Shown piece by piece: positions 1 through 64,000 of a stretch of 64,000 bases of DNA. The DNA is taken from NCBI GenBank assembly GCA_024698705.1, contig JAILQX010000046.1:62001-126000 (forward strand). The letters are read 5' to 3'. Source of the stretch: Lachnospiraceae bacterium (GTDB lineage Bacteria; Bacillota; Clostridia; Lachnospirales; Lachnospiraceae). The notes under the pieces are model-generated. The model was given only the letters and a program-made list of their open reading frames with translations, ran no database searches and had not been told where the DNA came from. The position numbers and the translations under genes were made by a program. The number at the start of each line of letters is the position of its first letter. The first letter of the stretch is position 1.

Positions 1-242
1 AATATAATCCCAACGAAGAGGCACCCAAGATCGTGGCAAGCGGTAAGGGATTACTTGCCGAAAAGATCATTGAAAAGGCTAAAGAAGCGGATGTGCCCAT
101 ACATGAGGACGGCAAACTTGCGGCCACCCTGTCCAAACTCGAGATCGGCGATATGATACCGCCGGAGCTGTACAGTGCAGTCGCCGAGATACTTGTATTT
201 GTGGATGCGATGGAAAAGATAAGAAAAAAGGGATTAAAATAG
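1..242 (+). CDS. FlhB C-terminal-domain-like (EscU/YscU family) protein, 5' partial
   Basis: The reading frame is open from the left edge, so the gene starts outside the window. A GTG at 33 lies inside the conserved part and is not taken as the start. The residues before it (YNPNEEAPKI) and after it (VASGKG, then AKEADVPIHED and IPPELYSAVAEIL) match the cytoplasmic C-terminal domain of FlhB-type export switch proteins. Free-standing copies of this domain, as in Bacillus YlqH, occur in Firmicutes next to rnhB and yraN, and yraN follows here after 4 bp. No membrane segment is visible in the part present. Its role outside flagellar export is not known. Family assignment is good; function is open. 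Confidence 0.8.
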   Translation, partial: YNPNEEAPKIVASGKGLLAEKIIEKAKEADVPIHEDGKLAATLSKLEIGDMIPPELYSAVAEILVFVDAMEKIRKKGLK

Positions 243-246
243 CCTG

Positions 247-591
247 ATGAACAAAAGAAACACTGGAAATTACTATGAGGATGCCGCTGCGGAATATCTC
301 AAAGACAAGGGTATAGAGATCGTATGCAGAAATTTTGCATGTAGGATCGGAGAGATCGATATCATAGGCAGGGATAAGGATACACTTGTATTTTTTGAGG
401 TCAAATACCGGAAAAACGATTCTTACGGTGATGCTCTTCAAGCGGTCGATCTTAAGAAACAAAAGAAGATAATCCGCGTTGCGGATTATTTTATTATGAC
501 CCATGATACGGGGCTGTATTACAGATTTGATGTGATAGGGATAACGGGAGACCGAATCGATTGGATAAAAAACGCATTCGGTGCGGGTTGA
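247..591 (+). CDS. yraN: YraN family (UPF0102) endonuclease-like protein
   Basis: A 114-residue protein, the usual length for UPF0102. It has the family signature of a Holliday-junction-resolvase-like fold: N-terminal GNYYEDAAAEYLKDKG, then RIGEIDIIGRD and LVFFEVKYR, which supply the E-x(n)-D-x(n)-ExK nuclease residues (roughly 28-60). The biochemical role of the family is poorly defined and DNA processing is inferred from the fold. It begins 4 bp after the FlhB-like gene, so the two are probably co-transcribed as in many Firmicutes. No terminator is evident before the next gene. Confidence 0.9.
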   Translation: MNKRNTGNYYEDAAAEYLKDKGIEIVCRNFACRIGEIDIIGRDKDTLVFFEVKYRKNDSYGDALQAVDLKKQKKIIRVADYFIMTHDTGLYYRFDVIGITGDRIDWIKNAFGAG

Positions 592-695
592 CCGTATAAT
601 TTAAGAAATACTTAATAATTAAACATACATTTTCTTCAAAATACTATTGTTAAATAATAAATGTATTTGGAGGAGAAGCACATAAGGGGACTCTG

Positions 696-1394
696 ATGAA
701 GAACAATATACTGGTTGTTGATGATGACAGGGAAATAGTTGAAGCTATAGAGATATATCTTTTGCAGGAAGATTTCAATGTATACAAGGCCTATGACGGC
801 GAAGAAGCCATAAGGATGCTCAAGGCCAATGACATACATCTCATACTTCTTGATATCATGATGCCTATCATGGACGGCATACATGTTGCCCTTAAGGTAA
901 GGGAATACAGCAGTGTGCCGATCATATTTCTTTCGGCTAAATCCGAAGATGCGGATAAGATACTGGGACTTAACATAGGGGCGGACGATTATATAACGAA
1001 GCCGTTTAATCCGCTTGAACTCATCGCGAGGATCAAGTCAAATATCAGAAGATATACGAGTCTCGGAAGCATAAGTGTTTCGGAAGACAACAAGTTTTAC
1101 GCCGGCGGACTCGTCATAGATGACGACACCAAGGAAGTGACCGTCGAAGGCAATCCCGTAAAACTCACACCGATCGAATATAACATTCTGCTGTTACTTG
1201 TAAAGAACCAGGGAAGAGTATTTTCGATAGACCAGATATATGAAAATATCTGGGAAGAGGAGGCTATAGGAGTTGATAATACCGTAGCCGTCCATATAAG
1301 ACACATCAGGGAAAAGATCGAGATCAATCCCAAAGAGCCGAGATATCTCAAGGTTGTATGGGGAGTAGGATATAAGATAGAAAAACAAAACTGA
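696..1394 (+). CDS. OmpR/PhoB-family response regulator
   Basis: A 232-residue two-domain regulator. The receiver domain (about 1-120) carries the acidic pocket DDD at 9-11, the phospho-acceptor Asp53 in LILLDIMMP, the switch Ser/Thr region FLSAKSED and Lys in ITKPFNP. The C-terminal winged helix (about 135-230) has KLTPIEYNILLLL and the VDNTVAVHIRHIREKIE recognition region typical of Trans_reg_C. It lies 14 bp upstream of a histidine kinase, its likely partner. The target is unknown; the MBOAT/SGNH genes just downstream are a possible output but are separated by a terminator. Start ATG has AAGGGG upstream. Confidence 0.95.
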   Translation: MKNNILVVDDDREIVEAIEIYLLQEDFNVYKAYDGEEAIRMLKANDIHLILLDIMMPIMDGIHVALKVREYSSVPIIFLSAKSEDADKILGLNIGADDYITKPFNPLELIARIKSNIRRYTSLGSISVSEDNKFYAGGLVIDDDTKEVTVEGNPVKLTPIEYNILLLLVKNQGRVFSIDQIYENIWEEEAIGVDNTVAVHIRHIREKIEINPKEPRYLKVVWGVGYKIEKQN

Positions 1395-1408
1395 GCAAAG
1401 AGGGACAT

Positions 1409-3784
1409 ATGAAAAAGGGAATTAGCGGTTTTAACAGGACAATGCTGATATTACTCAGTACGATACTCATTTCGATATCCGTATTGCTTGTGGTATTATT
1501 TGTGGAAGATTCTACGATGATAGTGGAATACGGCGGTATAAACAAAACGTATTTTATACCTTTTTATGAACGTGACAATACCGAATACGAAGATTCTGAG
1601 ATATTTGATTACATATACAGGAGCAGTGTGGAAGATATCATCAGAATGTGCGTTATCAAAAATCAGATGGAGACAGACGGTTCCTATGACCCTAAGAAGG
1701 AGATCGATATATCCGCTTTCGCCAACAGGAATTCGGTGGTATACGATAAGGAACTCACGGCGACCTATTACCTCGACGATCTTATCAACTGGGGCAACAA
1801 GAGCTTTGACATGCAGGAAGTTAATTCGGAGACCATGCCATTCGATGTCGACACGGATACGGTTTCTATACTTGTATCAAGATACAAATCCGTTGAAGGT
1901 AAGGATCTTATTTCCTACGCCGAAAATATGGATGAATACAACATACTTGTCGGCAATCTCAAAGCCACAGCAGAGTCACTTTTCAACAATTATGTCGAGT
2001 ACATGGGTTTCAAGGAGAATTACGGTGTCGGCAAGACCAATATGCTCTACTGCTTCCAGATGTATAACAACGGGAAGCTAGTAAGATATACCAATCTTGA
2101 GAATATCGACAGCAAGATGACTACCGATGATATAAGTGCGATGTTCCTTGACAAAGGCAAATATGTATATTTCAATCCGGACAAGATGACCATCGCTACA
2201 AATACAAAGATATCCGCGCTTGATATGAAAGGTATGACCGGCAAATACAGCTATTCATTCCTGGACAATTCAAGGATATGGATAGGTTTTGACAGCTCAT
2301 ACAGCGCTCAGGACGGATTTGCGCTGAGCCGCGATTACTATGAAGGCAGAAGCGGCAATTCCAACGGAGTTGCTATGATAGTCTGTATCTGGATATCATT
2401 CTTCGCATATTTGAGCCTGCTGATGTACCTCATCATGAAGGAAGGAAGGTTCTATATTAAAAAGAATGCCGAAGCGCCTGAGATAACCGAGAAGGTAAAG
2501 CTCAAAAAGGCTGACCATATGCCGATAGAATTTACCTGCGTTGTTGCATTCGGTATATTTGTTATGGATGCCCTCATAGCATATGTGGCCTACAGATATG
2601 TTTTTAGAAATCTTTACGGAGGAGCACTCGTTTATGCGGCTGCCATGGGTGCGGCTGCGATCATAAATCTGACATTCATACCCGTACTCATGGGATTAGT
2701 AAGAAGGATAAAAGCCGGAAATCTCGGAGAAAACAGTTGTATCGTGTGGCTTGTGGGAATGATCAGAAAAACAACGGTAGATGCTTACGACCATGGTCAT
2801 GCCGTTATCAGAACATGGATACCGTATATCATCTTCCTTCTTGCAAACCTTATACTTCTGTTGCTCGGCAAATACGGTTTTATCGTAGCGCTTATAATAG
2901 ATCTGATAATCGGATCGCATCTGTATAAGAACAACAAAGAGAGACAGGAGATTATCGGAAGCATCAATACCATAAGCGGAGGAGACATCAAGCATCAGAT
3001 CAATGTTGATAAGATGCACGGAGACAACCTTGAACTGGGGAATGCGGTCAACAATATAGGCAACGGTATCAGAAAGGCAGTGGAAACATCCATGAAGGAT
3101 GAGAAGATGAAGGCAGATCTGATAACCAATGTTTCACATGATATCAAGACACCGCTCACATCGATCATCAATTATGTGGATCTTCTTAAGAGAGAGAACA
3201 TACATGATGAGAAGATAAGCGGATACATAGATATATTGGATCAGAAGAGCCAGAGACTGAAACAGCTTACGGATGATCTTGTGGAAGCGTCAAAGATAAG
3301 TTCCGGAAACATAGTTCTTAATTTTGAAAAGATAAACTTAAAGGAACTGGTCAACCAGTCAATAGGCGAATATGAGGATAAATTTGCGGAGCACGGATTG
3401 AAGTGCAGGCTCGCGGTACCGGACGGACCGGTATTCATAAGCGTAGATGCAAGGAGCATGTTCCGTATAATCGAAAACCTCTACAATAATATCTACAAAT
3501 ATGCACTTCAGGGAACAAGGGTTTATATCGATATAGAACTGTTCGGTGTCGAAGGTGCCGAAAAGGTACAATTGGCGGTTAAGAATATTTCGGAAAACCA
3601 GCTCAACATGTCTGCGGAAGAGCTTATTGAAAGATTCAAGCAGGGAGACGAATCGAGACAGGCGGAAGGATCCGGACTCGGCCTCTCCATCGCAAAGAGC
3701 CTTACGGAAGCCATGAACGGGCAATTTGATCTCTTCCTTGACGGTGATCTGTTCAAGGTAATACTGACATTCAATACTGTTTGA
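1409..3784 (+). CDS. Multi-pass membrane sensor histidine kinase
   Basis: A 791-residue kinase. One N-terminal membrane helix (about 9-29) is followed by an external region of about 290 residues without a recognised domain, then a block of several hydrophobic helices (about 325-505). The cytoplasmic part has a HisKA domain with the phospho-acceptor His near 576 in NVSHDIKTPLTS. The HATPase domain has an N box (NLYNNIYKYA, about 690) and a G box (GSGLGLSIAKS, about 754). The layout resembles large Lachnospiraceae kinases with long sensing modules. It is 14 bp after its response regulator. Ligand unknown. It ends at 3784, just before a strong hairpin terminator. Confidence 0.93.
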   Translation: MKKGISGFNRTMLILLSTILISISVLLVVLFVEDSTMIVEYGGINKTYFIPFYERDNTEYEDSEIFDYIYRSSVEDIIRMCVIKNQMETDGSYDPKKEIDISAFANRNSVVYDKELTATYYLDDLINWGNKSFDMQEVNSETMPFDVDTDTVSILVSRYKSVEGKDLISYAENMDEYNILVGNLKATAESLFNNYVEYMGFKENYGVGKTNMLYCFQMYNNGKLVRYTNLENIDSKMTTDDISAMFLDKGKYVYFNPDKMTIATNTKISALDMKGMTGKYSYSFLDNSRIWIGFDSSYSAQDGFALSRDYYEGRSGNSNGVAMIVCIWISFFAYLSLLMYLIMKEGRFYIKKNAEAPEITEKVKLKKADHMPIEFTCVVAFGIFVMDALIAYVAYRYVFRNLYGGALVYAAAMGAAAIINLTFIPVLMGLVRRIKAGNLGENSCIVWLVGMIRKTTVDAYDHGHAVIRTWIPYIIFLLANLILLLLGKYGFIVALIIDLIIGSHLYKNNKERQEIIGSINTISGGDIKHQINVDKMHGDNLELGNAVNNIGNGIRKAVETSMKDEKMKADLITNVSHDIKTPLTSIINYVDLLKRENIHDEKISGYIDILDQKSQRLKQLTDDLVEASKISSGNIVLNFEKINLKELVNQSIGEYEDKFAEHGLKCRLAVPDGPVFISVDARSMFRIIENLYNNIYKYALQGTRVYIDIELFGVEGAEKVQLAVKNISENQLNMSAEELIERFKQGDESRQAEGSGLGLSIAKSLTEAMNGQFDLFLDGDLFKVILTFNTV

Positions 3785-3804
3785 TCTCTATACATTTCAT
3801 GGGA

Positions 3805-3836
3805 GACAGCATCGCTTATGCGGTGCTGTTTTCCTT
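3805..3836 (+). terminator. Rho-independent terminator after the two-component operon
   Basis: An 11-bp stem (3805-3815 with 3820-3830, two G-U pairs) with a TTAT loop, followed by a T-rich run. It ends the regulator/kinase operon and argues against the TTG at 3781 as the start of the MBOAT gene. Confidence 0.85.
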
Positions 3837-3863
3837 GTATAAAAGTACCTTTTGTTATATATT
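3835..3863 (+). promoter_or_regulatory. Putative sigma-A promoter of the MBOAT/SGNH genes
   Basis: TTGTAT at 3835-3840 and TATATT at 3858-3863 with 17 bp between. It lies between the terminator and the ATG at 3892. Pattern match by eye only. Confidence 0.5.
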
Positions 3864-3891
3864 AATAAGAGACTTTTTTGAGAGAACAGAT

Positions 3892-5382
3892 ATGCTTTTT
3901 AATTCATATATTTTTATATTTATATTCATACCCGTTGTACTGGGCGGATGGTATACGCTCAATCATTTCGGAAAGCATAAACTTTCAATGGCATTCCTTC
4001 TCGGTATGTCATTATGGTTTTATGGCTTTTTTAATCCTTCATATCTGCTCATAATACTTTCATCGATAGGCATTAATTATCTTATAAGTTTTTTTCTTGA
4101 CAGAACAAAGAACAAAGGCAGGTTTACGGTATATCTTTGCGGGCTTTTGTTTAACATCTGCCTTTTGCTTTATTTTAAGTATTATGACTTCTTTGTTGAG
4201 AATATAAATATCGTTTTTAAGTCGGATTTTGATCTGAAGCATATCCTGCTGCCTCTGGGTATAAGTTTCTTTACGTTTCAGCAGATATCATTTATAACAG
4301 ACCGGTACAGAAATGAGACAAAGCATTGCGGTATCCTTGAATATGCGGTATTCGTATCATTTTTTCCGCAGCTCGTAGCCGGCCCGATCGTTACATATGA
4401 TGAGATGATCCCGCAATTTAAGGATCAAAATAAAAGGAAGTTCAACCCGGAGTCTTTTGCGAAGGGTATATGTCTGTTTTCGGTTGGCCTGGCCAAAAAG
4501 GTCCTCATAGCTGATGTGCTTGGACTGATCGTAAACAAGGGACACAGCGATCATCTTCTGATGGATTCTTTTTCAACCTTTGTGGTGATGCTTTTTTATG
4601 CCCTTGAACTATACTTTGACTTCAGCGGCTACAGCGATATGGCCATAGGACTCGGAAGGATGTTCAACATCGAGCTGCCGCAGAATTTCAATTCACCGTA
4701 TAAGGCGACGGGAATGAAGAGTTTCTGGAACCGCTGGCATATCACTCTTTCGAGATTTCTGTTCAAATATATATATATTCCGCTCGGAGGGAACAGAAAG
4801 GGGAAGATAAGGACATTTATCAATATATTCATCGTATTTCTGATCAGCGGCTTCTGGCACGGTGCAAACATGACATTTGTCATCTGGGGTATAATGCAGG
4901 GACTCGGAGTTATGTTTGACAGACTGAAGTTTGTCGGCGTAGATGATGATGAGAAGAGAAAGCCGAAGATAAAAGTGGCACCTGTCATAGGCAGATTCTT
5001 TACTTTTAATTATTATGCGGTCTCACTCGTGTTTTTCAGAAGCGATAACCTGAAAGTCGCAGCGAGGATGTTTAAGAATCTCATGAGATTTGATTATTCG
5101 GGATATTTTACAAAGCTTCTGCCTTCGATAGAGATACCCGAGATATATCTGATAAAGCAGGGCATAAATCTGCTGATGCCAAATGCATTGAATGTGTTTT
5201 ATGCGGTATTTCTTGTATTGTTTTTTGCGATGTGCATATTTATTCTTACAAGAAAGAATTCGCTTGAGATCATAGACGGCGGACATGAAACCAAGACGCT
5301 TTATATTTGGGCGTTTATACTTTTTGTATGGTCTGTCATATCATTTTCGGGAGTAAGTACTTTTATATACTTTAATTTTTGA
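3892..5382 (+). CDS. MBOAT family O-acyltransferase (AlgI/DltB-like)
   Basis: About 496 residues, polytopic, consistent with MBOAT proteins such as AlgI, DltB and PatA. Key motifs are NRWHITLSRFLFKYIYIPLGGN (starting near 279) and SGFWHGAN, with the probable catalytic His near 323. The ATG at 3892 is chosen because the in-frame TTG at 3781 would place a terminator and a promoter inside the gene. It overlaps the SGNH-like gene (TGATG). Known MBOAT/SGNH pairs move acyl groups, usually acetyl, across the membrane onto cell-wall or exopolysaccharide; the actual acceptor here cannot be told. No dltA, dltC or alginate genes are nearby, which favours glycan O-acetylation over D-alanylation. Confidence 0.92.
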   Translation: MLFNSYIFIFIFIPVVLGGWYTLNHFGKHKLSMAFLLGMSLWFYGFFNPSYLLIILSSIGINYLISFFLDRTKNKGRFTVYLCGLLFNICLLLYFKYYDFFVENINIVFKSDFDLKHILLPLGISFFTFQQISFITDRYRNETKHCGILEYAVFVSFFPQLVAGPIVTYDEMIPQFKDQNKRKFNPESFAKGICLFSVGLAKKVLIADVLGLIVNKGHSDHLLMDSFSTFVVMLFYALELYFDFSGYSDMAIGLGRMFNIELPQNFNSPYKATGMKSFWNRWHITLSRFLFKYIYIPLGGNRKGKIRTFINIFIVFLISGFWHGANMTFVIWGIMQGLGVMFDRLKFVGVDDDEKRKPKIKVAPVIGRFFTFNYYAVSLVFFRSDNLKVAARMFKNLMRFDYSGYFTKLLPSIEIPEIYLIKQGINLLMPNALNVFYAVFLVLFFAMCIFILTRKNSLEIIDGGHETKTLYIWAFILFVWSVISFSGVSTFIYFNF

Positions 5383-6467
5383 TGGATATGGACTTTAAAA
5401 AGATAATCCGAAACTTCATATTGGGTGCAGTGATTTTTTTTACGCTGTGTGCGGCACTGGTTATTGTTATCGATCCTTTTTTCCATTATCATAAACCTGT
5501 AGGCGGCTTAAAAGCTGTGCTTACAGAGAAGGAATACCAGTGCATAGGCAGCATAAAAAACTTTGATTACGATACCGTCATCGCGGGTTCGAGCGTGTGC
5601 GAAAATTACAATAACGCATGGTTCGATGAGAAGTATGAGGTCACGAGCATCAAGGCTATCCGTTCATACGGGTCGATAGCGGATCTGAGTTATTTTTTGA
5701 ATCTGTCATATGAGGATCACTATCTTAGATATGTATTCTTTAACGTGGATCCGATAGCATTGGCAAATGAGGCAAAGGTATCCTTTGAGGATACTGGCTG
5801 CCCTATGTATCTGTATGATGATGATCCTCTGAATGATGTACAATACCTTCTCAATAAGGATGTGCTTCTGGAAAAGATACCCTTCATGATACTCAAATCC
5901 TATGTGGATGAATATGATGAGGGCGAATCATATAACTGGGCCCAGTGGAAGACATTCGGTACGGATGTGGCTTTGTCGCAGTATGTAAGACTCAACGGTG
6001 CAAAAGAGATGCATCCCGAGAATTTTTACGAAACGGATTGCGAGAAGAATATCGCGTTTCTGTCTGATCTGGTCGAGGCTCATTCTGAGACCGAATTCGT
6101 GTTTTTCTTTTCACCATATTCATTTTTATGGTGGGATAACCTTACCATGTACGGTGAAACAGAGAGTTATCTGTACGATATGAGGATGTTCATGAATAAG
6201 ATGCTTGAATATGACAATGTTAGGATCTGTTATTTCATGAATGATGAGAGCATAGTGAGCAATCTTGACAATTACATGGATGTGCTTCATTTCACACCCG
6301 AGATAAACAGGTTCATATGCGATAATCTTGATAATGAAGAATATCGCGTTACCAAAGAGAATGTCGATGAGATATTTGAAAAGACCAGACGTTATGCCTA
6401 TGAGCAGACCCCTATATTGATCGAAAGATATAAGGACAGGATAAACACCGAGGGTTCGCTTGACTAA
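5382..6467 (+). CDS. SGNH-hydrolase-like partner of the MBOAT acyltransferase
   Basis: About 361 residues: one N-terminal membrane helix (about 10-30, then IDPFFHYHKP) and a large external domain. It has a GSS motif (IAGSSVCEN, Ser70/Ser71) at the place of the SGNH/GDSL nucleophile and a D-x-x-H motif (DVLHF, Asp300 and His303) for the other catalytic residues. This matches the AlgJ/AlgX/DltD-type transferases that work with MBOAT proteins. The gene overlaps the MBOAT stop codon at TGATG, which shows translational coupling. I infer that it transfers the acyl group to the extracellular acceptor. The overall sequence is divergent, so the family call rests on motifs and context. Confidence 0.78.
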   Translation: MDMDFKKIIRNFILGAVIFFTLCAALVIVIDPFFHYHKPVGGLKAVLTEKEYQCIGSIKNFDYDTVIAGSSVCENYNNAWFDEKYEVTSIKAIRSYGSIADLSYFLNLSYEDHYLRYVFFNVDPIALANEAKVSFEDTGCPMYLYDDDPLNDVQYLLNKDVLLEKIPFMILKSYVDEYDEGESYNWAQWKTFGTDVALSQYVRLNGAKEMHPENFYETDCEKNIAFLSDLVEAHSETEFVFFFSPYSFLWWDNLTMYGETESYLYDMRMFMNKMLEYDNVRICYFMNDESIVSNLDNYMDVLHFTPEINRFICDNLDNEEYRVTKENVDEIFEKTRRYAYEQTPILIERYKDRINTEGSLD

Positions 6468-6514
6468 AAAAAGATAAATGGTTAAAGTATGTTAGGATCA
6501 AATGGAGGTCAGAT

Positions 6515-7723
6515 ATGTCCGATTACAGAGCTTTGAACAATGCCATCCCGGTAGCACCGCTCGCGCTTGTTGTCATGAAGAGTGCAGAGTCGTTGGGGAA
6601 GGATGTTGACAGTATTATCTCGAAAAAAAGAAAGAATTCCAGGGAACAGTTTGTCAATACACCGTCGATAATAGATTATTACAAGAAGTCATATATTGTT
6701 GATGTCAGATGCGACAGATTCGGCTCCGGCGAAGGCAAGGCGGTATTCAATGAGTCCATCAGGGGCAAGGATATCTATATCCTCATCGATGTATGCAATA
6801 ATTCCATCACATACAAAATGAACGGTTTTACCAATTACATGTCTCCCGATGATCATTATCAGGATCTCAAGCGTGTCATAGGGGCATGTGCAGGCAAGGC
6901 AAGGCGCATCAATGTGATCATGCCATTTTTGTATGAAGGAAGACAGCACAAGAGATCAAGCAGGGAATCACTGGATTGTGCGATAATGCTTGATGAACTT
7001 TACAATATGGGTATCGATAATTTTATCACCTTTGATGCCCATGATCCGAGAGTTGCCAATTCAATACCGATCAGCGGTTTTGACAATTATACGCCGCCTT
7101 ATCAGTTCATAAAGGCATTACTAAGCTGTGAGGAAGATCTGATAATCGACAAGGAGCATCTGATGGTCATAAGTCCCGATGAAGGGGCTTTGAACAGAAG
7201 TGTTTATTTTGCCAATGTCCTCGGCGTTAATACCGGTATGTTTTACAAAAGAAGGGATTACACCAAGGTCATAAACGGCAAGAACCCGATTGTTGCACAT
7301 GAATTCTTGGGTGACGGGGTCGACGGCAAGGATGTTATCATTATGGATGATATGATCAGTTCCGGCGAGAGTATGATAGATACGGCAAGACAGCTTAAGG
7401 GGATGAATGCAAAGAGAGTATTTATCTGTTGTACATTCGGTCTGTTCACAAGCGGCCTTAAGATGTTCGATGAAGCATATGAGAAATGCTATTTTGAGAG
7501 GGTCGTAACGACAAACTTAAATTATCTTCCGCCTGAGATCAAAGAAAGACCGTATTATGTTGAAGCCGACATGAGCAGATTCGTGGCTGATGTAGTGGAT
7601 TTCATGAATCATGATGTGAGCATGAGTTACGTACATACGCCGGAAGATAAGATACATGATATCATCAACAAATATAATATGAGACAGAACTTTGACTTTG
7701 ACGGAGAGAAACATAACGGTTAA
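6515..7723 (+). CDS. prs: Ribose-phosphate pyrophosphokinase (PRPP synthetase)
   Basis: 402 residues, longer than the usual 310-320 for Prs, with extensions at both ends. The core motifs are present: FLYEGRQHKRSSRESLD near 140-155, FDAHDPRVANSIPI (the DxHxxQ-like metal/ribose loop), YKRRDYTKV (catalytic flexible loop) and the PRPP-binding signature VIIMDDMISSGESM near 274-287. The product makes 5-phosphoribosyl pyrophosphate from ribose 5-phosphate and ATP. The extended form with a divergent N-terminus is unlike Bacillus Prs and could be a paralogue. It has a clear GGAGGT site and overlaps the next gene by one base (TAATG). Confidence 0.88.
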   Translation: MSDYRALNNAIPVAPLALVVMKSAESLGKDVDSIISKKRKNSREQFVNTPSIIDYYKKSYIVDVRCDRFGSGEGKAVFNESIRGKDIYILIDVCNNSITYKMNGFTNYMSPDDHYQDLKRVIGACAGKARRINVIMPFLYEGRQHKRSSRESLDCAIMLDELYNMGIDNFITFDAHDPRVANSIPISGFDNYTPPYQFIKALLSCEEDLIIDKEHLMVISPDEGALNRSVYFANVLGVNTGMFYKRRDYTKVINGKNPIVAHEFLGDGVDGKDVIIMDDMISSGESMIDTARQLKGMNAKRVFICCTFGLFTSGLKMFDEAYEKCYFERVVTTNLNYLPPEIKERPYYVEADMSRFVADVVDFMNHDVSMSYVHTPEDKIHDIINKYNMRQNFDFDGEKHNG

Positions 7724-9042
7724 TGAAATCTAATAAGCATATTGTTTCCGAGGTTAAAAGCGGGAGCATAGCAGAAGAACTTAATATTGAGAAAGGTGAT
7801 GAGATAGTATCCGTTAACGGCGAGATCATAGAGGATATATTTGATTATCAGTTCTTATGCGAAAATGAAGAGATCGAGGTACTTGTCAGAAAATGCGACG
7901 GCCGGGAATTTCTTTTTGATATAGAAAAAGATGATGATGAAGAGCTTGGGATTATATTTGAAAATGCCTTCATGGATGATTATCACAGCTGCTGCAACAA
8001 ATGCATTTTCTGCTTTATAGACCAGCTTCCGAAAGGGATGCGTCCCAGTCTGTATTTTAAGGATGATGACGCCAGGCTTTCATTTCTTCAGGGCAATTAC
8101 ATAACATTGACCAATATGCGGGATAAGGATGTCGAGAGGATCATAAAATACAACTTAAGTCCGGTAAACATCTCATTTCATACGACCGATCCCGAACTAA
8201 GATGTAAGATGTTAAAGAACAGGTTCGCGGGAGAAGCGCTCAAAAAAGCCGAAAGACTGCGCGATGCCGGACTTATAATGAACGGACAGATAGTTCTTTG
8301 CAAGGATGTTAATGACAGGGCACAGCTTGAGAGGACACTCACCGATCTGTATACTTATCTGCCTTATCTACAGAGCCTTTCAGTGGTCCCTGTCGGACTT
8401 ACAAAATACAGGGAAGGTCTGTATCCCATGAAACCGTGGGATAAAGAGGACGCCGTATATCTGGTCGATCAGATCGAAAGATGGCAGAGAAAGGCATATG
8501 AGGAATTCGGTCTTCACTGGGTGCATGCTTCCGATGAATGGTACATGATGGCAGGGCGTGATATGCCCGAGGGTGAGCGTTATGACGGATATCTGCAGAT
8601 CGCCAACGGTGTAGGCATGACAAGGTCGATGCTCGATGAATTTGAAGAAGAAATCAGACTTAATGAGGACAGTAAGATTGAAGAGGAAAAACTGACAGTC
8701 ATCAGCGGAACTCTTTCATTTCCTTATATTAAAATGATGTGCGATAAGATCATGCAGATATGGCCGCAGAAAGAGATAAAAGCAGTACCGATAGTCAATG
8801 AGTTTTTCGGTGAGACCATAACAGTGACCGGACTTTTGACAGGCCGGGATATCGTGAAACAATGCAAAGATATCGATCTTGGGAACAGGCTTCTTATTGC
8901 CGACAGTGTACTCAAGGCTGATGAGGAGATATTTCTCGATGATATGACGCTTAAGGAGTTCACCGATATTTTACAAGTTAAGGTTAGTGTTGTACAATCA
9001 AATGGATTTGATTTTGTAGATTGTATATTATTTGAAAGTTAG
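7723..9042 (+). CDS. DUF512 radical-SAM-like protein with N-terminal PDZ domain
   Basis: 439 residues. Residues 1-65 form a PDZ-like domain (SGSIAEELNIEKGDEIVSVNG). A cluster Cys90-x3-Cys94-x2-Cys97 followed by FIDQLPKGMR is the family's putative iron-sulphur site, with a radical SAM-like barrel and C-terminal DUF512. The family is usually found directly upstream of der in clostridia, as here with a 6-bp gap, which hints at a link to ribosome assembly, but no function has been established. The start overlaps the stop of the PRPP synthetase gene. Confidence 0.9.
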   Translation: MKSNKHIVSEVKSGSIAEELNIEKGDEIVSVNGEIIEDIFDYQFLCENEEIEVLVRKCDGREFLFDIEKDDDEELGIIFENAFMDDYHSCCNKCIFCFIDQLPKGMRPSLYFKDDDARLSFLQGNYITLTNMRDKDVERIIKYNLSPVNISFHTTDPELRCKMLKNRFAGEALKKAERLRDAGLIMNGQIVLCKDVNDRAQLERTLTDLYTYLPYLQSLSVVPVGLTKYREGLYPMKPWDKEDAVYLVDQIERWQRKAYEEFGLHWVHASDEWYMMAGRDMPEGERYDGYLQIANGVGMTRSMLDEFEEEIRLNEDSKIEEEKLTVISGTLSFPYIKMMCDKIMQIWPQKEIKAVPIVNEFFGETITVTGLLTGRDIVKQCKDIDLGNRLLIADSVLKADEEIFLDDMTLKEFTDILQVKVSVVQSNGFDFVDCILFES

Positions 9043-9048
9043 GTATTT

Positions 9049-10386
9049 ATGAGTAATAAAAAGAGAAAACCGGTCGTTGCGGTAGTCGGAAGACCGAATG
9101 TCGGTAAATCGACGCTGTTCAATGCTCTTGCGGGTGAACGCATTTCCATTGTACAGGATACACCGGGTATTACAAGAGACAGGATCTATGCTGATATAAC
9201 CTGGCTCAACATGACATTTACATTGATCGATACAGGCGGTATCGAGCCGGACAGCAAGGATATAATCTTAAGCCAGATGCGTGAGCAGGCCATGATAGCA
9301 ATGGAAACAGCAGATGTGATCATTTTTCTGGTGGATGTAAAGCAGGGACTTGTAGATGCGGATCTTAAGGTTGCTGATCTTTTAAGAAGAAGCCAAAAAC
9401 CTGTAGTACTTGCCGTCAATAAGGTCGACAGTTTTGAAAAATACGAAAATGACATATATGAGTTCTATAATCTGGGTATAGGCGATCCGATAGCAATCTC
9501 TGCCGCGAACAGGTTGGGGATCGGCGATATGCTAGATGTGGTCACTTCTTATTTTAATAAGATGACTCTCGAGGAAGAGGATGATGACAGACCGAGGATT
9601 GCCGTTATAGGCAAGCCTAATGTCGGTAAATCTTCATTGATCAATAAGCTGATAGGTGAACAGAGACTCATAGTTTCGGATATTGCAGGAACCACAAGGG
9701 ATGCTGTGGATACTGTGGTAAATGCGAACGGCAGGGAATATATATTTATAGATACGGCCGGCCTCAGACGCAAAAAGAACATAAAAGAAGAACTTGAAAA
9801 ATATATGATCGTCAGAACGGTTTCGGCTGTTGAAAGGGCAGATGTTGTCGTTCTCCTTATAGATGCCGTTGACGGCGTAACGGAGCAGGATGCAAAAATA
9901 GCGGGTATTGCCCACGAAAGAGGCAAAGGCTTTATAATCGCAGTCAATAAGTGGGATCTGATAGAAAAGGACAATAACAGTGTAAAGGAATTTTCCGCTA
10001 AGATAAGATCAACATTGAGCTTTATGCCCTATGCCGAGATAATATTTATATCAGTTAAGACAGGACAGCGCGTCCCCAAACTCTTCAATATGATCGATAA
10101 TATCATAGAAAACTGCACTTTAAGGGTTCAGACGGGCGTCCTCAATGAAATAGTAGCGGTCGCGACGGCCATGCAGCAGCCGCCGAGTGACAAGGGAAAG
10201 AAACTCAAGATCTTTTATGTCACACAGGTCGCAGTAAAGCCGCCGACTTTCGTTATATTTGTAAATGATAAGGAACTGATGCATTTTTCCTATACCAGAT
10301 ATATCGAAAACCGCATAAGGGAGACTTTCGGCTTTGCCGGAACACCTTTAAAATTCATCATCAGAGAAAGAAATGAAGAAGGATAG
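9049..10386 (+). CDS. der: Ribosome assembly GTPase Der (EngA)
   Basis: 445 residues, normal length. It has two consecutive GTPase domains: the first P-loop GRPNVGKST (14-22) with DTPGITRDR and NKVD, and the second GKPNVGKSS (about 188-196) with [12 protein letters not shown] and NKWD. The C-terminal KH-like domain (about 355-440) is complete. Der acts in 50S subunit maturation. It sits in the typical order DUF512-der-plsY-gpsA. Confidence 0.98.
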
Positions 10387-10388
10387 AA

Positions 10389-11081
10389 ATGTACAGGTTA
10401 TATTGTTTACTTATAGGTTATGCCTTCGGTCTTATCCAGACAGCATATATATATGGCAAAATAAAAGGCGTTGATATCAGAAAAGTGGGCAGCGGAAATG
10501 CCGGCAGCACCAACACCCTCAGGGTTTTCGGTACCAAGGCCGGATTCATGGTACTTTTCGGCGATATATTCAAGACAATGGCGGCCATATGGATAGTAAG
10601 ACTCACATTCGGAAGGATGTATCCGGATATACTCTGCCTTCTGATATTCTACACTGCCACAGGCGTCATACTGGGCCACAACTTTCCTTTTTATCTTAAT
10701 TTTAAGGGAGGTAAGGGTATAGCGGCTACAGCAGGATTCATGCTGTCGGTCAACACACCATGGCTTTTTGGAGTGATGTTCACATGGTTCTGCATTGTAT
10801 TTTTGAGCACTCATTATATCTCACTCGGAAGTATAACGGTCTATATAGTTTTCTTTGTTGAAACGATCATACTCGGCAATATGGGTATACTTGGCAATAT
10901 GAGCCCTGCAGAACTCACTGAGCTGTACATACTTGCATTTTTCCTAATGGCGCTTGCAATATGGCAACACAGGGGAAATATAAAGAAGCTCATAAACGGT
11001 GTTGAGAATAAAACCTACCTTACAAAAAAAGGCAAGGAAAAATATATGGCGTCCAAAGAAACGGACAGCGAAAAGGAATAA
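10389..11081 (+). CDS. plsY: Glycerol-3-phosphate acyltransferase PlsY
   Basis: 230 residues with five to six membrane helices. The three PlsY motifs are visible: GSGNAGSTNTLR (34-45), GHNFPFYLNFKGGKGIA, and the late conserved region near AIWQHRGNIKKLI. It transfers acyl from acyl-phosphate to glycerol 3-phosphate, the first step of phospholipid synthesis. The C-terminal charged tail (about 205-230) is longer than in Bacillus PlsY. It starts 2 bp after der and precedes gpsA, which makes its substrate. Confidence 0.96.
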   Translation: MYRLYCLLIGYAFGLIQTAYIYGKIKGVDIRKVGSGNAGSTNTLRVFGTKAGFMVLFGDIFKTMAAIWIVRLTFGRMYPDILCLLIFYTATGVILGHNFPFYLNFKGGKGIAATAGFMLSVNTPWLFGVMFTWFCIVFLSTHYISLGSITVYIVFFVETIILGNMGILGNMSPAELTELYILAFFLMALAIWQHRGNIKKLINGVENKTYLTKKGKEKYMASKETDSEKE

Positions 11082-11139
11082 ATAAGGCAGTGTAAAGTGT
11101 TCGGTGAAAACTTTACGCTACATAACGGAGGTATTTTGT

Positions 11140-12153
11140 ATGGAAAGAATCGCTGTATTGGGAGCAGGAAGCTGGGGTATCGCGCTTGCTCAGCTTTTAG
11201 CCAATAACGGACATGAGGTTACGGTCTGGTCCGTTATAGAAGATGAGATAAAGATGCTTAAGGAAAAACATGAGCATGTTGATAAGCTTCCGGGAGTGAA
11301 GCTTAACGATTCTCTCGAATATACGACTGATCTTAAGGCCGCAATGGAAGGCAAAAAAGTTCTTGTACTTGCCGTTCCGAGCCCCTTTACCAGAAGCACG
11401 GCACGTTCCATGAAGGAATTTTATAATAAGGATCAGATAATCGTAAATGTGGCAAAAGGTATAGAGGAAAGTTCGCTTCTTACACTTTCCGCTGTCATAG
11501 AACAGGAGATAGAAGGCAGTAACGTATGTGTTCTTTCCGGACCGAGTCATGCCGAAGAGGTCGGAAGAGGACTTCCGACGACCGTTGTTGTGGGAGCTAA
11601 AAAGAAAAACGATGCGGTATTCTTACAGAATCTGTTCATGAGTGAAGTCTTCAGGGTTTATACAAGCCCCGATATACTGGGTATTGAATTGGGGGCAGCA
11701 CTTAAGAACGTTGTAGCGCTTGCGGCAGGTATTGCCGACGGCCTTGGTTACGGTGACAATACAAAAGCGGCTCTTATAACAAGAGGTATTACGGAGATTG
11801 CAAGACTCGGAACGGCCATGGGAGGAAAATTTGAAACCTTCTGCGGACTTACGGGTATAGGAGATCTTATAGTTACATGCGCCAGCATGCATTCAAGAAA
11901 CAGACGTGCCGGAATACTCATAGGCCAGGGAAAGACATATGAAGAAGCCATGGCTGAAGTAAAGATGGTCGTTGAAGGAGTTTATTCTGCAAAGGCTGCG
12001 ATTGGTCTTGCGGAAAAATACGGTATCAAGCTTCCGATAATCGAGCAGGTAAATCATATATTGTTTGACGGTATGCCCGCAAAGGAAGCTATGTTTAATC
12101 TGATGCTCAGGGACAAGAAACTGGAGCATCCGGATATCGAATGGGAGGAATAA
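11140..12153 (+). CDS. gpsA: NAD(P)H-dependent glycerol-3-phosphate dehydrogenase
   Basis: About 337 residues from the ATG at 11140, chosen because GGAGG sits 9 bp upstream; the upstream in-frame GTG at 11104 has no such site. The Rossmann motif GAGSWGIALAQLL begins near residue 7. The substrate region includes VAKGIE, SGPSHAEEV, and LGAALKNVVALAAGIADGLGYGDNTKAAL with the catalytic Lys. It supplies sn-glycerol 3-phosphate to PlsY encoded just upstream. The next gene starts immediately after its stop codon. Confidence 0.97.
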   Translation: MERIAVLGAGSWGIALAQLLANNGHEVTVWSVIEDEIKMLKEKHEHVDKLPGVKLNDSLEYTTDLKAAMEGKKVLVLAVPSPFTRSTARSMKEFYNKDQIIVNVAKGIEESSLLTLSAVIEQEIEGSNVCVLSGPSHAEEVGRGLPTTVVVGAKKKNDAVFLQNLFMSEVFRVYTSPDILGIELGAALKNVVALAAGIADGLGYGDNTKAALITRGITEIARLGTAMGGKFETFCGLTGIGDLIVTCASMHSRNRRAGILIGQGKTYEEAMAEVKMVVEGVYSAKAAIGLAEKYGIKLPIIEQVNHILFDGMPAKEAMFNLMLRDKKLEHPDIEWEE

Positions 12154-12972
12154 ATGGATATTTCTAGTACCGATTTTAACGGAACCGGTTATGTGGCGAG
12201 CGAACAGCTCTTAAGTGCGGTAAATGTAGCTGTTACGCTTCAAAAGCCGCTTCTTATAAAAGGAGAGCCCGGAACGGGCAAGACAATGCTTGCGGATGCT
12301 GTCGCAAGATCACTCGGAAAGAAGCTTATAATCTGGAACATCAAATCAACATCAAAGGCCCAGGAAGGCCTTTATATGTACGATACCATCCAGAGGCTTT
12401 ATGACGGTCAGTTCGGAGAAGAAGGCGTTGATGATATAGCTCGTTATATCAAACTCGGCAAGCTCGGAGAAGCATTCAGATCCGATGAACAGGTCATACT
12501 TCTGATAGACGAGATAGATAAGGCTGATCTCGAATTTCCCAATGACCTTTTATGGGAACTCGATCAGATGGAATTTTATATCCATGAGACAAAGGAAACG
12601 GTCAGAGCAAAACACAGACCGATAGTGATAATAACTTCGAATGCAGAGAAGGAACTCCCTGATGCATTCTTAAGAAGATGTATCTTTCATTATATTGATT
12701 TCCCGGATCCCGAACTCATGGAAGAGATTGTGAGAGTACATCTGCCCGATATAGAAGATAATCTTTTGAAACAGGCATTTGAAGTATTTTATGATATCAG
12801 GGCAATGAAGGATGTCAGAAAAAAACCTTCGACAAGCGAACTGATCGACTGGCTTAATGTACTGCAGCTCGGAGGGATACCGGCAGATGAGATCAGGAAA
12901 AAACTTCCTTTTGTCGGAGTCATCATAAAAAAGGATGAAGACCTGGAAGTTGTTAAGCAGAAAATGGTCTGA
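12154..12972 (+). CDS. MoxR-family AAA+ ATPase
   Basis: 272 residues. Walker A GEPGTGKT (37-44), Walker B LLIDEIDKAD, sensor 1 IVIITSNAEKELPDAFLRRC with the arginine finger, in the order found in MoxR proteins. MoxR ATPases act as chaperone-like remodelers with VWA-domain partners, and a VWA gene follows after 21 bp. The start directly abuts the gpsA stop, so it is translated from the same mRNA. The client is unknown. Confidence 0.93.
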   Translation: MDISSTDFNGTGYVASEQLLSAVNVAVTLQKPLLIKGEPGTGKTMLADAVARSLGKKLIIWNIKSTSKAQEGLYMYDTIQRLYDGQFGEEGVDDIARYIKLGKLGEAFRSDEQVILLIDEIDKADLEFPNDLLWELDQMEFYIHETKETVRAKHRPIVIITSNAEKELPDAFLRRCIFHYIDFPDPELMEEIVRVHLPDIEDNLLKQAFEVFYDIRAMKDVRKKPSTSELIDWLNVLQLGGIPADEIRKKLPFVGVIIKKDEDLEVVKQKMV

Positions 12973-12993
12973 TTATACTACGAGGATATTTAT

Positions 12994-14196
12994 TTGTTTA
13001 CCAAATTCTTTTATGATCTGAGAGAAGCCGGCTTGAAAGTGACATTTGCGGAGTTCCTTACATTGCAGGAGGCGCTTGATAAAGGACTTGCCAACAATTC
13101 ACTTACGGATTTTTATTATCTGAGCAGGATGATCCTGGTCAAAAGCGAAACTGAATATGATAAGTTCGACATGGTCTTTGACAGCAATTTTAAGGGAGCT
13201 CATTATGAACCGGAAGTCGGAGCAAATATGCTGAAATGGCTGGATAAATCCGAACTGGAGGAATTCATCGCGGAAACCGAAAGAAGATGGCTCAATCAGA
13301 TGGAAGACCTACAGATAGATAAGGATGACGTCGAAGAGAAGTTCAAGGCCAGACTTAAGGATCAGGACAGTGAGCACAACGGAGGCTCACACTGGATAGG
13401 TACCATGGGTAAGACAAGCTTCGGAAACACCGGCGGAAATGTCGGCGGAGTGAGAGTCGGAGGAAAGACCGGATACCAGTCTGCATTTGCCGTGATCGGA
13501 GCCAAGAAATACAGGGATTTCAGAGATGACAGGATAATAGACAACAGGCAGTTCATGCAGGCACTCAGGAAATTGAGATCGTTTTCGGCAAGACTGGATG
13601 TTCCGAAGACCGAGCTTGATATAGACGGTACAATCAACAAGACATGCAATAACGGCGGAATGCTTGAGATAGTCATGGAGAAGCCGAGAAAGAATACCGT
13701 GAAGCTTTTAATGCTCATGGACAGCGGCGGCACCATGATACCTTATTCGGGACTTATGAATGAGCTGTTCCAGTCGGTAACAAAATCCAATCATTATAAG
13801 GATATCAAGGTTTATTATTTTCATAACTGTATCTACAGTAAGTTATATAATACGCCTGAATGCGAAAACGGTGACTGGATCGATACGGAATGGATATTTA
13901 AGAATCTGAGCAGCGATTACAAGGTCATAATAGTCGGTGATGCTGCAATGGCACCTGAAGAGCTGTACAGCGATTCGGGCAACTACAGAGGTCCCAACGG
14001 CGGATTGAGCGGATGGGAGTGGCTTCTTCTGATGAAGAGGCATTACAAGAGGATAGTATGGATGAATCCCAAAATGGCAGTGGGACACGCTCCGTGGAGA
14101 GAAGCGGAAACCGCGGTAAAGACTATATTTCCGATGTACAGACTGACGGTAGACGGATTAAACAGAGCCATGACATGGCTTATGACCGGAAAATAA
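12994..14196 (+). CDS. CoxE-like VWA-domain protein, partner of MoxR ATPase
   Basis: 400 residues from a TTG start that has CGAGGAT upstream; no ATG fits. The N-terminal half is helical and acidic, with a Gly-rich linker (about 125-165, GGNVGGVRVGG). The VWA-like domain begins near 228 with LLMLMDSGGTM, a variant MIDAS (D-S-G-G-T where the classic pattern is DxSxS) as seen in CoxE-like proteins. Late motifs are IIVGDAAMAPEEL and WMNPK. It is probably the MoxR partner in assembly or activation of a complex that cannot be named. Confidence 0.87.
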   Translation: MFTKFFYDLREAGLKVTFAEFLTLQEALDKGLANNSLTDFYYLSRMILVKSETEYDKFDMVFDSNFKGAHYEPEVGANMLKWLDKSELEEFIAETERRWLNQMEDLQIDKDDVEEKFKARLKDQDSEHNGGSHWIGTMGKTSFGNTGGNVGGVRVGGKTGYQSAFAVIGAKKYRDFRDDRIIDNRQFMQALRKLRSFSARLDVPKTELDIDGTINKTCNNGGMLEIVMEKPRKNTVKLLMLMDSGGTMIPYSGLMNELFQSVTKSNHYKDIKVYYFHNCIYSKLYNTPECENGDWIDTEWIFKNLSSDYKVIIVGDAAMAPEELYSDSGNYRGPNGGLSGWEWLLLMKRHYKRIVWMNPKMAVGHAPWREAETAVKTIFPMYRLTVDGLNRAMTWLMTGK

Positions 14197-14219
14197 TAAA
14201 ACAGAAAGTGGTGTGAAAA

Positions 14220-15449
14220 ATGGGTGTTTTTGAAGAATTACAGGCAAGAGGACTGCTTGCCCAGCTTACTAACGAAGACAAGATAAGAGAACTTGTAAAT
14301 GAAGGAAAGGCAGTATTTTACATAGGCTTCGATCCTACGGCCGACAGCCTTCATATCGGGCATTTCATGGCCCTCTGTCTTATGAAGAGACTGCAGATGG
14401 CGGGTAATAAGCCTATAGCTCTTCTTGGCGGCGGAACAGCAATGATCGGCGATCCCTCGGGAAAGACCGACATGAGAAAGATGCTCACAAAGGAAGAGAT
14501 AGATCATAATATCGAATGCTTTAAGAAACAGATGAGCAGATTCATAGATTTCTCGGACGGTAAGGCATTGCTCGTCAATAATGCGGACTGGCTGCTCAAA
14601 CTTAATTATGTTGATGTGTTAAGAGAAGCCGGACCTTATTTCTCGGTCACAAACATGCTCCGTGCGGAATGCTTTAAACAGCGTATGGAAAGGGATGGAG
14701 GACTGACCTTCCTTGAGTTCAACTACATGATAATGCAAAGCTATGATTTCCTGGAGCTGTACAGAAAATACGGATGTAATCTGCAGTTTGGCGGTGACGA
14801 TCAGTGGAGCAATATGCTTGGCGGAAGAGAACTCATCAGAAAGAAACTCGGCAAGGATGATGCCGAAGCCATGACTCAGGTATTGCTGCTCAATTCTGAA
14901 GGCAAGAAGATGGGTAAGACGGTGAGTGGTGCGGTATGGCTCGATCCCGATAAAACATCGCCTTATGATTTCTACCAGTACTGGAGAAACGTTGATGATG
15001 CAGATGTACTCAAATGCTTGAGAATGCTTACTTTCCTCCCGCTTGAGCAGATCGATGAAATGGATAAGTGGGAAGGAGCACAGCTTAATCAGGCAAAAGA
15101 GATACTTGCTTTTGAGTTAACAAAGCTTGTACACGGTGAAGAAGAAGCAAATAAGGCACAGAATGCCGCAAGAGCGATCTTCTCCGGAGCGGATTCGGCT
15201 GACATGCCCACGGTTAAGATAACAGAAGATATGATGAGAGACGGAAAGATAGATATTCTCGGAATACTTGTCGAAGCAGGGCTCTGCGCATCAAGAAGTG
15301 AGGCAAGACGTGCAGTCGAACAGGGCGGAGTAAGCGTAAACGACAGCAAGATAACGGACGTAAAAACACTCTACGGAACCGATGATCTTAAGGGCGAAGG
15401 GCTTGTTGTCAGAAGAGGAAAAAAGAATTTTAAGAAAGTATTAATGTAA
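14220..15449 (+). CDS. tyrS: Tyrosyl-tRNA synthetase
   Basis: 409 residues, class I synthetase. HIGH motif at 45-48 (SLHIGHFM), tyrosine-binding region GGDDQWSNMLGGRE, KMSKS variant KKMGKTVSG, and a C-terminal S4 RNA-binding domain (about 340-405, ASRSEARRAVEQGGVSVN). It charges tRNA-Tyr. Only 23 bp separate it from the VWA gene, so there is no room for a T-box leader directly upstream. Confidence 0.98.
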   Translation: MGVFEELQARGLLAQLTNEDKIRELVNEGKAVFYIGFDPTADSLHIGHFMALCLMKRLQMAGNKPIALLGGGTAMIGDPSGKTDMRKMLTKEEIDHNIECFKKQMSRFIDFSDGKALLVNNADWLLKLNYVDVLREAGPYFSVTNMLRAECFKQRMERDGGLTFLEFNYMIMQSYDFLELYRKYGCNLQFGGDDQWSNMLGGRELIRKKLGKDDAEAMTQVLLLNSEGKKMGKTVSGAVWLDPDKTSPYDFYQYWRNVDDADVLKCLRMLTFLPLEQIDEMDKWEGAQLNQAKEILAFELTKLVHGEEEANKAQNAARAIFSGADSADMPTVKITEDMMRDGKIDILGILVEAGLCASRSEARRAVEQGGVSVNDSKITDVKTLYGTDDLKGEGLVVRRGKKNFKKVLM

Positions 15450-15755
15450 TAGGAAAAAAGTACCAGATGGGTAACATAATTCTTAAGAAATATTAAGATG
15501 CTTTAAGGTTGCATTTATTCTAATTAAGAAAGATTCGTTATAAGATGGAGTCAGAAAGAAAAGAAATTCTTCATCCGAGAGAATCAATAGTTATTCATCT
15601 TGCAATATTTATAAATCGTCAGTTTTAACGTATTGGGATCCCTACCCGGTATTGTATGATACAAATACGTTAGAACTGACGGTTTATTTTTACGCATTTT
15701 TGTATATTCTGACGTTTATTTAAAAGTCGAAGATGTTAATTTTTTTATTTATCAC
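15450..15755. other. Gene-free stretch between tyrS and the DUF3048 promoter
   Basis: About 300 bp without a convincing ORF. AT-rich, with several TTAAG-type repeats near 15480-15540, then a strong stem-loop at 15617-15681. A promoter for the next gene lies at its right end. It may hold only a long tyrS 3' untranslated region, or a small RNA ending at the stem-loop. Confidence 0.5.
15617..15691 (+). terminator. Long stem-loop with T-rich tail: tyrS terminator or end of a structured RNA
   Basis: Arms 15617-15634 and 15664-15681 pair over 18 bp with a single G-U pair. The 29-nt loop contains GGG/CCC and TTGTA/TACAA inverted repeats, so it could fold further. GGTTTATTTTT follows. The stem is longer and the loop larger than in the other terminators here. 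Confidence 0.65.
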
Positions 15756-15784
15756 TTGTTTTATCATGATATTTTGGATATACT
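15756..15784 (+). promoter_or_regulatory. Putative sigma-A promoter of the DUF3048 lipoprotein gene
   Basis: TTGTTT at 15756-15761, 17-bp spacer, TATACT at 15779-15784. About 49 bp upstream of the start codon. Confidence 0.55.
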
Positions 15785-15832
15785 AGTTTAGTCTGTTAAT
15801 ATATTGGACTGAAAGGGGAAAGTTTTTTAATC

Positions 15833-16954
15833 ATGAAAAGAAAAGTTTTATGTACCATAGTTGTAGCTTTGTGTACTCTTTCTCTTGTTGCCTGCAACAA
15901 GAAGGAAGAACCGACAGTGGATTATGTCCAGCCGGAGATCGAAACGGTTGACAAAACAGAGCCGGAAGTTACCGAAGCTGTAGTTGAAGAGGTGCATCTT
16001 GAGGATGAGCTTCCTGCGGGAATGTATTTTTCGGAGCTTACTCATCTTCCGATCGACGAAAGCTTAAAGGATCAGAGACCCATAGCAGCGATGGTCGACA
16101 ATGAGAAGACGGCACTTCCTCATTTCGGAATGAACGAAGCCGATATCGTATACGAGATCATGAATTCAACACAAAATGACAGGATCACACGTTTCATGGT
16201 CCTTATGAAGGACTGGGGCAGTATCGAGCAGCTCGGAAGTATCCGTTCCACAAGACCGACCAATATCCTTCTTGCAGCCGAGTATAATGCGGTACTCTGC
16301 CACGACGGCGGTCCGTTCTACATCGATGCATATTTCTCAAAGGAGATATTCAAGGATCATTTTTCGGGCATATTCTCACGTGTAGATAACGGTAAAGCAA
16401 GAGAGTTTACCGAATACATCATGCCGGGTGATCTGGATAAGGCATTTAAGAATTCGGGATTTTCACAGACCTATACAAGTTATTATCCGGGGGAGCATTT
16501 TAACTTTGCGGCAAAGGTCGATCCCATTACTCTTGAAAAGGATGAAAACGCCATTAAGGCAACATTTATAGATCTTCCGTTCAAGCATAACGGATCCGAG
16601 CTCAAGTATAATGAAGAGGATATGAAGTATTACTATTCGGAATACGGTGATCCTCATAATGACGGCAAGACCGGCGAGCAGCTCTGCTTCGACAATGTTA
16701 TCATCCAGAACTGTACATTTTCGCAGCTCGACGATCACGGATATCTGATCTACAACGTTATTGATTCCGGAAAGGCAGGTTACTACTGCACACACGGCAA
16801 GGCTATTCCGATCACCTGGGCGAAGGGCGGAGAGGATAACTCGATAACGAGATTCTACGACGGTCAGACCGGTGAAGAGATAAGGATCAATACAGGTAAG
16901 ACTTATATAACGATCATACCTAGTGACAACTGGGATCAGCTGGTTATAGAATAA
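15833..16954 (+). CDS. DUF3048 domain lipoprotein (YerB-like)
   Basis: 373 residues. A signal peptide ends in the lipobox LVAC with Cys at about 21, followed by an acidic linker to about 65. The mature part matches DUF3048: RPIAAMVDNEKTALPHFGMNEADIVYE, then RFMVLMKDW, LGSIRSTRPTNILLAAEY and HDGGPFY, and a C-terminal part ending ITRFYDGQTGEEIRINTGKTYI. The family is exported and tethered to the outer face of the membrane; its function is not established. It has its own promoter and terminator, so it is a single-gene unit. Confidence 0.92.
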   Translation: MKRKVLCTIVVALCTLSLVACNKKEEPTVDYVQPEIETVDKTEPEVTEAVVEEVHLEDELPAGMYFSELTHLPIDESLKDQRPIAAMVDNEKTALPHFGMNEADIVYEIMNSTQNDRITRFMVLMKDWGSIEQLGSIRSTRPTNILLAAEYNAVLCHDGGPFYIDAYFSKEIFKDHFSGIFSRVDNGKAREFTEYIMPGDLDKAFKNSGFSQTYTSYYPGEHFNFAAKVDPITLEKDENAIKATFIDLPFKHNGSELKYNEEDMKYYYSEYGDPHNDGKTGEQLCFDNVIIQNCTFSQLDDHGYLIYNVIDSGKAGYYCTHGKAIPITWAKGGEDNSITRFYDGQTGEEIRINTGKTYITIIPSDNWDQLVIE

Positions 16955-16961
16955 AACTAAT

Positions 16962-17001
16962 AAACTGTCTTTTCGGAGCAATATCCGGGAAGGCAGTTTT
17001 C
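16962..17001 (+). terminator. Terminator of the DUF3048 gene
   Basis: Arms 16962-16977 and 16984-16999 pair over 16 bp with several G-U pairs, loop of 6 nt, ending in TTTTCTTAT. Confidence 0.8.
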
Positions 17002-17016
17002 TTATATCCGGATTTT

Positions 17017-17025
17017 TGGTATAAT
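17017..17025 (+). promoter_or_regulatory. Extended -10 promoter of the purine nucleoside phosphorylase gene
   Basis: TGGTATAAT at 17017-17025, an extended -10 element. The -35 (TTTTCT, 16997) is poor and lies in the preceding terminator tail. Confidence 0.5.
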
Positions 17026-17060
17026 CAACATTGCAAAAAACTTATAAAACGGAGGAACAT

Positions 17061-17885
17061 ATGAACGATATTTATTCAAAACTGATCAAATGTCTTGAAA
17101 GTGTAAGAGCAAAAACCGATTTTGTACCGAAGGTTGCCATAGTCCTCGGTTCGGGACTCGGCGATTATGCAAATGATATACGAGTTGTCTGCGAGATCGA
17201 TTATCATGATATCGAGGGCTTTCCCGTATCGACGGTGCCGGGCCATGCAGGCAAGTTCATATTCGGATATGTGGGTGAAGTTCCCGTTGTATGTATGAAG
17301 GGAAGAGTGCATTATTATGAAGGCTATCCGATAAGCGATGTCGTATTGCCCACAAGACTCATGAAACTTATGGGTGCCGAGATACTTTTCCTTACCAATG
17401 CATCAGGCGGACTTAATCCCGAATTTAATGCAGGTGATTTCATGATGCTCACCGATCATGTCAGTGTATTTGCTCCCAATCCGCTTATTGGAGCAAATAT
17501 TGATGAACTGGGAACAAGATTCCCGGATATGACACATGTTTATGATGAGGATCTAAGAAATATCATTGAAGAGACTGCTAAAGAAAATAATATAAAACTT
17601 CAGAAGGGCGTATATGCACAGCTTACCGGCCCTTCGTTTGAAAGCCCCGCTGAGATTAGGCTGTTACGTACACTCGGAGTTGATGCGGTCGGCATGTCAA
17701 CGGTGGTTGAAGCGATAGTAGCAAATCATATGGGTATGAAGATATGTTGTATCTCATGTGTATGCAACCTTGCCGCAGGAATGACTGAAAATCCTCTTAC
17801 ACACGAAGAAGTTCAGGCTGCGGCAAATGAAGCGGCACCTAAGTTCAAAAAACTACTGACTGAGTCAGTCAAAAGATTTATCTAA
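17061..17885 (+). CDS. punA: Purine-nucleoside phosphorylase
   Basis: About 274 residues from the ATG at 17061, which has GGAGG 5 bp upstream; the in-frame TTG at 17031 lacks one. It has the trimeric PNP features VLGSGLGDYA, VPGHAGKF, MKGRVHYYEGYP, LTNASGGLNPEFNAGDFMMLTDHV, GPSFESPAEIR and VGMSTVVEAIVANHMG. It splits inosine and guanosine by phosphorolysis. The amidohydrolase 11 bp downstream probably works in the same purine/methylthioadenosine salvage route. Confidence 0.95.
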   Translation: MNDIYSKLIKCLESVRAKTDFVPKVAIVLGSGLGDYANDIRVVCEIDYHDIEGFPVSTVPGHAGKFIFGYVGEVPVVCMKGRVHYYEGYPISDVVLPTRLMKLMGAEILFLTNASGGLNPEFNAGDFMMLTDHVSVFAPNPLIGANIDELGTRFPDMTHVYDEDLRNIIEETAKENNIKLQKGVYAQLTGPSFESPAEIRLLRTLGVDAVGMSTVVEAIVANHMGMKICCISCVCNLAAGMTENPLTHEEVQAAANEAAPKFKKLLTESVKRFI

Positions 17886-17896
17886 CGGAGAATAAC

Positions 17897-19171
17897 ATGA
17901 ATATAAGATTTTACAATGCACGTATCCTGCCGATGACTAACGGTGTGGAAATGCTTGAAGGTGAATTGTGGACAGAAGGTAATAAGATAAGCTACATTGG
18001 CCCTTCAAAAAAAGATGATACAGTATTTGACAGGGAGATAGACTGCAAGGGCAATGTGCTTTTGCCGGGTTTTAAGGATGTTCATACACACAGCGGTATG
18101 ACGGCTTTCAGATCGCTTGCGGATGACACAAACCTTCAGGATTGGCTCAATGATATGATATTTCCGAGGGAAGCAAAGATGTCCGGAGAGGATATCTACT
18201 GGCTTACGAAGCTTGCTATCCTCGAATACCTCACAAGCGGTATAACACTCATCGGTGATATGTATCTTACGCCCGAGACCATATTGGATGCCTGCGCGGA
18301 TATGGGCTTCAGATGCGAACTGGTTTCAGGTCTCAATAAGTTCGGACCGACTTTGGAGGTGCTTGAAAGAAGATACAAAGAACTTAACGGGAAAGATCCG
18401 CTGGTTGGATTTAAGATGGGCGCCCATGCGGAATATACCTGCGACAAAAAACTGCTTGAAGATCTTTCTGAACTGATACACAGATACAGATCGCCGTTTT
18501 ATGTACATATGTCGGAAACAAAAGCGGAAGTCGAAGGCTGCAGGGAACGCTACGGCATGTCACCCGTGGAATTTTTCGATACACTCGGACTCTGGGATTT
18601 CGGCGGAAGCATTTACCACGGAGTATGGATCAATGATAAGGACATGGAAATTCTTAAGAAGAGGAACATCTCGGTGATCAGCAACCCGGGTTCGAACGTC
18701 AAGCTTGCAAGCGGAATAGCTCCGATAGCCAAATATCTTGAAAAAGGCATACTTGTAGGCCTCGGTACGGACGGACCGAGTTCAAACAATGCTCTTGATA
18801 TGTTCAGGGAGATGTATCTTGTTACAACACTCGCAAAGGTAAAGGATTACGATCCGAAGGCTGTTCCTGCGGATGAAGTTCTGAAAATGGCCACGGTAAA
18901 CGGTGCGATTTCGCTTGGACACGAAGATTGCAGCGACTTAAGCGTCGGTAAGCTTGCCGACATCATCATGATAGATCTTGACCAGCCCAATATGCAGCCC
19001 ATACTCAATATTCCAAAGAATATTGTATACAGCGGATGCAAGTCCAATGTGAAGATGACGATGATAGACGGAAAGATCCTCTACATGGACGGCAGATTTG
19101 AGATGTACGGCGATGTGAGCGAGATATATCGCAAATGCCAGGAGATAACCGAAAAGTTTAAGGACATCTGA
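17897..19171 (+). CDS. mtaD: Amidohydrolase, MTA/SAH deaminase-like (MtaD family)
   Basis: 424 residues. Metal-binding HTHSGM near 62, a later HAEYTCDKKLL and HMSETKAEVE (zinc His and Glu), NPGSNVKLASG and LGTDGPSSNNALDMF, all as in 5-methylthioadenosine/S-adenosylhomocysteine deaminases and related guanine/cytosine-type deaminases. The C-terminal composite sheet is complete. Position after a purine nucleoside phosphorylase supports a role in adenosyl-nucleoside salvage. Substrate choice within the family cannot be settled from sequence, so the symbol is tentative. Confidence 0.85.
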   Translation: MNIRFYNARILPMTNGVEMLEGELWTEGNKISYIGPSKKDDTVFDREIDCKGNVLLPGFKDVHTHSGMTAFRSLADDTNLQDWLNDMIFPREAKMSGEDIYWLTKLAILEYLTSGITLIGDMYLTPETILDACADMGFRCELVSGLNKFGPTLEVLERRYKELNGKDPLVGFKMGAHAEYTCDKKLLEDLSELIHRYRSPFYVHMSETKAEVEGCRERYGMSPVEFFDTLGLWDFGGSIYHGVWINDKDMEILKKRNISVISNPGSNVKLASGIAPIAKYLEKGILVGLGTDGPSSNNALDMFREMYLVTTLAKVKDYDPKAVPADEVLKMATVNGAISLGHEDCSDLSVGKLADIIMIDLDQPNMQPILNIPKNIVYSGCKSNVKMTMIDGKILYMDGRFEMYGDVSEIYRKCQEITEKFKDI

Positions 19172-19177
19172 TAAGAT

Positions 19178-20830
19178 ATGACCTACGTGATCATTGGCGT
19201 TACAGCGCTGTTGTGTATATTTTTCTTTGCGGGATATAACAATGAAAAGCATGCAAGAAGCGAATACGCCGAGAAGCTCAAAAATGAATACGGACATGCA
19301 GTTAAAAAGCTCTCACTTGATGAATTGAAGGCTGTAAAAGGCTACAGATCGGTCCATGACACATCTTTTTCGATAGATGATACGACATGGAATGATCTGG
19401 ATATGTGGCTTATATATAAGCAGATCAATTTCTGCCAGTCTTCGGCCGGAGATGAATATCTGTATTATCTTCTTTGTGATCCCGTTATCAAAGATCGCGA
19501 TCATAAAGATATGGAAAATACCATAGAAGCGCTGGAAGATGAGGATACAAGGATAAAACTGCAGCTGATACTGCATGATATAGGCAGAACAGGGCAATAC
19601 AGCATATATTATTTTCTCGATGCGCTGGATAAGCTTGACGGTTATTCGCTCATATCGGATTACGTCCTTGATATTCTCTATATTCCCGCGATAGTTCTGT
19701 GTTTCTTTCACGGATTGCTCGGAACGGCTGCAATACTTGCGGTAATGACGGCGAATATCATATCGTATTTCAGAAAAAAGAGCATGATAGAGCCGTATTT
19801 CATTTGCTTTGATTATGTTTTCAGGATACTCGACAGCTGTGAAGGCTTCGTGAAAACGGACTGTGATGCCATAAGAACGGATATAGAGACCTTAAAGGAA
19901 TGCTGTAACGGTTTTAAAAGATTCAAAAGGTTTTCTTCTCTTGCCGTAAAGGATCTGGGTTCAAGCCCCTTGGGCGTATTGCTTGGTTACATCCGTATGC
20001 TTACGCATGTTGACCTGATCAAATTCAAGTCAATGCTGGAACAGGTAAAGAACGGTAAGGAAAAGATAGATACCATGATCACCGTCATAGGAAGGATTGA
20101 CACCTATATAAGCATAGGTCATTTCAGACATATGCATGAATGCTGCATACCGGATCTTTCCGGCGGATATGATGAATTGAGAGTGATTGGAGGATATCAT
20201 CCGCTCATAAGCAAACCTGTAGCAAATGATATCCTTACAAAAGGCTGTGTATTGCTTACGGGGTCCAATGCGTCCGGCAAATCCACATTCTTAAAGATGG
20301 TAGCGGTAAATTCACTGCTGGCACAGTCGATCCATACGGTCTGTGCCAAAGAGTACAGGGCGCCGTATTTCAGGCTGTATTCCTCACTCAGCTTAAAGGA
20401 CAATATAATGAGCGGAGAGAGTTATTATATGGTTGAGATCAGGTCGGTCAAGAGGATACTTGATGCGGCTGACGAGAATACTCCGGTACTGGGTTTTATA
20501 GATGAGGTCTTAAGAGGCACAAATACTACCGAAAGGATAGCTGCAAGCACTGCGATATTGCGTAACCTGAGCAGGAAAAAAGTATGGGTATTTGCAGCTA
20601 CACATGATCTTGAACTTACGGAACTGCTTTCGAATGAATATGATAATTATCATTTTGAAGAAAGCTTTACCGACAATGATATAAGTTTTCCTTATCATCT
20701 GCTCCCGGGCAAGGCAATGGAGCGCAATGCCATAAAGCTTCTTGAACTGTTCGGTTATGACCGTGATATAACGAGGGATGCTCACAGATCGGTCGAAGTC
20801 TTTGAAGAGAAAGGCTATTGGGAAAAATGA
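19178..20830 (+). CDS. Membrane-anchored MutS-family ATPase
   Basis: 550 residues. Only the MutS core (lever/clamp-like helices) and ATPase domain V are present. Walker A is GSNASGKST (about 362-370), with SLSLKDNIMSGESYYMVEIR (ABC signature-like region), Walker B FIDEVLRGTNTTER and the His loop AATHDLELTELL. The mismatch-binding domain I and the Smr nuclease of MutS2 are missing. A membrane helix occupies about 3-19 and a second hydrophobic hairpin about 165-200. This MutS-related group is common in Firmicutes and of unknown function. It overlaps rnhA by 4 bp (ATGA). Confidence 0.87.
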   Translation: MTYVIIGVTALLCIFFFAGYNNEKHARSEYAEKLKNEYGHAVKKLSLDELKAVKGYRSVHDTSFSIDDTTWNDLDMWLIYKQINFCQSSAGDEYLYYLLCDPVIKDRDHKDMENTIEALEDEDTRIKLQLILHDIGRTGQYSIYYFLDALDKLDGYSLISDYVLDILYIPAIVLCFFHGLLGTAAILAVMTANIISYFRKKSMIEPYFICFDYVFRILDSCEGFVKTDCDAIRTDIETLKECCNGFKRFKRFSSLAVKDLGSSPLGVLLGYIRMLTHVDLIKFKSMLEQVKNGKEKIDTMITVIGRIDTYISIGHFRHMHECCIPDLSGGYDELRVIGGYHPLISKPVANDILTKGCVLLTGSNASGKSTFLKMVAVNSLLAQSIHTVCAKEYRAPYFRLYSSLSLKDNIMSGESYYMVEIRSVKRILDAADENTPVLGFIDEVLRGTNTTERIAASTAILRNLSRKKVWVFAATHDLELTELLSNEYDNYHFEESFTDNDISFPYHLLPGKAMERNAIKLLELFGYDRDITRDAHRSVEVFEEKGYWEK

Positions 20831-21312
20831 ATGTAACATTATACAGCGACGGCTCTTCGAGAGGTAATCCGGGCCCCGGCGGCTACGGCACGATCCTGGA
20901 ATATGTGGATCCCAAAGGCAAACTGCATGTAAGGGAATACAGTGAAGGCTATCCGGAGACCACAAACAACCGAATGGAACTGATGGGAGTCATAACGGGA
21001 CTCGAGGCATTGACAAAACCGTGTGCGGTTGAGGTCGTATCCGATTCGAAATATGTCGTGGATGCATTTAACGAGCACTGGATAGAAAGCTGGGCGGCAG
21101 AGGATTTCAGAAGAGGCAAAAAGAACGAGGTCAAGAACATAGATCTGTGGGAGAGGCTGCTTAAAGCAATGAACCCTCATATGGTAAAGTACACATGGGT
21201 AAAAGGTCATGAAGGACACCCACAGAATGAAAGATGTGACAAACTCGCAACTTCGGCGGCAGACAGATATGTCAAAGAAGAAAATGAGATGACAGATCAA
21301 ACAGTCACTTGA
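20827..21312 (+). CDS. rnhA: Ribonuclease HI
   Basis: About 161 residues from the ATG at 20827, overlapping the MutS-like stop as ATGA. Catalytic acids are in YSDGSSRGNPGPGG (Asp8), NNRMELMG (Glu), VSDSKYV (Asp) and a C-terminal Asp in NERCDKLATSAA. It includes the basic protrusion region (WAAEDFRRGKKNEVKN). It cleaves RNA in RNA-DNA hybrids. The residues match E. coli-type RNase HI. Confidence 0.96.
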   Translation: MNVTLYSDGSSRGNPGPGGYGTILEYVDPKGKLHVREYSEGYPETTNNRMELMGVITGLEALTKPCAVEVVSDSKYVVDAFNEHWIESWAAEDFRRGKKNEVKNIDLWERLLKAMNPHMVKYTWVKGHEGHPQNERCDKLATSAADRYVKEENEMTDQTVT

Positions 21313-21367
21313 AAAACAAGCGATTGTCTGTTATTATGTGTTAAGTGAGTTTTTGAGGTGATTTTGG

Positions 21368-21553
21368 ATGAATAATGCAGTAAGCTTTGCAAATGTTTTT
21401 TTATCATATCTTCTGGCTTTCATAGTCTTTGGGATATGTATAGTTGCAGCTGTTATGATCGGTATAAAGGCCAGAAAGAGCAAGAACAAAAAAGAAGAGC
21501 TTGCCAGTGCCGTATCCAATGTAGACAGCGCATATGTTGGAAAAAAAGACTGA
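21368..21553 (+). CDS. Small single-pass membrane protein, unknown function
   Basis: 61 residues with GAGGTG upstream. A hydrophobic stretch at about 8-32 is followed by a basic segment (KARKSKNKKEE) and a short polar tail. A strong terminator follows directly. The coding call rests on the ribosome binding site, the membrane helix with positive-inside flank, and the terminator. A similar small membrane protein is encoded at 45390. Confidence 0.65.
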   Translation: MNNAVSFANVFLSYLLAFIVFGICIVAAVMIGIKARKSKNKKEELASAVSNVDSAYVGKKD

Positions 21554-21557
21554 TCAG

Positions 21558-21583
21558 AGGCGTTCTTCGGAACGCCTTTTTTA
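21558..21583 (+). terminator. Rho-independent terminator
   Basis: Perfect 8-bp stem (21558-21565 with 21570-21577), TTCG tetraloop, then TTTTTTA. Confidence 0.93.
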
Positions 21584-21660
21584 TTTTCCGTTCATTTAAA
21601 GATGTTTTTATCAACAAAAACAACAATGTATTTTTGTACACTTTTTAAAATGGCATTGCG

Positions 21661-21689
21661 TTGACACTTCTCATGGATTTAAATATAAT
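21661..21689 (+). promoter_or_regulatory. Consensus sigma-A promoter of nrdD
   Basis: TTGACA at 21661-21666, 17-bp spacer, TATAAT at 21684-21689: a perfect match to consensus, 74 bp upstream of the nrdD start. Confidence 0.88.
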
Positions 21690-21693
21690 GTTA

Positions 21694-21738
21694 TACTAGA
21701 TATAGTGATTTACCATGCGCACTTCACAAGATGATGTG
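21694..21738 (+). promoter_or_regulatory. Pair of candidate NrdR boxes in the nrdD leader
   Basis: Two near-palindromes, TACTAGATATAGTG (21694-21707) and CACAAGATGATGTG (21725-21738). Against the known NrdR box core CAC-W-ATATAT-W-GTG they match at about 12 and 11 of 14 positions. Their centres are exactly 31 bp apart, three helical turns, as known for NrdR operators. They sit just downstream of the -10, where a bound repressor would block initiation. nrdR itself is not in the window. Confidence 0.6.
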
Positions 21739-21762
21739 CCGATCGAAGGAGATGTGTAGCAG

Positions 21763-23955
21763 ATGAGCGTTGTAGTTGAATCGGTCAAAGAACTGGATGA
21801 CAATTATTATGGGGAGAAGTATAAACCGAAGAAGCATGTCGTTGTTATAAAAAAAGACGGCAGCTATGAGGAGTTCAATGTTCAGAAAGTCATCAATGCC
21901 GTAGGTAAGAGTGCTTACAGGGCATTGACAAAGTTTTCCGAAGAGGAAAAGGGACAGATCTGTCAATATGTATGTGATAAGGTGGATGAACTTGATTCAA
22001 ACGAGATCCCCATTCCCATCATGCATAATATAGTTGAAAGCGCACTTGAGCAGGTTAAGCCCATAGTTGCCAAATCATACAGGGATTACAGAAACTATAA
22101 GCAAGACTTTGTACGCATGCTTGATGACGTCTATAAGAAGAGCCAGTCAATCATGTATGTCGGTGACAAAGAGAATTCGAATACCGATTCTGCCCTTGTT
22201 TCCACAAAAAGATCCCTTATCTTCAATCAGCTCAACAAGGAACTCTATCAGAAGTTTTTCATGACGACAGAAGAGATTCAGGCATGTCGTGACGGTTATA
22301 TCTATGTTCATGACATGAGTGCGAGACGTGATACAATGAACTGCTGCCTTTTTGATGTTGAAAATGTTCTCAAGGGCGGTTTTGAGATGGGTAATATATG
22401 GTATAACGAGCCCAAGACGGTCGATACCGCATTTGATGTAATAGGCGATATCGTACTCAGTGCCGCAAGCCAGCAATACGGCGGTTTTACCGTACCTTGT
22501 GTTGATAACATTCTGGAGCCTTACGCTGAGAAATCATATAAGAAATATACAGACAAATACATGAAGCTCGGAATTGACAGAGAAACAGCCGAGGCCGAAG
22601 CATATGCGGATGTCGTAAGAGATATGGAACAGGGCTTCCAGGGATGGGAATACAAGTTCAATACGGTTGCAAGCAGCCGTGGAGATTATCCCTTCATCAC
22701 TGTTACGGCAGGTGTAGGTACCGGAAGATTTGCCAAGCTTGCAACGATATGCATGCTCAATGTAAGAAGACGCGGACAGGGCAAAAAAGAATGTAAGAAG
22801 CCTGTTTTGTTCCCCAAGATCGTATTTTTATATGATGAGAACCTTCACGGACCCGGTAAACCGCTCGAGGATGTATTTGAGGCAGGGGTAAAATGTTCTG
22901 CAAAGACCATGTATCCCGATTGGCTTTCACTTACAGGCAAGGGCTATATCGCTTCAATGTACAAGCGTTACGGCAAGATCATCTCACCCATGGGCTGCAG
23001 GGCATTTCTCTCACCATGGTATGAACGCGGCGGCATGCATCCCGCTGACGATGACGATGTTCCTGTTTTTGTAGGAAGGTTCAATGTCGGTGCTGTTTCA
23101 TTGCATCTGCCCATGATACTTGCAAAAGCCAGACATGAGAGCAAGGATTTCTATGAGGTGCTGGATTATTACCTCAATCTCATAAGACAGCTTCACATAC
23201 GTACCTATGCTTATCTTGGCGAGATGAGGGCAAGCACGAATCCTCTTGCATATTGTGAAGGCGGATTCCTCGGAGGACATCTCAATCTTACAGATAAGAT
23301 CAAGCCCGTACTTAAGAGCGCAACGGCAAGCTTCGGTATAACGGCGTTCAATGAATTGCAGATGCTCTACAACGGAAAGAGCCTTGTAGAAGACGGTCAG
23401 TTTGCAGTTGAAGTACTTGAGCATATAAATAAAAAGGTCAACGAATTCAAGGAAGAGGACGGACATCTGTATGCCATTTACGGAACACCGGCCGAGAATC
23501 TCTGCGGACTTCAGGTTCAGCAGTTCAGAAAGAAATACGGCATCGTCGAAGGCGTTTCGGACAGGGAATATGTGTCAAACAGCTTCCATTGTCATGTTTC
23601 GGAGGATATAACTCCGATAGAAAAGCAGGATCTCGAATACAGATTCTGGGAGCTTTGCAACGGCGGTAAGATCCAATATGTCAAGTATCCCATAGATTAC
23701 AATCTTGAAGCAGTCAAGACCCTCATCCACAGAGCCATGGAAATGGGATTTTACGAGGGTGTAAACCTTTCGCTTGCATATTGTGATGATTGCGGGCATC
23801 AGGAACTTGAGATGGATGTATGTCCAAAGTGCGGAAGCCGTAACCTTACCAAGATAGATCGTATGAATGGATATTTATCATACTCACGTGTTCATGGCGA
23901 CACCAGACTCAATGAAGCCAAGATGGCTGAGATTGCAGAAAGGAAGTCTATGTAA
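21763..23955 (+). CDS. nrdD: Anaerobic ribonucleoside-triphosphate reductase (class III)
   Basis: 730 residues. An N-terminal ATP-cone (about 25-115, VVIKKDGSYEEFNVQKVINAV) gives allosteric control. The catalytic barrel follows, then a zinc site with Cys674, Cys677, Cys687 and Cys690. The glycyl-radical site is Gly703 in RMNGYLS near the C-terminus. It reduces NTPs to dNTPs without oxygen, which points to an anaerobe. The start ATG has AAGGAGATG upstream. nrdG follows after 2 bp. Confidence 0.97.
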   Translation: MSVVVESVKELDDNYYGEKYKPKKHVVVIKKDGSYEEFNVQKVINAVGKSAYRALTKFSEEEKGQICQYVCDKVDELDSNEIPIPIMHNIVESALEQVKPIVAKSYRDYRNYKQDFVRMLDDVYKKSQSIMYVGDKENSNTDSALVSTKRSLIFNQLNKELYQKFFMTTEEIQACRDGYIYVHDMSARRDTMNCCLFDVENVLKGGFEMGNIWYNEPKTVDTAFDVIGDIVLSAASQQYGGFTVPCVDNILEPYAEKSYKKYTDKYMKLGIDRETAEAEAYADVVRDMEQGFQGWEYKFNTVASSRGDYPFITVTAGVGTGRFAKLATICMLNVRRRGQGKKECKKPVLFPKIVFLYDENLHGPGKPLEDVFEAGVKCSAKTMYPDWLSLTGKGYIASMYKRYGKIISPMGCRAFLSPWYERGGMHPADDDDVPVFVGRFNVGAVSLHLPMILAKARHESKDFYEVLDYYLNLIRQLHIRTYAYLGEMRASTNPLAYCEGGFLGGHLNLTDKIKPVLKSATASFGITAFNELQMLYNGKSLVEDGQFAVEVLEHINKKVNEFKEEDGHLYAIYGTPAENLCGLQVQQFRKKYGIVEGVSDREYVSNSFHCHVSEDITPIEKQDLEYRFWELCNGGKIQYVKYPIDYNLEAVKTLIHRAMEMGFYEGVNLSLAYCDDCGHQELEMDVCPKCGSRNLTKIDRMNGYLSYSRVHGDTRLNEAKMAEIAERKSM

Positions 23956-23957
23956 CC

Positions 23958-24467
23958 ATGAGATATCATAATATTACCAAGGATGACATGCTCAATGGCG
24001 ACGGGCTTCGTGTCGTTTTATGGGTTTCGGGATGCTCACATTGTTGCAAGGGGTGTCAGAATCCTTTGACATGGGATCCGGACGGCGGTCTGCCGTTTGA
24101 CGATGCAGCCAAAAAAGAGATATTTGATCAGCTTGATAAGCCATATATATCGGGTATCACATTTTCGGGAGGGGATCCTTTATATTGTGCCAACAGACTG
24201 GATGTCCGTTCGCTTATAGAGGAGATACATGATAAATACCCGGATAAGACCATATGGCTTTATACAGGATATAAGTGGGAAGAGGTATGGCATTACCCGA
24301 TGATGAAGTATGTTGATGTACTTGTTGACGGTGAATATGTCGAAGAATGCAGGGATGTCACATTGCTTTGGAAGGGCAGTTCCAATCAGCGTGTTATAGA
24401 TGTTAAAGCCACGCTTGAGAAGACCGATAAGCTTGTTCCCATTCTTCATTGCGGTGATCATGAGTGA
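23958..24467 (+). CDS. nrdG: Anaerobic ribonucleotide reductase activating protein
   Basis: 169 residues. The radical SAM cluster Cys26-x3-Cys30-x2-Cys33 lies in VSGCSHCCKGCQNP, followed by FSGGDPLY (SAM binding) and a short barrel. It generates the glycyl radical on NrdD. Directly downstream of nrdD and co-transcribed. Confidence 0.97.
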   Translation: MRYHNITKDDMLNGDGLRVVLWVSGCSHCCKGCQNPLTWDPDGGLPFDDAAKKEIFDQLDKPYISGITFSGGDPLYCANRLDVRSLIEEIHDKYPDKTIWLYTGYKWEEVWHYPMMKYVDVLVDGEYVEECRDVTLLWKGSSNQRVIDVKATLEKTDKLVPILHCGDHE

Positions 24468-24500
24468 TCAGTGCAATATTTGGAATGAAAGGAGGAGAGG

Positions 24501-25013
24501 ATGAACAGAATAGCAAAGTTCAGCAAAGTCAGCCTTGATGAGTTCAGGGCAGGTGTTTGTGATGTAAGACAGGATCTGACTGATGACGAGATAAGAGCGC
24601 TTTATGATGAGATCAGACTACCCCGGAGAGCCACAAAGGGAAGCGCGGGGTATGATTTTTTTGCGCCTTATGCTTTTACGATCGATCCGGGTGAGACCAT
24701 AAAGATACCTACCGGTATAAGGGTCAAGATGGATGAGATGTGGGTATTGTCACTTTATCCGAGAAGCGGACTCGGTTTTAAATTTAGATTGCAACTTAAC
24801 AATACAGTGGGTATAATTGACAGCGACTACTATTATTCCGACAATGAGGGTCATATATTTGTAAAGCTTACCAATGATTCCAATGAAGGGAAAGTTGTTT
24901 CCCTTGAAAAAGGACTTGGATTCATACAGGGGATATTTACACAATACGGTATCACCATCGATGATGATGCGACCAGCACAAGAAACGGTGGTTTCGGAAG
25001 TACCAATTCATAA
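24501..25013 (+). CDS. dut: dUTP diphosphatase (trimeric dUTPase)
   Basis: 170 residues. Motif 1 KGSAGYDFFAP, motif 2 PRSGLG, motif 3 NTVGIIDSDYY with catalytic Asp, motif 4 LGFIQGIF and motif 5 RNGGFGSTN at the C-terminus are all present. An extra N-terminal segment of about 40 residues (rich in acidic residues) precedes the core; such extensions and the IDSDYY form are common in Firmicute and phage enzymes. It hydrolyses dUTP to dUMP. Position after nrdDG fits deoxynucleotide pool control. A GGAGGAGAGG site precedes the ATG. Confidence 0.9.
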   Translation: MNRIAKFSKVSLDEFRAGVCDVRQDLTDDEIRALYDEIRLPRRATKGSAGYDFFAPYAFTIDPGETIKIPTGIRVKMDEMWVLSLYPRSGLGFKFRLQLNNTVGIIDSDYYYSDNEGHIFVKLTNDSNEGKVVSLEKGLGFIQGIFTQYGITIDDDATSTRNGGFGSTNS

Positions 25014-25027
25014 ACTTGGAGTGAAAA

Positions 25028-25897
25028 ATGAGCGATTATGTTATTGTAACGGATTCTTCGGCAGATCTTCCGAAGAGTTATCTTGAAGAGCATGGGGTCA
25101 TAACCATGTCATTGTTATACACCATTGACGGTGAAACATTTGAAAGCGAGGATGAAGAGGCTGCCAAAACCTTTTATGGCAAGGTAAGAGCGGGAAGCAT
25201 GCCGACCACATCACAGATCAATCCCGACGGAGCCGAAACAGTATTGAAGAAGGCTCTTGAAGTCAGTAAAAATGTACTTTGTCTTTCTTTTTCTTCAGGC
25301 TTGAGCGGAACCTATAACAGTGTGAGGATCGCTGCCGAGGATATCATGGAAGAGGATGAGGAGGCCAATATCATAGTTATCGATACATTGGCTGCTTCTC
25401 TCGGACAGGGTCTTCTTGTTCATAAAGCGGTATGTATGAAGGAAGCTGGAAGTTCATTTGAAGAGACCGCCAACTGGGTCGAGGAACATAAGCTAAATCT
25501 GGTACATGCATTTACTGTTTCGGACCTTTTTCACCTATACAGGGGCGGTAGAGTCAAGAAAACGGCTGCCGTTGTAGGTACCGTTATCAATTTAAAGCCG
25601 GTATTGCATGTTGATGATGAAGGACATCTCATCAATATCACCAATGTCAGAGGAAGAAAGAAATCATTGCATGCCCTTGTTGATATTATGGAGAAGAATG
25701 TGGGATCATACAGGGATGAGAATGATATCATATTTATCAGCCACGGAGATAATCTCGAGGATGCGCAATTTGTTGCGGATGAGGTTAAGGAGAGACTGGG
25801 TTATACGAATTTTCTGTTTAATCAGATAGGGCCTACGATAGGTGCTCATTCCGGACCCGATACCATCGCTCTTTTCTTTATGGGTGATAAGAGATAG
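25028..25897 (+). CDS. DegV family fatty-acid-binding protein
   Basis: 289 residues. DegV signature [18 protein letters not shown] at the N-terminus, [26 protein letters not shown] and the late [21 protein letters not shown]. Family members bind a fatty acid (FakB-type) and in some species deliver it to FakA for phosphorylation; no fakA is nearby, so the specific role is not shown. It starts 14 bp after the dUTPase gene and ends 10 bp before gltX. Confidence 0.92.
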
Positions 25898-25907
25898 AGG
25901 AGTTGTT

Positions 25908-27359
25908 ATGAAGATCAGAACACGTTTTGCGCCCAGTCCTACAGGGCGTATGCATGTAGGCAATCTCCGTTCGGCTTTGTATGAGTTTCTTATAGCAAAG
26001 CACGAAGGCGGAGATTTTATGCTCAGGATAGAGGATACCGACCAGGAAAGATTTGTGGAAGGTGCCGTGGATATCATATATAAGACCATGGCAGAGACAG
26101 GTCTCGTTCACGATGAAGGCCCCGACAAAGACGGCGGATACGGTCCCTATGTTCAGAGCGAACGAATGAAAACGGGCATTTACATGAAATATGCCAAAGA
26201 GCTTATAGATAAGCATGAGGCATATTATTGTTTTTGTGATAAAGAAAGACTTGATTCCCTGAAAACAGAAGTCGTTGAAGGCAAGGAGATCACCATATAT
26301 GACAAACATTGCCTTTCTCTTTCCAAGGAAGAGGTTGAAGCCAATCTGGCTGCGGGCAAGCCTTTTGTCATAAGACAGAACATTCCGAATGAAGGCACGA
26401 CGACATTCCATGATGAGCTCTACGGAGATATAACCGTTGAAAATTCCGAGCTTGATGATATGATACTCATCAAATCGGACGGATATCCGACCTATAATTT
26501 TGCAAATGTCGTTGATGATCATACAATGAACATCACGCATGTCGTTAGAGGCAATGAATATCTTTCGTCTTCTCCCAAATATGTAAGGTTATATGAGGCC
26601 TTCGGTTGGGATGTACCTGTATATATCCATCTGCCCCTGATAACGGACGAAAATCATAAGAAGCTGTCAAAGAGGAGCGGACATTCTTCATTTGAGGATC
26701 TTATAGAGCAGGGTTTCCTTACGGAAGCGGTTGTCAATTACATAGCGTTACTCGGATGGAGCCCTGAGGATAACAGAGAGATATTCTCACTTGATGAGCT
26801 GATAAAAGAATTCGATTATCACAGGATCAGTAAATCGCCCGCCGTATTTGACTACACCAAGCTTAAATGGATGAACGGTGAATACATCAAGATGATGGAT
26901 TTTGATGCTTTTATTGAGAAGGCTATGCCTTACATAGACGAAGCGGTCAAGAGTGATGTCAACAAAAAGACTCTTGCGACTTGGGTCAAGACCAGGATCG
27001 AGGTATTTCCTGACATACCGGCACTCATAGATTTTGTTGATGAGCTTCCCGATTATGATACGGAGATGTATACACATAAAAAGATGAAGACCGATGCCGG
27101 ATCGTCACTTGCCGTGCTTAAGGATCTTTATCCGATACTCGAAGCGCAGGAAGATTTCGGCAATGATGCATTGTATGCAACGCTTACCGGCTATGCCGAA
27201 CAAAAAGGATATAAGAACGGATATGTTTTATGGCCTGTCAGAACGGCTGTGTCTGGCAAGCAGATGACTCCTGCCGGAGCCAGCGAACTAATGGAGCTTC
27301 TCGGCAAGGAAGAAACCTTAAAAAGGATAAAGATCGGTATTGACAAACTCTCGGTCTGA
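25908..27359 (+). CDS. gltX: Glutamyl-tRNA synthetase
   Basis: About 483 residues from the ATG at 25908 ([13 protein letters not shown]), with GAGGAGTT upstream; the longer in-frame ATG at 25842 lies inside degV. HIGH-like motif [17 protein letters not shown], the KMSKS motif HKKLSKRSG, and the anticodon-binding helical domain to the C-terminus are present. It charges tRNA-Glu; whether it also charges tRNA-Gln cannot be decided here. The last 20 bases overlap the helicase gene. Confidence 0.96.
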
Positions 27360-29163
27360 GTTTTCCGATGAACAGATAAAAGCTATAACCCACTTTACCG
27401 GACCTGCACTAGTCATAGCGGGTCCGGGAAGCGGTAAAACGAAGGTTATCGTATCCAGGCTTGAATATCTGATAACACAAAAACATATCGATCCGCAAAA
27501 TATCCTTGTTATTACCTTTTCGAAGACAGCTGCGATAAATATGCAGTCTCGTTTTAACACATTGACGGGAAACGATCTTCCCGTACATTTCGGAACATTT
27601 CATTCAGTTTTTTATAACATAATCAAAAAAAACAATATCACAAAAAGAAATATAGCAACACAGAATGACAGAAGAAGCATCCTCAAGGGAGTACTCTGCG
27701 ATATCGATGCAGACTCTAATACCGAAACGGAGTATCTCGATACACTTCTTATGAGGATAGCCTATTACAAAAATTCGGGACTTTCTGAAGATAAAACTGA
27801 TACCGTGGACATGACACATGAACAGTTTGAAGAGATCTTCACCGAATACACCGACAGAATGAATGCATCTTCGCTCCTTGATTTTGAGGATATGCTGTTG
27901 ATGTGCAGATCCTATCTTAAAGAAAACGAGGGAGCACTCATTGCATACCGTAAGCTTTTCAGGTTTATACTGATTGACGAATTCCAGGATATCAATAAGA
28001 TCCAGCTGGATATAATCAGACTGCTTCTTGATGAAGAACGTAATATTTTCGCCGTAGGAGACGATGATCAGGCCATATACAGCTTCAGGGGCTCCAGACC
28101 CGATATCATGATGAATTTTTCCGATATTTTTAAAGATGCAAAAATCTACAGGCTCTCGTGTAATTACCGTTCGGACAGAGCTATAGTGGATGCGGCAGCA
28201 CGTATCATCGAGGCAAATAAAAACAGATACCGGAAAAATATATATACCGATAATCCCGCAGGCGATGATATCGTACTGAAGAGTTTCAAAAATGAAGAAA
28301 ATGAAACCGAGTATATCATTGACAGATTGAAAGACATGGAGAGCGGCAATACGGCCATACTTTACAGAACAAACAATGCTGCAGGATTGCTTTATGAAAA
28401 GCTCTGCCTAAAAAAGATCCCTTGTAAGATCAGACAAAAGTTCGTAAATCCGTATGATAATGAGATATTCAGGGATTTCGTACATTATCTCAACCTTGCG
28501 GCAAATATGGATAGTATGGATGTACATGATCTGACGGCAGTCATGAACAAACCGGTCAGATATATGTCCTCAAGGCTCATAGTAAAAGAATATATAACCT
28601 TTGAAGAACTGTATGAGATATACAGGGATAAAGCCTATATGAAAAAGATCATAGATAAGCTTGCGAAAGACATTAAAATGCTTAAGGGCATGGATATGTA
28701 CTGTGCTTTTAATTATATGAGAAATGTCATAGGCTATAACAGTTACTTATGTTCGGCTTACGGAGAGGACGCCGGAAAATATCTTGATATGGCGGATAAC
28801 ATGGCAGTAATGCTAAAAAACTTTCCGAGTAAGGAAAAAATGCTTGAACATGTAAAGGAATTTGAAAGAAACAATCATGTGGACGATTCATTTGAGATAA
28901 GCACCGAAGGTATATATATAATGACCTATCATGCTTCAAAGGGATTGGAGTTCGATAACGTGTTCCTGCCGGGGCTCAATGAAGGCAAGGTACCCGGAGT
29001 CAAAAGCGTTACAGAGGAGGAACTTGAAGAAGAGAGGCGGATGCTCTATGTTGCTGCAACAAGGGCAAAAAAGAGACTTTATCTGACATATACAGAAGAA
29101 AACAGAAAGGGAATGATGAGCAGATTTTTATATCCGCTTAAGAAAAAAACGGACCGATACTAA
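27340..29163 (+). CDS. UvrD/PcrA-like superfamily 1 DNA helicase
   Basis: 607 residues, shorter than PcrA/UvrD (720-750). Motif I AGPGSGKT near 29-36, Ia [65 protein letters not shown] and [19 protein letters not shown] are all intact, so an active 3'-5' helicase is expected. The size difference falls in the 2B region and the C-terminal tail. The start is TTG at 27340, inside the gltX end; no in-frame ATG occurs before motif I. The 3' end carries the terminator of the convergent DUF1292 gene. Confidence 0.92.
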
Positions 29164-29172
29164 ATCGGTCCG
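29143..29172 (-). terminator. Terminator of the DUF1292 gene, overlapping the helicase 3' end
   Basis: Perfect 9-bp stem CGGACCGAT/ATCGGTCCG (29150-29158 and 29164-29172). Read on the minus strand it is followed by seven T residues (29143-29149). On the plus strand the following bases are not T-rich, so it works mainly for the minus-strand gene. Confidence 0.82.
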
Positions 29173-29177
29173 CAGTC

Positions 29178-29477
29178 TTATTCTTCATCGAATTCGCAAT
29201 CATCAAGGAATTCATCAAAGGCATCGCACACCTTTTCATATTCCTCATCATCACTTATGTAGCTGAGTTCAGGTTCTTCGTTGGGGTCGTCGGGATTCTC
29301 GCTGTAAGCATAGAACCATACATCCTGCTCATCCCCGTCATTATTGTTCTCGGGCATCAAAGCGATATATTCACGGCCTTCGACCTCAAGGATCGTTATG
29401 ACCTCACACATGACCGTCTGTCCGTCCTCCAGACTCAGTTCAACTTTCATTTCCTCATCGGGTGCTTCGTTTATCAT
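29178..29477 (-). CDS. DUF1292 family acidic protein
   Basis: 99 residues from the ATG at 29477, chosen for AAGGAGGA 6 bp upstream; a longer ORF start at 29540 lies upstream of the promoter -10. It contains the DUF1292 core VELSLEDGQTVMCEVITILEVEGREYIALMP and an Asp/Glu-rich C-terminus (EEYEKVCDAFDEFLDD). The family (Bacillus YrzB type) is common in Firmicutes, function unknown. It is a lone minus-strand gene with its own promoter and terminator. Confidence 0.9.
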   Translation of the reverse strand: MINEAPDEEMKVELSLEDGQTVMCEVITILEVEGREYIALMPENNNDGDEQDVWFYAYSENPDDPNEEPELSYISDDEEYEKVCDAFDEFLDDCEFDEE

Positions 29478-29511
29478 AAAAACTCCTCCTTGTATATAAA
29501 CTGACAATGAG

Positions 29512-29540
29512 ATTGTACAGAATAAATTAAGGTTTTTCAA
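29512..29540 (-). promoter_or_regulatory. Putative sigma-A promoter of the DUF1292 gene
   Basis: On the minus strand TTGAAA (29535-29540), 17-bp spacer, TACAAT (29512-29517), about 35 bp before the start codon. Confidence 0.65.
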
Positions 29541-29602
29541 TAGTAAGAGACAATTCTTTGTGATAGAATATATAAGTCAGTTGTTCATACATGAGGATAG
29601 AT

Positions 29603-31444
29603 ATGCAGAAAAACATGAAGATTTCATATGGCAAGCCGTATCCCATGGGTGCTACGGTCGTCGGGGAAGACACGGTGAATTTTGCCGTTGTAATGAGTAC
29701 CGACGAGACCTGTGGAGTCATAATCTATAACAGAAAAAAGAAAACAAGTGAAAAACTCTCATTTTGCTGTTCAAATAAAGTCGGTAACGTAAGATGCATG
29801 AAAGTGTCCGGTATCGATCTTATGAACTGTGAATATAATTTCTATATCGGCGATAAGATCATAAACGATCCTTATTCGAAGCAGGTCCTTGGCAATGACA
29901 GATGGGGAAAACTCCCGGACAGACTGCGTTCGGGATTTTATTCGGATAATTATGATTGGGAGGATGATGCTCATCCGCTGATACCTTTTAACAGATCTAT
30001 TTTTTACTGCCTGCATGTAAGAGGCTTTACGAGACATTCAAGCAGTAAAGTCCATTATCCGGGAACATTTGAAGGCATAGTCGAGAAGATCGATTATCTG
30101 AAGGAACTCGGTGTAACGGCGATAGAGATGATGCCAGCGTATAATTTCGTCGAATACGCCCCGAAGGAAGAACCGAAGGATGAATTCGCGATAGGGCCTT
30201 ACGAACCTGAAGAGATAAAGCTCAACTACTGGGGTTATAAGGACAGTTTTTATTTCGCGCCAAAGGGTTCATTTGCTGCAAAGGGTAAAAGAGCCGACAT
30301 TTCCTTCAAGGATATGGTAAAAGCGCTGCATAAGGCCGGTATAGAGGTCATAATGCAGTTTTATTTCCCGTCCAATATCAAACAGGGATATATATTTGAG
30401 GTCCTCAAGTTCTGGATGCAGGAATATCACGTTGACGGATTCCATCTCATGGGTGAGGTCCTGCTTTCGCTGCTCGGTACGGAGCCTATGCTGGCGAATA
30501 CGAAGATCATGTGCGATCATGTTCCAGTTGATGATATTTACGAGCGCGGGACAGTTCCGGATTATAAAAACCTTGCGCTTTGTAATGACAAATATATGTA
30601 CGACATGAGGCGTTTCATCAAGTCCGATGAGGGCATGATACCTGCAGTTCTCAATTATATGAAGCATGTACCGGCAAAGATCGGTGATGTGCATTTCTTC
30701 TCGCACGGCAATACCTTCACACTGATGGATACGGTCAGCTATGACAGAAAGCATAACGAGGATAACGGGGAAAATAACAGGGACGGTTCACCCTACAACG
30801 GTTCATGGAACTGCGGCTTTGAAGGACCTACAAATAAAAAATCCGTCAGGACCTTAAGGAACAAGCAGATAAGAAATGCCATAATCCTGAATATGCTGTC
30901 AAGATCCACACCGCTTATAGTAGCGGGAGATGAATTCGGAAGGAGCCAAAAGGGCAATAACAATCCCTATTGTCATGACAATGCCGTTACCTGGGTAAAC
31001 TGGAAGGATCTGGAAAAAAACAGGGATATATATGATTTCATGCGTTATATGATCGATATGAGAAAACGCTTTAGTATATTGCACGGACCGGAAAGCTTCA
31101 AGATGAACGATTATCTTGAATGCGGCTATCCGGATCTGTCATTTCACGGCGAAGAGCCGTGGGTTGTCGATGCGGATCCGTTAAGCAGACAGTTCGGAAT
31201 GCTTTATGACGGCAATTATGCCGGAGATGATGTATTTATATATGTTGCGGTCAACATGCACTGGTCTGCCCACGATTTTGCCATACCGGAGATACCGTCA
31301 AAGTACAGTTGGGAAATACTTGTAAATACCGACAAGAGCGGTTTTGTGACCATAAAAAAAGATGATATGTCAAGAATATCCGTTAAGGAGCGAAGCATTG
31401 TGATTATGCTCGGAAAGAAAAATGAACTTTTGGGGACATCTTAA
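29603..31444 (+). CDS. GlgX/isoamylase-like GH13 protein lacking catalytic residues (probable pseudoenzyme)
   Basis: About 613 residues from the ATG at 29603 (GAGGATAG upstream). The N-terminus is a CBM48-like domain (YPMGATVVGEDTVNFAVV), followed by a barrel with clear similarity to glycogen debranching GlgX: YHVDGFH, VSYDRKHNEDNGENNRDG, RNAIILNMLSRSTPLIVAGDEFGRSQKGNNNPYC. The active-site regions differ. Region I has EVIMQFYF where DVVxNH is expected. Region II has DGFHLMGE where DGFRFDLA carries the nucleophile Asp. Region III has IMCDHV where the acid Glu is expected. Region IV has SHGNTF where HDGF is expected. Hydrolysis is therefore unlikely; glucan binding or a structural role is inferred. 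The last 23 bases overlap the DUF5662 gene. Confidence 0.85.
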   Translation: MQKNMKISYGKPYPMGATVVGEDTVNFAVVMSTDETCGVIIYNRKKKTSEKLSFCCSNKVGNVRCMKVSGIDLMNCEYNFYIGDKIINDPYSKQVLGNDRWGKLPDRLRSGFYSDNYDWEDDAHPLIPFNRSIFYCLHVRGFTRHSSSKVHYPGTFEGIVEKIDYLKELGVTAIEMMPAYNFVEYAPKEEPKDEFAIGPYEPEEIKLNYWGYKDSFYFAPKGSFAAKGKRADISFKDMVKALHKAGIEVIMQFYFPSNIKQGYIFEVLKFWMQEYHVDGFHLMGEVLLSLLGTEPMLANTKIMCDHVPVDDIYERGTVPDYKNLALCNDKYMYDMRRFIKSDEGMIPAVLNYMKHVPAKIGDVHFFSHGNTFTLMDTVSYDRKHNEDNGENNRDGSPYNGSWNCGFEGPTNKKSVRTLRNKQIRNAIILNMLSRSTPLIVAGDEFGRSQKGNNNPYCHDNAVTWVNWKDLEKNRDIYDFMRYMIDMRKRFSILHGPESFKMNDYLECGYPDLSFHGEEPWVVDADPLSRQFGMLYDGNYAGDDVFIYVAVNMHWSAHDFAIPEIPSKYSWEILVNTDKSGFVTIKKDDMSRISVKERSIVIMLGKKNELLGTS

Positions 31445-32045
31445 GACAGTAAACAGACACAGACGACTTGTCAGGAAAGGCTGTTTTGCGATAGGCCTGT
31501 ATTATCAGGGATTGACACACGATCTGAGCAAATACAGCCCGACGGAATTCTTGGTCGGTGTAAGATATTTTCAGGGAACCAGAAGCCCGAATGTCGCGGA
31601 AAGAGAAGATAAGGGGTATTCTGCTTCATGGCTGCATCATAAAGGCAGGAACAGGCATCATTACGAATACTGGATAGATTACAGCCTTCATTCTCCGAAT
31701 CCAGGTCTGCACGGGATGCTACCGTGTCCAATGCCGATAAGATACATCTGTGAGATGCTGATCGACAGGATCGCTGCATGCAAGGTTTACAGAGGAGCTG
31801 AATATACACAGCGTTCGGCGCTCGAGTATTATAACAGCGGAAAGGAACCTGCGCCGCTTCATCCGAAGACAAAAGCGTTTCTTGAACTGTTTTTGAACAT
31901 GCTTGCCGTTAAAGGCGAAAAAGAAACCTTTGATTTTTTAAAAAATCAGGTTTTACCAAGAAAAAAAGAGTTTGACAAAAAAGAAAACTTGGAATTGTGT
32001 CTTGAATTTTGTGAGGAATATAGAAAGAAACTTGAAACTTCTTAA
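31422..32045 (+). CDS. DUF5662 family protein
   Basis: 207 residues. It has the family's His/Asp-rich pattern: LKTVNRHRRLVRKGCF, LTHDLSKYSPTEF, WLHHKGRNRHHYEYW and ICEMLIDRIAACKVYRG. These residues suggest an HD-like metal site, but no activity is known to me. The start lies within the end of the GlgX-like gene (23-bp overlap), so the two are translationally linked. The C-terminal third is Lys/Glu-rich and helical. Confidence 0.8.
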   Translation: MNFWGHLKTVNRHRRLVRKGCFAIGLYYQGLTHDLSKYSPTEFLVGVRYFQGTRSPNVAEREDKGYSASWLHHKGRNRHHYEYWIDYSLHSPNPGLHGMLPCPMPIRYICEMLIDRIAACKVYRGAEYTQRSALEYYNSGKEPAPLHPKTKAFLELFLNMLAVKGEKETFDFLKNQVLPRKKEFDKKENLELCLEFCEEYRKKLETS

Positions 32046-32052
32046 TTTTCCA

Positions 32053-32081
32053 TTGCAATTTTATGCAAAAAAATATATATT
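32053..32081 (+). promoter_or_regulatory. Putative promoter of potD
   Basis: TTGCAA (32053-32058), 17-bp spacer, TATATT (32076-32081), 31 bp before the start codon. Confidence 0.5.
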
Positions 32082-32112
32082 AATCATTGCATAAATTTTG
32101 GAGGGGAAAGAA

Positions 32113-33162
32113 TTGAAGAAAAAATTACTTTTATTCATGGCACTGTCAGTGCTCGCACTTTCAGGCTGCGGCAAAACTGCCGAAGATTCTACCGTCTATG
32201 TATACAACTGGGGTGAATATATCGATCCCGAAACGCTGACGGCCTTTGAGGAGGAGACGCATATAAAGGTTGTATATGACGAATTTGAGACCAATGAGAT
32301 CATGTATCCCAAGATCGAGAGCGGTGCATCCGTTTACGATGTCATCTGTCCTTCCGATTACATGATCAAGAAGCTTATCGATAACGATATGCTCGCACCT
32401 ATAGACTGGGAAAAGGTACCCAATGCAAAGAAGAATATAGGTGCACAGTATTATGACCAGAGCACGGAGTTCGATCCGGGAAACAAATATGCAGTTCCTT
32501 ATTGCTGGGGTACGGTAGGTATCCTTTACAACAAGACCATGGTCGATGATCCCGTTGACAGCTGGAACGTTCTCTGGGATGAAAAATATGCCGATAACAT
32601 TCTGATGCAGGATTCCGTAAGAGATGCATTTATGGTCGCTTTGAAAAAAAACGGATATTCAATGAACACATTGGATGAAAATGAGCTTGAAAAGGCCAAG
32701 AACGATCTTATAGCCCAGAAACCCATAGTCCAGGCTTATGTAGTGGATCAGGTAAGGGATAAGATGATAGGCGGTGAGGCTGCACTCGGAGTAATCTATT
32801 CGGGCGAAGCCATTTATACACAGCGTGAAAATGCAGATCTTGAATATGTCATTCCGAAGGAAGGTACAAATGTCTGGATCGATTGCTGGGTAATCCCGAA
32901 AAACTGTCAGAACAAAGAAAATGCAGAGAAGTTTATAGATTTCATGTGCAGAGGCGACATCGCACTCAAGAACTTTGAATATATAACCTATTCAACTCCC
33001 AACGATGCAGCCAGAGAGCTGATCGAGGATGAGGATATTAAGAATTCAGAGATCGCATTCCCCGATCTGAGTCAATATGACGATCTTGAGACATATATTT
33101 ATCTCGGTGAAGAAGGGGATGAAATGTATAACTCAAAGTGGGAAGAGATCAAATCATATTAA
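32113..33162 (+). CDS. potD: Spermidine/putrescine-binding lipoprotein PotD
   Basis: About 349 residues from the TTG at 32113, which has GGAGGGG 6 bp upstream; an upstream TTG at 32098 would put that site inside the gene. A signal peptide ends in the lipobox LSGC. The mature part has the PotD pattern VYVYNWGEYIDPETL, YDVICPSDYMIKKLI, YCWGTVGILYNK, GEAALGVIYSGEA and WIDCWVIPKN. It is the extracellular polyamine receptor of the ABC importer whose other genes lie convergently on the opposite strand. Confidence 0.93.
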   Translation: MKKKLLLFMALSVLALSGCGKTAEDSTVYVYNWGEYIDPETLTAFEEETHIKVVYDEFETNEIMYPKIESGASVYDVICPSDYMIKKLIDNDMLAPIDWEKVPNAKKNIGAQYYDQSTEFDPGNKYAVPYCWGTVGILYNKTMVDDPVDSWNVLWDEKYADNILMQDSVRDAFMVALKKNGYSMNTLDENELEKAKNDLIAQKPIVQAYVVDQVRDKMIGGEAALGVIYSGEAIYTQRENADLEYVIPKEGTNVWIDCWVIPKNCQNKENAEKFIDFMCRGDIALKNFEYITYSTPNDAARELIEDEDIKNSEIAFPDLSQYDDLETYIYLGEEGDEMYNSKWEEIKSY

Positions 33163-33171
33163 GGATAAAAG

Positions 33172-33201
33172 AAGAGCCGGTCAGCTGGACCGGCTCTTTT
33201 T
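33172..33201. terminator. Bidirectional terminator between potD and potC
   Basis: An 11-bp stem (33172-33182 with 33188-33198) closed by a short AGCTG loop, with TTTTTA on the plus side and TCTTTTAT on the minus side. It serves both convergent transcripts and abuts the potC stop codon. Confidence 0.88.
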
Positions 33202-33988
33202 ATGTGGGTGTATAAGGTTTGAGATTATCATCCTTATCTGGTTTGTTGATTAGGATGAGCAATATCATGACCGTAACAAATATGAGCGTTGAAAGCGCAT
33301 ACATCTCGGGTTTGATACCTTTCTTGACTTCGGTATAGATCTTCGTGCTTAATGTATTGATGCCTGCACCTTTGGTGAAATGCGTGATTATGAAATCATC
33401 CAGACTCATGGTAAATGCAAGAAGAAAGCCTGAGAGTATACCGGGGAACAGATCCGGAAGGATGACCTTAAAAAATGCCTGAAAACCTGTGGCTCCGAGA
33501 TCGAGCGCGGCTTCGAAGGTTGACTGGTTTATGTTCTTGTATCTCGGCATTATGCTCAATATCACATAAGGGATATTGAATGTGATATGACTGAGCAGGA
33601 TCGTTCCGAAACCGAATTTGAGACCCATGCTTAAAAATAACAGCATGAGACTTATACCTGTAACTATATCGGCATTTAGCATCGGGATATTGGTGATACC
33701 CATCATTATGCTCCTTGATGTCTTTTTCATGGCATTTAATCCTACACAGGCTATAAGTCCGATGATCACGGCTATGATACTTGAGAGCAATGCGATACTG
33801 ATCGTGGTATAAAGTGCTTCCATTATATCGGAATTCCTGAAAAGAGAGACGTACCATTTAAAAGTAAACCCACCCCATTTTGCCCTTGTTTTACTTGAAT
33901 TGAACGATAATACGATCAATGTTGCAATGGGAGCATATAAGAATATTAACATCAGTATGAGATAAAATCTTCTTAAAGCCTTTCTCAT
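33200..33988 (-). CDS. potC: Spermidine/putrescine ABC transporter permease PotC
   Basis: 262 residues with six membrane helices. The typical N-terminus (YLILMLIFLYAPIATLIVLSFN) and the EAA loop EAALDLGATGFQAFFKVILPDLFPGI of binding-protein-dependent permeases are present. It overlaps potB by 4 bp. It forms the membrane channel with PotB. Confidence 0.94.
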   Translation of the reverse strand: MRKALRRFYLILMLIFLYAPIATLIVLSFNSSKTRAKWGGFTFKWYVSLFRNSDIMEALYTTISIALLSSIIAVIIGLIACVGLNAMKKTSRSIMMGITNIPMLNADIVTGISLMLLFLSMGLKFGFGTILLSHITFNIPYVILSIMPRYKNINQSTFEAALDLGATGFQAFFKVILPDLFPGILSGFLLAFTMSLDDFIITHFTKGAGINTLSTKIYTEVKKGIKPEMYALSTLIFVTVMILLILINKPDKDDNLKPYTPT

Positions 33989-34803
33989 AACATCGTTCCC
34001 TCCCCGTCTTTATCAAATACGGCAGTTATTATCATATTTACAACAATAAACAGCATCAGCACGATGCTCAAGCCGCTGCCGAGGTTCCAGTTTGAAGCCT
34101 GGGTAAACTGCTGTTCGATCACATTTCCGATAAGAAGTATCTTGCTTCCGCCGAGCAGGTTACTTATTACGAAAGTTGTGAGGGCAGGGATAAATACCAT
34201 TGTCACACCGCTTATTATGCCGGGTACTGACAGCGGTAAAGTTATCTTTATGAATGTTGTGACATCGTTTGCGCCCAGATCGTGGGCGGCATTGATGACA
34301 TTCGTATCTATCTTTGTAAGAGAATTGTATAACGGGAGTACCATGAACGGCAGGAAGTTATAGACCATGCCGAGTACTATCGCATAGCTTGTATTGATGA
34401 TATTTAGCGAAGGCAGACCCAGAATGTTCAATATGTTGTTGATCACGCCGGTCTTTTCGAGCAATGTCTGCCATGCAAGAGTTCTGAGCAGAAAATTCAT
34501 CCACATGGGCAATATGAATATGAAAACTATAAGACTGTGAGAATTCCTGCCTATCTTTGTAAGCACCATCGCAAGAGGATAACCGAGTAAAAGGCAGATC
34601 ACGGTGCTGATCAGAGATAAGAACAACGAAAGGATAAGTGCCTTGGAATGTTCGGCAGTGGTGATGCTTATTATATTCTCAAATGTAAATGCTCCGCTGC
34701 GATCCGTAAGACCGTAATAAAATATCATCGCGAGAGGTATCAGGATGAAGGCTATGGCCCATACCGAATAAGGAGCGGCTAAAAGTTTTGCTTTATTCTT
34801 CAA
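33985..34803 (-). CDS. potB: Spermidine/putrescine ABC transporter permease PotB
   Basis: About 272 residues from a TTG at 34803, preferred because AGGAGG lies about 9 bp upstream; an in-frame GTG at 34827 is possible and would overlap potA by 35 bp. Six membrane helices, with the EAA loop [26 protein letters not shown]. It pairs with PotC. Confidence 0.92.
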
Positions 34804-35866
34804 CGCCAACGGCCTCCTCGTCCTCACTTTCGGGCTTGTGCATGATCTGTATGTTGAACGGATCGACTTTTATGCCGACCTTTGTGCCTACGGGGGACAT
34901 GGTCGTTGAATGAACGAGCATTTCATAGCCCTCCGTCATGACCTCCATCTCATAATGAACGCCTTTAAATATCAGATGCGTCACTTCACCGGTGATCGTT
35001 CCTTCCTCAGGCTTGCAAAGAATGATATCCTCAGGCCTTAAAACAACGTCGACAGGCTTATTTTCACCGAATCCGACATCCACACAGTCGAATCTTGCAC
35101 CAAGAAATGATACAAGCTTATCGTGGATCATGGTGGCATCTATGATATTGGAATCACCGATGAAATCAGCAACAAATGCATTTTCGGGTTCGTTATATAT
35201 ATCTTCGGGAGTACCGATCTGCTGGATGTATCCCTGATTCATGACAACTATGGTATCAGACATGGTCAGGGCTTCTTCCTGGTCATGAGTTACATATATA
35301 AATGTGATACCCAGCTCTTTTTTCATACGGATGAGTTCATATTGCATATCCTGACGAAGCTTTAGATCGAGAGCACCGAGAGGTTCATCAAGCAGAAGTA
35401 CCTTGGGCTCGTTAACTATAGCTCTGGCTATCGCGATCCTCTGCTGTTGGCCGCCCGAGAGCGAATCCGGCATTCTTTTTCCGTAGCCCGAGAGATTAAC
35501 GAGTTTAAGTGCATATTCGATCTTATCCTTGATGTATTTGTCCGTCTTTCCCTTTATCTTAAGTCCAAAGGCTATATTATCTTCAATGTTCATATGTGTG
35601 AACAGGGCATATTTCTGGAAGACGGTATTGAGCTGCCTTTTATGCGGAGGGATATTGGTTATATCAATGCCGTCAAACAGTATTCTGCCTTTATCGGGTG
35701 TTTCAAAACCGCCGATAAGCCGCAGAGTTGTAGTCTTTCCGCATCCGCTTGGACCCAGCAGTGTCAGAAATTCATTCTCCCTTATATAAAGATTGAGATC
35801 GTCCAAAACGACGTTGGAACCAAAGGATTTTGTTATGTGTTCAAGATCTATCAAATGTTTGCTCAA
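34793..35866 (-). CDS. potA: Spermidine/putrescine ABC transporter ATP-binding protein PotA
   Basis: 357 residues. Walker [10 protein letters not shown] near 37-45, Q loop FQKYALF, signature [14 protein letters not shown], Walker [13 protein letters not shown], and a C-terminal TOBE domain (VVLRPEDI onward). It powers polyamine import with PotB and PotC. First gene of the minus-strand operon, divergent from the DUF1461 gene. Confidence 0.96.
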
Positions 35867-35902
35867 TTACATACCCTCCGTACAATTTGCGTATCAAGAT
35901 AA

Positions 35903-35930
35903 ATTATACAAAAAAAGCAGATAAATACAA
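35903..35930 (-). promoter_or_regulatory. Putative promoter of the potABC operon
   Basis: Minus strand TTGTAT (35925-35930), 16-bp spacer, TATAAT (35903-35908), about 36 bp before the potA start. Confidence 0.6.
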
Positions 35931-35951
35931 TGATTAAATTCTTTTTATCAG

Positions 35952-35980
35952 TTGTCTGACAATTTCGCTTATGCTAAAAT
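35952..35980 (+). promoter_or_regulatory. Putative promoter of the DUF1461 gene
   Basis: TTGTCT (35952-35957), 17-bp spacer, TAAAAT (35975-35980) preceded by TGC, an extended -10. Confidence 0.55.
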
Positions 35981-36022
35981 ATTTTTGGATATATTTACAA
36001 AATGAATAAAGGAGGAAAAACA

Positions 36023-36724
36023 ATGGAGTATTATGGCAGAAGATCCAATCGCGGTGCCATAACGGCACTCTCAGCGGTCCTTTCTGTTATAGGCACGATA
36101 TCATTTATGATCGCATCTATATTTTTTTCTCTTTATTTCGGAGTTTTTACCGTCAGGTATTTTGAAAAGAACTGCACAACCGCCGGGGTAGCGCAAAACA
36201 TCGGTATTACTGAAAACGAGCTCCATTCGGCGATCGAGCATCTTATAAACGGACTTAAAAAAGGGGCGGAGCCTCAGATGACGGTAAACATTAAAAACAA
36301 GGACGTTAATTTCTTTTCCGATGAAGAGGTTGCGGACATTTATGATTACCACAATAAGATAGTCCTGTTCAGAAGGATAGCAATGGCTATGTCCGTGATA
36401 TCGATAGCGCTTTTTGTGTTTGTGATAGCGGAGAGCCGGGCGAGGATCTTAAGAAATGTATTTGCTGTTTTCTGGGGGATCATTATTCTGGCGACGATGT
36501 TGATCATGCTTTATGTCAAGATCAATCCTTCAACCTTTATGGAAGGCTTTGCGGCTACCGTTATATTGAACGGAAGAGGACCGGCAAACGCAGCCAACGG
36601 TTACGTTATCAGCCTGTTCCCTTCACAGCTTATAGAGAATGCGGTGATCTTTGTCAGCTGTCTGTTCATCATATTGCAATTGATCATATTACTTATAATA
36701 AACAAATTTACTTTACACAGATAA
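36023..36724 (+). CDS. DUF1461/TIGR01906 integral membrane protein (Lit-like)
   Basis: About 233 residues from the ATG at 36023, which has AAAGGAGG 8 bp upstream; an earlier in-frame ATG at 36002 lies before that site. Membrane helices at about 15-40, 120-140, 147-170 and 205-228 surround an external segment carrying FFSDEEVADIYDYHNKI, which corresponds to the family's conserved post-loop motif. Characterised members (Lit of Enterococcus and relatives) move an acyl chain within lipoproteins to make the lyso form. Whether this protein does so is an inference from family membership and moderate similarity. Confidence 0.7.
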   Translation: MEYYGRRSNRGAITALSAVLSVIGTISFMIASIFFSLYFGVFTVRYFEKNCTTAGVAQNIGITENELHSAIEHLINGLKKGAEPQMTVNIKNKDVNFFSDEEVADIYDYHNKIVLFRRIAMAMSVISIALFVFVIAESRARILRNVFAVFWGIIILATMLIMLYVKINPSTFMEGFAATVILNGRGPANAANGYVISLFPSQLIENAVIFVSCLFIILQLIILLIINKFTLHR

Positions 36725-36743
36725 ATATTTCACGGAGGTTGTG

Positions 36744-37799
36744 ATGAGCGATAAATATGTTGCTTATGTATCCACATATACACAGGGAGACAATTTCGGT
36801 ATACACATTTATGATGTGGATATGGAAAACGGTTATCTCATAGAAAAGGATAAGGTCAAGATAACCAATTCCTCATATGTGACCATTTCACACAACAGAA
36901 AATATCTTTATTCAATAACCGATTTCGGTGTTGAGGCATACAGGATCGAACAGGACGGAATGCTCACGGTTCTCGGAAATGCTCCGATCAACGGTATGAG
37001 AGGCTGTTACCTTTCGACGGATTACACGGACAGATATCTTTTTGTGGCGGGCTATCATGACGGCAAGATAACGGTATTAAGATTAAAGGAAGACGGCTCG
37101 GTCGGAGAGATCTGTGATGAGATATTCCATAAAGGCTGGGGAAATATAGCAGAACGTAATTTCAGACCGCATGTCAGCTGTGTCAAGATGACAAGGGATA
37201 ACAGATATCTCTGTGCGGCTGATCTTGGAATGGACTATGTTGATGTTTATACCGTAGATTTTGCAACAGGCAAATTAAAGCTTGCGGATATAATCCACAG
37301 TGAACAGGAATCGGCTCCGAGACATATCAAGTTCTCGAAGAACGGCTCCAAGATGTATATCGTCCATGAGATAAAGAATATAATCGATGTCTATGATTAC
37401 TCACTTAAGGGAGATATCCCCGAGTTTGAGAAGATCCAGACCGTTTCCACACTGAATGATTATCATGCAACCGGTTCGGCAGCCAGTGCACTTAATCTGA
37501 GTGAGGATTTCAAATACCTTCTGACAACAAATTCGGGTGATAACAGCGTTGTTCTTTACGGGATCGATGAAGAGAGCGGTCTGCTTGACAAGAAGTTCTG
37601 TCTGCCGATCAGCGGGGATTATCCGAAGGATGCCTGCCTTTTCCCGGACAACAGACATCTTGTAAGTCTTAATCATGAATCTGATACGATGACATTTTTT
37701 AAAGTAGATCTTGAAAAGAATGTTATCATGATGAACCATAAAGAGATAAAGGTTCAGAAACCGAATTGTATTATTTTCCATAAACTTATTTCGGAGTGA
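36744..37799 (+). CDS. Lactonase family beta-propeller protein (6-phosphogluconolactonase-like)
   Basis: About 351 residues from the ATG at 36744, after CGGAGGTT. It shows the repeated blades of the YkgB-type seven-bladed lactonase fold: YVAYVSTYTQGDNFGIHIY, SYVTISHNRKYLYSI, FRPHVSCVKMTRDNRYLCAADLGMD, APRHIKFSKNGSKMY and FPDNRHLVSLNHES. Family members hydrolyse 6-phosphogluconolactone in some species, but others have unknown lactone substrates. tgt follows after 3 bp. Confidence 0.85.
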   Translation: MSDKYVAYVSTYTQGDNFGIHIYDVDMENGYLIEKDKVKITNSSYVTISHNRKYLYSITDFGVEAYRIEQDGMLTVLGNAPINGMRGCYLSTDYTDRYLFVAGYHDGKITVLRLKEDGSVGEICDEIFHKGWGNIAERNFRPHVSCVKMTRDNRYLCAADLGMDYVDVYTVDFATGKLKLADIIHSEQESAPRHIKFSKNGSKMYIVHEIKNIIDVYDYSLKGDIPEFEKIQTVSTLNDYHATGSAASALNLSEDFKYLLTTNSGDNSVVLYGIDEESGLLDKKFCLPISGDYPKDACLFPDNRHLVSLNHESDTMTFFKVDLEKNVIMMNHKEIKVQKPNCIIFHKLISE

Positions 37800-38951
<1,152 letters not shown>

Positions 38952-38967
38952 ATTAAAGTATTTTCAC

Positions 38968-38996
38968 TTGTTTATTGGACATATTTCGTGTATTAT
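38968..38996 (+). promoter_or_regulatory. Putative promoter of yajC
   Basis: TTGTTT (38968-38973), 17-bp spacer, TATTAT (38991-38996), 46 bp before the start codon. Confidence 0.55.
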
Positions 38997-39041
38997 GTCT
39001 TTTGTGCAAATATTATCGGGTTAAGCCCTATGGAGGTATTT

Positions 39042-39374
39042 ATGAATTTATTGTTACTGGCAAATGAAACTGCCGCTGCCGAAGCGGGACAGACTGCGGG
39101 AAGCGGAGTTATCCTTGTAATATATGTTATAGCTATCGCCGTATTTTTCTATTTTATATTGATCAAACCTCAGAAAAAGGAGCAGAAGAGACTTACTGCC
39201 ATGCAGAATGATATGGAGATAGGCGATACAGTTCTTACAACAAGCGGTTTTTACGGTGTTCTCATTGATATTACCGATGATTCGGTCATAGTCGAATTCG
39301 GCAACAACAAAAACTGCCGTATCCCAATGGAAAAGAGCGCTATAAAGCAGATTGAAAAAGCAAATCATGATTAA
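39042..39374 (+). CDS. yajC: Preprotein translocase subunit YajC
   Basis: About 110 residues from the ATG at 39042 with GGAGG upstream. A membrane helix (about 20-42) is followed by the hallmark FYFILIKPQKKEQKRLTAMQ and a small beta domain (IGDTVLTTSGFYGVLIDI). It is an accessory subunit of the SecDF-YajC complex; secDF are not seen here. Confidence 0.95.
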   Translation: MNLLLLANETAAAEAGQTAGSGVILVIYVIAIAVFFYFILIKPQKKEQKRLTAMQNDMEIGDTVLTTSGFYGVLIDITDDSVIVEFGNNKNCRIPMEKSAIKQIEKANHD

Positions 39375-39400
39375 TTGTTAAGCAATAAGGTGTAACAAAT

Positions 39401-39430
39401 AAAAAGGCCGGTAACTTGCGGCCTTTTTTA
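39401..39430 (+). terminator. Hairpin terminator between yajC and leuB
   Basis: AAAAAGGCC (39401-39409) pairs with GGCCTTTTTT (39420-39429), loop of about 10 nt. The leuB ribosome binding site follows within 20 bp and no separate promoter is clear, so partial read-through is possible. Confidence 0.85.
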
Positions 39431-39450
39431 TACATACAGGAGAAAATGAT

Positions 39451-40533
39451 ATGGATATGAAAATTGCTGTTATAAGAGGCGACGGAATAGGACCTGAGAT
39501 CGTTAATGAGGCGATAAAGGTCTTAGACAGGGTTTGCAGCGTATATTCCCACAAGATCGATTATACCGATGTACTTATGGGAGGCGCTTCTATCGATGTA
39601 CACGGCACCTCACTTACGGATGAAGCCATTGAAACATGCAAAGCAAGCGATGCTGTGCTCATGGGCTCCATAGGAGGGGATCCAAACACATCCCCCTGGT
39701 ATAAGATCGAGCCTTCAAAAAGACCCGAAGCCGGACTGTTAAAGATCAGAAAATCATTGAATCTGTTCGCAAACTTAAGACCTGCAGTGCTTTTCCCGCA
39801 ACTTGCGGATGCATGCCCCCTCAAAAGAGAGATGGCGGATAAGGGCTTTGATATGCTCATCATGAGAGAATTGACGGGCGGTTTGTATTTCGGAGAAAGA
39901 AAAACCGTTACGGAAAACGGCATTGTTACAGCTATCGATACATTAAAATACAGCGAGACTGAGATCAGAAGGATCGCGATCAAGGCGTTTGAGGTCGCAA
40001 GAGCCAGAAAAAATAAGGTAACAAGCGTTGATAAAGCCAATGTACTGGACAGCTCAAGACTCTGGAGAAAGACAGTCAATGAGGTTGCGGAGGATTATCC
40101 GGATGTTACACTTGAACATATGCTGGTTGACAATTGCGCGATGCAGCTCGTAAAAGATCCCACGCAATTTGATGTCATATTGACAGAGAATATGTTTGGC
40201 GACATACTTTCCGACGAAGCCAGCATGGTAACCGGTTCCATCGGTATGCTCGCAAGTGCATCTATGAATGACAGCAAATTCGGACTTTATGAACCCAGTC
40301 ACGGTTCGGCACCCGATATAGCGGGGCTCAACATAGCAAATCCTCTTGCGACAATTTTGAGTGCAGCAATGATGTTAAGATTCTCATTCGGTCTGGGCAA
40401 TGAAGCGGATGCGATCGAAAGAGCCATAAATAAGGTCCTTGACGAAGGATTCAGGACCGGTGACATATTTGTTGAAGGTTTAAAGAAGGTATCATGCTCT
40501 CAGATGGGAGACCTTGTAACGGAAAGAATATAA
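39451..40533 (+). CDS. leuB: 3-isopropylmalate dehydrogenase
   Basis: 360 residues. [18 protein letters not shown] at the N-terminus, [23 protein letters not shown] and [13 protein letters not shown] typical of Leu[16 protein letters not shown] and the signature [25 protein letters not shown] with HGSAPDIAG. It performs the oxidative decarboxylation in leucine synthesis. leuA and leuCD are not in the window. It leads a run with ilvD and ilvB. Confidence 0.97.
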
Positions 40534-40551
40534 ATTGGAGGATGTTTGATT

Positions 40552-42216
40552 ATGCGTAGTGAAGAAGCAAAATGCGGAAAACAGCAGGCTCCGGGCAGAT
40601 CTTTGTACAATGCTCTGGGTTATACAAAGGAGGAACTTGACAGGCCGATAGTAGCGGTTGTCTGTTCATACAATGAAATAGTTCCCGGTCATATGAACCT
40701 GGATAAGATAGCCGAAGCTGTTAAGATGGGTATCGCAATGTCCGGAGGAACACCCGTGATGTTCCCTGCGATCGCGGTTTGTGACGGTATCGCAATGGGA
40801 CATGTAGGGATGAAGTATTCCCTGGTTACAAGAGATCTGATCGCGGACAGTACCGAATGTATGATGGAAGCACACAGATTTGATGCCATGGTATGCATCC
40901 CGAATTGTGATAAGAATGTTCCCGGACTCTTGATGGCTGCGGCACGTGTAAATGTACCGACTGTATTTGTCAGCGGGGGTCCCATGCTCGCAGGAAGAGT
41001 CGACGGAAAAAAGACTTCCCTTTCAAGCCTGTTTGAAGCAGTAGGAGCTGAAGCGGCGGGAAAGATCACACTTGAAAAGCTTACAGAATTTGAAAATAAA
41101 GCATGTCCGACATGCGGTTCATGCTCAGGTATGTATACAGCCAATTCGATGAACTGTCTTACTGAAGCGATCGGTATGGGACTTAAGGGAAACGGAACAA
41201 TTCCTGCAGTTTATTCAGAGAGGATCAGACTCGCAAAGCATGCCGGAATGAAGGTTATGGAATTGCTTGAAAAAAATATCAGGCCAAGAGACATCCTCAC
41301 AAAGGATGCATTTATCAATGCTCTTACAGTTGATATGGCTCTCGGCTGTTCTACTAATACGATGTTGCATATTCCTGCAATAGCGCATGAATGCGGGATT
41401 GACCTTGATATCAGTGTCTGCAATGAATTAAGTGCAAAGACTCCCAATCTCTGTCATCTTGCACCTGCAGGTCATACCTATATGGAAGAATTGAACGAAG
41501 CGGGCGGAGTTTATGCCGTAATGCATGAACTTGACAAGAAAGGACTTTTAAAGACCGATCTTATAACGGCAACAGGCAAGACGGTAGCGGAAAATATAGC
41601 CGGTTGTGAGATCTTAAACAAAGAAGTTATCAGACCTCTCGACGATCCGTATTCCGAAGTGGGCGGTATCGCTGTCCTTTCCGGAAATATCGCTCCCGAT
41701 ACCTGCGTTGTAAAGCGTTCGGCTGTAGTTGACGAGATGCTCGTTCATTCAGGTCCGGCAAGAGTATTTGACTGTGAAGAAGATGCGATCGCAGCCATAA
41801 AGGGCGGCAAGATAGTTGAAGGCGATGTTGTTGTTATCAGATATGAAGGACCTAAGGGAGGTCCCGGCATGAGAGAGATGCTCAATCCCACCAGTGCCAT
41901 TGCAGGTATGGGCCTTGGAAGCAGTGTTGCTCTCATCACAGACGGCAGATTCTCCGGAGCGAGCCGTGGCGCCAGCATAGGTCATGTGTCTCCTGAAGCG
42001 GCTGTGGGCGGTCCGATCGCATTTATCGAAGAAGGAGACATTATCGATATAGATATTCCCGCACACAAGATCAATGCAAGGATCTCCGATGAGGAGATGG
42101 CAGCAAGAAAAGCAAAATGGCAGCCGAAGGAACCGAAGATAACATCAGGTTATCTTAAGAGATATACGGCAATGGTCACAAGCGGCAACAGAGGAGCCGT
42201 ACTTGAAGTAAAATAA
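40552..42216 (+). CDS. ilvD: Dihydroxy-acid dehydratase
   Basis: About 554 residues from the ATG at 40552 with GGAGG upstream. Iron-sulphur ligands in [10 protein letters not shown] and [22 protein letters not shown], and the C-terminal [23 protein letters not shown]. It dehydrates dihydroxy acids to the keto acids of valine and isoleucine. It lies between leuB and ilvB, so this is a branched-chain amino acid operon. Confidence 0.97.
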
Positions 42217-42232
42217 AGGCATGGAGGAAGAT

Positions 42233-43924
42233 ATGCAATTAACAGGTTCGGAAATAGTTATTGAATGCTTAAAGGAACAGGGCGTTGATACGGTATTCGG
42301 ATATCCCGGAGGAACCATACTCAATATTTACGATGCTCTTTACAAGCATCCAGAGATAAAGCATGTTCTGACCAGTCATGAGCAGGGGGCTGCACATGCT
42401 GCTGACGGATATGCGAGAAGCACCGGAAAGGTAGGTGTATGTATGGCTACCAGCGGTCCGGGTGCAACAAATCTTGTCACAGGTATTGCTACGGCTTATA
42501 TGGATTCTGTACCGATGGTCGCGATAACGGCAAATGTAAATCTGCCTCTTCTCGGAAAGGATACCTTTCAGGAGGTTGATATAGCGGGTGTGACCATGCC
42601 CATAACAAAACACGGTTTTATCGTAAAAGACGTTAAGATACTTGCAAAGACGATAAGGAGAGCGTTTGATATCGCAAGAAATGGCAGACCGGGACCTGTC
42701 CTTGTGGACATCACAAAGGATGTAACGGCCGCTTTGTGTGATTATAAGCCCGTGAAGATATCAAAGGCAGAGCCGGAAAAAAGATTTACCGAGGCAGATG
42801 TTGATAAAGCCGTAGAACTTATAAAAAAAGCAAAAAAACCTTTCATATATGTCGGAGGCGGTGCCATAATATCGGGTGCTTCAGATGAAGTTGCCGAACT
42901 TGCCGACATGATAGACGCACCTGTCTGTGATACACTCATGGGCAAAGGCGCATTTGATGGATATTCCGACAGATATACGGGTATGATCGGTATGCATGGA
43001 ACAAAGGCCAGCAATTTCGGTGTTACAGAGTGTGATCTTCTTATAGCTCTGGGTGCCAGATTCTCCGATCGAGTGACCGGCAATGCGAAGAAGTTTGCAA
43101 AAAATGCAAAAGTGCTTCATTTTGATATCGATGCGGCCGAGATAAATAAGAACATCAAAACCACAGCATGTCTTGTGGGAGATCTTAAGGTAAGCCTTAC
43201 CGAGGTACTCAAAAAGCTTACTAAACAGGATCATAAAGAGTGGATGGATTATATCAGAAAGCTTAAAACCGATTATCCGCTCACATATCATGAAGATAAG
43301 CTTACATGTCCTTATATAATCGAACAGATCGACAAGGCTACAGACGGAAAAGCCATCATTACGACCGATGTAGGACAGCATCAGATGTGGGCAGCACAAT
43401 TCTATCACTATACAAAACCGCGTACCTTCCTTTCAAGCGGTGGCCTTGGTACGATGGGATACGGTCTCGGAGCATGCATCGGTGCACAGGTGGGTAATCC
43501 CGATAAGGTATGCATCAATATAGCAGGTGACGGATGCTTCCGTATGAACATGAATGAACTTGCAACTGCCAGCAGATACAATATTCCTATCATACAGGTG
43601 GTTATAAACAATCATGTTCTCGGTATGGTCAGACAGTGGCAGACATTGTTCTATGATAAGAGATATTCCAATACAGTCCTTGAGGATAAGGTGGATTTCT
43701 GCAAGGTAGCGGAAGGCCTCGGATGCGATGCGGTACTCATCACAAAGAAGGAAGATGTATATCCGGCTGTTAAAAATGCTATAGAACAGAAAAGACCAGT
43801 ACTTCTAAATTGTATGATCGAGAAGGATGAAAGCGTATTCCCTATGGTTCCCGCAGGAGCACCGATATCGGATGCATTTGATGAAAAGGATCTTCTTTCA
43901 AAAAATAAACGGTTTATCCCATGA
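42233..43924 (+). CDS. ilvB: Acetolactate synthase large subunit
   Basis: About 563 residues from the ATG at 42233; the ATG at 42221 overlaps the GGAGG site that serves 42233. ThDP-dependent enzyme: FGYPGG, catalytic Glu in TSHEQGAAHAADGYAR, GPGATNLVTGIATAYMDSVP, and the ThDP-Mg motif GDGCFRMNMNELATASRYNIPIIQVVINN. No ilvN-like small regulatory subunit gene lies beside it. Its stop overlaps the L,D-transpeptidase start (ATGA). Confidence 0.96.
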   Translation: MQLTGSEIVIECLKEQGVDTVFGYPGGTILNIYDALYKHPEIKHVLTSHEQGAAHAADGYARSTGKVGVCMATSGPGATNLVTGIATAYMDSVPMVAITANVNLPLLGKDTFQEVDIAGVTMPITKHGFIVKDVKILAKTIRRAFDIARNGRPGPVLVDITKDVTAALCDYKPVKISKAEPEKRFTEADVDKAVELIKKAKKPFIYVGGGAIISGASDEVAELADMIDAPVCDTLMGKGAFDGYSDRYTGMIGMHGTKASNFGVTECDLLIALGARFSDRVTGNAKKFAKNAKVLHFDIDAAEINKNIKTTACLVGDLKVSLTEVLKKLTKQDHKEWMDYIRKLKTDYPLTYHEDKLTCPYIIEQIDKATDGKAIITTDVGQHQMWAAQFYHYTKPRTFLSSGGLGTMGYGLGACIGAQVGNPDKVCINIAGDGCFRMNMNELATASRYNIPIIQVVINNHVLGMVRQWQTLFYDKRYSNTVLEDKVDFCKVAEGLGCDAVLITKKEDVYPAVKNAIEQKRPVLLNCMIEKDESVFPMVPAGAPISDAFDEKDLLSKNKRFIP

Positions 43925-45387
43925 ACAGAAAAAAACTGAAGTTTATAATCATTATCGGTTCGTTTATCATACTGCTGGGCCTGATCTATTTGGGCCCGGC
44001 ATGTTATTATACTGACCTTTCCGGATCCGGGAAGCATAAATTCATATTCGGAACAGTGATTAACGGGCAGTATTGTACGGGGTTAAATGTTGACGAAGCA
44101 AACAGGATACTTACGGATGCTTATGAGTATCATACAGCCGTGATACATACGGATGAGGAAGATTATCTGCTGGATACGAAATCAGCCGGACTAAATGTTG
44201 ATTATACTGCAGGCTTGAACGAAATAATGAACAGACAGAATCCCTTTGTGTGGATGCTTTATATTAATAAAAACAGCGAATACGAGATATCACCGACTTA
44301 TTTGCTGGATAAAGATATGTTTGCAGATTCTTACGGCAAACTTGAGGTTGGCAGCAAGACACAGGGAAGCCAGAATGTTGTCATAAGGCTCACTGATGAA
44401 GGATATGCCCTTGAGGATAATAAACATGCTGTCTTGAAGACTGAGCCTTTTTACGTTTATGTCAGAAATGAATTATTGAAAGGTGCTTTTGACATATCAG
44501 CGGATGAAACATTTTATGATACACCGTCCTATACTGCGGATGAAAAAGAACTTGTTGATCTTTTTGATAAGATAAACAGGATTCAGAACAAGAAGGTAAC
44601 GTACAGCTTCGGCCGCGATATAGTAAAGATATCCCCGTATGACTGGGCATGTCTCTTATGTGAAACAGATACCCCCGTAACTATGTTCAATACACCGGAT
44701 ATGGTCAGAAAATATATCGATTTTGACATTGATGAGGACAGGGCAGTAGAGTATATCGATGATCTGCTTCTGATGTACAATACTTTAAATAACAAGTATT
44801 TCAAGACACATAGTGGTAAATGGGTTTATGTAAAAAAAGGCAATTACGGAAATAAGATAAATATAACAAAAGAAGAAGAATGGTTTAAGGAATTCGTAAA
44901 CAGCGACAGTGAACGAAGCACAAGGACCTGCGAATACCTTATAGAAGCGGCCAAATACAAGGAAAAGAATGATTTTGGGGATACCTTCATAGAGATAAGC
45001 CTCGATGAACAGCATCTTTGGTACTATGTTGACGGAGAGATTTTCGTCGATACACCGATAACTTCAGGAAGTCTTTACCATGGCGGAACAGACCCAAGAG
45101 TCGTGTTCGTATATACAAAGATACCTAACAAATGGCTCACGGGCCCGACATGGCACAGTTTTGTCAAATACTGGGTGGCGATCCAGGGAGCGATAGGGAT
45201 ACATGATGCATCATGGAGGAGCAAATACGGTGGAGACGAATACAGATATAATGGCTCACACGGGTGTATAAACACACCGCTTGAGGCCATGGAAAAGATA
45301 TATGCCAACGTTGAGATCGGTACACCTGTGATAGTGTATTCACTTGAGAAAAACGGTGTTACGGATATACCGAAAGGAGAGGAGTAG
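43921..45387 (+). CDS. L,D-transpeptidase with peptidoglycan-binding domains
   Basis: 488 residues. An N-terminal membrane anchor (about 8-28) is followed by two peptidoglycan-binding-like modules (about 60-300). The YkuD catalytic domain (about 355-480) has ISLDEQHLWYYVDGE and the active-site motif SHGCINTP with His447 and Cys449, so it should be active. Such enzymes make 3-3 cross-links in peptidoglycan or attach proteins to it, outside the membrane. The 4-bp overlap with ilvB is unexpected for a cell-wall gene. Confidence 0.93.
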   Translation: MNRKKLKFIIIIGSFIILLGLIYLGPACYYTDLSGSGKHKFIFGTVINGQYCTGLNVDEANRILTDAYEYHTAVIHTDEEDYLLDTKSAGLNVDYTAGLNEIMNRQNPFVWMLYINKNSEYEISPTYLLDKDMFADSYGKLEVGSKTQGSQNVVIRLTDEGYALEDNKHAVLKTEPFYVYVRNELLKGAFDISADETFYDTPSYTADEKELVDLFDKINRIQNKKVTYSFGRDIVKISPYDWACLLCETDTPVTMFNTPDMVRKYIDFDIDEDRAVEYIDDLLLMYNTLNNKYFKTHSGKWVYVKKGNYGNKINITKEEEWFKEFVNSDSERSTRTCEYLIEAAKYKEKNDFGDTFIEISLDEQHLWYYVDGEIFVDTPITSGSLYHGGTDPRVVFVYTKIPNKWLTGPTWHSFVKYWVAIQGAIGIHDASWRSKYGGDEYRYNGSHGCINTPLEAMEKIYANVEIGTPVIVYSLEKNGVTDIPKGEE

Positions 45388-45389
45388 AT

Positions 45390-45590
45390 ATGATAAGCAC
45401 GATAATACTTGGGATAATAATCCTTGTGATAGCTGTCCTTATGATCGTAGCGCTCATAAGATTCAGAAAAATGGTAAATGACACAAAAGCGGTTGCGGAT
45501 GCTATGACAGATGAAGAAAAGGAAGCTTTCATTCCGAAGCCTGATGACGGTTCCGATGAAGATGAAATAAAAGATGACGTCAAACAATAA
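45390..45590 (+). CDS. Small single-pass membrane protein, unknown function
   Basis: 66 residues, 2 bp after the transpeptidase stop, with GGAGAGGAG upstream. A membrane helix at about 3-24 is followed by a basic residue pair and a highly acidic tail (DDGSDEDEIKDD). It has the same build as the small protein at 21368. Coding is supported by the ribosome binding site and tight spacing. Function unknown. Confidence 0.65.
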   Translation: MISTIILGIIILVIAVLMIVALIRFRKMVNDTKAVADAMTDEEKEAFIPKPDDGSDEDEIKDDVKQ

Positions 45591-45621
45591 TAAATAAAAT
45601 TGTTAAAATTTTATCAAAACA

Positions 45622-45650
45622 TTGACGAACAAAAAATAAAGAAGTAAAAT
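45622..45650 (+). promoter_or_regulatory. Putative sigma-A promoter of serCA
   Basis: TTGACG (45622-45627), 17-bp spacer, TAAAAT (45645-45650), 57 bp before the serC GTG start. Confidence 0.65.
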
Positions 45651-45706
45651 AATGCACGATGTTCATTATATTGAAAAATAATATTTTCACATAGGAGGAT
45701 TTAAAA

Positions 45707-46786
45707 GTGGCCAGAGTTTATAATTTTTCAGCAGGTCCCGCAACTATGCCTTTGCCTGTGCTTGAGGAAATTCAGGCAGAACTTCTTGATTACAAGGGAA
45801 GCGGTATGTGTGTTATGGAGATGTCACACAGATCGAAGGTATTTCAGCAGATAGTTGATGAAGCGGAAGCGGATATCCGCGAACTTATGGGTATTCCCGA
45901 CAATTACAAAGTATTGTTCATCCAGGGCGGTGCTACATTACAGTTCTCGATGATCCCCATGAACCTTTGTAAGAACGGAGTATTTGATTATATCGTAACC
46001 GGTGCCTGGTCGAAAAAGGCTGCTACAGAAGCAAAGAAGTTCGGAAAGGTCAATGTTATCGCATCAAGCGAAGACAGAAATTACAGTTATATTCCGGACT
46101 GCTCAGATCTTCCGATAGATGATGATGCCGATTATGTTTATATCTGTGAAAATGAGACTATCCACGGAACAACATATCGTGATCTTCCGAATACAAAGGG
46201 AAAGATCCTTGTGGCAGACCAGTCTTCAATGTTTTTGAGCAAGCCCTGCAACGTATCCGATTACGGTATCATTTACGGAGGCGTTCAGAAGAATATAGGA
46301 CCTGCAGGTCTTTCAATCGTTATCATACGTGAGGATCTTATCAGAGAGGATATCGATCCCAAAACACCCGTATATATGAGATATGATACTCATGCAAACA
46401 ACGGTTCAATGTACAACACACCAAACTGCTGGGCTATATATGTATGCGGTAAGGTATTTAAGTATCTCAAAAAGCTTGGCGGACTTGAAGCCATGAATGA
46501 GATCAACAAGAAAAAAGCAAAGGTTCTCTATGATTTCCTTGACAGCAGCAAGATGTTCAACGGTACTGTCGATAAGGAATTCCGTTCACTCATGAACGTT
46601 CCTTTCGTAACGGAAAGTGCAGAGAAAGATGCTGCAGTTGTTGCCGCAACAAAAGCTGCGGGATTTGATAATCTTAAGGGACACAAGAGCGTCGGAGGCT
46701 TAAGAGCATCCATCTACAATGCAATGCCTCAGGAGGGCGTTGAAGCACTCGTGGAATTTCTTAAGAAATATGAGGAGGAAAACTAA
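45707..46786 (+). CDS. serC: Phosphoserine aminotransferase
   Basis: 359 residues with a GTG start after AGGAGG. YNFSAGPATMP, MEMSHRSKVFQQI, FIQGGATLQFSMIPMNL, and the PLP-lysine region YGGVQKNIGPAG identify SerC. It makes phosphoserine from phosphohydroxypyruvate, the product of SerA encoded next. The serC stop and serA start overlap by one base. Confidence 0.97.
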   Translation: MARVYNFSAGPATMPLPVLEEIQAELLDYKGSGMCVMEMSHRSKVFQQIVDEAEADIRELMGIPDNYKVLFIQGGATLQFSMIPMNLCKNGVFDYIVTGAWSKKAATEAKKFGKVNVIASSEDRNYSYIPDCSDLPIDDDADYVYICENETIHGTTYRDLPNTKGKILVADQSSMFLSKPCNVSDYGIIYGGVQKNIGPAGLSIVIIREDLIREDIDPKTPVYMRYDTHANNGSMYNTPNCWAIYVCGKVFKYLKKLGGLEAMNEINKKKAKVLYDFLDSSKMFNGTVDKEFRSLMNVPFVTESAEKDAAVVAATKAAGFDNLKGHKSVGGLRASIYNAMPQEGVEALVEFLKKYEEEN

Positions 46787-47949
46787 TGTTCAAATATAAT
46801 TGCCTCAATCCGATCGCGTCGGTAGGATTGGATAATTTTGATAACAAATACGAAAAGACCGATGATGTCAATGAAGCAGACGGTATCCTTGTAAGATCTG
46901 CCGTAATGCATGATATGGAATTCTCGGACAAGCTTTACTGCATCGCAAGAGCAGGTGCCGGCGTAAACAATATCCCGCTTGACAGATGTGCCCAGAAGGG
47001 TATTGTCGTGTTCAATACACCCGGCGCAAATGCAAACGGTGTAAAGGAACTTGTTATAGCCGGTATGCTCATGGCCAGCCGTGATATCACGGGCGGTATC
47101 GAATGGGTTAAGGAAAATGCCGGCGATCCCGAGATCGGAAAGACTGCCGAGAAAGCAAAGAAAGCTTATGCAGGTACAGAGATCCAGGATAAGAAGCTCG
47201 GTATAATCGGTCTCGGCGCCATCGGTGTTAAGGTGGCCAATGCCGCAAAGAGTCTCGGAATGACAGTATACGGATACGATCCTTATCTTTCGGTTGATGC
47301 AGCATGGAACTTAAGCCGTGATGTAAAGCATGTACTCAATGTTGATGATATATATGCGGAATGTGATTATATCACGATCCATGTTCCGCTTCTTGATAGT
47401 ACCAAGGGCATGATCAACAAGGAAGCCATCTCAAAGATGAAGGACGGTGTTATCATTCTTAACTTTGCAAGAGACCTTCTTTGCAACGAAGCCGATGTTA
47501 TCGATGGAATAAAGAGCGGAAAGATCCGCAAGTACGTCTGTGACTTCCCGAATGCCACAACAGTAGGACAGGAAGGATGTATAATAATTCCTCACCTCGG
47601 AGCATCAACGGAAGAATCAGAAGATAACTGTGCAGTCATGGCCGTAAAGGAGATGAAAGATTACCTTGAGAACGGTAATATCATCAATTCCGTAAACTAT
47701 CCGAAGTGTGATATGGGTATCTGCACAAAGGCAGGAAGAATTGCCGTATTCCACAAGAATATCGCCAATATGATCGCAAGCTTCACATCTGTATTCGGTG
47801 AAGGCGGCATCAATATTTCCGATATGACCAACAAGTCAAAAGGCGAGATAGCTTATACGATGCTCGATATAGAGACACCGGCTACCGATGATATAGTTAA
47901 AAAACTTGAAGCCATCGATGGTGTTTACAGAGTAAGAGTTGTAAAATAA
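46786..47949 (+). CDS. serA: D-3-phosphoglycerate dehydrogenase
   Basis: 387 residues. NAD-binding LGIIGLGAIGVKVANAAKSLGM, catalytic Arg/Glu/His in ARAGAGVNNIPLD, LNFARDLLCNEADVID and HLGASTEESEDNCA, plus a short C-terminal ACT domain (about 315-387). It oxidises 3-phosphoglycerate in serine synthesis. No serB phosphatase is present nearby. A terminator follows. Confidence 0.97.
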   Translation: MFKYNCLNPIASVGLDNFDNKYEKTDDVNEADGILVRSAVMHDMEFSDKLYCIARAGAGVNNIPLDRCAQKGIVVFNTPGANANGVKELVIAGMLMASRDITGGIEWVKENAGDPEIGKTAEKAKKAYAGTEIQDKKLGIIGLGAIGVKVANAAKSLGMTVYGYDPYLSVDAAWNLSRDVKHVLNVDDIYAECDYITIHVPLLDSTKGMINKEAISKMKDGVIILNFARDLLCNEADVIDGIKSGKIRKYVCDFPNATTVGQEGCIIIPHLGASTEESEDNCAVMAVKEMKDYLENGNIINSVNYPKCDMGICTKAGRIAVFHKNIANMIASFTSVFGEGGINISDMTNKSKGEIAYTMLDIETPATDDIVKKLEAIDGVYRVRVVK

Positions 47950-47962
47950 TACCGATATGATG

Positions 47963-47991
47963 AAAAGTCCGAGTTTATCTCGGACTTTTTT
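47963..47991 (+). terminator. Terminator after serCA
   Basis: AAAAGTCCGAG (47963-47973) pairs with CTCGGACTTTT (47979-47989), TTTAT loop, then further T residues. Confidence 0.93.
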
Positions 47992-47992
47992 G

Positions 47993-48001
47993 TGTTATAA
48001 T
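47993..48001 (+). promoter_or_regulatory. Extended -10 promoter upstream of the 90-residue protein and DUF1015
   Basis: TGTTATAAT at 47993-48001, right after the serCA terminator and 25 bp before the next start codon. No good -35. Confidence 0.5.
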
Positions 48002-48025
48002 TAGAACGTTAAGGAGATGATGATT

Positions 48026-48298
48026 ATGACAAACGAAGAAAAAGAATTTTTGAATACCATTCAGGATTATGCGGACAAAGTCATGCCTGATATCGATCCT
48101 CAGAAGGTGCAGATCTCGGAACAACTCCAGAAGTTAAGGCCGATCCTTCAGGAGATGGCCATGAAGCATAAGATGACCGTTGAGGATACGTTTATCAAAT
48201 ATATGGATCTGGCAACGGAAAGAGCGGTTGCTTACGAAAATAAAATGAATGCTGAATTTGAGGGTGCTTTTGCACAGCCCCAAAAACCTCAATATTAA
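48026..48298 (+). CDS. Small soluble helical protein, unknown
   Basis: About 90 residues; the third of three in-frame ATGs is chosen because AAGGAG ends at 48016. Predicted helical and soluble (EEKEFLNTIQDYADKVMPDID, then LQEMAMKHKMTVEDTF), with a Gln/Pro-rich C-terminus. I do not recognise a family. It lies between serCA and DUF1015 and is probably co-transcribed with DUF1015 (20-bp gap). Confidence 0.7.
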   Translation: MTNEEKEFLNTIQDYADKVMPDIDPQKVQISEQLQKLRPILQEMAMKHKMTVEDTFIKYMDLATERAVAYENKMNAEFEGAFAQPQKPQY

Positions 48299-48318
48299 TA
48301 AGGCAGAAAGGATATATC

Positions 48319-49551
48319 ATGGCAGAAATCAAACCATTCAAGGCGTACAGACCCGCAAAGGGTCTTGAGGATAAGATCGCGGCACTCCCTTATGATGTTT
48401 ATAACAGAGAAGAAGCAAAGGAGGTCGTAAAAGCCAATCCGCTGAGTTTCCTCGGTATAGACAGAGCTGAGACTCAATTTGACGATTCCGTATCAACATA
48501 TGACGAAAGAGTTTATGCAAAAGCAGACAGCATGTTAAAGGAATGGATCGCGAAAGGCAGATTCATTCAGGACGATAAGGAATGCTTTTATCTGTATCAG
48601 GAAGAATGGAAAGGCAGAAAACAGACAGGTATAGTAGGCTGCGCATCAATTGACGATTATCAGAACAATATAATCAAAAAGCATGAGAACACACTTGTGG
48701 CAAAAGAACAGGACAGGTTTAACCATATAGATGTTACCGGCATGCAGACAGGTCCCATTTTCCTTTCATTTTGTTCAAATGGGGATATTGATGCATTTAT
48801 CTCAAAGATACTTGATCGTGAACCTGTATATGATTTCGGATCCGATGATGATGTATTTCACAGAGTCTGGGTTATAGATGACGATGAAGATATAGCCTTT
48901 TTAAAGGCCTCATTTGCACAAATGAATGCTATCTATATAGCGGACGGCCATCACAGATGCGCCAGTGCCGTTAAAGTCGGATTGAAAAGAAGAGAAGAAC
49001 GCGGTGATGAAGGCAGATGTGAGTCGGATTATTTTATGTCCGTTCTTTTCCCCGATAATCAGCTCGAGATAATGGATTACAACAGAGTGCTCAAAGATAA
49101 AGCCTCACTTACGGATGAAGAACTCCTAAAGGCTGTCGGTGAATATTGTGACATAGAAAAATGCAATGTGGCATACAAGCCGGTTAAAAAAGGTGAAATC
49201 GGAATGCTCATTGAGGATAAATGGTATAAGCTTACGTTCAAGAGCGAGTATCTGAGCGATGACGCCGTGGATTCTCTTGATGTGGCATTTTTGAGCAGAT
49301 ATATACTTGAAAAGATATGGGGGATAACTGATCCCAAGACTGACAGCCGCATTGATTTTGTCGGAGGCATAAGAGGCTTAAAGGAACTTGAAAAGAGATG
49401 CAGGGAGGATTGCAAGGTTGCATTTGCAATGTATCCCACAAGCATCCGTGAATTGTTTGCCGTAGCCGATGAAGGAAGGCTGATGCCGCCGAAATCCACG
49501 TGGTTTGAACCCAAATTAAGAAGTGGTCTGTTCTTACACGATATACATTGA
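48319..49551 (+). CDS. DUF1015 family protein
   Basis: 410 residues. N-terminal IKPFKAYRPAKGLEDKIAALPYDVYNREEAKEV and NPLSFLGIDRAE match DUF1015. A central YIADGHHRCASAVK motif (near 211-224) is the family's most conserved point. The motif resembles the GHHR loop of ParB/Srx-fold proteins, a fold that includes ATP- or ADP-dependent free serine kinases. Together with the position after serC-serA, this suggests a role in serine or phosphoserine metabolism. That is an inference; the family has no function I can state. Confidence 0.9.
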   Translation: MAEIKPFKAYRPAKGLEDKIAALPYDVYNREEAKEVVKANPLSFLGIDRAETQFDDSVSTYDERVYAKADSMLKEWIAKGRFIQDDKECFYLYQEEWKGRKQTGIVGCASIDDYQNNIIKKHENTLVAKEQDRFNHIDVTGMQTGPIFLSFCSNGDIDAFISKILDREPVYDFGSDDDVFHRVWVIDDDEDIAFLKASFAQMNAIYIADGHHRCASAVKVGLKRREERGDEGRCESDYFMSVLFPDNQLEIMDYNRVLKDKASLTDEELLKAVGEYCDIEKCNVAYKPVKKGEIGMLIEDKWYKLTFKSEYLSDDAVDSLDVAFLSRYILEKIWGITDPKTDSRIDFVGGIRGLKELEKRCREDCKVAFAMYPTSIRELFAVADEGRLMPPKSTWFEPKLRSGLFLHDIH

Positions 49552-49597
49552 GATTCAGGTTTATTGAATGTTTTGATGACTCGGAAAGGGATATGGA

Positions 49598-51838
49598 ATG
49601 AAGGATAAGCTATATAAGATGATGAGCTGGCCCCAGATAGAGGCGATCGTATACGGAGAGGAAGGAAATCCCCAAACGATCCTCGGAAGACACAATATTT
49701 CCGCTTACACTTTATATCAGACGTTTATACCTACAGCTGAAAGCGTTGTGCTGCATATTGAAGGACAGAAAAAGACCTACAATATGGAAATGGCCGATGA
49801 AGCAGGATTCTTCGCGATAGCTATCGTGGGAAAAGAGCCGAGGGATTATACCTATGAGGTCGTATATAAGGACGGATCGATCAAGATGATCCATGATCCT
49901 TATATTTTTGATGTATCCCTTGATAAGGATCAGAGAAAAAACTGGAATAAGGGTACTTCATTTGATTCATACAGATTCATGGGAGCGCATGAGGCTGTCA
50001 TAGACGGTATAAGCGGTGTTGTTTTCAGAGTATGGGCACCCAATGCGATTCGTGTTTCTGTCATTGGCGATTTCAATGACTGGGACGGACATGCTCATCC
50101 GATGATGTTTGATGAAGAAACAGGGATATATTCACTCTTCATACCCGAGCTTAAAGCGGGAAACAGATATATGTATGAGGTCTGTGTTAAAGGCGGTGAG
50201 TGCAGTGTCAAGATGGATCCCTATGCGCGTTCTTTTGATGAAGGTGCCGAAGTCGGTATGATAACCGCATCCGATAATTATGAATGGAACGATAAGACTT
50301 ATCTGAAGAACAGAAAAGACATCGACATCAGTGACGCCGTTATCAATATATTCGAACTTGATAACAGCCTCTGGGAAACAGGCAATGAAGACATAACCGA
50401 TGCAAATGTGAACGAATTATGTGATTATGTGAATGATATAGGATACACTCATGTCCTTCTTAATGTAAGGACCGACAGGTTTTATTGCATCAATACCACA
50501 TTATACGAGAATTACAGCTTAAAGAAGATCATAGACAGCTTTCATTCGAAAGGCATAGGAGTCCTTTTGAGAATAAATCTGTGTTTCTTTGACCAGAGCG
50601 AAAACGGATTAAAGACATTTGACGGTACATATCTTTACGGTCATTTGGATGACAGGAAACGTTATAATGCTATGTTTGGCTATAATTTTAATTACGGTCG
50701 CGAGCAGGTCAGGGATTTCCTTATGAGCAACGTTATATACTGGTTTGATGAATTCCATATCGATGGAATCCATGTTGATGAGATAAGTACCGTGCTTTTC
50801 TTAAATTACGGTAAAAATGACAATGAAACGGCTTATAACATGTACGGCGGCATCGAGAACCTCGAAGCCATAGATTTCTTCAAATGCATGAACACCAATA
50901 TACATAAGCTTTACAAAGGCGTTCTCACAACGACAAAAGAAACAGGTATGTTTCCGAATGTTACAACAAGCGTTGCAAATAACGGACTTGGCTTTGATCT
51001 GATCTGGGATAACGGATTTGGCGATGATTACATGGATTTTCTCAGAAAGGGTGATACCGACATACATAAGCTCACTGACAGCATGGCTTATGCTTACAGC
51101 GAGAATTATATACTTACTATAAGCAAAGAAGATGTCATTTCGGCAAATGATTTCGATTATGAACGTGTTTCCGAGGGGGCAGGCTATTTTGATTACGTTG
51201 CCTATGAGGATAACATGAAGATGGCCGTAAAACGTGCGACACTCAGCTTTTTCTGTGCTCACCCCGGCAAAAAACTGATATATATCGGACAGGATGAAAA
51301 AAACCTTTCTTCAAGACTCAACGATCTTTATAAGACATTGCCCGCATTCCATGCACTTGACAGATATAAAGAAGGATTTGAATGGGTAAGATCAATAGAT
51401 AACGGTACGGGCGTGATCGCATTCATGCGTAAGAGCGAAGTATTCAGGGAATGTATACTCGTAGTCTGCAATTTCTCTCTCGAGGATTATAAGGATTATA
51501 AGCTCGGTATGCCTTATGAGGGTAAATACAAGGCAATCTTTAATTCCGAAGAAAAGAGTTACGGAGGTAATTTCAAACTTCCCGCAAAGATGATCGACAC
51601 CGTTGATGAAGAATATGACGGTAAGGAATGTACATTGACCATCCCTATACCGGCCATGAGTGTTTCTTATTATGCATATTCTCCTTATTCGGAAGATGAA
51701 TTCCTAAAAATAGCAGCAAGAAAAGCGGCCAAGATAAAGAAAGAACTCGAAAAAGAAGCCGAACGCAGAGCAAAAGAACTTGAAAAAGAGGCTCTAAGGA
51801 AAGCAAGGGAGTACAACAGTCTGACAAAAAGTTCATAA
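49598..51838 (+). CDS. GlgB-like GH13 protein lacking catalytic residues (probable pseudoenzyme)
   Basis: 746 residues with the layout of a glycogen branching enzyme: an N-terminal module, CBM48 (about 140-230, FRVWAPNAIRVSVIGDFNDWDG), then a GH13 barrel with FDGTYLYGHLDDRK, FNYGREQVRDFLMSN, YGGIENLEAIDF and HPGKKLIYIGQDE. The active site is altered. Region I has LLRINLCFF where DWVPAHF is expected. Region II has DGIHVDEI, keeping the nucleophile Asp but with His for Arg. Region III has TKETG where AEEST holds the acid Glu. Region IV has ISKEDV where LSHDEV is expected. The segment with WGYQ is missing. The C-terminal 45 residues form a highly charged helix absent from ordinary GlgB. Branching activity is unlikely. 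Confidence 0.87.
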   Translation: MKDKLYKMMSWPQIEAIVYGEEGNPQTILGRHNISAYTLYQTFIPTAESVVLHIEGQKKTYNMEMADEAGFFAIAIVGKEPRDYTYEVVYKDGSIKMIHDPYIFDVSLDKDQRKNWNKGTSFDSYRFMGAHEAVIDGISGVVFRVWAPNAIRVSVIGDFNDWDGHAHPMMFDEETGIYSLFIPELKAGNRYMYEVCVKGGECSVKMDPYARSFDEGAEVGMITASDNYEWNDKTYLKNRKDIDISDAVINIFELDNSLWETGNEDITDANVNELCDYVNDIGYTHVLLNVRTDRFYCINTTLYENYSLKKIIDSFHSKGIGVLLRINLCFFDQSENGLKTFDGTYLYGHLDDRKRYNAMFGYNFNYGREQVRDFLMSNVIYWFDEFHIDGIHVDEISTVLFLNYGKNDNETAYNMYGGIENLEAIDFFKCMNTNIHKLYKGVLTTTKETGMFPNVTTSVANNGLGFDLIWDNGFGDDYMDFLRKGDTDIHKLTDSMAYAYSENYILTISKEDVISANDFDYERVSEGAGYFDYVAYEDNMKMAVKRATLSFFCAHPGKKLIYIGQDEKNLSSRLNDLYKTLPAFHALDRYKEGFEWVRSIDNGTGVIAFMRKSEVFRECILVVCNFSLEDYKDYKLGMPYEGKYKAIFNSEEKSYGGNFKLPAKMIDTVDEEYDGKECTLTIPIPAMSVSYYAYSPYSEDEFLKIAARKAAKIKKELEKEAERRAKELEKEALRKAREYNSLTKSS

Positions 51839-51915
51839 AGTTGCGTTCAAAACGGTTTTTGTGACGTATTTATTGACCGGTTATATTTTTTTATAAACTG
51901 ATTTAATTATTTTTA

Positions 51916-51943
51916 TTGTATTTTTATTTACAGATGTTATAAT
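51916..51943 (+). promoter_or_regulatory. Putative promoter of tRNA-Thr
   Basis: TTGTAT (51916-51921), 16-bp spacer, TATAAT (51938-51943), 9 bp before the tRNA. Confidence 0.6.
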
Positions 51944-51952
51944 TGTAAAGAT

Positions 51953-52025
51953 GCTGAAATAGCTCAGTCGGTAGAGCACTTCACTCGTAATGAAGGGGTC
52001 GTGAGTTCGAGTCTCATTTTCAGCT
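51953..52025 (+). tRNA. tRNA-Thr (anticodon CGT)
   Basis: A 73-nt cloverleaf: acceptor GCTGAAA/TTTCAGC, D arm GCTC/GAGC, anticodon stem CTTCA/TGAAG with loop CTCGTAA (anticodon 51986-51988), T arm GTGAG/CTCAT with TTCGAGT. CCA is not encoded. It reads ACG threonine codons. Confidence 0.96.
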
Positions 52026-52030
52026 TTACT

Positions 52031-52057
52031 AAAAGCCTTGAATATTCAAGGTTTTTA
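52031..52057 (+). terminator. Terminator after tRNA-Thr
   Basis: CCTTGAA/TTCAAGG inverted repeat extended by A/T pairs (52031-52056), ending in TTTTTAG. Confidence 0.75.
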
Positions 52058-52091
52058 GTTTATTAAGAACATTTGATAAAGGTGGTTTTAT

Positions 52092-53177
52092 ATGTCAAAG
52101 ATAATCCTTACAGGTGACAGACCAACTGGAAAACTTCACATCGGTCATTATGTCGGTTCACTCAAAAGAAGGGTTGAACTTCAAAACAGCGGTGAATTCG
52201 ATAAGATCTATATCATGATAGCGGATGCACAGGCGCTTACAGATAATGCGGATAATCCGGAAAAAGTAAGAGACAATATAATCGAAGTCGCTCTTGATTA
52301 TATGTCTGCGGGACTCGATCCTTCAAAATCGACGCTTCTTATCCAAAGTACGATACCGGAACTGACAGAATTGACGTTTTATTATGCAAATCTTGTCACT
52401 ACGGCAAGACTCGAAAGAAATCCAACCATCAAGTCGGAACTTCAAATGCGAGGCTTCGGAAGCAGTATACCTGTAGGATTCTATACTTATCCGATCAGTC
52501 AGGCTGCTGATATAACGGCATTCAAGGCAACGACCGTTCCGACGGGCGAGGACCAGATGCCTATGGTCGAGCAGACACAGGAGATAGTACAGAGATTCAA
52601 TTTCATATATGGCGAGACTCTTGTAATGCCCCATATACTTTTGCCTACGAACAGTGCATGCTTAAGGCTTCCGGGAACCGACGGAAAGGCTAAGATGAGC
52701 AAATCACTGGGCAATTGTATTTATCTTTCGGATGAACCCGATGATATAAAGAAAAAGGTAATGAGTATGTTCACTGATCCGGATCATCTTAAGATCGAAG
52801 ATCCCGGAAAGATCGAAGGCAATACAGTATTTACATATCTTGATGCCTTTTGCACCGATGAGCATTTTGGAAGATATCTTCCCGATTATAATAATCTTGA
52901 TGAACTCAAGGATCATTACAAAAGAGGCGGACTCGGAGATGTAAAGGTAAAGAAATTCCTCAACAATGTTATCCAGGAGGAACTTGAACCTATCAGGAAC
53001 AGAAGACATGAACTTGAAAAAGATATCCCGTATATCTATGACGTACTCAAAAAGGGCAGTGAAGCCGCAAGAGAAGTCGCGGCTCAGACATTGAGTGAAG
53101 TAAAGGCATCAATGAAGATCAACTATTTTGATGATCCTGAGCTTATCAAAGCGGGACAGGCAAAATATAACAACTGA
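52092..53177 (+). CDS. trpS: Tryptophanyl-tRNA synthetase
   Basis: 361 residues. HIGH region GDRPTGKLHIGHYVGSL (8-24), ADAQALTDNA, GEDQMPMVEQTQEI and KMSKS in GKAKMSKSLGN. Slightly longer than the 330-residue Bacillus enzyme but the same class. It charges tRNA-Trp. No T-box precedes it: a tRNA terminator lies 35 bp upstream. Confidence 0.97.
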   Translation: MSKIILTGDRPTGKLHIGHYVGSLKRRVELQNSGEFDKIYIMIADAQALTDNADNPEKVRDNIIEVALDYMSAGLDPSKSTLLIQSTIPELTELTFYYANLVTTARLERNPTIKSELQMRGFGSSIPVGFYTYPISQAADITAFKATTVPTGEDQMPMVEQTQEIVQRFNFIYGETLVMPHILLPTNSACLRLPGTDGKAKMSKSLGNCIYLSDEPDDIKKKVMSMFTDPDHLKIEDPGKIEGNTVFTYLDAFCTDEHFGRYLPDYNNLDELKDHYKRGGLGDVKVKKFLNNVIQEELEPIRNRRHELEKDIPYIYDVLKKGSEAAREVAAQTLSEVKASMKINYFDDPELIKAGQAKYNN

Positions 53178-53212
53178 CTTTTGTGAGAAATGTACAAAAT
53201 ATCGGATAAACA

Positions 53213-53242
53213 GGGGCTTACTTTGGTGAGTCCCTTTTTTAT
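53213..53242 (+). terminator. Terminator after trpS
   Basis: GGGGCTTAC pairs with GTGAGTCCC over 9 bp with G-U pairs, TTTG loop, followed by TTTTTTA. Confidence 0.82.
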
Positions 53243-53249
53243 ATCCATC

Positions 53250-53278
53250 TTGAATTCAGTGATTTTTGGTTATATAAT
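53250..53278 (+). promoter_or_regulatory. Sigma-A promoter of argH
   Basis: TTGAAT (53250-53255), 17-bp spacer, TATAAT (53273-53278), 32 bp before the start codon. Confidence 0.75.
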
Positions 53279-53310
53279 CAAATTTAGACTTAATATTTCG
53301 GAGGGTTGTC

Positions 53311-54699
53311 ATGGCACAGTTGTGGGGCGGAAGATTTACAAAGAAAACCGAAGATGCCGTATTTGCTTTTAACGAATCTTTGAGCTTTGATAAAAGGCTG
53401 TTTTACAAGGATATCGAAGGAAGCATTGCTCATGTTGTGATGCTTGAAAAGCAAAAGATCATCACACTTGAGGAAAAAGATGCCATAGTCAAAGGATTGA
53501 CGACGATCCAGCATGAAGTTGATGAAGGCAGACTGGAGTTCACTTCCGAATACGAGGATGTTCACAGCTTTATAGAAGCCAAACTCATCGATATGATAGG
53601 CGACGCCGGCAAAAAGATGCATACCGGCAGGAGCCGTAACGATCAGGTTGCTCTTGATATGAGAATGTATACAAGAGATGAAGTCGCAGCGGTTGATGAA
53701 TTGCTTTATAGTCTGTTAAAAGTCATATACAGGATAATGGATGAGAATATCGAAACGTACATGCCCGGATTTACACATCTTCAGAAGGCACAGCCTGTAA
53801 CGGTCGCTCATCATTTCGGAGCATATTTTGAGATGTTCAAAAGAGACAGAAGCAGGATGCATGATATTTACAGCAGGATGAATTTTTCACCGCTAGGAGC
53901 GGGGGCGCTTGCGGGCACAACTTATCCTCTCGACAGGGAATATGTTGCAAGCATGCTTGGCTTTGAAGGAGCCACACTTAACAGTATGGATTCCGTTTCG
54001 GACAGGGATTACATAATTGAATTTCTTGCTGCACTAAGTACGATCATGATGCATCTTAGCAGATTCTCGGAAGAGATCATCATCTGGAACAGCAATGAGT
54101 ACAGATTTATAGAGATAGATGATGCATATTCGACAGGATCGAGCATCATGCCGCAGAAGAAGAATCCTGATATAGCTGAGCTTGTAAGAGGAAAGACGGG
54201 AAGGGTATACGGTGCTTTGATGAGCATATTGACTACCATGAAAGGTATACCGCTAGCTTATAATAAAGATATGCAGGAAGACAAGGAAGTCACATTTGAT
54301 GCAATAGATACGGTAAAAGATTGCATATGCCTGTTTACCGGCATGCTCGATACAATAAAATTCAATAACGATATCATGGCGAGATCAGCTATGAACGGTT
54401 TCACCAATGCAACGGATGCAGCCGATTATCTTGTTAAAAAGGGAGTACCGTTCAGAGATGCACACGGCATCATCGGAAGACTTGTCCTCAAGTGTATAGA
54501 TAAGAACTGCAGTATAGAAGATCTAACGATCGAGGAGATGAAAGAGATATCCGATGTTTTCGAAGCCGACATATATGATGCTATAACGCTTAAAGCATGT
54601 GTCGAAAAACGTCTTACAAAGGGAGCTCCGGGAGCTGCCGGGATGAAAGAAACCCTTAAGATATATAAAAAATACCTTGAGGATGAAATAAATAAGTAA
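53311..54699 (+). CDS. argH: Argininosuccinate lyase
   Basis: 462 residues. WGGRFTKKTEDAVFAFNESLSFD, the active-site TGRSRNDQVALDMRM, THLQKAQPVTVAHH and the signature GSSIMPQKKNPD with the catalytic Ser loop. It yields arginine and fumarate from argininosuccinate. argG is not adjacent. asd follows after 15 bp. Confidence 0.97.
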   Translation: MAQLWGGRFTKKTEDAVFAFNESLSFDKRLFYKDIEGSIAHVVMLEKQKIITLEEKDAIVKGLTTIQHEVDEGRLEFTSEYEDVHSFIEAKLIDMIGDAGKKMHTGRSRNDQVALDMRMYTRDEVAAVDELLYSLLKVIYRIMDENIETYMPGFTHLQKAQPVTVAHHFGAYFEMFKRDRSRMHDIYSRMNFSPLGAGALAGTTYPLDREYVASMLGFEGATLNSMDSVSDRDYIIEFLAALSTIMMHLSRFSEEIIIWNSNEYRFIEIDDAYSTGSSIMPQKKNPDIAELVRGKTGRVYGALMSILTTMKGIPLAYNKDMQEDKEVTFDAIDTVKDCICLFTGMLDTIKFNNDIMARSAMNGFTNATDAADYLVKKGVPFRDAHGIIGRLVLKCIDKNCSIEDLTIEEMKEISDVFEADIYDAITLKACVEKRLTKGAPGAAGMKETLKIYKKYLEDEINK

Positions 54700-54714
54700 C
54701 AGAGGAGAAACATT

Positions 54715-55800
54715 ATGAGTGAAAAATTAAAAGTAGGTATTTTAGGCGGAACGGGAATGGTCGGTCAAAGATTTATTTCATTGCTTGAGGATCATCCGTG
54801 GTTTGAAGTAACGACAATCGCAGCCAGCCCGAGAAGTGCCGGTAAAACATATGAAGAAGCTGTAGGCGACAGATGGAAAATGGATACACCCATGCCTGAA
54901 GCCGTTAAAAAGATCGTTGTAATGAACGTTAATGAAGTAGAAGCTGTTTCAAGTAAGGTTGACTTTGTTTTTTCTGCCGTTGACATGACAAAGGATGAGA
55001 TACGTAAGATCGAAGAGGATTATGCAAAGGCAGAAACACCGGTCGTTAGCAACAATTCCGCTCACAGATGGACAGAGGATGTTCCTATGGTTGTTCCGGA
55101 ACTCAATCCGGAGCATATGAAAGTAATTGATTTTCAGAAGAAGAGGCTCGGAACAAAACGCGGATTTATAGCTGTGAAGCCCAATTGCTCAATACAGTCA
55201 TATGCACCCGTACTGACAGCATGGAAGGAATATGAGCCGTATGAGGTGGTTGCAACAACATATCAGGCTATCAGTGGTGCAGGCAAGACCTTTAAGGACT
55301 GGCCTGAGATGATAGAAAATGTCATTCCTTACATAGGCGGCGAAGAAGAAAAGAGCGAGATGGAGCCCTTAAGGATCTGGGGTAAGATAGAAGACGGTGT
55401 TATCAAACCCGCATCTTCACCCGTTATCACATGCCAGTGTATAAGAGTTCCCGTTCTTAACGGACATACAGCTGCTGTGTTTGTTAAATTCAGAAAGAAA
55501 GCAACAAAGGAAGAACTTATAAAGAAACTGGTAGAATTCAAAGGGCTTCCCCAGGAGCTTGATCTTCCGAGCGCACCGAAGCAGTTCATACAGTATCTTG
55601 AAGAAGACAACAGACCTCAGGTTAAACTTGATGTTAACTTTGAAAGAGGTATGGGAATCTCGGTCGGACGTTTACGTGAAGATAAGGTTTATGACTGGAA
55701 ATTTGTCGGCCTTTCACATAATACAGTCAGAGGAGCGGCAGGCGGTGCTGTTCTCTGTGCGGAGCTGCTTAAGGCTCAGGGCTATATTGACAAGAAATAA
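54715..55800 (+). CDS. asd: Aspartate-semialdehyde dehydrogenase
   Basis: 361 residues. NADP-binding GILGGTGMVGQRFI (9-22), SNNSAHRW, catalytic Cys in KPNCSIQSYAPVLTA, TYQAISGAGKTFKDWPEM and the late HNTVRGAAGGAVLCAELL. This is the longer archaeal/fungal-like form (about 360 residues) that is usual in clostridia. It serves lysine, threonine and methionine synthesis. Confidence 0.96.
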   Translation: MSEKLKVGILGGTGMVGQRFISLLEDHPWFEVTTIAASPRSAGKTYEEAVGDRWKMDTPMPEAVKKIVVMNVNEVEAVSSKVDFVFSAVDMTKDEIRKIEEDYAKAETPVVSNNSAHRWTEDVPMVVPELNPEHMKVIDFQKKRLGTKRGFIAVKPNCSIQSYAPVLTAWKEYEPYEVVATTYQAISGAGKTFKDWPEMIENVIPYIGGEEEKSEMEPLRIWGKIEDGVIKPASSPVITCQCIRVPVLNGHTAAVFVKFRKKATKEELIKKLVEFKGLPQELDLPSAPKQFIQYLEEDNRPQVKLDVNFERGMGISVGRLREDKVYDWKFVGLSHNTVRGAAGGAVLCAELLKAQGYIDKK

Positions 55801-57582
55801 TTGTCACAAATAACTACAAATGTATTGGGGAATACTATCTTTATGACACAGGACAGTTATCAGCTTGGCTTACTTACAGCCATGAACAGTAAATTGATCA
55901 AAAATGAAAGTATGCTCAGAAATATCTGTGATATTTCCGAGAATGCTTTCGTCTATCAGGATTTTGAAGACGGTCAGACTCAGGTGTTAGGCGCCTGGTC
56001 TCATTTCTTCGAAACAGACCCTTCAAAATTTGTAAACTTTTCTCAGATCATCAATCTTGTTGAAGACGAATACATCGAAAGACTCCATGAGGTCCTGAAC
56101 CTTGAAAAAAACAAAAAAGAAAAGGCGTCCATTGAATTCAAGCTTAAGGACAGGGAGATGTATGTTGAGGCTGTCTGCAACGTGTTGTTTGACAATGATT
56201 CAAAGCCTGTATGGAAAGTCGTTGCTTTCAGGGATCTTACCAAATATAAAAAACAGAACGATGAACTGACATATATGGCTTATTATGACAGTCTCACCGG
56301 TATATATAACCGTAATTATTTTGTTGTTTCACTCAATGAGATGGTACAGAAGGCAGCCGAAGAGCATTCGGAAGTCTGTGTTCTGTTCATAGACATTGAT
56401 GATTTCAGAAAAGTAAATGACGGTATGGGTATCATGGAAGGCGACGATGTTATCCAGCATCTCGGACTTTTCTTAAAGAGTTTTATGGATGAAAATGTGA
56501 TAGCCTCGCATTTTAACAGCGATATCTTCTGCATGGCCATTTACGATCCGGTCGGAAAGAGAAGTGTTGACAATATCGTTTCGTCCATCAAGAACTATAT
56601 GAAAAATCCGATAAAGATCGTTCTGAGCACCGGAAATGTAAGGGAAGTGACGCTTACGGTAAGTATCGGTATTTCATTTTATCCGGAAAGCACAGAAAAT
56701 GCTTTTGAACTCATAAATCTGGCAGAGATCGTAATGCTTAAGGCAAAACAGAAAAAGGGCAAGAACAACGTTCAGTATTACGATAAACCTATCATAGAAG
56801 AGTTTATAGAGAATATAGAGATAGAAAAAAAACTGGAAAATGCACTAAAGAAACAGGATTTTTTCATGTGCTATCAGCCGCAGTTTGATACAGCCTCCAA
56901 AAGATTAAGAGGAGTTGAGGCTCTGGTTCGCTGGCGCAACGAGGAAGGAGAGGTCATAAGTCCCGAAACCTTTATTCCGATCGCTGAAAAAAACGGATCC
57001 ATCCTGCTTCTCGGAGACTGGATAATAGAGGAATGCATTAGTGATTATTCCAAATGGATGAAGAACCACGATAATCCGAAGGATTTTCTGATCTCGATTA
57101 ATGTATCTTCACTGCAGTTTAAAAACAAGAACTTTGTGAAATATCTCATATCGATGATCAGAAAATATGATATAAAACCTTCAAATGTGGAACTTGAGAT
57201 CACTGAGAGCGTTTTTATAGACAACATGGATGAGATCATACATAAGATGAAGCTTCTTAAGGATTTCGGCATCAGATTTTCAATGGATGATTTCGGCACG
57301 GGCTTTTCATCGCTTTCATATCTGCGTGAACTGCCTTTTGATACATTGAAGATCGACAAATCCTTTGTTGATGATGTTGTTACTGACGGTTGCACAAGGA
57401 CAATTGCCGAATCCATTATAGAACTCAGCAAGAAGCTTGGGTTTGATACGATCGCCGAAGGCGTGGAACAGGAGGTACAGTACAGCCTCTTAAAGAACAT
57501 AGGATGTGAGAACATACAGGGCTTTTATCTTGGAAAGCCCATGAGTTTTGAGGAAATTGACAAGTTGCTTAATGATTATTGA
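55801..57582 (+). CDS. Cyclic-di-GMP phosphodiesterase (EAL) with degenerate GGDEF domain
   Basis: Up to 593 residues from TTG at 55801; the ATG at 55843 is an alternative start with a weak GGGGAA upstream. An N-terminal PAS-like part (about 35-150) is followed by a GGDEF-like domain with DSLTGIYNRNYF and FIDIDDFRKVN but FNSDIF at the signature, so cyclase activity is unlikely. The EAL domain is intact: EALVRW, INVSSLQF, ELEITESVF, MDDFGTGFSSLSYL, LKIDKSFV, TIAEGVE and QGFYLGKP. It should degrade cyclic-di-GMP, with the degenerate GGDEF as a possible GTP sensor. It starts right after asd. Confidence 0.92.
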   Translation: MSQITTNVLGNTIFMTQDSYQLGLLTAMNSKLIKNESMLRNICDISENAFVYQDFEDGQTQVLGAWSHFFETDPSKFVNFSQIINLVEDEYIERLHEVLNLEKNKKEKASIEFKLKDREMYVEAVCNVLFDNDSKPVWKVVAFRDLTKYKKQNDELTYMAYYDSLTGIYNRNYFVVSLNEMVQKAAEEHSEVCVLFIDIDDFRKVNDGMGIMEGDDVIQHLGLFLKSFMDENVIASHFNSDIFCMAIYDPVGKRSVDNIVSSIKNYMKNPIKIVLSTGNVREVTLTVSIGISFYPESTENAFELINLAEIVMLKAKQKKGKNNVQYYDKPIIEEFIENIEIEKKLENALKKQDFFMCYQPQFDTASKRLRGVEALVRWRNEEGEVISPETFIPIAEKNGSILLLGDWIIEECISDYSKWMKNHDNPKDFLISINVSSLQFKNKNFVKYLISMIRKYDIKPSNVELEITESVFIDNMDEIIHKMKLLKDFGIRFSMDDFGTGFSSLSYLRELPFDTLKIDKSFVDDVVTDGCTRTIAESIIELSKKLGFDTIAEGVEQEVQYSLLKNIGCENIQGFYLGKPMSFEEIDKLLNDY

Positions 57583-57597
57583 TTACTGAGGTGGGAT

Positions 57598-58965
57598 ATG
57601 TTTGTCGGAAGAGAAAGTGAAATAAATCTTTTAAAGACATATATGAAAAAAAGCGATGATCAGGTTATCGTCCTTTACGGACTTGAGGGAGTCGGTAAGA
57701 CAGCACTCATAAAAGAGTTTGTAAAAGATAACGATAAATGCCTGTATTTTGACTGTAAGCCTTTATATGAAAGGGAACAGCTCTATCATTGGGCAAATCA
57801 CAGTCACGCTTTTTTAGGTCTTAATGAATATCCTTCATTTGCAGAACTGTTCGAAATGATAGATAACAGGGCGACTGCAGGGGAGGATAAGAACATAATT
57901 GTTTTTGATGAATTCCAGTATCTGCTCAAATACAGTAACGATTTTACAAAGGAATTGTTCCTGTTCCTGAATAACAGCAGCAAGGAGTATTATGTTTTTC
58001 TCATAAGCTCATCGATAGAATGGGTTGAAAACAACATGGTCAAGAAGATCGGTATGGATGCAAGGAACATTACAGGATTCATCAAGATCAAGGAACTCGG
58101 ATTTGCAAGCTTCAGGGAATATTTCGGCAAGATGAGATACGACGAGTGCGTTACGGGTTATTCGATCCTCGGCGGCATACCGAAACTCTGGACATATTTT
58201 GACAGGAACAAAGGCCTCAGAGAAAATATCGTCAACAATCTGCTTGACGTCAATTCGCCGCTTCTTAATTACGGAGAAGAGGCCGTCAAAAAGGAACTCC
58301 GTGAAACAGGTGTTTACAATACCATTTTATGTGCTCTTGCCCTGGGAAAGAACAAATTGAACGATCTTTACAATCATACCCTGTTTTCACGTGCAAAGAT
58401 CAGTGTATATATCAAGAATCTCATGGAACTGGGCTTTGTTAGCAAGGAGTTTTCGGTGGATACCGAGGGCAGGAACAATACTCAGAAGGGTATATATGAT
58501 ATATGCATAAATTATGTTTATTTCACATATAAATACATCTTTCCTTTCAAGAACGAGCTTTACGAAGATAACAGGGCAGCATTTTACGATAAGCACATCA
58601 AGCCTAACTTGAAGAGTTATACGGCCAAATTCTTCCCGCTCGTCTGCCGTGAATATCTTGAAACAATGAATGCATACGGAAAACTGCCTATCAGGTATTC
58701 TAAACTCGGAAGATGGATAGGAAAACTGGGAACGATCGATTTTGTCGCAACCGATGACAATGACAATACACTTCTTGTACTCTGCAACTGGGAAAAGCCC
58801 ATGATCAGATTTGATGATTATGAATGGTTATTATTCTGCGCAAAGCAGGCTAAGATAAGGGCAGACTACTGCATGCTCATATCCGCACAGGGATTTGACG
58901 AAAAACTCAAATTTGCGGGTAACAGCAAGAAAAACATATCTTTGGTAACACTGGACAACATGTAA
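57598..58965 (+). CDS. AAA-type ATPase with C-terminal DUF234-like domain
   Basis: 455 residues. Walker A YGLEGVGKTAL (about 27-37), Walker B IIVFDEFQYLL, and sensor region LISSSIEWV, followed by a winged-helix part and a C-terminal DUF234-like domain (LGRWIGKLGTIDFVA). DUF234 normally carries a PD-(D/E)xK site such as ECKW; here the equivalent reads LVLCNWEKP, so nuclease activity is doubtful. The role is unknown; the family is widespread in anaerobes and archaea. topB follows after 1 bp. Confidence 0.85.
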   Translation: MFVGRESEINLLKTYMKKSDDQVIVLYGLEGVGKTALIKEFVKDNDKCLYFDCKPLYEREQLYHWANHSHAFLGLNEYPSFAELFEMIDNRATAGEDKNIIVFDEFQYLLKYSNDFTKELFLFLNNSSKEYYVFLISSSIEWVENNMVKKIGMDARNITGFIKIKELGFASFREYFGKMRYDECVTGYSILGGIPKLWTYFDRNKGLRENIVNNLLDVNSPLLNYGEEAVKKELRETGVYNTILCALALGKNKLNDLYNHTLFSRAKISVYIKNLMELGFVSKEFSVDTEGRNNTQKGIYDICINYVYFTYKYIFPFKNELYEDNRAAFYDKHIKPNLKSYTAKFFPLVCREYLETMNAYGKLPIRYSKLGRWIGKLGTIDFVATDDNDNTLLVLCNWEKPMIRFDDYEWLLFCAKQAKIRADYCMLISAQGFDEKLKFAGNSKKNISLVTLDNM

Positions 58966-58966
58966 T

Positions 58967-60985
58967 ATGGGTAAAAAACTTATCATAACCGAAAAACCGT
59001 CCGTGGCGAGGGAATTTGCCGCAGCCCTTAAGGAAAACATGAAAAAGGGCAACGGTTTTATGGAATCGGAAAATTATATAATCACATGGTGCGTGGGGCA
59101 CCTCGTCACCATGTGTTATCCCGATGCATATGATCCGTCTTTAAAAAGATGGAGCCTTGAAACGATTCCTTTTATTCCAACCAAATACAAATATACCGTG
59201 ATCGATAATGTAAAGACTCAGTTTGAAGTTATCAAAAAGCTTTTTAACAGACCGGATATCGATGTTATATACAATGCCGGCGACTCGGGACGTGAAGGTG
59301 AATACATCCAGAGGCTTGTTATGCAGGAAGCCGGATTCAATAAGAACGCGGCTCTTAAACGTGTATGGATCGATTCCCAGACCGAAGAGGAGATACTCAG
59401 AGGCATCAGAGAAGCAAAGGATATGTCCGAATACGATAATCTTTCCGCATCGGCTTATCTGCGTGCAAAAGAAGATTATCTAATGGGCATAAATTTCTCA
59501 CGTGTTCTTACGCTTAAGTATCAGGATGAACTTAAGAGATTTCTTGGGCTTAATAAAGCTGTAATAGCTGTCGGAAGGGTAATGACCTGCGTTCAGGGCA
59601 TGGTGGTAAACAGAGAGCGTGAGATCAGAAATTTTGTTAAGACACCTTTTTATAAGATCAATGCAACGTTCGGCATAGAAAATACATCCTATACGGGGGA
59701 ATGGAAGGTCTGTGAAAAAAGCGCATATTTCGGGAAGCCCGGCTTATATAAGGAGAACGGTTTTCTTGATAAAGAAGAAGCCCAAAAACTGGTAGACAGA
59801 CTTAAAGAAAACGACAAAGCAGTAATAGAAAATATCGAAAAGAAAAAAAATTCCAAGAATCCGCCTCTGTTATATAATCTGGCGGAATTACAGAATGAAT
59901 GCTCAAAACTTTTCAAGATAAGTCCTGATGAGACGCTTAAGATAGCCCAGGAACTTTACGAAAAGAAGCTGACCACATATCCGAGAACCGACGCGAGAGT
60001 ACTTTCAAGTGCCGTCGCCGGAGAGATCATAAAAAACTTAAACGGATTAAAGCATGTCGGAGCTGTCAGTGGTTTCGTACAACATATAATCGAGACCAAA
60101 TCCTATACCAAACTGAAAAGTTCAAAATATGTCAATGATAAACAGATAACGGATCATTATGCCATCATTCCGACAGGACAGGGATTTGCGGCTTTTTCAT
60201 CTCTTTCTGAAAATGCAAAAAAAGTATATGAGATCATAACAAGACGTTTTCTTGCGATATTTTATCCTGCGGCTGTATATCAGAAGATAACGATCGAAAC
60301 ATATATCGATAATGAATTATTTGTAAGCAATTATAATACGCTGAAGGAAGAAGGTTATCTCGCGGTCATGAAATACTCATTTGCTCAGGAAAAAGCAAAT
60401 GAGGCAAAAAATGAAGATAACTCAAAAACCGGTGAAAATGAGACTGAGCAGAAGGCCGATAAAGAATTAGAGACTGTTTTGAACGGTCTCAAGAAAAATA
60501 CTGAGGTGAACGTAAAGGAACTGAATATCAAAGAAGGTGAGACAAAGCCTCCGAAGAGATACAATTCGGGAAGCATAATCCTTGCAATGGAAAATGCGGG
60601 ACAGTTCATAGAGGATGAAGAGCTGAGAGCGCAGATCAAAGGAAGCGGGATCGGGACCAGTGCCACAAGAGCCGAAATCTTAAAGAAACTTGTTTCAAAC
60701 GGATATCTTGCGCTCAATAAAAAGACTCAGATCATCACCCCCACGATAATGGGAGAACTGATATATGAGATCGTAAACGGCTCCATAAAGCCGCTTCTCG
60801 ACCCGAAACTTACGGCCAGCTGGGAAAAAGGGCTTACAATGGTTGCCGGAGGAGATATTTCAGGCGACGAATATCAGAATAAACTCAATGATTTTGTTAT
60901 CAGAAGAACGGAATTCGTCAAGAAACAGAACATCAATATGCTTCCGATCAGACAGGCGTTTGCAAATATAAAACAATATTACTGA
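58967..60985 (+). CDS. topB: DNA topoisomerase III (type IA)
   Basis: 672 residues. TOPRIM domain with KKLIITEKPSVAREFAAAL and NAGDSGREGEYIQRLV, and the catalytic Tyr338 in LTTYPRTDARVL. GSGIGTSATRAEILKKL is in the usual place. A Lys/Glu/Asn-rich insert lies near 470-515. No zinc fingers follow, consistent with TopB rather than TopA. It relaxes or decatenates DNA through a single-strand break. Confidence 0.94.
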   Translation: MGKKLIITEKPSVAREFAAALKENMKKGNGFMESENYIITWCVGHLVTMCYPDAYDPSLKRWSLETIPFIPTKYKYTVIDNVKTQFEVIKKLFNRPDIDVIYNAGDSGREGEYIQRLVMQEAGFNKNAALKRVWIDSQTEEEILRGIREAKDMSEYDNLSASAYLRAKEDYLMGINFSRVLTLKYQDELKRFLGLNKAVIAVGRVMTCVQGMVVNREREIRNFVKTPFYKINATFGIENTSYTGEWKVCEKSAYFGKPGLYKENGFLDKEEAQKLVDRLKENDKAVIENIEKKKNSKNPPLLYNLAELQNECSKLFKISPDETLKIAQELYEKKLTTYPRTDARVLSSAVAGEIIKNLNGLKHVGAVSGFVQHIIETKSYTKLKSSKYVNDKQITDHYAIIPTGQGFAAFSSLSENAKKVYEIITRRFLAIFYPAAVYQKITIETYIDNELFVSNYNTLKEEGYLAVMKYSFAQEKANEAKNEDNSKTGENETEQKADKELETVLNGLKKNTEVNVKELNIKEGETKPPKRYNSGSIILAMENAGQFIEDEELRAQIKGSGIGTSATRAEILKKLVSNGYLALNKKTQIITPTIMGELIYEIVNGSIKPLLDPKLTASWEKGLTMVAGGDISGDEYQNKLNDFVIRRTEFVKKQNINMLPIRQAFANIKQYY

Positions 60986-61046
60986 TTTTTTTATTGGAAA
61001 ATATGAGTTATAATATATTCAGAATTTTTTGAAGAGGTATAATATT

Positions 61047-61718
61047 ATGCAGAAGATCAGGATCAATGAAATGTACACGCTTGAAGAAACCATTGCCGCG
61101 CCGTTATTTGAAGGTGTTACCTATCCCTGGGAGGTTCTTCCGAAGATCAAGGATTTCATAATCGAACTCGGAAATACACTTCCCGAAGACCGCTTTGAAA
61201 AGAGGGGAGAGAACGTATGGATAGCAAAAAGCGCAAAGGTATTTGATTCGGCTTATATAGGCGGACCGTGTATCATAGACGAGGATGCCGAAGTAAGACA
61301 ATGCGCATTTATCAGGGGAAGCGCCATCGTCGGAAAAGGCGCCGTTGTAGGCAATTCGACGGAGCTTAAGAATGTAATACTTTTCAATAAGGTTCAGGTG
61401 CCTCATTATAATTATGTCGGCGACAGTATTCTTGGTTTTAAGTCTCATATGGGAGCCGGTTCCATAACATCAAACGTAAAATCGGACAAGACGCTCGTCG
61501 TAGTTCACAACGATGAAGAGCAGATTGAAACGGGACTTAAGAAATTCGGCGCTATGCTCGCTGATAATGTTGAGGTTGGATGTAACAGTGTTCTCAACCC
61601 GGGTACTGTCATATGTACGGATACCAATATCTATCCGACAAGCTGTGTGAGAGGAGTGATACCGCCGCACAGCATCTATAAAGACAAGGGAAACATAGTT
61701 ATCAAGAGTAAGGAATAA
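61047..61718 (+). CDS. Left-handed beta-helix (hexapeptide repeat) protein, GlmU-C-terminus-like
   Basis: About 223 residues from the ATG at 61047 with AAGAGG upstream. An N-terminal region (YTLEETIAAPLFEGVTYPWEVL) precedes hexapeptide repeats (about 65-215) such as VWIAKSAKVFDSAYIGGPCIIDEDAEV, IRGSAIVGKGAVVGNSTEL and the GlmU-like LGFKSHMGAGSITSNVKSD. It resembles nucleotide-sugar acetyl- or nucleotidyltransferase-related proteins but has no nucleotidyltransferase domain. Acyltransferase activity on a sugar is plausible but unproven. Confidence 0.82.
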   Translation: MQKIRINEMYTLEETIAAPLFEGVTYPWEVLPKIKDFIIELGNTLPEDRFEKRGENVWIAKSAKVFDSAYIGGPCIIDEDAEVRQCAFIRGSAIVGKGAVVGNSTELKNVILFNKVQVPHYNYVGDSILGFKSHMGAGSITSNVKSDKTLVVVHNDEEQIETGLKKFGAMLADNVEVGCNSVLNPGTVICTDTNIYPTSCVRGVIPPHSIYKDKGNIVIKSKE

Positions 61719-61726
61719 GGTATTTT

Positions 61727-63154
61727 ATGGAGCAGACATATATATACGATAATACTGAAGAAAACAAGATAGATGAGTTCCTACGCAATCAGAGCAGCGA
61801 CATGATCCATGGTATCATGATGTTCAATATAGATGACTTTGCGACAATCAACAATGAACTCGGAATAGAAAAAGGCAATGAGATACTTGATGAGATCTAC
61901 GAGCTTGTATGTATGCATCTGCGCGGAACGGATCTGGTCATTAAGCTTCATGGTGATGAATATGTCGTTCTTGTCAAGAATCCGGGCAGCATTACAAATA
62001 TTGAAAAGATCAGTGAAAAAATATTAAAGGCTCTTTCTGAACGTGATTTTAATGGATTTAAAATCACGGCATCCATCGGTGTGAGCGTTTTTCCTTTCCA
62101 TGGCAGTGAATACAGGGAACTAAAGGATAAAGCGATCCAGTCCATGGCCAGAGCCAAAGCAAACGGTAAGAACCGTTATCGTATATATGAGTCAGCACTT
62201 ACAAAGACAACATTCAATGATTTCGAGTTTGATAAGTCAAAATATGACGAAGTTCTTGATTATAATCTGCTTGATTCAAGTGAATGGGACAAGTATTTCA
62301 AGGATATATGTCTTCGGATATTCTACAATGAGAAAGATCCTTATTCTGCCATAAATTCTATCATGGAGATATTCTGCCTCTATTACGGATTCGACAGGGC
62401 GTTTGTTATTACCGACAATGAACATCAGCTGTATGATGCAAGTAAGATGTCATTTTCAATACCCGGTTTTGAGATAAACGAATCCCCCGCTTTAGTTTCT
62501 ATTAGAAAAGATCTGGTGTTCAGACTTCTTGAAACACACGGTAATTTTGCCGTGATCACCAATCAGGATACGACCGAAGACAGCGAAGTTCTCAGTTATC
62601 TGAGCGATATGGATCTGGATCAGATTCTTTTCTTTGCGATAGGAGATCATTATAGTTTTACGGGTGGTGTTGTATTTGAGAATTCCAACGAAAACAAGAT
62701 AAGTCTGAGTAAAAACGATCTCATTTATCTCAAGGAGCAGATCAATATCATGCTTTCGTATGTATACATCCTTAATGAGATGAACAATCCGAGAGAGATC
62801 ATGTCAAAAGTCATGATGTTTGACGGTATCGATGCCTGCATCTATATCATAGATGCACAGTCGCATATTATCAAATACATGAACAGTAAGGCCTTGGGCT
62901 ATGTCGGAGCGGGCGCTATCGGAAATACCTGCCATAAGATATTGAACAATACCGATATCTTCTGTGAGGACTGTCCTTTAAGAGATATGGATCCGGCAAA
63001 TTCCAAATCCAATTCCAGATTTGAGTGCTTCAGTTATGCGTCCAGAAAATGGTCAATAAACCTTCTGTCATGGTTATCATGTGTTGACAACAGAAATATG
63101 GCATTGCTCATAAGCATCGATATCGATAATTTCTTCGATGAACTTGAAGGATGA
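61727..63154 (+). CDS. N-terminal GGDEF protein with C-terminal sensor domains
   Basis: 475 residues. The GGDEF domain comes first (about 25-165), with the metal-binding FNIDDFATINNELG, an I-site RGTD and the signature HGDEY, while the usual N-terminal DxLTGLxNR motif is absent. A middle region (about 185-360) is GAF-like. The C-terminal PAS-like part (about 365-475) has a conserved Cys/His set, CHKIL then CEDCPL. The order is reversed from normal, where sensors precede GGDEF. Cyclase activity is uncertain given the HGDEY signature. It lies 8 bp after the hexapeptide-repeat gene. Confidence 0.85.
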   Translation: MEQTYIYDNTEENKIDEFLRNQSSDMIHGIMMFNIDDFATINNELGIEKGNEILDEIYELVCMHLRGTDLVIKLHGDEYVVLVKNPGSITNIEKISEKILKALSERDFNGFKITASIGVSVFPFHGSEYRELKDKAIQSMARAKANGKNRYRIYESALTKTTFNDFEFDKSKYDEVLDYNLLDSSEWDKYFKDICLRIFYNEKDPYSAINSIMEIFCLYYGFDRAFVITDNEHQLYDASKMSFSIPGFEINESPALVSIRKDLVFRLLETHGNFAVITNQDTTEDSEVLSYLSDMDLDQILFFAIGDHYSFTGGVVFENSNENKISLSKNDLIYLKEQINIMLSYVYILNEMNNPREIMSKVMMFDGIDACIYIIDAQSHIIKYMNSKALGYVGAGAIGNTCHKILNNTDIFCEDCPLRDMDPANSKSNSRFECFSYASRKWSINLLSWLSCVDNRNMALLISIDIDNFFDELEG

Positions 63155-63159
63155 TCGGT

Positions 63160-63188
63160 TTTACAGTATAAACGTTTTATGATATTAT
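63160..63188 (+). promoter_or_regulatory. Putative promoter of tRNA-Gly
   Basis: TTTACA (63160-63165), 17-bp spacer, TATTAT (63183-63188), 8 bp before the tRNA. Confidence 0.6.
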
Positions 63189-63196
63189 ATGTCAGT

Positions 63197-63267
63197 GCAG
63201 ACATAGTACATCGGTAGTATGTCAGCTTCCCAAGCTGAAGAGGCGGGTTCGATTCCCGTTGTCTGCT
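63197..63267 (+). tRNA. tRNA-Gly (anticodon CCC)
   Basis: A 71-nt cloverleaf: acceptor GCAGACA/TGTCTGC, D arm GTAC/GTAT, anticodon stem TCAGC/GCTGA with loop TTCCCAA (anticodon 63229-63231), T arm GCGGG/CCCGT with TTCGATT. CCA is not encoded. It reads GGG glycine codons. Confidence 0.95.
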
Positions 63268-63298
63268 TTAATTATTTAACAGATATGGGGAATATATT

Positions 63299-63910
63299 AT
63301 GAAAAAGCATTTATTGCTTATTGTTGTTCTTGCTTGTTTGCTGATAGGTTGCGGCAATACCGAAAAACTTGATACATATTATGACGGAATGCAGAGTTTC
63401 AACGGCAATGTTCAGATCATAACCGAAACACTCGATCTTATAGATGTCACAAGAGACAGTGCCGCAGATCAGATCACCACACAACTCAATAAGCTTTTGG
63501 AACAGTTCAGAATCATGTCGGAACTTGAAGTGCCGAGACAGTTTGCGGCATGCGAAGAACTCGGAGATGATGCTTATACATATATGCAGGAAGCTGTACG
63601 TCTGTATAAGGAATGGCTTGCAAATCCCGATAACACTTCTGATGATACACTCGAGATGGCAAAGGAAAATTACGAAAGAGCCATGACGCGAGTCAATTAT
63701 ATTTCCATAATCCTGCAGGGCGGTGTTCCCGAAGGAGAGGGAATTACGATAACCGAAGAAGATGCAACGGATTTCTCACCTGTTGTTGATGATTCGTCAG
63801 CAAACGATGCTGTTGAAAATGACGTTTTGCCTGAAACAGAACCGATCGTTGATGACGAAGAATTGCCCGATGATTCAAATCCCGATGAAGTAGATGAGTT
63901 TGCTTATTGA
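63299..63910 (+). CDS. Small lipoprotein, unknown function
   Basis: 203 residues. A signal peptide ends in the lipobox LIGC (Cys at about 19). The mature part is helical (DQITTQLNKLLEQFRIM to YERAMTRVNYI) and then a very acidic, probably disordered tail from about 150 (DDSSANDAVENDV, DDEELPDDSN). No family recognised. GATATGGGG precedes the start. It may be co-transcribed with tRNA-Gly, as no terminator separates them. Confidence 0.85.
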   Translation: MKKHLLLIVVLACLLIGCGNTEKLDTYYDGMQSFNGNVQIITETLDLIDVTRDSAADQITTQLNKLLEQFRIMSELEVPRQFAACEELGDDAYTYMQEAVRLYKEWLANPDNTSDDTLEMAKENYERAMTRVNYISIILQGGVPEGEGITITEEDATDFSPVVDDSSANDAVENDVLPETEPIVDDEELPDDSNPDEVDEFAY

Positions 63911-63936
63911 TAAAGTCATATAATATTTTGAATTAT

Positions 63937-63961
63937 AAGCACAGGCATTGTCTGTGCTTTT
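63937..63961 (+). terminator. Terminator after the lipoprotein gene
   Basis: AAGCACAG (63937-63944) pairs with CTGTGCTT (63952-63959), 7-nt loop, ending in TTTTAAT. Confidence 0.85.
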
Positions 63962-63983
63962 AATAAATATAAAGGAAAGTTTT

Positions 63984-64000
63984 ATGACCAAACAGGAATT
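63984..64000 (+). CDS. Start of a further gene, 3' partial
   Basis: ATG at 63984 with AAAGGAAAG 5-8 bp upstream, reading MTKQE and running off the right edge. Too short to identify. Confidence 0.5.

Follow-up and report, generated by a model that had tools for sequence, protein, structure and literature searches.

The window analysed here is a 64,000-nucleotide stretch of contig JAILQX010000046.1 (GenBank assembly GCA_024698705.1, positions 62,001 to 126,000 of the forward strand) from a member of the Lachnospiraceae, a family of the gut and rumen. It contains an open reading frame of 746 residues with 0 internal stops (49598-51838, +) that encodes a long, N1-bearing GlgB. The relevant features of the window are given below with coordinates, strand and the basis on which each was called.

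29591..31444, +, putative GlgX-like pseudoenzyme, 617 aa, nucleophile segment missing (profile score, alignment)
45707..46786, +, serC-like gene (ORF, conserved neighbour)
46786..47949, +, serA-like gene (ORF, conserved neighbour)
48319..49551, +, DUF1015 gene (Pfam; conserved upstream neighbour of both dead and intact long glgB)
49598..51838, +, long GlgB, 746 aa, predicted to be catalytically dead (ORF, domains, catalytic residues, model)
49628..49903, +, GlgB_N (N1) domain, residues 11-102 (Pfam; top conservation within the genus)
49982..50227, +, CBM48, residues 129-210, with W162 equivalent to E. coli W159 of surface glucan site IV (Pfam, alignment)
50243..51295, +, GH13_9-type (beta/alpha)8 barrel, approximately residues 216-566, active site lost (PDB sequence search, alignment, model with eight strands)
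50474..50485, +, position of the missing WGYQ segment, between residues ~294 and 295 (alignment)
50567..50590, +, region I, LRINLCFF for LDWVPAHF, D to R and H to F (alignment)
50762..50785, +, region II, DGIHVDEI for DGLRVDAV, R to H with the nucleophile D kept (alignment)
50927..50950, +, region III, TTTKETGM for TIAEESTA, general acid E to K (alignment)
51116..51139, +, region IV, TISKEDVI for PLSHDEVV, H to K and D to E (alignment)
51383..51676, +, Alpha-amylase C-terminal domain, residues 596-693, with W596 equivalent to E. coli W628 of site VI (Pfam, alignment)
51692..51832, +, C-terminal charged helix, residues 699-745 (model; similar tails on intact GlgBs)

The GlgB_N, CBM48 and Alpha-amylase_C domains of the window protein scored above Pfam cut-offs, and the sole Pfam match of the barrel was a sub-threshold one to GHL10. 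Its best NCBIfam matches were GlgB models, the top three giving 441, 441 and 397 bits against cut-offs of 577, 741 and 464; all ten models listed fell below their curated cut-offs, and the GlgX model gave 26 bits. Branching enzymes were returned by a PDB sequence search (top match 3k1d, E 4.2e-98). Modelling with AlphaFold2 from 56 family sequences yielded a mean pLDDT of 88.1, a pTM of 0.84 and eight barrel strands; an earlier model from 18 sequences was weak (pLDDT 66.6), and a fold search with it returned branching enzymes. By its domain order and predicted barrel fold the protein is a GlgB homologue, and the CBM48 and barrel framework described in the original prediction were recovered, the former by its Pfam score and the latter in the model.

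The active site was compared by alignment with that of E. coli GlgB, in which D335, H340, R403, D405, E458, H525 and D526 correspond to R, F, H, D, K, K and E in the window protein, an alteration at six of the seven catalytic positions. Within the catalytic triad only the nucleophile D405 is present, E458 being replaced by K and D526 by E; R, F and H stand in place of the region I Asp and His and the region II Arg. The original prediction had reported the changed Asp and His of region I, the lost general acid Glu, the lost His-Asp of region IV, the absent WGYQ segment and the remaining nucleophile Asp, and each was found as described; the loss of the region II Arg (R403 to H) had been overlooked. 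Judged by these residues, the protein is predicted not to be a catalytic glycogen branching enzyme (GlgB, EC 2.4.1.18).

The same condition is found throughout the genus. A long GlgB is present in 19 of 20 genomes, window genome included; the one without it (G004) is 60% complete, and one other (G017) has the gene as pieces in which regions III and IV are altered. All 18 genus copies that were aligned (one cut by a contig end) have altered catalytic positions, as do all 17 named close homologues (L045-L061, 47-66% identical), which come from Lachnospiraceae bins, Candidatus Colinaster and a record named Lacrimispora saccharolytica An861 (L061); these are largely the same genomes as the genus set, so that the named loci and the genome sets overlap and are not independent. 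Absence of the substitutions from close homologues had been named in advance as a sign of sequence error, and it was not observed. Of 16 full sequences from the window's group, 4 have D at the nucleophile position, 11 have E and 1 has S, so that even the nucleophile Asp is absent from most congeners; the general acid is replaced by K in 13 of them and by R in the other 3. Some of the gaps seen in alignment columns may be products of the alignment itself. Records bearing the names of Butyrivibrio strains (L095, L097, L110, L117 and L121) contain dead long GlgBs too.

The gene order of the window, consisting of two genes that we take from their sequences to be serC-like and serA-like, a 93-aa gene, DUF1015 and long glgB, recurs around dead and intact forms. 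In 80 long-glgB loci, many of them cut by contig ends, DUF1015 was a neighbour in 60, the serA-like gene in 46 and the serC-like gene in 44. All seven catalytic residues are encoded at 52 of these loci and not at the other 28, which comprise 17 of the window's group, eight records named Butyrivibrio, L090, L114 and L123; in L090 the triad is still complete, the residues lost being the Arg of region II and the His of region I. The window protein is the positional orthologue of the long, N1-bearing GlgB, intact orthologues of which share its neighbourhood in the Lachnospiraceae.

The frequency of dead long GlgBs was surveyed in 150 genomes of at least 90% completeness, one per genus. At least 105 long GlgBs in at least 92 genomes were found among the matches listed, all of which were read (window's own included); more divergent long GlgBs may escape this survey. 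By the state of the triad, the genomes among these matches comprise 21 with a dead long GlgB, 67 with intact ones only and four with gapped sequences; two of the gapped ones (G053, G086) were counted as dead because they lack the nucleophile, and two fragments (G044, G057) were left out. A dead long GlgB is therefore present in 23 of the 90 genomes with a classifiable long GlgB among the matches listed, and two of the 23 (G026, G095) have a second long GlgB, intact, alongside the dead one. Another GlgB with all seven residues was found in 28 of 28 genomes with an altered long GlgB (22 of the 23, five named genomes, and G051, where H525 is the only change), the copy in G027 being partial and that of the window genome being L033. 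Genomes whose single GlgB is a long one, picked out by hand, number 13 among the matches listed, and all 13 copies are intact. A second GlgB thus accompanies the dead copy in 23 of 23 genomes and the intact one in 54 of 67 (among the matches listed; Fisher p = 0.034, ignoring kinship). By its residues, the dead form is a paralogue that stands beside an intact relative in the same genome, as plant ISA2 does.

A mixture-model tree of 70 rows (24 altered), built with the motif columns removed, required 8 changes, at least 7 of them forced by starred branches, and holding the 24 altered rows together cost 431 log-likelihood units (AU test, p = 4.8e-7). On N1, CBM48 and C-domain columns only, without the barrel, a tree of 67 rows required 10 changes (at least 6 forced). 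A FastTree phylogeny of 183 rows (51 altered) required 5 and drew 46 altered rows into one cluster with weak support (82%), with a warning that long branches were joining; this cluster was split by the mixture-model tree and the AU test. The mixture-model tree takes a chosen 24 of the 51 altered rows and leaves out eight of the longest (L175, L179, L180, L212, L216, L229, L243 and L249), L090, L114 (a duplicate) and 17 close relatives belonging to the window's group or to Butyrivibrio. A row was labelled as changed if any of the seven positions differed, and L191 (H525 only) is therefore counted; the label derives from the masked columns, and the FastTree result was known before the AU test was made. 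A recent-looking case is L123, in which the nucleophile D has become N and to which the intact L116 is 79% identical. The outgroup being intact, the changes are read as losses. A single, separate paralogous clade of dead GlgBs was rejected (mixture-model tree, AU test), and catalysis appears from these sequences to have been lost among orthologues several separate times.

The dead long GlgB was compared between five pairs of congeners, giving dN of 0.021, 0.044, 0.057, 0.139 and 0.265; dN/dS was about 0.013, 0.030 and 0.056 in the first three, where dS is finite, these values being rough because dS is above 1 in all, and synonymous sites were saturated in the last two. For two genome pairs the intact short GlgB was compared as well, and in each the dead protein is the less conserved of the two (80% against 91% identity in G019-G014; 65% against 88% in G008-G013), indicating that it is constrained, yet less tightly than the enzyme. 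These rates indicate that the pseudoenzyme is conserved over the clade under purifying selection despite the loss of catalysis.

Constraint is unevenly distributed over the protein. N1 has the top identity in the window's genus (0.71) and the barrel the lowest of the four main domains (0.52). The ratio of N1 to barrel conservation is 1.37 in the window's genus, 1.02 in Butyrivibrio and 0.78-0.90 in five intact clades picked from the tree, in each of which N1 lies below the barrel. According to the available excerpts of PMC6339891, N1 normally changes faster than N2 (CBM48). Surface glucan sites were taken from Table 1 of PMC10254366, as excerpted, and only those E. coli sites common to intact long GlgBs were judged. 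At site IV (W159, CBM48) 11 of the 16 sequences of the window's group have W, 4 have Y and 1 has C, and at site VI (W628, C-domain) all 16 have W; both positions are kept in 8 of 8 Butyrivibrio sequences and each in 21 of 23 other dead long GlgBs. W586 is gone from 16 of 16 sequences of the window's group and 8 of 8 of Butyrivibrio (W in 7 of 23 other dead ones), and Y300 is gone from 16 of 16 of the window's group. The donor-strand position W336 (E. coli) is W in 11 of 16 of the group and I in the window protein. In the genus alignment many residues are invariant, in N1 and elsewhere.

The C-terminal charged helix was presented in the original prediction as an addition that could mediate assembly. 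The helix itself was reproduced (residues 699-745 in the model), but it is not special to the pseudoenzyme, and as a mark of one it was rejected, since intact relatives bear similar or longer Lys-rich tails. Beyond the C-domain the median tail length is 36 residues for the window's group, 44 for intact forms, 54 for other dead forms and 121.5 for Butyrivibrio, and the median fractions of Lys plus Arg are 0.29-0.33. Tails being found on intact and dead long GlgBs alike, the tail is a family trait. One congener (L027/L061) has none; in G011 (99% complete) both the tail and the GlgX-like protein are absent, and neither would thus be strictly needed.

The GlgX-like protein, encoded 18 kb upstream of the long GlgB, scored 299 bits against the GlgX model (cut-off 641). 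All 46 GlgX-like proteins checked (30 fetched loci, being the window and 29 from other genera, plus 16 congeners) lack the nucleophile stretch, which all 7 intact GlgX references have; this points to a single ancient loss. Matches to it occur in 18 of 20 genomes of the genus (none in G002 or G011) and in at least 111 of 150 genera among the matches listed, most rows being counted by match alone and some of the other rows covering the C-terminal two thirds only. In an order-wide sample of 196 genomes, 32 of 32 GlgX-like matches fell within the window's own family. A long glgB and a glgX-like gene were found together in 81 genomes among the matches listed: 27 of these pairs lie on the same contig, 26 of the 27 on one strand and 20 within 41 kb, and 54 pairs lie on different contigs. 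This linkage may in part be inherited gene order. Two GH13 glycogen-enzyme pseudoenzymes in one genome, as the original prediction held, are thus supported, both being deficient in the active site and conserved in relatives; the pair is not peculiar to this genome, as the GlgX-like loss is found in all 46 checked and the GlgB loss recurs in other genera. A separate GlgB and a separate GlgX, which had been proposed as something to look for, are also present and intact by their residues. The short GlgB lies on contig C49 and GlgX, over its cut-off, on C17, where glgD (over cut-off) adjoins a glgC-like gene that matches the glgD model below cut-off; glgA lies on C21. With these genes present, the dead proteins need not be required for making glycogen.

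The reading we favour, with a probability of roughly 0.58, is that the window protein is a maintained pseudoenzyme that binds glucan and, without catalysis, scaffolds or regulates the accumulation of glycogen. A role in organising glycogen is plausible from the kept surface sites and the gene linkage; glucan binding, partners and an effect on glycogen are proposed by analogy with plant ISA2. In this model, the genus would have given up catalysis in its long GlgB and kept the protein as a scaffold or regulator, held on glucan by CBM48 and the C-terminal surface sites, with N1 and the C-terminal helix contacting partners. The most plausible partners would be the short, intact GlgB, the GlgX-like pseudoenzyme of the same region, or both, and the protein would thereby influence the sites and manner of chain branching or trimming. 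Counted against this reading are the Butyrivibrio ratio, at which N1 and barrel are about equally conserved, the site IV Trp missing from 5 of 16 sequences of the window's group, the faster change of the dead protein than of the short GlgB, the Trp still present at the W336 position in 11 of 16, by which the cleft is not erased everywhere, the absence of both tail and GlgX-like protein from G011, the lower FastTree count of 5 changes and the 54 of 81 pairs on different contigs. A wider and decidedly more tentative version is that a shadow glycogen apparatus exists in the Lachnospiraceae, in which an ancient dead GlgX and a dual-purpose long GlgB, whose structural task would survive repeated stripping of catalysis, would form a non-catalytic complex organising glycogen beside the active GlgB and GlgX, an independent bacterial counterpart of ISA1/ISA2.

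An unlikely competitor of the scaffold, though the least so, is a re-used pocket, the old active site now binding a small molecule or carrying out other chemistry so that the protein would be a sensor or a new enzyme. Genus-specific residues do occupy the old site (the K or R at the acid position; N327, T446 and E448, invariant in the genus alignment of 18 rows), and in the window's genus conservation of the 32 active-site motif columns slightly exceeds that of the remaining barrel, a ratio of 1.10 that fits such re-use. Among other dead genera, however, the ratio is 0.88, below the rest of the barrel, and their clades differ in the residues they have there, which makes one shared new chemistry unlikely; the best-conserved part within the genus is, moreover, N1 and not the barrel. 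Less probable again is a role outside glycogen, in which the protein would serve the serC-like, serA-like and DUF1015 neighbourhood or bind polyanions through its basic tail. That neighbourhood surrounds dead and intact forms alike in the 80 loci and Lys-rich tails are common in the family, but by sequence the intact proteins encoded at this position are ordinary GlgBs, the dead ones largely retain sites IV and VI, and one near-complete congener has no tail.

Loss of function altogether is harder still to reconcile with the data. A redundant GlgB copy drifting functionless towards loss would account for the restriction of dead copies to genomes with a second GlgB (23 of 23 against 54 of 67 in the per-genus sample, among the matches listed), for the long dead branches and for the faster change relative to the short GlgB; neutral decay was nevertheless rejected as very improbable, since reading frames persist across a genus at 47-66% identity, dN/dS is low, N1 and other parts contain many invariant residues and the fold is predicted with confidence. 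Sequencing or binning error, to which metagenome bins as the source of most sequences might point, was already refuted and has next to no chance of being correct, as the changes recur across many separate assemblies including the Butyrivibrio records and Lacrimispora saccharolytica An861.

Among the closest known systems, the bacterial GlgB of GH13_9 Type 1 (N1 plus CBM48; 3k1d, E. coli) has the same domains in the same order, and its sites IV and VI are largely kept; the window protein differs in lacking the catalytic residues and WGYQ, and its genus conserves N1 better than the barrel where intact clades do the opposite. Plant ISA2, as described in the excerpts of PMC12510319, is likewise a faster-evolving GH13 storage-glucan enzyme without catalytic residues that is selected beside an active relative, and its N-terminal beta-sandwich domain was counted as a further likeness; its authors there propose polymer masking, enzyme recruitment or nucleation. 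ISA2 is, however, a debranching enzyme of GH13_11 with one ancient loss, whereas the window family is of the branching type, with several losses inferred and a complex only proposed, and the best models of the window protein, being GlgB, place it outside GH13_11. An inactive branching domain is also reported, in the part of PMC11046441 available, for the GlgA-GlgB fusion of Criblamydiaceae and Waddliaceae; that bacterial GlgB domain is fused and belongs to a defective pathway, whereas the GlgB of the window is stand-alone, under selection and beside an intact GlgB. GlgD, given in the excerpts of PMC10395257 as the regulatory subunit and non-catalytic partner of GlgC, belongs to the same pathway and has a match over cut-off in the window genome, but it is not a GH13 protein, and its subunit role is reported where that of the window GlgB is proposed. 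The GlgX-like protein (29591-31444) is also a GH13 glycogen-enzyme pseudoenzyme of the same genome and sometimes linked; it differs in the one old loss suggested for it, against the several that the trees point to in long GlgB.

No report of a stand-alone bacterial GlgB pseudoenzyme was recognised by title or abstract in the open-licence literature, and the word 'inactive' does not occur in PMC4236520 or PMC6339891. The protein is, by sequence, of a known kind, a GH13 pseudoenzyme, and what is unusual is the apparent repeated loss among orthologues. Chemistry lost repeatedly from a protein that is kept would be evidence from nature that branching enzymes can do structural work besides catalysis, and would make non-catalytic shaping of glycogen testable in bacteria, the worked-out GH13 example being plant ISA2. 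It is also a warning to genome surveys that the glgB and glgX copies counted may not all be catalytic. In the excerpts of PMC10395257, where catalytic status is unstated, Blautia obeum is credited with three glgB and two glgX genes and Dorea longicatena with two glgB.

The following features are referred to below.

Window 29591–31444: GlgX-like gene
Window 48017–48298, + strand: 93-aa gene without a Pfam match, between the serA-like gene and the DUF1015 gene
Window 48319–49551: DUF1015 gene
L090 8001–10457: long GlgB of locus L090

The nucleophile segment was absent from the GlgX-like protein in all copies checked (46 of 46), and, judged from sequence, the gene looks like a separate pseudoenzyme that is ancient and family-wide. 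In a search of genomes of the window's genus, the GlgX-like protein was not found in G011 (99% complete). L061, a locus in a record named Lacrimispora saccharolytica An861, carries a catalytically changed GlgB of the window's group (48% identity) without the charged C-terminal tail; the species label of L061 and G011 looks doubtful.

The long GlgB of L090 retained an intact triad (Asp nucleophile, Glu acid and region IV Asp), with the region II Arg and region I His exchanged, and the relatives adjoining it were intact. This protein may represent an early stage of inactivation. Long charged, coiled-coil-like C-terminal stretches were observed on several long GlgBs (L095, L117 and L062), followed in L095 and L117, both from records named Butyrivibrio, by Lys-rich repeats, which we take to resemble histone H1 tails.

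A function of DUF1015 in serine metabolism is suggested by its consistent placement next to the serC-like and serA-like genes; it may be connected with serine kinases. The term DUF1015 had no matches in the literature search, among the matches listed. Both the window and its closest relatives have the 93-aa gene in + orientation, but at most of the other loci having it the orientation is −, a minor local flip.
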